25,305 bases of DNA, taken from IMG/VR virus record IMGVR_UViG_3300008266_000920, positions 1 through 25,305 of that record; one strand, 5' to 3'. Positions 1 to 25,305 of this stretch are shown in pieces; position 1 is the stretch's first letter, and every line of letters starts with the position of its first letter. Below the pieces are notes generated by a model. That model made no database searches, was not told where the DNA came from, and saw only the letters and a list, made by a program, of their open reading frames with translations. Position numbers and translations under genes: made by a program. This DNA is from a virus.

Positions 1-1
1 C

Positions 2-973
2 TTGCTTGACAGCGAGATTGAGAAGTCAGAAAACGCCAGTTACGTTGAATCGCAACTTGCCAAAGGCGTAGAGAAAGCTATTAAAGAAGCGTCTGAGTCC
101 CGTGGCTTTGGCGCACAGATGGCTGACGTACCTATTGAGCCTTTAAGTTCTGCTGAACGTGAAACAATAGAGGCTAGAAATAAAGCGCAGTTAGAAGATT
201 TCCAAGCAAGCACAGCTAGGTTGCAGGCTTTGTCCGGTCAGCGTATTGACTTTAGCAAGCGTCGTGAGATGTTGGAGTTGATTAAGGCTGCCACAAAAGA
301 CTTTGCAGAGTTAGCCGCACGCATTAAAGAGATGGAAGAGGGTGTGTTGGAAATGCAGGTTCGTGTTGAACTTGTACAAATTAAACTAGACGAAGCAACC
401 GAAAAGGCTGCGTCCTACCGTGGCCCACGCAAGAACCTCAAAGAAGCCAAAGCGTTGTTTGCCCAGATCGAAGACTTTAAGAAACAAATTGAAGCGGGTA
501 ACAAGCGCGTCGAGACACTGCAAAACTCTATTGTTGACTACGAGAAGTCAACAATCACCAAACAAAAAGCATTGTTAGAAGCCCAACGCGCTACGTCTAG
601 CGACCCAGAAGTCTACGCAGAAGTTACAAAACTGATTGACGATCGTATTGCCAAGCTTGAGAAAACCATTTCCAAAAAGCAAGAAGCCGTCAACAAAGCA
701 GAAGAAGCTATTGCCAAGCTGAGTAGAGATATTAAAGCTAAGAAGCTGGCATGGGCAGAAGGCAAAGCAACGCCTGAAACTTTGAAGAACATGAAGGAAC
801 GGTTGGCTGCGCTGCGGTCTTCTCAGAAAGAACGCCGTAAGCGTTTTAATGAGTTCCTCAAAGAACGCGAAGTGTTGCAAGCACGCAAATCAAACCGCCT
901 GGGGATTACCCGTACAGATGTTTTGACTGGGCAAAATGTGGGTACGCTGGTTACAAATACAAGAACAGATTGA
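2..973 (+). CDS. Polyvalent virion protein, N-terminal part (5' end outside window)
   Basis: The frame is open from the window edge, so the true start lies upstream and the TTG at base 2 is not a credible start. The visible 323 residues are almost entirely charged helix rich in Lys, Glu, Ala and Gln with heptad-like spacing, as in long coiled coils. No catalytic motif is seen. The frame stops at TGA 971-973, inside the first codons of the next frame (936-6041), whose opening residues have the same charged helical composition. I infer that both are one polypeptide split by a one-base difference; see the finding on the frame break. Such helical N-terminal parts are common in giant phage polyvalent proteins that are packaged in the head and ejected with the DNA. 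The alternative is a genuinely separate gene with a 38-base overlap, but there is no good ribosome site before the ATG at 936. Confidence 0.7.
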   Translation: MLDSEIEKSENASYVESQLAKGVEKAIKEASESRGFGAQMADVPIEPLSSAERETIEARNKAQLEDFQASTARLQALSGQRIDFSKRREMLELIKAATKDFAELAARIKEMEEGVLEMQVRVELVQIKLDEATEKAASYRGPRKNLKEAKALFAQIEDFKKQIEAGNKRVETLQNSIVDYEKSTITKQKALLEAQRATSSDPEVYAEVTKLIDDRIAKLEKTISKKQEAVNKAEEAIAKLSRDIKAKKLAWAEGKATPETLKNMKERLAALRSSQKERRKRFNEFLKEREVLQARKSNRLGITRTDVLTGQNVGTLVTNTRTD

Positions 974-3900
974 CGCCGAGAACGAGCGTGCAGCAATGTA
1001 CGACTATCGTTTTAGTGGGTTGCAAGACTTAGAGAAACAAATGGCGGGCTTAAGCGCAACGCCAGAGCCTAAGACAGCAAAGGCCAAAGAAAACCGCGCT
1101 GAGAGAATTCGTGCACTACAAGAAAAAATCAATCAACAAATTGATTTAGTCAACGAGGTGCTCCCGCCTAAACAAGAGAAGATTTCGCAGGCTACGCGTG
1201 TGCAGTCAGGCGCCCCAAGCAAATTGCGTGGTGGCACAGAGCAGTCAAAAGCAAACGTTGGTATTACTAAACAGCCTATTGTTGAAAGCCGCACACCTGC
1301 ACCAATTACATCCGAGAAAGCAGTGGCCGATGCCAATGCGTTTGCCGAGCGTATTGCTGCAGCCAAAGACAAAACAACACTGGACGCAGAGTTCAAAGCC
1401 AAAGAGTTTGAACAGCAGAACCAGATTCTCGATGCGATGGAAGACAACCGAGTACGTCTAACCAAGTTTATAAACAGAAGCCAAGACGAGCTTGCAGAAA
1501 TTGGGGAAGTACTATCGGGTAACCCAACGCTGGCAGACCGCAGAGATAAACTGAAAGAGGATATAGAGTCCGCACAGTTTATGTTGGATCGCGTTGGCGA
1601 CGATATCAACCGCCTATTGAAAGAGCAGATCGTTCCGTATACATCTGAAGATTTTACTCAGTTGTCTGGCACAGAGTTTTCTAAAGTTTCTGACGAGGAT
1701 ATCGACACTACGTACGACCCACGCTATGAGTTTTCTCGCGGCGCGGCTAAAAACGGGTTGAGTGTTGAAGGTCTACAGAAAGAAATTGACACTGCGCTGG
1801 GCGGGGCGGGGCTTACCAAAGGCCGCATTGAGATATTCAACAGTGTAGAAGAGTTTTTAGACAGCAACAGCTTTTCGGATTTGCAATACGAGTACAACAT
1901 AAAACGAGCCAAAGCACCAGAAGCCCGCGACATCCCAACAGACGCTAAAGCTTTTGTTGATCCAAGAACTGGCAAAGCGTTTATGTTTGCCAACAATATA
2001 GACAAGGGCGACGGCTTAGGAATATTGCTGCACGAAGTCGGTGTTCACCTTGGCTTTAAAAACTTGTTTAATGCTGGGCAGTACAAGAACCTAGTAAAAG
2101 CTGTTCAAAACTGGTCTAAGCTAAACGACAACTCTATAGAATCTAGGGTTGCTAAAGCAGCGCTTGCTCGTGTTAAGTCTGCACAAACATCCAAAGAACA
2201 GTTTGACGACGAGTTATTGGCATACGCTGTTGAGGAAGCAATTAAAGCAGGCGTCAAACCTGCAGCCCTTGGTTCCAAAGGTTCGCCTATTGCAAACTGG
2301 TTGCGCATGGTTGTGGATACTTTAAAACGGGCACTGTCTGCGTTTGGTATCAACCCTAAAAACCTCAAAGCCGGGGAGTTGGTAAACCTTGCGTATGGTG
2401 CTGCACAACTTGAAATTCGCGGCACATGGCACGGCTCAGATGCAAAGTTTAAAGCGTTTGATACCGGTTACGCTGGCTCAGGAGAAGGCGCTTTTGATTT
2501 AAGGTTCTTGGCAGAAGAGTCTTTGGGCGAAGGGCCCTACACTACACCGCAAAAAGAATACGCCGAGTATTACAGGCAAGCAGTGCCTTATGGCAAAGCC
2601 GCAAACGAAACTGGGTATGGAAACAAAACGTACCAAGACTACCGCAGCCTTGACAATAAATTTATAAACACACAACACGACGAGTTGACAACAGCAATGC
2701 TGCAGTCAAAACTAGAATCCGGGTTGTTGTCTGCTTACGTAAACAGTGCTTTGAACGACGGGACACTGCTTGACCCGACAAAGAATGCAGGCGCTAAAAA
2801 ATATATTGAAAATAAAACACTGTTTGTTGAAAGAGAAATTGAAACCGCACAAACAGCGCTTGATAGGGCTGTAATCTCTGAGGCAAAAAAACCTAGCAGT
2901 GCAACTCGAATTCCCAACTTGGAAAAACATCTTGCCAAACGAGAAAAAGAATTAGAGATATTAAAGTCGCTTGATCTGTCCAAGATTAAACCACTTACAA
3001 AACGCCCTGCCATAGGCAACATGTACCGCACTTTGGATGACGTGCCTCGTGAGCGTGTCTATTCCGTTAATTCAACGTTTACATTTGGCGAGCGCCCTAA
3101 ACTAGACGCGTTGATGAAAAAGTACGGCGACAAAAGACTGCAGGACAGAGCCAAGAAAGATGGTGAATACGAAGCTAATGGTTTGTTCTACGACATGCGT
3201 AGACAGCTTGGGATAAAAAAACTTACAGAAATACTTAAAGCTGCCGGTATTGATGCGATTGAGCAGAACAACGAGCGCGGTAGATACATTGAACGAGCTT
3301 TTATTGACAACACGCCTGAAATTATTGGCGTCAATATGGAACCTGTCGGCCAGTCCGAAGGCTTGCTGTTCTCACGTAAGGCACAGTACGGGCAAGACGA
3401 TGCGTTGACTAGCCTGTCTAAGCAGATCATTGCACAGCCTAAATCTTTCAGTGAACGCCTTGGTAGAAACATGGCACTTGAGACCGAGATGAACTTGGTT
3501 GATATGCGTGCTGGATTGCGTGAAGCATTGAAAGCTGGCGCTAAAGAAATGGGCGACACCAAGAACTTTGTGCAAGCAATGTACAGCGTCACCAAGTCTG
3601 ACCAGAAGATGGCTATCGTAAGCTCCACGCTGATGGAAGGGCCGATGGAGTTGTACACAGACGACAAGGGCTTCCACGGCATCAGGTCTACAGGTGGTAA
3701 CAGCGCCAAGGATGTCTTTGACGCCATAGGGCGCATCCCGGGCGGCAACGCCAGAGGCCGTGTTGACCTTGCCACTACGTACATGATTGCACAACGTGCG
3801 GCTAACAAAGGTTTGTCTAAGCTTGATGTGGGTGCACTAGGTGTAACCGAGGCAGAACTTAAAGCTGCAATGGCTGACGTTAACGCCAACCCCCAACTAA

Positions 3901-6041
3901 AAAATGCTTTGGAAGTTGTGCGTAGTACATACAACGCATACAACGCGGGCTTGATTAAGTTCTTGGCTTCAACTGGCGCAATCACCAAGGCGGATGCAGC
4001 CAAGCTGCTCAAAGACGGTGACTATGTTCCGTTCTACCGCATTCGTGAAAACGGAATGGCTGATCTTGTCTTTAGTGACGAAGTGACTATCAACATCGGC
4101 GATGTTAGATACCAGCCCTACTTGGCGGAACTTAAAGGGGGCGAGACCCGCATCCTTCCCTTGACCGAGTCGTTGCCGCGCAACACACTGCTCATCACAG
4201 ACAAAGCGCTGACAAATCTTGCAGCCCGCAATGTGGGCTACGCGTTCCAAGCAATTGGTGCGGGCAAAGGCCCCGTGGACAAAGAAGGCAAGATAACCAA
4301 CGCCATGCCAATCCACAAAGGGAAAGGCCCGGCGGGTGCAGACATTATTCGCTTTAACCAAGAGCCAGACCCTGCCGATCCTAAAGACAAGGGCGACCGC
4401 CGGGTACGCGTTAAGACCGATGACACCATCATGGGCGGTATTCCTGCCGAGTTGATTGTGAAGAGTTTGGAAGGCGCTCACTTGACGCTTCCTGCGTTCT
4501 TAAAAATTGGTGGTATTGCCGGCGACATCTTGCGCTCTGGCGTGACCCGCATGCCAATCTATATTGCGCGGCAGTTAATTCGTGACCCGATGGCCGCATC
4601 GTTTACAGGCGGTTTAAACTACAACCCTTTAACAGCGGTTGTTAAAGCTACCACTGAGTTTGTGCGTATGACTCGCGGTACAAGCAAGGCAGGCGAAGAG
4701 CTCATCAAGCGTGGTTTAGTTCAAAGTGGCATTTTTACAGGAGACCCAGACGACATTTCTAAGATGGCGCTCCAGTTGGCGGGTAACCAACAAGGTGCTG
4801 TTGACCAGTTGTTTGCTACGATGGACAGAGCCGCTATGCGTGCCGATGCTTCCACCCGTGCACTGGTGTTTGACAACGCTCGTAAGAACGGATTGTCTGA
4901 AGTCGAGGCTGACTTGGCCACGATGGAGTCCATGAACTTCTACAAGCGCGGTTTGTCACCCACAGTGCAGTACGCCAGCCGACTGATCCCGTTCTTTAAC
5001 GCGCAGATCCAAGGCTTGAACGTGCTGTACAAAGCCGCCACAGGTCAAATGCCGTTTGAGGAACAGCAAAAGATCAAGCAGAAGTTCTTTAACAACGCCA
5101 TGTTGTTGGTGGGCGTCGGTGTGGTTTACGCCATGGCTATGGAAGACGACGAAGCTTTCAAACGAGCTAAGCCAAAGGACAAGTACAGCAACTTCTTTAT
5201 TCCTGTGCCGGGCGTTGAAGAGCCGTTTAAGCTGCCTATTCCCTATGAGGCTGGTTGGTTCTTCTCGTTGGCTGTTGCCGCAGTAGACGCTATGAAAGCG
5301 GAGACGGATGGCAAGCAACAGTTTGACGCACTGCGCGATATGTTCTTGATGTCGATCCCCGGCTACTCGTCTAAGTTTATGCCGCAGATTATCAAGCCTG
5401 CGTTTGAGGTTTACAGCAACAAGAACTTCTACACAGGTAGCGACATCGAGTCTCAACGCATGCAAGATAAGACGGTGGCGGAGCGCTTCAATATAAGCAC
5501 GACCGAAGCCGCCAAATCTATGAGCAAAATGTTGCCTATGCTGTCGCCCATACAGATTGAGCACATCTCTAACGGCTACTTTGGTCAGCTACCGCTGATT
5601 ATTGCGGCTGCAGCCAACGGCTTGTTCCGCAAGGAAACGCAAGGCGACGCCCCAGAGAAGCGCATCACAGACCTGCCGTTTATTGGTAGCTCGTTCCAGA
5701 AAAAATATGGCGGTGCTGATGCTGATGTGGTGTACCGCATAGCCAAGGAGTCTAAGCAAGCTAAAGACACGTACGACAGCATGCTCAAGCAAGGCCGTGT
5801 AGCAGACGCTAGAGAGTTCTTGGCTGACAACCGCACAGAGATTGTGTCGGCAGGCATAGCTAACCAGTACCGCACACAGATGGGTCGACTGCGTGCAGAC
5901 GAAGAGCGGATTACAGGTATGGCGGGTCTGTCAGGGGAAGAAAAGCGCAAGCGTATCGACCGAATCAACGATGCTCGGCAGGCTATATCTGAGAAGTTCG
6001 AGGCGGCTATTAAACGGATTGAGGCTTCCGGTAAAACATAA
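936..6041 (+). CDS. Giant polyvalent protein: zincin-like motif, ADP-ribosyltransferase-like domain, LPD38-type C-terminus
   Basis: This 1701-residue frame is probably the continuation of the frame ending at 973. From the N-terminus it shows charged coiled coil to about residue 300. Next comes a metallopeptidase-like HEVGVH (about 366-371), fitting the HExxH zincin pattern. An ADP-ribosyltransferase-like segment begins at GTWHGS (about 495) and ends near the LLFSRKAQ stretch (about 805-815), as in the ART-PolyVal family, with a helical insert. A conserved YVPFYR stretch follows. From about 1195 a long alpha-helical region resembles large polyvalent protein domain 38, including one hydrophobic segment near 1387-1403. 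Known relatives sit in phage virions and are thought to enter the host with the DNA, where they alter the envelope or host proteins. The domain calls are by motif and gestalt. The ATG at 936 lacks a Shine-Dalgarno sequence, so it may not be a real start. The gene ends just before a convergent gene boundary. Confidence 0.8.
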   Translation: MWVRWLQIQEQIDAENERAAMYDYRFSGLQDLEKQMAGLSATPEPKTAKAKENRAERIRALQEKINQQIDLVNEVLPPKQEKISQATRVQSGAPSKLRGGTEQSKANVGITKQPIVESRTPAPITSEKAVADANAFAERIAAAKDKTTLDAEFKAKEFEQQNQILDAMEDNRVRLTKFINRSQDELAEIGEVLSGNPTLADRRDKLKEDIESAQFMLDRVGDDINRLLKEQIVPYTSEDFTQLSGTEFSKVSDEDIDTTYDPRYEFSRGAAKNGLSVEGLQKEIDTALGGAGLTKGRIEIFNSVEEFLDSNSFSDLQYEYNIKRAKAPEARDIPTDAKAFVDPRTGKAFMFANNIDKGDGLGILLHEVGVHLGFKNLFNAGQYKNLVKAVQNWSKLNDNSIESRVAKAALARVKSAQTSKEQFDDELLAYAVEEAIKAGVKPAALGSKGSPIANWLRMVVDTLKRALSAFGINPKNLKAGELVNLAYGAAQLEIRGTWHGSDAKFKAFDTGYAGSGEGAFDLRFLAEESLGEGPYTTPQKEYAEYYRQAVPYGKAANETGYGNKTYQDYRSLDNKFINTQHDELTTAMLQSKLESGLLSAYVNSALNDGTLLDPTKNAGAKKYIENKTLFVEREIETAQTALDRAVISEAKKPSSATRIPNLEKHLAKREKELEILKSLDLSKIKPLTKRPAIGNMYRTLDDVPRERVYSVNSTFTFGERPKLDALMKKYGDKRLQDRAKKDGEYEANGLFYDMRRQLGIKKLTEILKAAGIDAIEQNNERGRYIERAFIDNTPEIIGVNMEPVGQSEGLLFSRKAQYGQDDALTSLSKQIIAQPKSFSERLGRNMALETEMNLVDMRAGLREALKAGAKEMGDTKNFVQAMYSVTKSDQKMAIVSSTLMEGPMELYTDDKGFHGIRSTGGNSAKDVFDAIGRIPGGNARGRVDLATTYMIAQRAANKGLSKLDVGALGVTEAELKAAMADVNANPQLKNALEVVRSTYNAYNAGLIKFLASTGAITKADAAKLLKDGDYVPFYRIRENGMADLVFSDEVTINIGDVRYQPYLAELKGGETRILPLTESLPRNTLLITDKALTNLAARNVGYAFQAIGAGKGPVDKEGKITNAMPIHKGKGPAGADIIRFNQEPDPADPKDKGDRRVRVKTDDTIMGGIPAELIVKSLEGAHLTLPAFLKIGGIAGDILRSGVTRMPIYIARQLIRDPMAASFTGGLNYNPLTAVVKATTEFVRMTRGTSKAGEELIKRGLVQSGIFTGDPDDISKMALQLAGNQQGAVDQLFATMDRAAMRADASTRALVFDNARKNGLSEVEADLATMESMNFYKRGLSPTVQYASRLIPFFNAQIQGLNVLYKAATGQMPFEEQQKIKQKFFNNAMLLVGVGVVYAMAMEDDEAFKRAKPKDKYSNFFIPVPGVEEPFKLPIPYEAGWFFSLAVAAVDAMKAETDGKQQFDALRDMFLMSIPGYSSKFMPQIIKPAFEVYSNKNFYTGSDIESQRMQDKTVAERFNISTTEAAKSMSKMLPMLSPIQIEHISNGYFGQLPLIIAAAANGLFRKETQGDAPEKRITDLPFIGSSFQKKYGGADADVVYRIAKESKQAKDTYDSMLKQGRVADAREFLADNRTEIVSAGIANQYRTQMGRLRADEERITGMAGLSGEEKRKRIDRINDARQAISEKFEAAIKRIEASGKT

Positions 6042-6060
6042 CACCGAGCTTGCCGTCAAG

Positions 6061-6084
6061 GATGCCCACGCTAGCGTGGGCATC
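6061..6084. repeat. Perfect 24-bp palindrome in convergent intergenic region
   Basis: GATGCCCACGCT is followed directly by its exact reverse complement. In RNA from either strand it folds into a 10-bp stem with a CTAG loop. It lies 20 bases after the stop of the giant + strand gene. No T-run follows on either strand, so it is not a classical intrinsic terminator. It may still block or process transcripts, or bind a dimeric protein. Confidence 0.75.
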
Positions 6085-6143
6085 TAGTATCCGCAAGGAG
6101 AAGGCTTTCTTTAAGCCCCACTCTTTCATGGATTCGGTGTCGA

Positions 6144-6167
6144 GGCAGGGTATAAAAAACCCCTGCC
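6144..6167. terminator. Hairpin between convergent genes (possible bidirectional terminator)
   Basis: A 7-bp stem GGCAGGG/CCCTGCC encloses a 10-base A-rich loop (T-rich on the - strand). It sits six bases beyond the stop codon of the primase-helicase on the - strand, and about 100 bases after the + strand gene ends. The A/T run lies in the loop and not after the stem, so termination is inferred mainly from position. Confidence 0.45.
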
Positions 6168-6172
6168 CCTTA

Positions 6173-9067
6173 TCAACTTTCTCCCACGGAAGGTGCAGTG
6201 AGGAGTACTTCATCGGCATCAATAATCTCGCGTCTGATTTTCATAACTGTGACCCGCATCTGTGGCCCCTTGGTCTTGGCCATCATATCTTTCTTAAGAT
6301 ACTCTACGTTGTACAGTTGTTCAAGCTGGCGCTTAAATGACGAATACCCGAAACTCATGGTGGCGCAGTACGCCTTGAGCAGTTGCTCCTCGATGAAGTA
6401 GTCGATGTGGTTGGGGATCGGCTCATGCTCCACCCGACCGAACACCTTGTTGCGCGTGATCGTCAAGTCAATATCCTTGCCGTTACCCAGTTCAGCCATG
6501 AGGCCGCCCTTGCTAGGCTTAATCACTACGAAACTGCCGTAGTTGTCACGGGTGTAGGAGTTCAGTACATCCACAGCGGTGCGCACACTGCTCTTCATAC
6601 TGGCTCGCATGTAGTCCACAGCCTTCTTGTAGGAGTTCAGGATGGGTTTGTAAGGTATGTCCACCACGCCTAACTCTTTAAACGCTTTGAGGGCGCATAC
6701 AGAGCATCCAACCCCTGCCATCCAGAAGCGCTCGTCATTGGTTGCCTTGAACTCAGAGTACATACCGGCAACGGCTTCGCCTACCATCTTAGGAAGCTGG
6801 TCAACATTGTCAGCAAGGTACTGGGACAGGGCGTAGCCAGCTACAGCGTAGTTGGCTTGCAAAGACTTGATGATTTCAATCTCGTGTGGCTCCCAAGACA
6901 ACTCGTCTTCAAGCACAAACTCAAGTAAGCGGCGCAGTTCACCCTCAGACGAATGGGTACGCCCACCAGTCAAGTAGTCCACGATGTGGGTGTTAGATGA
7001 CATCAAGGCGTTGGTCATCCATGTGGATAAGTTCAAGCGCTCTTTGTTGGAGCCAGACTCCATACGCTCCTTGCCACGGCCTTCGGTCATGTCCAGTAGG
7101 AACTCAGGCAACCACTCAAAGTCGTCTCGGTTCTTGGATGTGATCTCGTCAGTGATAAGCGGGTGGCTGTTGAGCAAACCCAAGCGCTGTTGCATGGCCA
7201 CAGGAGAAGTGCTCTTGCCTGTACGGTAGTGGGTGGGGTGTCCCCAGACCGAAGCTGCAGCTTCCAGCGCCAGCGTCTTACCTGTACCAGACTCGGTACT
7301 GGCGCAGTGGTACGTCATGCCGTAGATGCCTGTGAAGCGCATGAAAGGTGCGCCAGCACCAGCAAGCAAAACGGCTAGGTGATCCCACATCTTCTTGGCA
7401 ATCAGCATCTCAATGAAGATGCGCCACTGCTCCATAGTGCCACGAGGCTCGGTGTTCTTGGTGATGTTCTCCAAGCCCGGCATTGGGACTTTTACTGGGG
7501 GTTTACCCTTAGTAAAGATACGACCCGCAAATACATACGAGTTGTCAGGTTGCCAACCGTAGCTGTCAGGAACTTTGATTGGGGTTTTGTTAGTGCTAGA
7601 TTCTTCCACGCATGCCCTCACATATTCAAATAGGTTTTTGTCATTGTTGGCACCGAAAGCCGCCACTATGTTTTGGCTCGCCAGTGCTTTCACCGTTTCG
7701 TCTTTGCTGACCACCGCCTTCTGCGGCATGGTTACATTCAGTGCCCCTTCAGGTCTGAGCGCAATCATGTGTACAGTGTGGTCGTTGTTGCTGTTGAGGA
7801 TGTCCACCACGAATAGCTCGTATGGCAACAGCATCACTTGCTTCTTGGACTTGACGCCCTCGTCATCTTCTACTGTGCGCTCCATGAACACACCGCCGTT
7901 CGTGCCGTAGGCGTAACCCCTTGGCGGTGTTGGACGCATAACCTTGACGACTTCTTTCTCTGTGACTGTGCTGTCACTGGTCAGCTTGACCTCGATCTCT
8001 TTCTCCTCCACCTCAACAGACAATTCACGTCCGAAGATTAGGGGGTTGGTTACCTTGCCCCAGTGTGGGCACGAAGGACACACTCCGGGATTCTCTGAGT
8101 CCATCTTGACGCAGGGGTACGGGCCCTTGATGCTTTGCAGCTTTTGGTTCATGCGCTCAGGCTCGTAGGGGTGCATCTTGCTCAGCCACACCGCCGCCCT
8201 GTTGCCGTCTTCACAAACCTTAGTCCATGAAAGCAAGCCTCTCCAGATCGGCTCCATGCCATCTTCTGTCGCATGCTCCACGTAGTGAGCCAACTGACCA
8301 CAGCCACGACCTTGCTGAGTCGCAAGCCATATAGGTTTGAATTTGGTCACGCTGTTCTCGTACAGCTTGAGAGTCGTAGCCGTTGGCGTTGCCTTTGCTG
8401 GGCGCTGGCCGGGCAAGTCAAGGGTGGGAGCCGCCACAGGCTCATATACTGAGCCAGTCAGTTTCTCTCTGATAAGAGTTGCCAGCCCCTCGAAGCTGAA
8501 CACGTCGCCTTCAGTCAGTATGCGCACAGGGCGCGGCGTTGCGTACTTCTTCTTGAAGTTGGTTGTGTCAGGCACACGCAAGACTCGGGCGGCATCTGCC
8601 GTCACAGTCATGTCAATGGCCATGTTCTCCTGCTTGCACAGGCGTTTGAAGTTCTCAGCCACTGGCTTCCACGAGTCAATGGGCACGGCTGTAAGCAGTG
8701 GCCAGTAGCAGTGCAACCCGCCACCAGAACCCACCACGTAGGGCGTACCCAAGGCATCTAAGCCAGTCTTCTCCAAGAACGCATTGAGCGCAAGGGCGGC
8801 ATCTTTCTTCGATGCATATCCATCCATGTCAATGAACAGGGACTTCACAAACCTTGCGTTGGCAGCTTGTCGGTTGTCTTCCTTGCCAAAGGTAGCCAAG
8901 GCAAAGTAAACATCCAGCTTGCTGTCGTGCCAACCTTTGATTGGCAATGTTGTCTGATCGAGCGCATCAACAAAGACATGCTCTTTCGTCCTAGTAAGTT
9001 CCGCTACGCAATACCGACCACATTCGGGCGGCGGCAGAACAACCGCTAAAAACTCAAGCGGAGTCAT
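6173..9067 (-). CDS. Primase-helicase (AEP-like primase fused to DUF927-type P-loop helicase)
   Basis: The N-terminal third has the archaeo-eukaryotic primase pattern: acidic FIDMD (D80, D82), SGGGLHCYW (114-122) with the active-site histidine, and RVLRVPDTTN (161-170). A cysteine pair CPSC lies mid-protein and may bind zinc. The C-terminal half is a P-loop ATPase with ESGTGKT (Walker A lysine about 597), LITDE (Walker B, about 638-642) and GELRRLLEF as a likely arginine finger. This order is known from phage and plasmid primase-helicases of the DUF927 kind, which unwind DNA and lay primers at the fork. The 964-residue length fits. The ATG at 9067 is preceded by AAGGA at suitable spacing. It is the last gene of the leftward operon that also carries the SSB-like protein, and it ends at the convergent boundary. 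Confidence 0.88.
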   Translation of the reverse strand: MTPLEFLAVVLPPPECGRYCVAELTRTKEHVFVDALDQTTLPIKGWHDSKLDVYFALATFGKEDNRQAANARFVKSLFIDMDGYASKKDAALALNAFLEKTGLDALGTPYVVGSGGGLHCYWPLLTAVPIDSWKPVAENFKRLCKQENMAIDMTVTADAARVLRVPDTTNFKKKYATPRPVRILTEGDVFSFEGLATLIREKLTGSVYEPVAAPTLDLPGQRPAKATPTATTLKLYENSVTKFKPIWLATQQGRGCGQLAHYVEHATEDGMEPIWRGLLSWTKVCEDGNRAAVWLSKMHPYEPERMNQKLQSIKGPYPCVKMDSENPGVCPSCPHWGKVTNPLIFGRELSVEVEEKEIEVKLTSDSTVTEKEVVKVMRPTPPRGYAYGTNGGVFMERTVEDDEGVKSKKQVMLLPYELFVVDILNSNNDHTVHMIALRPEGALNVTMPQKAVVSKDETVKALASQNIVAAFGANNDKNLFEYVRACVEESSTNKTPIKVPDSYGWQPDNSYVFAGRIFTKGKPPVKVPMPGLENITKNTEPRGTMEQWRIFIEMLIAKKMWDHLAVLLAGAGAPFMRFTGIYGMTYHCASTESGTGKTLALEAAASVWGHPTHYRTGKSTSPVAMQQRLGLLNSHPLITDEITSKNRDDFEWLPEFLLDMTEGRGKERMESGSNKERLNLSTWMTNALMSSNTHIVDYLTGGRTHSSEGELRRLLEFVLEDELSWEPHEIEIIKSLQANYAVAGYALSQYLADNVDQLPKMVGEAVAGMYSEFKATNDERFWMAGVGCSVCALKAFKELGVVDIPYKPILNSYKKAVDYMRASMKSSVRTAVDVLNSYTRDNYGSFVVIKPSKGGLMAELGNGKDIDLTITRNKVFGRVEHEPIPNHIDYFIEEQLLKAYCATMSFGYSSFKRQLEQLYNVEYLKKDMMAKTKGPQMRVTVMKIRREIIDADEVLLTAPSVGES

Positions 9068-9081
9068 TAAAGTCCTTGCGG

Positions 9082-9264
9082 TCAGAAGAGTTCGAGTTGG
9101 CGTGCGTCTTTGGTTGTGGCTCCATCAGGGGGCGCCATCACAGTCAAACGTCTAAGCACTTCCAGTTGCCACTCTTTGGGCATTCCTGTATCAAGTTCAA
9201 TGAGTTCAGCGCTGAAGCGAATTAGCTCTTGCGTGGTGAGGGATCGAGGTTGTATTCCGTACAT
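9082..9264 (-). CDS. Small phage protein, 60 aa, unknown function
   Basis: I do not recognise this protein. It starts best at the ATG at 9264, because GGAG lies six bases before it; a longer version from 9276 would waste that site. It overlaps the end of the HTH regulator gene by 43 bases, so the two are probably translationally linked. The sequence is amphipathic and mostly helical, has no cysteines or membrane segment, and ends in the acidic/hydrophobic tail RQLELF. The end resembles short clamp-binding peptides (QLxLF type), but that is only an impression. It lies between the regulator and the primase-helicase. Confidence 0.7.
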   Translation of the reverse strand: MYGIQPRSLTTQELIRFSAELIELDTGMPKEWQLEVLRRLTVMAPPDGATTKDARQLELF

Positions 9265-9515
9265 ATTTTTCTCCATGCCTCTTCTGCTGAGTGAGAGGTC
9301 TTCATTATGTGAGTTAAGAATTCGACACGTTCACGATAGGCAACAAACACTTCCGTGCCTGTAAACCAGTTGTAGACAGTCTGTCGAGAGACGCCAAGCG
9401 CATAGGCAATCTTCGTAACCGGAAAGTTAAGATGGATTGCCCAACGCCCAAGCTGGTTACCCAGAGACTTGGGAGTCTTAGCTACTTCGTCAATTATTTT
9501 TTGTGAATAGGCCAT
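9222..9515 (-). CDS. HTH DNA-binding protein (Cro/XRE-like)
   Basis: Residues 31-53 read as a helix-turn-helix: FPVTKIAYAL, then GVSRQTVYNWFTG, with the usual A-x3-G-V-S-x2-T-V pattern of phage and XRE-type regulators. The 97-residue size suits a small repressor or Cro-like protein. It lies directly downstream of the SSB-like gene. A strong UUCG-loop hairpin occupies the place where a ribosome site should be, and no AGGAG precedes the ATG, so expression may depend on that structure. It is a candidate binder of the dyads at 10966-10981 and 19904-19919; this is inference from its type alone. It could instead be a replication-origin binding protein. Confidence 0.8.
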   Translation of the reverse strand: MAYSQKIIDEVAKTPKSLGNQLGRWAIHLNFPVTKIAYALGVSRQTVYNWFTGTEVFVAYRERVEFLTHIMKTSHSAEEAWRKICTEYNLDPSPRKS

Positions 9516-9524
9516 GTTTTTAAA

Positions 9525-9540
9525 GGGGGCCGAAGCCCCC
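9525..9540 (-). terminator. GGGGGC-UUCG-GCCCCC hairpin
   Basis: This is a six-bp GC stem with a UUCG tetraloop in - strand RNA, followed by TTTAAAAAC and then the ATG of the HTH gene. The U-run is only three bases, so termination would be weak. It may act as an attenuator, an mRNA end, or a translational gate for the HTH gene. Confidence 0.6.
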
Positions 9541-9547
9541 TGTGTGC

Positions 9548-10531
9548 TTACTCATCGTCCCAATCAGCAACGATGTCGGCCAGCTTGTTCTTCTTAGCTG
9601 GGGCGGCTTCCACCTTGGCAGGGGCTTTGCGAACTTCGGGTTCCTCTTCGGCCTCTACTTCAACAGCCTTGGCTTTCTTAGGCTTGGCGGCTTTGACTTC
9701 AGCAACAGCTTCTGCCTCGTCTTCGTCCATCATCTCACCCATAGGCTTAGCCGTTGGGCGCTTGCCTTCAATAGCCAACGGAGCAGGGGCAGTAACGCCA
9801 TCCACAGCGGCAGGGGTAGAAGCTACGGCCTTCTCAGCATCCTTGGATGCGCCCTGTGACTGCACAATCTCGTACTCGTCATTGGTCAACCAACGCACAG
9901 GTGCGAAGATCAGCTTGGGTGACTCAGCCTTGGTGTCGAACTTCATGCGAGTCACGATGGCATCCAAGTTAACTGGAGGAGTCTGAGCCGCCATGAAGCG
10001 GGCGTATGCCTGCAGTGGGCGCTTGTCACCTTCTTCCTTACCGAAGATGGACGTAGCTGGCAGGGTTACCTGCAACACATCGCCTTCGGGGTTGTTAGCC
10101 AAGACAACAGCCAAGCGCTGTTGGTAACGGCAAGCACGGCTATTACCATTGCCAGACCCAGCGATGTTCTGTGGGCAAGCGGCACAGGTAGAAGCCTGTG
10201 GATTCCTCACGCCTGCATCGGGCTTTTCACCATCACCAGAGGTGCAGTCAGGGGGAGCCGCCACCGCATCCTTGTCGTAGGAGCCGGCGTAGAAGATACG
10301 GCTAACCTTGGGGGCAGCCTTGACCACGATCACATCCAAGTGGCGGTCTTCGATAGATGCCACTTCCTTACCGCCTGCAAGCAGACGGAACACGCCACCC
10401 TTGATGGAGACGCGCTTCATGCCGTTAGCGGTGGGAACACCACCAGCCAAGGCCAAAGTAGTTGCAGACAGAGCCGCGTTCTTAGCGAACGATGGCACAT
10501 TTGAGGGGTTGAACATTGCAATATTGCTCAT
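9548..10531 (-). CDS. Predicted single-stranded DNA-binding protein (SSB-like)
   Basis: The 327-residue protein has an N-terminal beta-rich part and a four-cysteine cluster (C96, C116, C119, C134) that could hold zinc. A long Ala/Glu/Lys/Pro-rich linker runs from about residue 235, and the very acidic tip is DIVADWDDE. Flexible linkers with acidic, aromatic-containing tails are typical of SSBs, including T7 gp2.5 and T4 gp32, where the tail contacts polymerase and helicase; gp32 also binds zinc. No OB-fold was proven here, so the call rests on the tail, the cysteines and the location next to primase-helicase genes. The ATG at 10531 is preceded by ATGGAAATCAA, a modest ribosome site. It is likely made in large amounts from the promoter near 10970. 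Confidence 0.6.
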   Translation of the reverse strand: MSNIAMFNPSNVPSFAKNAALSATTLALAGGVPTANGMKRVSIKGGVFRLLAGGKEVASIEDRHLDVIVVKAAPKVSRIFYAGSYDKDAVAAPPDCTSGDGEKPDAGVRNPQASTCAACPQNIAGSGNGNSRACRYQQRLAVVLANNPEGDVLQVTLPATSIFGKEEGDKRPLQAYARFMAAQTPPVNLDAIVTRMKFDTKAESPKLIFAPVRWLTNDEYEIVQSQGASKDAEKAVASTPAAVDGVTAPAPLAIEGKRPTAKPMGEMMDEDEAEAVAEVKAAKPKKAKAVEVEAEEEPEVRKAPAKVEAAPAKKNKLADIVADWDDE

Positions 10532-10542
10532 TTGATTTCCAT

Positions 10543-10944
10543 TTAAGTTGGTTTACGTACAGAGATGTCATACTCAGAGGCTGAGTTGAGTCCGGGCGGT
10601 ACGACCCCGGGGTTTTCTTCCAAGAACTGCTTCATGTTGGTCTGCGCAATGCGCTTCTCCAAAAGCTCGATGGCTTCGTGGGCTATGACGAACTTCTTGA
10701 ATTCATCCCAGTCCTGTGTGGAGTAACGCGTCTTTACAGACAGCACAACAGTGCCCTCGGTAGTGCGTACAGATGTGACGCCAATCGCCTTCATCTGGTC
10801 TTTCATTGCGTTCTTGATTTCTTCCTGTTGCGCCTTGAGTATTTCGACTTGCGTGTCGTACTCTTGGGTCAGGTCGGCAATCTTGCTACGCAGTTTGCGG
10901 TAGATTTTTGCTAGTTTGTCTAGCGGTACTAAGTCTTCTGACAC
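10543..10944 (-). CDS. Conserved phage protein with N-terminal coiled coil, 133 aa
   Basis: Residues 8-52 form a strongly charged coiled coil. Then follow a short beta segment, GVTSVRTTEGTV (55-66), an aromatic DWDEF (78-82), and a NPGVVPPGLN turn near residues 111-120. I recall this layout from other phages, where it has no named function; a Gam-like nuclease inhibitor is conceivable from the coiled coil, but nothing specific supports it. The start is a GTG at 10944 with CAGGAG eight bases upstream. It is the first gene after the predicted promoter/operator at 10962-10990 and is followed 11 bases later by the SSB-like gene. Confidence 0.75.
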   Translation of the reverse strand: MSEDLVPLDKLAKIYRKLRSKIADLTQEYDTQVEILKAQQEEIKNAMKDQMKAIGVTSVRTTEGTVVLSVKTRYSTQDWDEFKKFVIAHEAIELLEKRIAQTNMKQFLEENPGVVPPGLNSASEYDISVRKPT

Positions 10945-10961
10945 TTGCTTCTCCTGTTTAA

Positions 10962-10990
10962 TTATTGTCTAAGGTTGGACAGTTTACACA
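10962..10990 (-). promoter_or_regulatory. Predicted promoter with operator dyad TGTCTA-N4-TGGACA (10966-10981)
   Basis: The 71-base gap upstream of the 133-aa gene holds a dyad with half-sites TGTCTA and TGGACA, directly followed on the - strand by AATAAT, a -10-like box. A weak -35-like stretch (TGTAAA or GTGTAA) lies before it. An alternative pair is TTGCAA (11003-11008) with TAAACT (10981-10986) at 16-base spacing. The dyad, the preceding AACTGTC and the following ATAAT recur in the promoter near 19900, which is the main reason for the call. Confidence 0.55.
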
Positions 10991-11015
10991 CATTTCAATC
11001 GCTTGCAACCCCCTT

Positions 11016-12575
11016 TCATGATTTAATTTCAGTCTCGAACATGTCGGTAAGAAGTAAGTTATCGCTAACTTTCCCTGCCAACGCACTAAACATCTTCCTC
11101 TCGATAGCGCTACCCTGAATGTGAATCACAGTAACTTTGTCTGAGTCCTGCCCTTTGCGGTCAGCACGGGCACAGCACTGGATGTACTGCTCCACGCTCA
11201 TGAGTGGCCCATAGAACACCACAGTATCAGCGGCAGTCAGCGTAATGCCGTGCGCAGATGCCGCAGGTTGCATGACCAACACCCTAGGGTCAGCCTCAGT
11301 CTGGAAGCGATTGATCGTCTGCCCACGCTTGCTTGGCGTTACGTCCCCGTGGATGCACTCATTGACAATGCCCTTCTTGGTGAGGTAGTTGCTGATGGTG
11401 TCGATGGTGCTACGGAACAAAGCGAAGATGATGACCTTGCGATCAGTCTCCTCCAGTATCTCCTCCAGCACAGCCAACCGAGGCGCTGAGTCAAACTCAA
11501 CGACTTCCTTGTCGTCTGTGTAGGCCGCACCACAACTGATCTGCAAGAGCTTGGACACACCGGCTGCAGCGTTAACTGCCGTGATGGTCTCGCCTGCGGC
11601 TTGCACCAGCATGCGCTCCTTGAGCATGTTGTAGTACTTGGCTTGCTGTGGGGTCAACTGCACCTCACGCGTCATGGTAATGACAGGCGGTAAGTCAAGG
11701 CACTGTGCTTTGGTGTAGCGTATCGCAGGCTGGAGAGCCTCATGCACCTTGTCCTTGGCATCATGCTTTGGCGCCCACTTGAACAGCGTTACCTTGTTCA
11801 TCACCTTGTCTCGCCACGCAGTAAAGAACTTAGGCACACCATCAGGGTTGACCAACTTAGCCAAGCCGTACGCATCCACAGGTGACTGAGATGCCGGCGT
11901 TCCGGTCATCATCCACAGGTATGTGGTGGGCGTAAGGATTGAGTTAAGCGACTTCCATCTGCGTGTCGTGGGTGTCTTGTATGCGTTGGCCTCATCAACA
12001 ATCACAAGGTCAAAGCGGCCATCATTAACGACTTCATTGGCTATCAGGTTCAAGCCTTCGTAGTTGGTAATGACGATCTCGTAGTCACGCTGGATCATCT
12101 CGATACGGCGACTAGCCTGAGCATGGTGCGCTATAACGGCAGAGCGATGAATGATGCTGTTGTTGATGTCACCCATCCATGCGCTGTGCATGATAGACAA
12201 AGGACACAGGATCAAAACCCTACGCACCTTCTTGAGCTTCATCAAGTAGTCAGCCGCCCAAAGAGCAGAGAGCGTCTTGCCAGTGCCGGGTTCGCTGAAC
12301 ACGAATGCCCTGCGATACATCGTCAAGAACGCCGCTGTCTCTATCTGGTGAGCCATGGGCGTGTAACGCCCCGGCCAGTCATAGCGCCTAGTGATAGGCG
12401 AGGGCACATCTTTCACACCTAGGTTACGCAAGACCCGCGCTTCATCAAGACCCCAGTACACAGCAACGTCATAGCCTCCGTCTGCACGAAGCATGGCTTT
12501 GCTCTTAGGGATGATTGAGTATTTGTGCGGGTTTCTTGTTCGTAAGATAAGTGCTCTGTCTTCTACAATTTCCAT
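11016..12575 (-). CDS. SNF2-type DEAD/DEAH-family DNA helicase/translocase
   Basis: The 519-residue protein carries superfamily 2 motifs in order: EPGTGKT (95-101, Walker A), CPLSIMHSAW (motif Ia region), IVDEANAY (Walker B, DEAN in place of DEAH, 192-199), TGTP (224-227, motif III), and QCCARADRKGQ (466-476, motif VI with arginine fingers). The spacing and the RxDRxGQ form point to the SNF2 group. Such proteins move along double-stranded DNA, and phage copies commonly sit beside nucleases. The ATG at 12575 follows CGGAGAAGCA. It is downstream of the HNH protein and forms the end of a leftward block; a predicted promoter follows, so expression of the next genes need not depend on it. Confidence 0.9.
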   Translation of the reverse strand: MEIVEDRALILRTRNPHKYSIIPKSKAMLRADGGYDVAVYWGLDEARVLRNLGVKDVPSPITRRYDWPGRYTPMAHQIETAAFLTMYRRAFVFSEPGTGKTLSALWAADYLMKLKKVRRVLILCPLSIMHSAWMGDINNSIIHRSAVIAHHAQASRRIEMIQRDYEIVITNYEGLNLIANEVVNDGRFDLVIVDEANAYKTPTTRRWKSLNSILTPTTYLWMMTGTPASQSPVDAYGLAKLVNPDGVPKFFTAWRDKVMNKVTLFKWAPKHDAKDKVHEALQPAIRYTKAQCLDLPPVITMTREVQLTPQQAKYYNMLKERMLVQAAGETITAVNAAAGVSKLLQISCGAAYTDDKEVVEFDSAPRLAVLEEILEETDRKVIIFALFRSTIDTISNYLTKKGIVNECIHGDVTPSKRGQTINRFQTEADPRVLVMQPAASAHGITLTAADTVVFYGPLMSVEQYIQCCARADRKGQDSDKVTVIHIQGSAIERKMFSALAGKVSDNLLLTDMFETEIKS

Positions 12576-12589
12576 TGCTTCTCCGAGGA

Positions 12590-12823
12590 TTATTTATTGT
12601 CTGCTCTGTTGGCAGATTTGCTACGCATACGCAAGTTACCTTTGGCTGACGTACCGCCTGAGCGCATGGGCTTGATGTGGTCTACATCTTTGCCGTCACC
12701 CTTGGTGGCTGCTCCCGTCTTCTCCATCATGCGACGAGCCTTAACGCGCTCTGCTCGCTTCTTGATCTGCTCGGGCGTGCCTTGGTAGTTAACGTACTCT
12801 GACCGATAGTTTCTTGTGGCCAT
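12590..12823 (-). CDS. Small HNH-type nuclease-like protein
   Basis: The 77-residue basic protein contains DVDHI (46-50), GGTSAKGNLR (56-65) and SANR (70-73), the His-Asn-Asn arrangement of HNH endonucleases. The zinc-binding cysteine pairs found in many HNH proteins are absent. That is common in this small phage type, so activity cannot be assumed. The N-terminus is a charged helix. The ribosome site AGGAAC begins at the stop codon of the upstream Fe-S nuclease gene, indicating tight coupling. It lies between two recombination-type genes. Cleavage or nicking of DNA during packaging or recombination is possible; the role is inferred only from the fold. Confidence 0.75.
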   Translation of the reverse strand: MATRNYRSEYVNYQGTPEQIKKRAERVKARRMMEKTGAATKGDGKDVDHIKPMRSGGTSAKGNLRMRSKSANRADNK

Positions 12824-12831
12824 GGTTGTTC

Positions 12832-13497
12832 CTAATGCTTAGGGTTGAACTCACAGCCAGTGACCTGACACCAGCCGCAAAGTGGGGTTTGATTGGGGTT
12901 CCATACATCGTTCTCGAAGCATGATTCCAGTCGCGCAGTACGCTCACGATACTTCCACCAGAAGGCTTCAGATTGATCGCGTGTCATCTGCATCTTGACC
13001 ATATCATTTTTAACAATGAACAGCAACGCAGAGTTAACCTTACGTATGTGTGGGAAGTGTTGGAACACCATGAGCGACATCAATACAAGCTGATCCCTAT
13101 CGGGGTACTTGTTGTTGCCGGTCTTCCAGTCTCCCACCCATGCCGTAAGGTTCTCATCGTCAACAATCAGAATGTCAGCGATGCCCCGCACCCAAACATC
13201 AGGTGCTTTCCAGTTAGTAGGCGTAAGGTCAGCGCGCAGCGCCATCTCATACTCTGCTAGCTTTCTTCCGGGCTTCTTGAGCATGGCGTCCACCACAGGC
13301 TGGAACTGCTCGTACTCAGGCGGTATGGGCTTTTGATCTCTGATGTAGTGTTCAATAGCTTCATGCACCTGATTGCCGTACCGCGTGGCCTCAGTCTCTT
13401 GGAAGGGGTACTTCTTCAAGACCTTGACCTCGTGATACCTGCGCTGGCAACCCTCAAAATCTTTGAGGCTGCTGTGTGACCATGCTGGTTTTTTCAT
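12832..13497 (-). CDS. PD-(D/E)XK nuclease, RecB/Cas4/AddB-like, with probable [4Fe-4S] cluster
   Basis: The motifs are WSHSSLKDFEGC (6-17), GNQVHE (41-46), GIAD (105-108), GDWKTG (122-127) and a later Gln in RDQLV. Together they give the RecB-family active site: H45, D108, the acidic/Lys pair around D123-K125, and Q136. One early cysteine (C17) plus three late ones (C207, C210, C215) match the iron-sulfur staple known in Cas4 and AddB. Such enzymes resect or trim DNA ends. The start overlaps the metallopeptidase stop as ATGA and has little ribosome site of its own, so translation is coupled. With the SNF2 helicase nearby, a role in end processing or recombination is likely. A CRISPR link is not indicated. 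Confidence 0.88.
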   Translation of the reverse strand: MKKPAWSHSSLKDFEGCQRRYHEVKVLKKYPFQETEATRYGNQVHEAIEHYIRDQKPIPPEYEQFQPVVDAMLKKPGRKLAEYEMALRADLTPTNWKAPDVWVRGIADILIVDDENLTAWVGDWKTGNNKYPDRDQLVLMSLMVFQHFPHIRKVNSALLFIVKNDMVKMQMTRDQSEAFWWKYRERTARLESCFENDVWNPNQTPLCGWCQVTGCEFNPKH

Positions 13498-13793
13498 TCG
13501 AACTTCGCTGTGTTAATGGCTTTGTTAAGCCGTGTTGCAAACGCGGATACAAACTTCTCGTCACGATACAAAGGGCTATCCATGTCATGCAGGATTGCAT
13601 GCGTAAGCTCATGCCAAAAGGTATCGCCGACTTCGTGCTTTGTAAACGGCTTGCCTGTGTGGTTGCGTGTACCGATACGAATGTGTTGCGCGTCGTAATG
13701 CACACGCCCCATGTAAGTCTTATCGATCATAGCCTCAATGACTTCCACGCTATACCACCGCCTACCTACTCTTATTTTTGTTGGTAACTTCAA
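13494..13793 (-). CDS. Small zinc metallopeptidase-like protein (SprT/ImmA type)
   Basis: The 99-residue protein has TFWHELTHAILHDM (58-71), an HExxH zinc site followed by a short helix and an acidic stretch with D78-E79 that could supply the third ligand. Small phage proteins of this form are usually labelled SprT-like or ImmA/IrrE-like. The start is TTG at 13793, chosen because AGGAG overlapping the polymerase stop codon lies eight bases upstream and no ATG fits. It sits between polymerase and nuclease. A SprT-like role at DNA-bound proteins would suit that place; cleavage of a host repressor (ImmA-like) is the alternative. Confidence 0.78.
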   Translation of the reverse strand: MKLPTKIRVGRRWYSVEVIEAMIDKTYMGRVHYDAQHIRIGTRNHTGKPFTKHEVGDTFWHELTHAILHDMDSPLYRDEKFVSAFATRLNKAINTAKFE

Positions 13794-13804
13794 TACTGCT
13801 TCTC

Positions 13805-15775
13805 CTAGTTTTTTGCTAACCCATAACGACGATGCGCGCCACCGTCAGCGGACAATGGTATGCCTTGCATATAGCTTGGCTCCATAGTCATCTGCGCCAA
13901 GACCCAAGTCTTAGCTTCCTCTACCTCAGCATCAGGTACAACAGCGATCAATTCGTCGTGCACTGTGCCTGCTATGAAGTATCTTTTGGACACCCGTAGC
14001 ATTCCGTCAGTCATCACAATACGCGCCAGCGCTTGCGTGACATTGTTCGTTACCTTGCCTGCATACAACTTGGTTGCATCGGCGCCGTAAACCCACTGGT
14101 CTCTACCCTTCTCATCCTTCTCTCGTCTCAGATCGGGGTAGTGCAAGCTCATTCCATTGGGTAATTCTATACGACCTTTCTTAAAGGTCAAGCATTTATA
14201 TGTGTGCTCTTTGCCGTGGTACAGCGCCGAGTCAATCATCGTTTCGCACAACTGCCAAAAGCCCACAACAGGGTACGCTGTAGCTCTGTAGATATCAATG
14301 ATGCGCTTGGACGCAACGGCGTGCATGGCTAACTCATACAGGCTACATGTGTGCGGGATATCCCTAAGCTTGGCTTCGGTGTCTTGCCAACTCAGGAACT
14401 CAATCGCCTTCTTCTTGCTTACACCAAGTTGCCGCGCAAAATCTGCTTCGTAGCGTACAGGCGGTGCGCCTAGGAACCCCGTAGTAAGTTGAGACGCAAA
14501 GGATGCCCAACCAAGCCCGTAGCCACAGCCAAGTAAAGCCGATTTGGCTGATTGGCGTAGGTCAGGGTGACTCTCTTTTGTGAGGTTCGGTATGTTGAAC
14601 ATCTGCGCACCGAACGCGGCGTAAGGGTCACCTCCAGCACGGAAGATATCGAGCATGCCTGTGTAGTCCGAAAGCCACGCAAGAACTCGCGGCTCAATCT
14701 GCGAGAGATCCCCGACAACGAGTTGGTAGCCATCGGGAGCCATAATCGCTTTGCGTAGGAACGAACCTCGCTTGAGGTTTTGCATGTTGATGGCCGAGCC
14801 TTTGCTTGCTGTCCACCGGCCAGTCTGCGCCCCGTAGTAGGAGAGAGGTACTGGTAAGGCGCCACGTTTACTAATGTCGAGGAATCTCTGAGCCCTTGTG
14901 CGCTCGGTGGTCGACTTAACCCGAAGACGCGCTTCACAAAGTAGGGCAACGTCTTCACGTTCACCGTTAAGGAGCGCTTGAAATAGGGCATCGTTTTTAG
15001 CGAGGGCAAGCGTTTCTTTGCCGGTCGTCTTACTTGTCTTGGTTGGCGGAACCACATCGAGTTTCTCAAGTAGTGCAGCAAACTGCGGGTTCGATGCCAG
15101 CGCAGTCTCTTCCACGCCGAGCTTTTGTAATAGGGCTTCACGTTTTTCCTTTTCATCTAGTATGGCGTCAGTCAGCATGTTGGGGTCAAGCTGCAAGCAC
15201 GCACGGGTGTACATCTTCAGCGTCATGTCGATGAGGCGTAGCTCCTTGGGTGGGTATCCTTCGACCAAGCGCTCAAAGATTCTTTCGCATAGATATACGT
15301 CGTGTTTGCAATAGTCCGATAGCTCAGATTCCAAGACCTCGTCCAACTCGGCCACACCATTGGTGCTGTGTACGGCTGCCCCTTTTTCGGGAAGATCAAA
15401 ATCTCTTGCAAGTTTGGCGAGACTGTTGCCAACCTCAACGCCTCTGAGAGCGCGCGCCATTGATAGGGTGTCGAAGATGAAGGCGGGGTGTACGCCGTAG
15501 ACCCATTCCATAATTGATACATCGAACTGTGCGTTGTGCGCAAGCACTGCGGTTCGTCCCCAGTCAATTCCAGAAAAGTACTCACGTAGTCTGTCACCTC
15601 TAACCCAAGTAGTTGGGCTGTCAGATCCGTACTCATGAACGCAGCATCCAAACGCGTGAAATAAGTCATGGCGTATGTACTCCTCAGTTGTCATCTTGGT
15701 GAGCGTGTAACCTTCCTTGGTGTCCCAGTAGGTTTCAAAGTCGATCGTGATGATTTGTTTATAGGGTGCTGACAT
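13805..15775 (-). CDS. Family A DNA polymerase with 3'-5' exonuclease domain
   Basis: Taking the ATG at 15775 (AAGGAG seven bases upstream) gives 656 residues; a longer frame upstream to 15853 overlaps the previous gene and lacks a better site. Exonuclease motifs are TIDFET (D12, E14), HNAQFD and DYCKHD. Polymerase motifs are GDLSQIEPR (motif A, D356), RQSAKSALLGCGYG (motif B, K411 and Y419) and VHDE (motif C, HDE 606-608). No 5'-3' nuclease domain is present, as is usual for phage replicative enzymes. Residue 419 is Tyr, the dideoxy-sensitive form. It lies within a leftward operon with nucleases and the metallopeptidase and should be the genome replicase. The overlap with the 64-aa gene upstream suggests coupling. 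Confidence 0.95.
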   Translation of the reverse strand: MSAPYKQIITIDFETYWDTKEGYTLTKMTTEEYIRHDLFHAFGCCVHEYGSDSPTTWVRGDRLREYFSGIDWGRTAVLAHNAQFDVSIMEWVYGVHPAFIFDTLSMARALRGVEVGNSLAKLARDFDLPEKGAAVHSTNGVAELDEVLESELSDYCKHDVYLCERIFERLVEGYPPKELRLIDMTLKMYTRACLQLDPNMLTDAILDEKEKREALLQKLGVEETALASNPQFAALLEKLDVVPPTKTSKTTGKETLALAKNDALFQALLNGEREDVALLCEARLRVKSTTERTRAQRFLDISKRGALPVPLSYYGAQTGRWTASKGSAINMQNLKRGSFLRKAIMAPDGYQLVVGDLSQIEPRVLAWLSDYTGMLDIFRAGGDPYAAFGAQMFNIPNLTKESHPDLRQSAKSALLGCGYGLGWASFASQLTTGFLGAPPVRYEADFARQLGVSKKKAIEFLSWQDTEAKLRDIPHTCSLYELAMHAVASKRIIDIYRATAYPVVGFWQLCETMIDSALYHGKEHTYKCLTFKKGRIELPNGMSLHYPDLRREKDEKGRDQWVYGADATKLYAGKVTNNVTQALARIVMTDGMLRVSKRYFIAGTVHDELIAVVPDAEVEEAKTWVLAQMTMEPSYMQGIPLSADGGAHRRYGLAKN

Positions 15776-15953
15776 TTTTCTCCTTGTAGTCATCAACTGC
15801 AGTGCAACCACGCTCCATACACGCGGGGTCAAGGTCGGGGATATGCTTATCAATTACGTCAGCTATCTTGGTACGCAACAGGGCGCTGGCATGGAACAGC
15901 ACAGCGATGTTCATCAACTCATCAACAAGTTCTTTGGATTGTGAGTACTTCAT
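15759..15953 (-). CDS. Small phage protein, 64 aa, unknown function
   Basis: The start overlaps the previous stop as ATGA, AAGGAG lies nine bases upstream, and the end overlaps the polymerase start by 17 bases. The protein is helical with a hydrophobic middle (MNIAVLFHASALL), too short and polar at its edges to be sure of a membrane segment. Two cysteines near the end (C45, C50) are unpaired with other ligands. No family was recognised. Its role may be linked to the polymerase only by position. Confidence 0.75.
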   Translation of the reverse strand: MKYSQSKELVDELMNIAVLFHASALLRTKIADVIDKHIPDLDPACMERGCTAVDDYKEKNVSTL

Positions 15954-16216
15954 GTGTTCTTCTCCTTGAGTTTGGCTTCAATGACTCGGACATACCGAAT
16001 CACATATTCGTTTGATACGTTGCCATCATTAAGACCAAATGCAAAGCCATCGTCAATCGCGCCTTCAATCTCCTCATCCGTCAACCCAACCCATGTGCGC
16101 TGTGGTGGGTACACATAAGGCTGTCCCTCGATGCCTCGCAGTATCTGCTTACCAAGGTTGCTGCTTTTCTCCACCTCGTTAAAGGCTTCGTCTTCTTCCG
16201 GTGTCCAATCGGTCAT
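15950..16216 (-). CDS. Small acidic phage protein, 88 aa, unknown function
   Basis: An AGGAGG ribosome site overlapping the previous stop precedes the ATG at 16216. The protein is acidic with a TWVGLTDEEIEGA segment near residues 41-53; similar WVGLTDEEI stretches occur in many small phage proteins of unknown role. No catalytic motif, cysteine cluster or membrane segment is visible. It ends overlapping the 64-aa gene. Confidence 0.78.
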   Translation of the reverse strand: MTDWTPEEDEAFNEVEKSSNLGKQILRGIEGQPYVYPPQRTWVGLTDEEIEGAIDDGFAFGLNDGNVSNEYVIRYVRVIEAKLKEKNT

Positions 16217-16227
16217 GTGTTTTCCTC

Positions 16228-16524
16228 CTAGTTAAAGTTCTCTTTGGGTGGTGCGTCTAGGACGTTTAGAAAGCCGAAAAAATCGTTTGCCGCCAACATG
16301 AGTTGCGACGCCTCCATCTCATTACAGTTTAGGGTAACGACTCCTGCTAGCGCATCTTCAGCGCGTCCTATTATGACCACGCCTTGCGCGTTACCATCCC
16401 CGTAGCACATCACCAGCTTGTGGATCAGTAGCTTGAAGTGCGCTTGCTCTTCATCGGACATAGCCGTCACCCTGCGGTGCAGTTCTGCCTCAGACATTGA
16501 GCCGTCAAAGTCCGCGTAATTCAT
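16228..16524 (-). CDS. Hypothetical phage protein, 98 aa
   Basis: The ATG at 16524 has AAGGAG upstream and lies within the last 20 bases of the VRR-NUC gene. The N-terminal half is helical. The middle, QGVVIIGRAEDALAGVVTLNCN, looks like two beta strands around a turn, and the C-terminus is helical again, so a small alpha/beta fold is likely. I could not assign a family. Its stop codon forms part of the ribosome site of the next gene. Confidence 0.75.
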   Translation of the reverse strand: MNYADFDGSMSEAELHRRVTAMSDEEQAHFKLLIHKLVMCYGDGNAQGVVIIGRAEDALAGVVTLNCNEMEASQLMLAANDFFGFLNVLDAPPKENFN

Positions 16525-16816
16525 CTCGTTTCTCCTTCAGTAGTAGTTCTAGGTCTGGTATGTTGTGCTCACGGGCAATGAACACCGTGCCGCCTGCATT
16601 GAGGATAGCGTTAAGCTCTCTGTCCTGTAGCGCAGTGGTCTGCCCCTTGCCAGCCTTGCACTCGATGGCGATGAAGTGCCCATCCATACAACCAACGATG
16701 TCAGGTATCCCTGCACGGCCGAAGCCGTTAGCAGGGGGCATGAAGTGGTATATGCCTAGCTTGTCAAGCAACAGCCGTACCGCCTTCTTTACTTTCCACT
16801 CAGGTGTTTCTGCCAT
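16505..16816 (-). CDS. VRR-NUC nuclease
   Basis: The 103-residue protein shows the compact PD-(D/E)XK form of the VRR-NUC family: GIPDIVG with D39, FIAIECKAGKG with E52 and K54, and Q64 in the following helix. The length is standard for the stand-alone phage version. Family members cut branched or single-strand-containing DNA, as the FAN1 nuclease domain does, and phage copies are often near SNF2-type helicases, as here. The start at 16816 has AAGGAG seven to eight bases upstream and overlaps the end of the winged-helix gene. A role in resolving replication or recombination intermediates is inferred. Confidence 0.88.
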   Translation of the reverse strand: MAETPEWKVKKAVRLLLDKLGIYHFMPPANGFGRAGIPDIVGCMDGHFIAIECKAGKGQTTALQDRELNAILNAGGTVFIAREHNIPDLELLLKEKRDELRGL

Positions 16817-17064
16817 TGCGATCTCCTTCCAGTGTTTTCTGGTTTCGGGCAGTTCTCAGGTACGTCAACGACGACCCAAATTGCCGCCAATGTATTGCGA
16901 AAGGTTGCTTTCTCCCACCGATCGATGTACACACCAAACACACCCTCCAATGATTTGTTGACAGAGCGAACGTCTATGCCAGTGAACTTGGCTATGTCGC
17001 TTGACTTCAAACCATCGGGGTGTCGCTTGAGCAGTTCACGAATGATGTTGTGATTACTCTTCAC
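16789..17064 (-). CDS. Winged-helix DNA-binding protein, 91 aa
   Basis: The first half (residues 7-52) reads as a helix-turn-helix with wing: IIRELLKRHPDGLKSSDIAK, then FTGIDVRSVNKSLEG. The rest is polar and basic at the end. The start is a GTG at 17064 whose last two bases are shared with the previous stop (GTGA), so translation is coupled and no separate ribosome site is needed. It precedes the VRR-NUC gene. It could regulate this operon or bind origin DNA; nothing decides between them. Confidence 0.75.
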   Translation of the reverse strand: MKSNHNIIRELLKRHPDGLKSSDIAKFTGIDVRSVNKSLEGVFGVYIDRWEKATFRNTLAAIWVVVDVPENCPKPENTGRRSQWQKHLSGK

Positions 17065-17174
17065 GTTTTCATGTCCCTGACATACGTAGCAAAGCTATGG
17101 GCTGTGTCACCAAAGGCAATGCGCATGGCATCGAACTCTAGCGCCACCTCTTCAAGCACAGCGTTGCGTATCAT
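17061..17174 (-). CDS. Tiny phage protein, 37 aa
   Basis: The ATG at 17174 overlaps the stop of a nine-codon reading frame (17171-17200) and its own stop overlaps the GTG of the winged-helix gene. The peptide contains AFGDTAHSFATYVRD, a pattern I recall from small genes in other phages, without known function. No ribosome site is visible, so expression would rely on reinitiation. The pattern and the exact overlaps on both sides make a real gene more likely than chance. Confidence 0.55.
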   Translation of the reverse strand: MIRNAVLEEVALEFDAMRIAFGDTAHSFATYVRDMKT

Positions 17175-17200
17175 TCTTTGTTGAACAGTGTGTCACTCAT
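17171..17200 (-). CDS. Nine-codon minigene joining two overlapping genes
   Basis: The frame ATG-AGT-GAC to GAA-TGA encodes MSDTLFNKE. Its start overlaps the stop of the 151-aa gene (ATGA) and its stop overlaps the start of the 37-aa gene (ATGA). A weak GAGGT site lies upstream. It may only pass ribosomes along; a function for the peptide is not claimed. Confidence 0.35.
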   Translation of the reverse strand: MSDTLFNKE

Positions 17201-17652
17201 ACTCTTACCTCAGCCCTTTCAATATCACGAGTTTTAAGTTCATTGTCCAGTTGCACAATCAGATCAGCGATGTCTGAATCAATCAGGTGCAGCTTCTTAG
17301 TCCAACGTGCAATGGTCAGTTGGATGTCGTGCAGAAACTCCTCCTTCATATCAGCATCACCCATCACATGGGCAACCATGCGGTAGCCACCACCAGACTC
17401 ACGATCAGATGGCAAGCTGATGAATGCGCGGACTTGCGTAGGGGTACTGTCCAACACAACAATCTTACACTTCTGAATCAGTGATCTGGCCTGCTCTCTG
17501 CGGTACTGCTTAGCCGCTTCGCTGTCGTCCCATTCAAAATGGCGGTGCAAGATGTTGTCTTCATCTTTAGCCGCCTCAAGTACGTGATCGATCATCAGCA
17601 CGCCGTTATGCTGGCGTGCCATGTCTTCTAAATACTTGCGCTCTTCATTCAT
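17197..17652 (-). CDS. Conserved phage protein, 151 aa, unknown function
   Basis: AAGGAG precedes the ATG at 17652 with good spacing. The protein has ILHRHFEWDDSEAAKQYRREQAR (written here in part) around residues 34-56, a VRAFISLPSDR segment near 78-88 followed by GGGYR, and a helical C-terminal half. I recall this sequence type from other phages, without an assigned role; no enzyme motif is clear. It is the first gene downstream of the pentamer array. If transcription comes from the right, its mRNA carries the array as a leader unless the RNA is cut or started in between. Confidence 0.8.
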   Translation of the reverse strand: MNEERKYLEDMARQHNGVLMIDHVLEAAKDEDNILHRHFEWDDSEAAKQYRREQARSLIQKCKIVVLDSTPTQVRAFISLPSDRESGGGYRMVAHVMGDADMKEEFLHDIQLTIARWTKKLHLIDSDIADLIVQLDNELKTRDIERAEVRV

Positions 17653-17677
17653 GATTTCTCCTTGTTAAAAATAAAAT

Positions 17678-18300
17678 GCCTGCATTGCCCTGCCACGCCA
17701 TGTCTAATCGAGCCATGCCTGCCTTACCTTGCTGTACCACGCCACGCCTGACTGCGCCTCGCCTCGCCTAGCCTGCCTTGCTATACCTGTCCAGACCCAA
17801 CCGGATCGAACCTTGCCTCGCCTAGCCTTGCCTGCCGTACCTCGCCCATCCCTGCCTCACGTCGCCTTTCCGCGCCTAGCCTGCCGTGCTAAACCACACC
17901 TTACCAAGCCGAGCCTGACCGCGCCGATCAGCGCCTATCCATGCCTGCCTAACCACGCCAGACCATGCCCATCCAGTCCTCGCCTCGCCGTGCCGTGCCA
18001 TGCCTGCCTTGCCGAGCCAAACCGGTCGCTACCAAGCCCCGCCATAACGAGCCGTGCCTGCCTTACCTTGCCAAACCGGGCCTAACCGCGCCCCGCCCTA
18101 CGACGCCACGCCATGCCAAGCCTGCCGTGCCATACCGAACCAAGCTCCGCCACACCGCGCCTCACCAAGACACTCCGCGCCTGCCATGCCAAACCGGGCC
18201 CGACCGCTCCTAGCCAATCCCGGCCACGCCTGCCGTGCTCAGCCACACCATACCGCGCCAAGCCAAGCCGTAACGAACCGCTACGCACCTAGCCTGCCGC
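17678..18300. repeat. Degenerate pentamer array (RCCNN) with GCCT tetramer resets
   Basis: This stretch has no credible gene. Read on the + strand it parses completely into pentamers of consensus RCCNN (NNGGY on the - strand). Position 2 is almost always C, position 3 mostly C, and positions 4-5 are free. Twelve times a pentamer is replaced by the tetramer GCCT followed by GC, giving GCCTGC(C) at 17678, 17717, 17771, 17830, 17879, 17943, 18002, 18056, 18120, 18179, 18228 and 18292. The distances are 39, 54, 59, 49, 64, 59, 54, 64, 59, 49 and 64 bases, always 4 more than a multiple of 5, so units hold 7-12 pentamers plus one tetramer. The array lies between the 223-aa and 151-aa genes, both read leftward, so RNA from the operon would carry G-rich GGYNN repeats. 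It could be a structured RNA, a protein-binding DNA tract or an origin. Confidence 0.92.
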
Positions 18301-18310
18301 AGTGTTCAGC

Positions 18311-18982
18311 TTACTGGATACTGAACTTGGCTCTAATAGCCTCAATGTCATCGGTCTTCACAACTTGGAACAAACCGAACCCACAGCCGGCGCTAGCCTT
18401 ACTGTCGGGTCTGCCTGCTCCAATTCCTACTTGTAAGCCACAACGACTCACAAGGTTGACCACATCAATGGTCTTGAACTGATCCATGTCAAAGCGTACA
18501 CGAAGCTTTGCCGCCCAATCTTTATACATCGGACGCGAGCGTACATCTACTACGCCCGTTGCATTTCTTGTGTGCGCTGTATACACATCACTCTTGCCGT
18601 AGATACGCACCAGAGGCACGCCATCTTGCTTGTCCCAACCATCTGCTTCCACAAATGTCGAGAGCTTTGCAAGCGTCATCTTAAACCCAACCAAGCGACA
18701 GGCTGAGATCATGGCGGCACGAAACGCGGCGGCGTTCACACCCTCCCACTCTTCAAGACTGCGGTATCTTGCGTCTTCTGCTTCTCTGTCGTAGTCACGG
18801 GCTTCACGCACCTTCTTGCTCTTGGCGGACGGCCCCTCCTGCATCTTAGCCATCAGTTCAGCTTTCTTGCTGAAGCGCTCAACTACTAGCGGTGCAATGC
18901 CTTGAAGGTACAAGTCTACAGTCGCAAACTTGGGCGGTGAAATTACGTACGTTGTTTCTTGTTGTGTATTCTTGGTAGCCAT
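18311..18982 (-). CDS. RAMP-like (Cas7/Csm3-type) protein, tentative; 223 aa
   Basis: AAGGAG precedes the ATG at 18982. The order of elements recalls a RAMP fold: a strand plus APLVVERF near the N-terminus; a charged linker; GVNAAAFRAAMISACRLVG (about 80-98), like the G-I-P-x-S-x-(R/K)-G-A helix of RAMPs; strands around VRIYGKSDVY; FDMDQFKTIDVVNLV; and a glycine-rich GIGAGRPDSKASAGCGFGLF loop close to the C-terminus, like the G-x-G-x-x-R-S-x-G-x-G-x loop that touches RNA. This is resemblance by eye, not a proven match. No other CRISPR genes are present. A phage recombination or unknown protein is the alternative. The gene ends 10 bases before the pentamer array. Confidence 0.75.
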   Translation of the reverse strand: MATKNTQQETTYVISPPKFATVDLYLQGIAPLVVERFSKKAELMAKMQEGPSAKSKKVREARDYDREAEDARYRSLEEWEGVNAAAFRAAMISACRLVGFKMTLAKLSTFVEADGWDKQDGVPLVRIYGKSDVYTAHTRNATGVVDVRSRPMYKDWAAKLRVRFDMDQFKTIDVVNLVSRCGLQVGIGAGRPDSKASAGCGFGLFQVVKTDDIEAIRAKFSIQ

Positions 18983-19009
18983 TTTGTTTTCTCCTTGGGT
19001 TTATAAAAT

Positions 19010-19666
19010 TTAGTTGCCAAACATCTGCTTGAGGTGACGGTACAAATCATGCGCCTGATACACAGTCATGTCCTTCAAAATATCTTCGGGTGACTTCACA
19101 CGTACAAGAGAGATCACTCGTTTAGGCGTATGCCCGCCCATAGCGTAAGCGGCCGCATCAAGCGCATCTTGGCTAGACACAGGCATATTCTCCAGCTTCT
19201 CACGTAGCAACGCACCGATACCGGTCACGGCTTTCTTCTCGTACTTGCGCTTGGGTGGTGCTATTGGGGCTTCCAGCTTCTTGAGTGCTTTGAGCGATTT
19301 GATTGGGCGGTACTCGGCTATGTCTGCGTAGTACAGGTTGTTGGTTTCGTGGATCATCTTATTGCGTCTCATCTGTGCTATTAAACTTGATGTTGACCCG
19401 CCCGCAAAGCCCTGATGCTCGAGAGCTTCTATGATCTCCTTACGTGTGGAGCCGGGGTTGTTTTTGATGTAATCGAAAGTTACACGAGAGATGTTATTGG
19501 TGATGTTAAAAGTTTTTTTCATGGGAATTCCCTGAGAAGGTGTTGGTACAGAGTTGTTGATAGTAGTGTTGATAGTAGGAGTCTGAGGAGAAATCTCCCC
19601 ATCGTCATCCCACTCCTGTAAGGTGCGGGTTAGTGCGGTTTTGAGTGCGGTTTGCATGTCAGGCAT
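19010..19666 (-). CDS. Winged-helix protein, 218 aa
   Basis: The ATG at 19666 is chosen because AGGAGG lies eight bases upstream; the frame stays open to 19771 but that part overlaps the membrane protein gene. Residues 1-55 are polar and low in structure, with Thr/Asn/Pro runs. Residues 58-115 form a winged helix: VTFDYIKNNPGSTRKEIIEA, then a recognition region GGSTSSLIAQMRRNKM and a wing ending in NNLYYAD. The C-terminal 100 residues are basic and helical, without a recognised motif. It starts inside the end of the 72-aa gene, downstream of the predicted promoter at 19898-19927. A regulator or origin-binding role is plausible. Confidence 0.8.
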   Translation of the reverse strand: MPDMQTALKTALTRTLQEWDDDGEISPQTPTINTTINNSVPTPSQGIPMKKTFNITNNISRVTFDYIKNNPGSTRKEIIEALEHQGFAGGSTSSLIAQMRRNKMIHETNNLYYADIAEYRPIKSLKALKKLEAPIAPPKRKYEKKAVTGIGALLREKLENMPVSSQDALDAAAYAMGGHTPKRVISLVRVKSPEDILKDMTVYQAHDLYRHLKQMFGN

Positions 19667-19877
19667 TTGAGGTTCCTCCTGTAAGTAGCATGACGATAAC
19701 GATGAAAGCAATGAGTCCGATGGACTGTATGGTGGTGAGTAGTAGATCATCCATCCCCTGCTTGTCGCCAAGCAGAACGCCCTGTATCCAGTCGGACTCA
19801 GGGGTAGATTCAGGGGGTGGTGGGGTATAGGTCAGGCCGATCTTGACCTTACCCGTGTCGTAGGGTGGGTTGTTCAT
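19659..19877 (-). CDS. Small tail-anchored membrane protein, 72 aa
   Basis: AAGGAG lies seven bases before the ATG at 19877. The first 40 residues are soluble and proline-rich (TPPPPESTPESDW). Residues 48-67 form one hydrophobic segment (TTIQSIGLIAFIVIVMLLTG) close to the C-terminus, as in tail-anchored inner-membrane proteins. There is no signal peptide. It is the first gene after the operator-bearing promoter, so it is probably made early; host membrane or superinfection effects are possible but unproven. Confidence 0.75.
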   Translation of the reverse strand: MNNPPYDTGKVKIGLTYTPPPPESTPESDWIQGVLLGDKQGMDDLLLTTIQSIGLIAFIVIVMLLTGGTSNA

Positions 19878-19897
19878 TATTTTCTCCTTGAGTGAAT

Positions 19898-19927
19898 ATT
19901 ATTTGTCCAAGAGTAGACAGTTGTCAA
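19898..19927 (-). promoter_or_regulatory. Predicted sigma70-like promoter with operator dyad TGTCCA-N4-TAGACA (19904-19919)
   Basis: On the - strand, a perfect TTGACA (19922-19927) is followed after 18 bases by AATAAT (19898-19903). The spacer is occupied by a dyad with half-sites TGTCYA/TRGACA. The -35 box overlaps the stop codon of the 30-aa gene, and the ribosome site of the 72-aa gene follows 12 bases after the -10 box, leaving a very short leader. A repressor on the dyad would block polymerase directly. Confidence 0.65.
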
Positions 19928-20016
19928 TAGGGTCTCCAATAAAAAAGATCCGTAAGTAGCACCATTACTGCAACTAAAAGTATTACTCTTTCTAGTTTTT
20001 CCCATGGTGTCATCAT
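19924..20016 (-). CDS. Single-pass membrane peptide, 30 aa
   Basis: The sequence MMTPWEKLER is followed by a hydrophobic run VILLVAVMVLLTDLFYW and ends RPY. AAGGAG lies nine bases before the ATG at 20016, and the start overlaps the previous stop as ATGATG/TGA. With charged residues on the N-terminal side and one hydrophobic helix, it should sit in the inner membrane. Its stop codon lies within the -35 box of the next promoter. The strong ribosome site and coupling support a real gene in spite of its size. Function unknown; early phage membrane peptides often act on host enzymes. Confidence 0.6.
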   Translation of the reverse strand: MMTPWEKLERVILLVAVMVLLTDLFYWRPY

Positions 20017-20186
20017 TCTGATTCTCCTTCTGTTAGTGATATCCCTAATCTATCCATCACATCGAGCAGTAGCGTGTGCACGTCCTCGATGTGGCCTACC
20101 CTGTACTCGGCAGGGTTCTCAAGGTAGTCCCGCAGGTCTGCCTCGATACAGCGCAGGTGTAGCGCAACGCTGTCTTTAACTTTCAT
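20013..20186 (-). CDS. Small phage protein, 57 aa, unknown function
   Basis: The start overlaps the previous stop (ATGA) and follows GGAGAAAGACA. The peptide is acidic and helical (CIEADLRDYLENPAEYRVGHIEDVHTL in part), with no membrane segment or metal site. It starts MKVK like its upstream neighbour, but the two are otherwise unlike. It is one of a chain of coupled small genes. Confidence 0.7.
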   Translation of the reverse strand: MKVKDSVALHLRCIEADLRDYLENPAEYRVGHIEDVHTLLLDVMDRLGISLTEGESE

Positions 20187-20332
20187 TGTCTTTCTCCTAG
20201 GTTAAGGTGTACCCACTCGGTCATGCTTGCATCGACACACTCGATGGCGTGTATCTCGTGGTCGTTGAAGGTGTACACCTCCGTCTCTGGGTCGCACTGC
20301 TGCAAGTACCCAATCAGTTCTTTAACTTTCAT
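20183..20332 (-). CDS. Small phage protein, 49 aa
   Basis: AAGGAGGAAG precedes the ATG at 20332, within the end of the upstream gene. The pattern KVKELIGYLQQCDPETEVYTFND resembles a common small phage family (LIxxLxxxDPxxxV), whose function is unknown. It is overlapped by its neighbours on both sides. Confidence 0.72.
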   Translation of the reverse strand: MKVKELIGYLQQCDPETEVYTFNDHEIHAIECVDASMTEWVHLNLGERQ

Positions 20333-20471
20333 CTTCTTCCTCCTTTACTTCATCTACATAAGCGGGATTGCTCGTTGTATGCCTGTACAGCATTGCTTCC
20401 TTGAGTGCGTCATGCACGTTGTCGAACACGCCAAGCAGCGTGTCGTTGTGGTTACGTACTTCAAACTTCAT
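20322..20471 (-). CDS. Small phage protein, 49 aa, unknown function
   Basis: GGAGG lies upstream of the ATG at 20471, at the end of the previous gene. The peptide begins MKFEVRNHND, suggesting a short beta strand, followed by a helix and a very acidic tail (EVKEEEDES). It overlaps the next gene by 11 bases. No family recognised. Confidence 0.68.
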   Translation of the reverse strand: MKFEVRNHNDTLLGVFDNVHDALKEAMLYRHTTSNPAYVDEVKEEEDES

Positions 20472-20472
20472 T

Positions 20473-20673
20473 TCATTCCTCCATTAAAAATATGCCCTTG
20501 TCTACACAAGAGGCGAACAGGTTGTGGTCAGGCACATTCTTGAACCCCGTGAACCCATGCAGTTGGAGGTGTCGGTACACTTCCTTCTGTTCCTCAAGCG
20601 TCTGGTCAAAGAACCAGTCCACCTCGTAGTCAACACAGGCGTTTACCATCTGCGTCTTAGTCATTGCAGTCAT
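20473..20673 (-). CDS. Small acidic phage protein, 66 aa, unknown function
   Basis: The ATG at 20673 overlaps the previous stop (ATGA) with AAGGAGAAAGC upstream. The protein is rich in aromatic and acidic residues (YEVDWFFDQTLEEQKEVYRH), with two cysteines. No motif of known function is visible. Its last codons contain the ribosome site for the next gene. Confidence 0.7.
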   Translation of the reverse strand: MTAMTKTQMVNACVDYEVDWFFDQTLEEQKEVYRHLQLHGFTGFKNVPDHNLFASCVDKGIFLMEE

Positions 20674-20963
20674 TTGCTTTCTCCTTCGATTAACTCTGCG
20701 TCATATACCTCACCATCACCGATGCGTGCCTTGGTAATATCAAACTCATACAGCGCTCGGTTCTCAGCATCGGCACGGCTGTCGGCTTCGATCTCTACTG
20801 TCTGCCAGTAGGACATAACTATTTGTACTCGGTACTTCATCTTCTCTCTCCTTTGGTTACGTTTAAAAACATATCGAGCATCAGGGCGTGTAGCAAACCA
20901 TTGGCTCAGCCCCCCGTGGTCATCTTGCATCAAGGGTGGTGGATCCCATCCTGTCTTTCTCAT
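20670..20963 (-). CDS. DpnD/PcfM-like small protein, with a possible second start at 20840
   Basis: The frame from 20963 gives 97 residues and has AAGGAG before it, directly in the tail of a hairpin terminator. An internal ATG at 20840 has an even better site (AAAGGAGAGAGAAG) and gives 56 residues. The part after 20840 (YRVQIVMSYWQTVEIEADSRADAENRALYEFD, given here in pieces: a strand, then VEIEADSRADAENRAL) resembles the DpnD/PcfM-like family of small phage and plasmid proteins. The first 41 residues include GWDPPPL and look different. Both forms may be made. Function unknown. Confidence 0.65.
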   Translation of the reverse strand: MRKTGWDPPPLMQDDHGGLSQWFATRPDARYVFKRNQRREKMKYRVQIVMSYWQTVEIEADSRADAENRALYEFDITKARIGDGEVYDAELIEGESK

Positions 20964-20981
20964 AGCGCTCTCCTTAAAAAT

Positions 20982-20999
20982 GCGGGGGCGAACCCCCGC
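20982..20999 (-). terminator. Intrinsic terminator after amidotransferase-like gene
   Basis: - strand RNA forms GCGGGGG-UUCG-CCCCCGC (7-bp GC stem, four-base loop), followed by ATTTTTAAGG. It starts six bases after the stop codon of the amidotransferase-like gene. Its U-run merges with the ribosome site of the next gene. Confidence 0.85.
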
Positions 21000-21005
21000 T
21001 ACACA

Positions 21006-22115
21006 TCAAGTCAGCAGTGCAGGCAATACTGGCTTGAACGACACAGGCTTGCGTACATCCCATTGCAGGTAGTAGCAGATGACCTCGGCAATGCTAGTCG
21101 CAGCATGGTACGACTTGGTGGCGGCACTGATGACACCAGACGCATCACCCTCCATCAACATATCGTAGATCATCTGATCGGGTACGCACAAGTCGACACG
21201 ATGTGTGTAGCTCAGAGGCGAAGCCTCGAAAGCGTGCAGTAGCGTAGTGATTGTGTACGCAGGCATCTCACTGAGCCAGATCTCTACAGTCTCGATATCG
21301 CACTCAGTCAAAGCCATGGCAAGATCATCAACGTCAGGGCGAACGAAACCATCCTCGTCATCTGGAAAGTCGTACGCTGTCTCGTCGTAGTTGGCGCTGT
21401 GTGCGCTGACACTGCGGGGATAGACGCCGAAGCTTGCGTTGTAGTCGTACATCTCGTCGTACTCGTCGTCCATGTAGCTGCCGTACGAGCTTTTGTAGCT
21501 GTATGACTTGAGTGCCGTCGTGCTTTTGTAGCTGGGTATAAGACGGGATGGAGTCCAAGCGTACGTGTTGCTGAACCACATATCGTCGTGCTCGATGCCC
21601 TGATCGAAGTTGACGTGCTGCATACGACCCTCGCCATTCATGAACACGAAACGATTGTTGCCAATGAACTCCTCCATCATAGCCACGAAGCCCGCATCGT
21701 AGACAAGCTCAGGTGACGCAGACACAGCGGTATGCAAGTAGTCATTGATGAAGTGCCACGTATCTGACTTGTTCTTGTCAGCAGCATTTCCTGTATGCAG
21801 TACGCCGTTGTGCATCATGGCAATGAAGCCAGGAATCACATCATATGGATGGCAGTTGAGCATATCGGTCTTGCCGTGTGTAGTCCAGCGGAAGTGAATA
21901 GCAATCTCACGATCATCTTGAGGCAGGCGCTGAATGAATGCAGTAGCATCGCCAAGATTCTTGGGCAAAGTCTTGGTGACCTTGAGACCCTTGGCTGAGC
22001 CATACATGAAGCCAATGCCGTCAGGGTTGGCTGTGAAGATGTCGCTCAGTAGCCCGTGTGTATCGAGCAAGGTTGAACGAACTTTGGAAGACTGACCAGT
22101 AATAATGAGACACAT
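21006..22115 (-). CDS. Class II glutamine amidotransferase-like (Ntn-hydrolase) protein
   Basis: Met is followed at once by Cys2, which would become the N-terminal nucleophile. Further class II marks are NPDGIGFMY (30-38), IHFRWTTHG (73-81), NCHPY (87-91) and MHNG (101-104), all in the expected order. These enzymes take ammonia from glutamine and hand it to a partner. The region after about residue 190 is not typical: it contains a Tyr/Ser/Asp-rich stretch (about 199-235) and an acidic helical C-terminus. AAGGAG precedes the ATG at 22115. The partner is probably the amidoligase directly upstream; pairing of these families in phages was noted in comparative work on amidoligases by Iyer, Aravind and colleagues. 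Terminator hairpins lie on both sides of this gene. Confidence 0.82.
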   Translation of the reverse strand: MCLIITGQSSKVRSTLLDTHGLLSDIFTANPDGIGFMYGSAKGLKVTKTLPKNLGDATAFIQRLPQDDREIAIHFRWTTHGKTDMLNCHPYDVIPGFIAMMHNGVLHTGNAADKNKSDTWHFINDYLHTAVSASPELVYDAGFVAMMEEFIGNNRFVFMNGEGRMQHVNFDQGIEHDDMWFSNTYAWTPSRLIPSYKSTTALKSYSYKSSYGSYMDDEYDEMYDYNASFGVYPRSVSAHSANYDETAYDFPDDEDGFVRPDVDDLAMALTECDIETVEIWLSEMPAYTITTLLHAFEASPLSYTHRVDLCVPDQMIYDMLMEGDASGVISAATKSYHAATSIAEVICYYLQWDVRKPVSFKPVLPALLT

Positions 22116-22141
22116 AATAAAACTCCTTGATGTAAAAGAAT

Positions 22142-22157
22142 GGGGAGAAAACTCCCC
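22142..22157 (-). terminator. Intrinsic terminator between amidoligase and amidotransferase genes
   Basis: GGGGAG-TTTT-CTCCCC on the - strand is followed by ATTCTTTTAC. It lies 18 bases after the amidoligase stop and about 26 bases before the next start. The flanking TACATCAAGGAG is identical to that beside the hairpin at 24292-24307. Confidence 0.8.
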
Positions 22158-22174
22158 GTTTGGTTGTTGTTGAA

Positions 22175-24265
22175 TTAAGCAGGCTGATGCTCAGACACTA
22201 CATACGAGCAATGAGACATCGTGTCGGCAAATGACTCGTTCATGATCACCCACAGATCGTCGACACGCATATACACGACATCACCGCTGTTGATGGTGTC
22301 CATATCGCCGTATGGGAAGAACGCATACTCAGAGCCTGAGTACAGAGCGAAGCGGAAGTACAGATCGTTACGCCTTGCCCATGTCCTGATGTGCTCAGCC
22401 TCGATGTCGTAGGGTATTTGCATCGGGTAGTCATGCTCATGCCTGAACTCCGTATACTCGGGTTGCCATGGGGTAGATGGCACAGGAGGCACAGCGTCAG
22501 AGCAAGTGTCCTGCGCTGGTGCAATGACTGTCGGTGTGGATGTATGTACTTGACGTACGCCATACCACTTGACTAGCGCAGGGTACTGACCCGCCACAGT
22601 CTTGAGCCACTTGACGAACGATGTGCCGTTGAGATCACGCCACGATGCGACACGGCAGAACATGACAGACGCATGAGTGAACTCGATCTGTGCAAGCAGA
22701 CGTTCCTTCTTGAGCGAAGCACGGAAGATGCGTAGCTCGACTGTGTTGTACTTGCCGTTGTAGCTGTTGTCCATGCTAAGACCAAGACGCTGTGCCTCAC
22801 GACCACCGAGGTTGCACATGTTGACCATGCGATAGCGCTCACCAGACTTGCCCTTGACAGCCTTCTTGGGGTTGGTAAGGATGGACTGATGCTCTGCTGC
22901 ACAGTAGCTACGTGCTTGGTCATCGACAGATGGATGACGACCTGCAATCTTGCGAATGAAGTCAACGTTGCCATTGCTGTTGATGAACATCAAGAACTTG
23001 CCAAGCGTCAACTGCGTGAAGGCACGAGAGTCAATGTGTACATGCATACCGCACTTGCCTGTGTTCCATGCACGATAGGCAGGGTCGATCTCCCACGTCT
23101 TGAACTTCTCGATGTGAGTAGCCAAGCCATGCGGAGAAGTCACAACCTCGAAGCCATTTGAGGGTAGCGAGCCGTCACTCTTGATGATGCAGTATGAGGA
23201 ACCAAGACGGCTACGCACAGACTCAGCGGCTGAATCAGCGTAGCTCTCACCCGATGTCATCTCAAGTTCGATGCCCATGGTGAACTCACCGAAGTGAGAC
23301 GACTTGATACCCGACTCATTGCCAAGCACATTAAGGACATTGGTAGAGTACGACATGATCGGCTGATCGCTGTCGTCTTCATCATCCTCGTTGTCGTCAT
23401 CGCTGTCACGATCGTACGTGTAGTACGCATCACGAACCTCAGAGTAGAACGCATCGTCACGAGGCCAGTACTCACCATTGTCCTCGCAGTACACAGCGTC
23501 ATCATCGAAGCACGACTCACACCACGTATCGTTACGCACATCGTGCGTATTGTGCTGGTCTTCATAGTGACCGCAGTCGCAATGCACAATGCCTAGATCC
23601 ATATCACTAACAGCCTCAAACGCATTCTCAATATGACCAGTGGAATCGCTGTAACGACTCGACAAGTCATAGAACGCAGTGCTTAGCTGGTCATCGGTAA
23701 CGGACTCATCACCCGCCTTGGCACGAGCAACGAGATGACCGAAGTGTTGGAACGAACTACGCACAAGCCCGAACACATCTGGGTTGTAGCAGTGAGTGCC
23801 CTTGAACTCAGCGTGAGGGCTGGGAGTGTGAACCCCATACGCACTAGGATCATGCTTGCGTGCAAAAGCATCAACGGCAAAATCAATACGATTAGCTATC
23901 GTGCCACGCATAAGCCGAGGCATATCCGACAAGCTGTTGGGTGTCAGAAGCCTGCGCATCATCTGATGTATGTCGTAACGATCGCGAGTGTCATCACAAG
24001 CCTGCTTGTACGTAACCATATGAGGCGCAAACAGAGCATCCTCACCTCTGACACGATAGCGTGAGGTACGAGTCCACAGCGCAAGGTTGTCGTTGGTAAG
24101 CAGATCAAGCGGTGACTTGAAGGCTGCTTGGATAGGATCAGATACTGTTAGACGTCTGCGAGACCCGTTGTATACCATGTACCGATTGTTAAGGGACACG
24201 ATAAACATTGTGAAGACTGCGGAGTCGATGAAGTCTTCGATATCGAACTTAGTGAATTGAAACAT
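22175..24265 (-). CDS. Putative amidoligase (COOH-NH2 ligase, glutamine synthetase-like fold) with zinc-finger-like insert
   Basis: The C-terminal half has the marks of the Amidoligase_2 family: GIELEM (331-336) with paired glutamates for metal/ATP, KSDGSL then GFEVVTSP, CGMHVHI (405-411), and ELRIFR (510-515). Family members join a carboxyl group to an amine with ATP. Before this lies a cysteine cluster (C229, C231, C249, C252, C260) that may bind zinc, then an Asp-rich linker near residues 290-306. The first 220 residues and the last 130 are not recognised. AAGGAG precedes the ATG at 24265. The next gene supplies a glutamine amidotransferase-like domain, so ammonia from glutamine may be the amine donor. 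The substrate is unknown; cell-wall peptides or a protein tag are candidates. Hairpins bracket the gene. Confidence 0.82.
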   Translation of the reverse strand: MFQFTKFDIEDFIDSAVFTMFIVSLNNRYMVYNGSRRRLTVSDPIQAAFKSPLDLLTNDNLALWTRTSRYRVRGEDALFAPHMVTYKQACDDTRDRYDIHQMMRRLLTPNSLSDMPRLMRGTIANRIDFAVDAFARKHDPSAYGVHTPSPHAEFKGTHCYNPDVFGLVRSSFQHFGHLVARAKAGDESVTDDQLSTAFYDLSSRYSDSTGHIENAFEAVSDMDLGIVHCDCGHYEDQHNTHDVRNDTWCESCFDDDAVYCEDNGEYWPRDDAFYSEVRDAYYTYDRDSDDDNEDDEDDSDQPIMSYSTNVLNVLGNESGIKSSHFGEFTMGIELEMTSGESYADSAAESVRSRLGSSYCIIKSDGSLPSNGFEVVTSPHGLATHIEKFKTWEIDPAYRAWNTGKCGMHVHIDSRAFTQLTLGKFLMFINSNGNVDFIRKIAGRHPSVDDQARSYCAAEHQSILTNPKKAVKGKSGERYRMVNMCNLGGREAQRLGLSMDNSYNGKYNTVELRIFRASLKKERLLAQIEFTHASVMFCRVASWRDLNGTSFVKWLKTVAGQYPALVKWYGVRQVHTSTPTVIAPAQDTCSDAVPPVPSTPWQPEYTEFRHEHDYPMQIPYDIEAEHIRTWARRNDLYFRFALYSGSEYAFFPYGDMDTINSGDVVYMRVDDLWVIMNESFADTMSHCSYVVSEHQPA

Positions 24266-24291
24266 ATGTTTCTCCTTGATGTATAAAAAAT

Positions 24292-24307
24292 GGGGAGAAA
24301 TCTCCCC
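24292..24307 (-). terminator. Intrinsic terminator upstream of amidoligase gene
   Basis: GGGGAG-ATTT-CTCCCC on the - strand is followed by ATTTTTTATAC, a good stem plus U-run. It lies between the 79-aa gene and the amidoligase start, only 26 bases before that ATG, leaving no room for a normal promoter in between. Confidence 0.88.
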
Positions 24308-24329
24308 GACTAACTAACACGCCTGTTGC

Positions 24330-24569
24330 TCAGGCTAGCGATACCTCCATGTGATCTATTACATCGTACGAATCCACCTCGAATGTGCGATGCTCACCTT
24401 CGATTGGGTCACCAGCGTTGAACACGTAGAACGTGTCGTGGTATTTCTTCAGCACCTCGTCACGCATCGAGTCGGACAACTCAACTGGCATGACTAAAGC
24501 GGTAGCCGAGAACGGATTACCGAATGGGACTTTGTATCTCCCGTGTATACGGATACGGATTACTCTCAT
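24330..24569 (-). CDS. Small phage protein, 79 aa, unknown function
   Basis: The ATG at 24569 overlaps the previous stop (ATGA) and has AAGGAGAAATC before it; a frame extending 11 codons further has no such site. The N-terminus is basic with strand-like VIRIRIHGRYKVPFG. The rest is mixed, with acidic residues at the end. No family recognised. A strong terminator follows, ending this small-gene cluster. Confidence 0.72.
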   Translation of the reverse strand: MRVIRIRIHGRYKVPFGNPFSATALVMPVELSDSMRDEVLKKYHDTFYVFNAGDPIEGEHRTFEVDSYDVIDHMEVSLA

Positions 24570-24754
24570 TTGATTTCTCCTTCTGGTTGATAATCTTCGC
24601 AACGATCTGCTACTGTCCGTAGATGGGCGTCCATCGCTTGGTTTTCCTTTCTGTTCATAGACACGCCGTTGTTTAGTTGACCTTTAAAACACGCAAGCCC
24701 CACATTCCAACTGCCTGTGTGCCTTGAGTGTTCGCAGTTCCTACATGATTTCAT
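24566..24754 (-). CDS. Small cysteine-containing protein, 62 aa (possible zinc finger)
   Basis: Cysteines at 4, 7, 22 and 52, with histidines at 9 and 12, follow a pattern of CxxC...C...CEDY seen in many small phage proteins; four cysteines could bind one zinc. CTAGGAGAAAGCG precedes the ATG and the start overlaps the previous stop (ATGA). Function unknown; DNA or protein contact is possible. Confidence 0.72.
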   Translation of the reverse strand: MKSCRNCEHSRHTGSWNVGLACFKGQLNNGVSMNRKENQAMDAHLRTVADRCEDYQPEGEIK

Positions 24755-24927
24755 TCGCTTTCTCCTAGCTTGTTAATGATTGAATCTAAATACTCAAACA
24801 CATCGTCGTATACGTCCATAAGTACATACAACGAGCGATCCGTGCGTGACTGCTCATTTAGATTCTTAATGAGAGCCTGCGTTTTCTTCAGTAAAAGAAT
24901 TGCCTCCTGTTTCTCTTGTAATGTCAT
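24751..24927 (-). CDS. Small helical phage protein, 58 aa
   Basis: AGGAGTAAGTA precedes the ATG at 24927, whose A is shared with the previous stop (TAATG); the end overlaps the next start (ATGA). The peptide is almost wholly helical, with a basic first half (LLLKKTQALIKNLNEQ) and an acidic second half (MDVYDDVFEYLDSI). No family recognised. Couplings on both sides support it. Confidence 0.7.
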   Translation of the reverse strand: MTLQEKQEAILLLKKTQALIKNLNEQSRTDRSLYVLMDVYDDVFEYLDSIINKLGESE

Positions 24928-25151
24928 TACTTACTCCTGTTGTTGATCGCCTCCAATGCCTCGTCAGCACAGGCACGCCAAGCGGCTTCGCTTATGAAGC
25001 CCTCATTCGCCCAAGCTGGTGACACCTTGGTTTGTTCTGCGTACTTAGCGATAGCCTCGATGATGAACACCTGCATGAGTACGCCTTGCTTACTGAATGA
25101 CATAAGGTCACCAATAAGTTGTGCGTTTGTTTTGTGTTTGACTTTGCTCAT
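24927..25151 (-). CDS. Small phage protein, 74 aa, unknown function
   Basis: AAGGAGAAAGCAG lies directly before the ATG at 25151, 11 bases after the end of the upstream gene. The protein starts basic, has a hydrophobic middle helix (GVLMQVFIIEAIAKYA) and a Trp/Ala/Glu-rich helical C-terminus. It is probably soluble, though the middle helix is fairly hydrophobic. No motif recognised. Confidence 0.75.
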   Translation of the reverse strand: MSKVKHKTNAQLIGDLMSFSKQGVLMQVFIIEAIAKYAEQTKVSPAWANEGFISEAAWRACADEALEAINNRSK

Positions 25152-25162
25152 CTGCTTTCTCC

Positions 25163-25303
25163 TTAGATAAAATAGTTGGCAGGGTTCTGCGTACGCAGGT
25201 CATCCATCTCGGACAGATACTCCTCGATGTTGGCTTGCAGATCAGGCGGGAGGTGAGGCGTCAAGTCCTCGACTTGCCCATCGTTCCATGTGGCGATGAG
25301 CTT
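25163..25303 (-). CDS. Partial small protein (5' end outside window)
   Basis: The frame is open from the window edge to TAA at 25163-25165 and gives 46 residues, beginning KLIATWNDGQVEDLTPHL and ending NPANYFI. The other two frames on this strand hit stops. Its composition is acidic and helical, and the next gene follows 11 bases later with a strong ribosome site, which fits an operon member. Function unknown. Confidence 0.6.
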   Translation of the reverse strand, partial: KLIATWNDGQVEDLTPHLPPDLQANIEEYLSEMDDLRTQNPANYFI

Positions 25304-25305
25304 CA

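Follow-up and report, generated by a model that had tools for sequence, protein, structure and literature searches.

A pentamer array with one-base-short junctions beside a vipr gene: a probable guide-RNA array of a phage-borne VIPR system

Results

Organization of the locus

The DNA analysed here, referred to as the window, comprises the 25,305 nucleotides (positions 1 to 25,305) of the IMG/VR virus record IMGVR_UViG_3300008266_000920. An array of short repeats occupies the gap between two minus-strand genes at 17197-17652 and 18311-18982. The features of the locus are listed below, NN denoting the variable pair of bases in each repeat; every guide lies between two resets, and the assignment as guides is a prediction whose grounds are given in the following sections.

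17197..17652, minus strand: putative vipr-accessory (vap-like) gene, 151 aa, phrog_15946, conserved partner of vipr
17678..18300, minus strand: putative vrRNA array with 11 guides and 127 anchors, between vipr and the partner gene and on the same strand
17682..17716, minus strand: guide 1 (7 NN), plus-strand reading TT CT AC AT TA GA AT, between resets 17678 and 17717
17721..17770, minus strand: guide 2 (10 NN)
17775..17829, minus strand: guide 3 (11 NN)
17834..17878, minus strand: guide 4 (9 NN), with an internal CCTGCC that is in frame and not a reset
17883..17942, minus strand: guide 5 (12 NN)
17947..18001, minus strand: guide 6 (11 NN)
18006..18055, minus strand: guide 7 (10 NN)
18060..18119, minus strand: guide 8 (12 NN)
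18124..18178, minus strand: guide 9 (11 NN)
18183..18227, minus strand: guide 10 (9 NN), predicted target tyrosine integrase motif (M)NGRAYNRT, 18/18 match to L279:5301-5326
18228..18231, minus strand: reset, guide border (plus strand GCCT; RNA GGC-A-GGC), one of 12 resets
18232..18291, minus strand: guide 11 (12 NN)
18311..18982, minus strand: vipr gene, 223 aa RAMP-family protein (phrog_4652), assigned by PDB profile, fold and alignment

Elsewhere, the window encodes a large polyvalent phage protein of 1701 aa that contains an LPD38 domain (936-6041) and a putative amidoligase-domain protein (Amidoligase_2; 22175-24265). A scan of the window proteins against Pfam recognised no cas family, TRF found no CRISPR-like array in the window, an Rfam scan returned no match, and the result of a promoter and terminator scan was no better than that of shuffles.

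Structure of the array

The array was subjected to a Viterbi parse in which the step from one RCC anchor to the next could be 3 to 10 bases long. This placed 127 anchors (17678 to 18296), separated by 114 steps of five bases and 12 of four, with no other step length. The parse score was 322, compared with a mean of 15.5 (s.d. 4.8, maximum 32.5) for 100 dinucleotide-preserving shuffles. The view of an initial annotation that the array is not simple low-complexity DNA is borne out. The four-base steps, termed resets, begin at 17678, 17717, 17771, 17830, 17879, 17943, 18002, 18056, 18120, 18179, 18228 and 18292. The 11 intervals given in that annotation (39, 54, 59, 49, 64, 59, 54, 64, 59, 49, 64) were reproduced exactly, as was the tetramer GCCT followed by GC at 12 of 12 resets (GCCTGCC 11 times, GCCTGCA once). 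Its statement that all 620 bases parse into RCCNN pentamers goes too far: RCC is perfect in 100 of the 127 anchors and deviates in the other 27, and is thus a strong consensus and not an absolute rule. The first anchor base is G in 80, A in 35 and T in 12 cases, the second is C in 120 and the third is C in 116.

The same annotation put the chance of all intervals equalling 4 modulo 5 at about once in 5 to the 10th. This estimate is circular, because a parse into pentamers and tetramers forces every interval to 5k+4. The informative facts are that the slip is always -1, that a single slip sequence, GCCT/GC, is used 12 times out of 12, and that the arrangement recurs across many unrelated phages. 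The RNA sense of the array is the minus strand, which reads (NNGGY)n with GGCAGGC at every slip. The units do not repeat one another, and a strong GC skew extends across this intergenic array.

The flanking genes

PHROGs gives no function for phrog_4652 or phrog_15946. A profile of phrog_4652 relatives produced one good match in the PDB, namely the Vipr protein of SUSP1 (36pp_D, E 5.9e-13), and SUSP1 Vipr was in turn recovered by the window family HMM at E 2e-21. Identity between the two proteins is 23%, with the RP..W and G-loop residues conserved. When the window protein was modelled with AlphaFold2 (pLDDT 91), the best Foldseek matches were Csm3/Cas7-type CRISPR RAMPs (E 4e-5), and the glycine-rich loop GIGxGRP...GxF is conserved. 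The gene thus agrees with the vipr of a VIPR system, which encodes a RAMP homologue with an RRM core and a glycine-rich loop.

VIPR was described in a 2026 preprint (PMC13142463). It presents Vipr as an early-branching RAMP and the vrRNAs as composed of GGY/NN repeats, 9-16 in each RNA. According to the same preprint, the NN pairs recognise DNA with one base skipped per pair, the targets lie in phages, the outcome is transcriptional repression, and the guides of SUSP1, a type II VIPR system, carry structured 3' tails (PMC13142463; PDB 36pp).

The second flanking gene, phrog_15946, is a conserved partner beside vipr according to neighbour counts and tblastn records. Its product yielded a confident predicted model, yet no fold match in a PDB search, and the phrog_15946 profile did not recover vap1 at the SUSP1 locus. 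A reset-type array at L049:4788-5261 is accompanied by a vap1-like gene instead of phrog_15946 (weak match to SUSP1 vap1, E 4e-5), and the array at L139:6699-7178, also with a vap1-like partner, groups with it. As these two arrays pair with a vap1-like gene, the form of an array does not strictly determine which accessory gene accompanies it.

Distribution of the array class

Similar arrays, with the same pentamers and on inspection the same GCCTGCC resets, were found by blastn in mycobacteriophages of the genus Cheoctovirus and in Gordonia phages. A degenerate pattern with one reset gave at least 120 matches in IMG/VR and 74 stretches in bacterial genomes of many phyla. Searches by tblastn with Vipr and with the phrog_15946 protein each hit 33 of 50,697 phage records, with identical make-up (27 Mycobacterium, 5 Gordonia, 1 cyanophage). 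A relative of either flanking protein was located at most 400 nt from 155 of 207 arrays and always on the GGY strand; arrays without such a neighbour were mostly loci in which that gene was missing from the fetched DNA, many of them at contig ends. The DNA polymerases of isolate phages share only about 30% identity with that of the window phage.

The initial annotation had proposed to look elsewhere for the same rule and for conserved neighbours, and both recur in other phages. It had also named sister phages without the tetramer rule as evidence against its claim. Resets were present in all seven arrays reached via the protein and not via the DNA pattern, and, together with three obtained earlier, a reset array stands beside vipr in 10 of 10 isolate phages, whereas SUSP1, the distant founding member, has no resets.

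Some pooled loci were low-complexity false positives (e.g. L128) and were taken out before guide scoring. GCCTGCC dominates the pooled four-base steps, neighbouring resets are most often separated by 8 to 11 five-base steps, and units of 7-12 NN account for 69% of pooled units. Among 818 pooled junctions in RNA sense, GGCAGGC occurred 655 times and GGCAGGT 57 times. The logo of these junctions showed GG at 89-97% and NN at about 0.00-0.1 bits away from the junction, and the junction A at 95%. The constraint on frame, junction and unit size that had been claimed for the window is a real one. In the NN pair flanking the reset on either side, the first base in RNA sense was A in 45-50% and C in only 5-7% of the 818 junctions.

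The cyanophage Cy-LDV1 (L281) carries reset arrays on both sides of its phrog_15946 gene (4621-4815 and 5413-5573), and the adjoining Vipr is 53% identical to that of the window. Paired arrays about 500-1000 bp apart are also present in L143, L145, L163 and L176.

Reading code and guide borders

Guide scoring covered 1039 units bounded by resets, which were compared with 1.6 Mb of fetched DNA, with the arrays masked and a cut-off of E<0.01. Matches were obtained for 18 guides when one base was skipped per pair, compared with two guides at skip 0, four at skip 2 and two at skip 3, and the same trend was seen in two more sets, comprising 80 loci with a Sak4-like annealase gene and 120 loci selected by integrase. 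The skip-1 code is hereby confirmed on 1039 guides of this array class.

For 14 guides, the target match inside the resets was at least 90%, and all but one had no more than 2 mismatched letters in 16-24. Pairs just past the reset of the same guides matched at 18-30% for every junction offset tried, with 25% expected by chance. Given that matching is high inside the resets and at chance level beyond them, the reset is the end of reading, and the tetramer is a border between guides. An apparent excess for reading across resets with 0-5 junction bases came mainly from the excluded low-complexity locus L128; past the resets, matching was at chance.

Comparison of related mycobacteriophages revealed that whole guides are gained and lost. 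Exactly two reset-bounded units of the Donkeykong array (L002) are absent from Pippy (L284), and exactly one unit of the BobaPhett array (L287) is absent from ByChance (L285), the other units being nearly unchanged in both cases. The proposal that GCCTGCC is a boundary holds; target matching ends there. Of the copying process that had been suggested to use this boundary, the gain and loss of whole units stands, but the rule is not about copying as such. In the mycobacteriophage arrays (L002, L004, L284-L287), the middle guides differ between phages, but the first and last segments show little or no change; these end segments may be leader- or tail-like.

Predicted targets

The predicted targets of guides of this class are phage genes, namely those for Sak4 annealase, the vipr of other phages, primase, helicase loader, DNA methyltransferase, a P63C/antirepressor-like protein and integrase. 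Guides of L020 and of L145 each have about 60 zero-mismatch matches in the 80 Sak4-like annealase loci, and a guide of L040 has 14 matches there. The Sak4-like annealase gene of a single phage group (L034:754-1010, L199-L278) is matched at several conserved motifs by guides of at least five different VIPR phages. The guide at L197:5979 has zero-mismatch matches in 11 other loci, and those checked lie in vipr genes; VIPR systems appear to aim at each other.

Within the window, guide 10 reads ATxAAxGGxCGxGCxTAxAAxCGxAC. Its sole full match in IMG/VR (18/18) lies in the tyrosine integrase gene of L279; this match keeps the codon frame, its skip bases coincide with wobble positions, and the peptide is MNGRAYNRT. 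When the first pair was omitted, the remaining 8 NN matched at least 120 IMG/VR contigs; among the matches listed, 98 are homologous integrases, and 102 of the 120 listed are in the sense codon frame. Guide 10 is therefore predicted to be aimed at the tyrosine integrases of temperate phages. That its match is a coincidence is improbable, even if about one chance match per 18-base pattern may arise in IMG/VR, where only a single full match was found and where guide 4 also gave one. Against coincidence, 8 of the 9 pairs match a conserved motif that at least 98 integrase genes contain, a scrambled order of these dinucleotides matched 4 contigs, and a guide of another VIPR phage (L040) has an 18/20 match to the same integrases.

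A target was predicted for one of the 11 window guides; the scans run gave none for the other ten. The single IMG/VR match of guide 4 is out of codon register and was judged to be due to chance. No exact IMG/VR match was found for guide 8 with 11 of its 12 pairs or for guide 9, and neither had a match in 369 genomes at up to 2 mismatches; guide 11 had no match in three genomes. Against the 80 Sak4 loci and the 120 integrase-selected loci, guide 10 was the only window guide with matches.

Discussion

On these findings we assign the window array, with a probability of roughly 95%, to a phage-borne VIPR system, for which it would supply 11 guide RNAs. Rather than defining a new repeat class, the array belongs to one that was described very recently: the initial annotation knew of no named class with this rule, whereas the vrRNAs of VIPR (PMC13142463) already had both the pentamer rule and a name. 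Tandem YNNGG repeats with conserved GGY and hypervariable NN, as described for vrRNAs, are found in the window as well as in the pooled logo. With 7-12 NN per unit, the repeat number largely agrees with that of known vrRNAs, 9 of 11 units reaching at least nine when junction triplets are counted, although the low end is slightly short. Furthermore, targets are read with one base skipped, and in the integrase match of guide 10 the skipped base falls on the codon wobble, both in line with VIPR.

By analogy with other members, the minus-strand transcript would carry GGY triplets held by Vipr subunits, and the NN pairs between them would read the DNA target, skipping one base per pair that usually falls on the codon wobble position. 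The two bases per pentamer that were initially regarded as free are indeed variable, but they are not idle and would constitute the message. GGC-A-GGC, one base short, would close one guide and open the next; since this junction separates guides, the array comprises eleven guides, each with 7 to 12 NN pairs. Once loaded, the Vipr complex would be expected to bind genes in rival phages and prophages and to silence them. We infer RNA binding, DNA binding and repression by the window system from experiments with other members in PMC13142463, and the presumed transcription, cutting into single guides, loading onto Vipr and use in silencing rest on the same work.

The window system resembles the type II VIPR of SUSP1 in its Vipr RAMP, in a GGY/NN RNA on the vipr strand, in the one-base skip, and in targets that lie in rival phages, other VIPR systems included. 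It differs in that SUSP1 has separate, tailed vrRNAs without a GGCAGGC junction and vap1 as accessory gene, whereas the window has 11 abutting guides in one array and phrog_15946 as partner. A structured 3' tail, which is a feature of type II and not of VIPR as a whole, was not found between the window units, where only the one-base junction is present and Rfam gave no match. The "staggered arrays with overlapping vrRNAs" mentioned in the preprint (PMC13142463, fig. S18) are probably the same architecture, i.e. dense arrays with a shifted register; an overlap of the reading parts is unsupported by the target matches of the class studied here. The RAMPs of type III and type I CRISPR systems (Csm3, Cas7) are similar to the predicted fold of the window Vipr, but the five-base periodicity and non-contiguous reading of the window are unlike a contiguous CRISPR spacer.

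We give about even odds to a packed, tail-free VIPR array in which the single missing base in GGC-A-GGC is the only separator of guides, ends the reading, allows whole guides to be exchanged and may mark where the precursor is cut or where a Vipr filament ends. A possible but more doubtful account is that the array belongs to VIPR but the resets are not RNA ends, so that overlapping vrRNAs run across them and, for example, use the next unit as a tail. This would agree with the mention of staggered arrays and with the mature SUSP1 RNAs of about 100 nt in PMC13142463, which are longer than the 45-60 nt units found here. On the other hand, target matching halts at the reset on both sides, and related phages gain or lose exact reset-to-reset units, although the RNA molecule may still exceed its reading part.

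The remaining explanations place the array outside VIPR altogether. Binding sites of TRAP (mtrB) consist of triplets with two-base spacers, each unit holding about 11 of them. The GGY triplets with 2-nt spacers, with a mode of about 9-11 per unit, bring such sites to mind, and a TRAP-like ring protein might thus bind about 11 triplets per ring, the array being a regulatory RNA or sponge. However, the TRAP sites belong to a different protein, the conserved neighbour here is a RAMP, and the spacers hold target information, which renders this explanation highly unlikely. A sponge for tRNA-Gly(GCC), suggested by GGY plus 2 nt, was dropped on the same grounds of a RAMP neighbour and informative spacers. 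It is just as far-fetched to regard the array as a structural or replication element of the DNA (iterons, origin, phased curvature): the strong GC skew and intergenic position would suit it, but the fixed orientation to vipr, the skip-1 target matches and the near-zero information of NN speak against it. Selection on DNA spacing, as proposed initially, is likewise rejected in favour of an array that encodes guide RNAs for the adjoining Vipr protein. Finally, low-complexity sequence or a repeat collapsed by misassembly, conceivable for a virus record of metagenomic type, is scarcely credible given the same architecture in complete Mycobacterium, Gordonia and cyanobacterial phage genomes and given units that are not mutual repeats.

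What is new in the present study is the tetramer as a guide border, the confirmation of the skip-1 code on 1039 guides, and the finding that arrays of this class accompany vipr in numerous viral contigs, in bacterial genomes from many phyla and in each of the 10 isolate phages inspected. Also new are the decoding of window guide 10 to the integrase motif NGRAYNRT in codon frame and the gain and loss of whole guides between related phages. With about a thousand natural guides, drawn from many phages, the analysis provides an independent check of a recently published reading code. As the guide border is readable from sequence alone, it becomes possible to decode the VIPR guides of such arrays and to predict what they target. 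Testable targets are thereby named, i.e. the integrase for the window phage and the Sak4 annealase and vipr itself for others, and the system is placed in phage isolates from Mycobacterium smegmatis and Gordonia which are already in laboratories.
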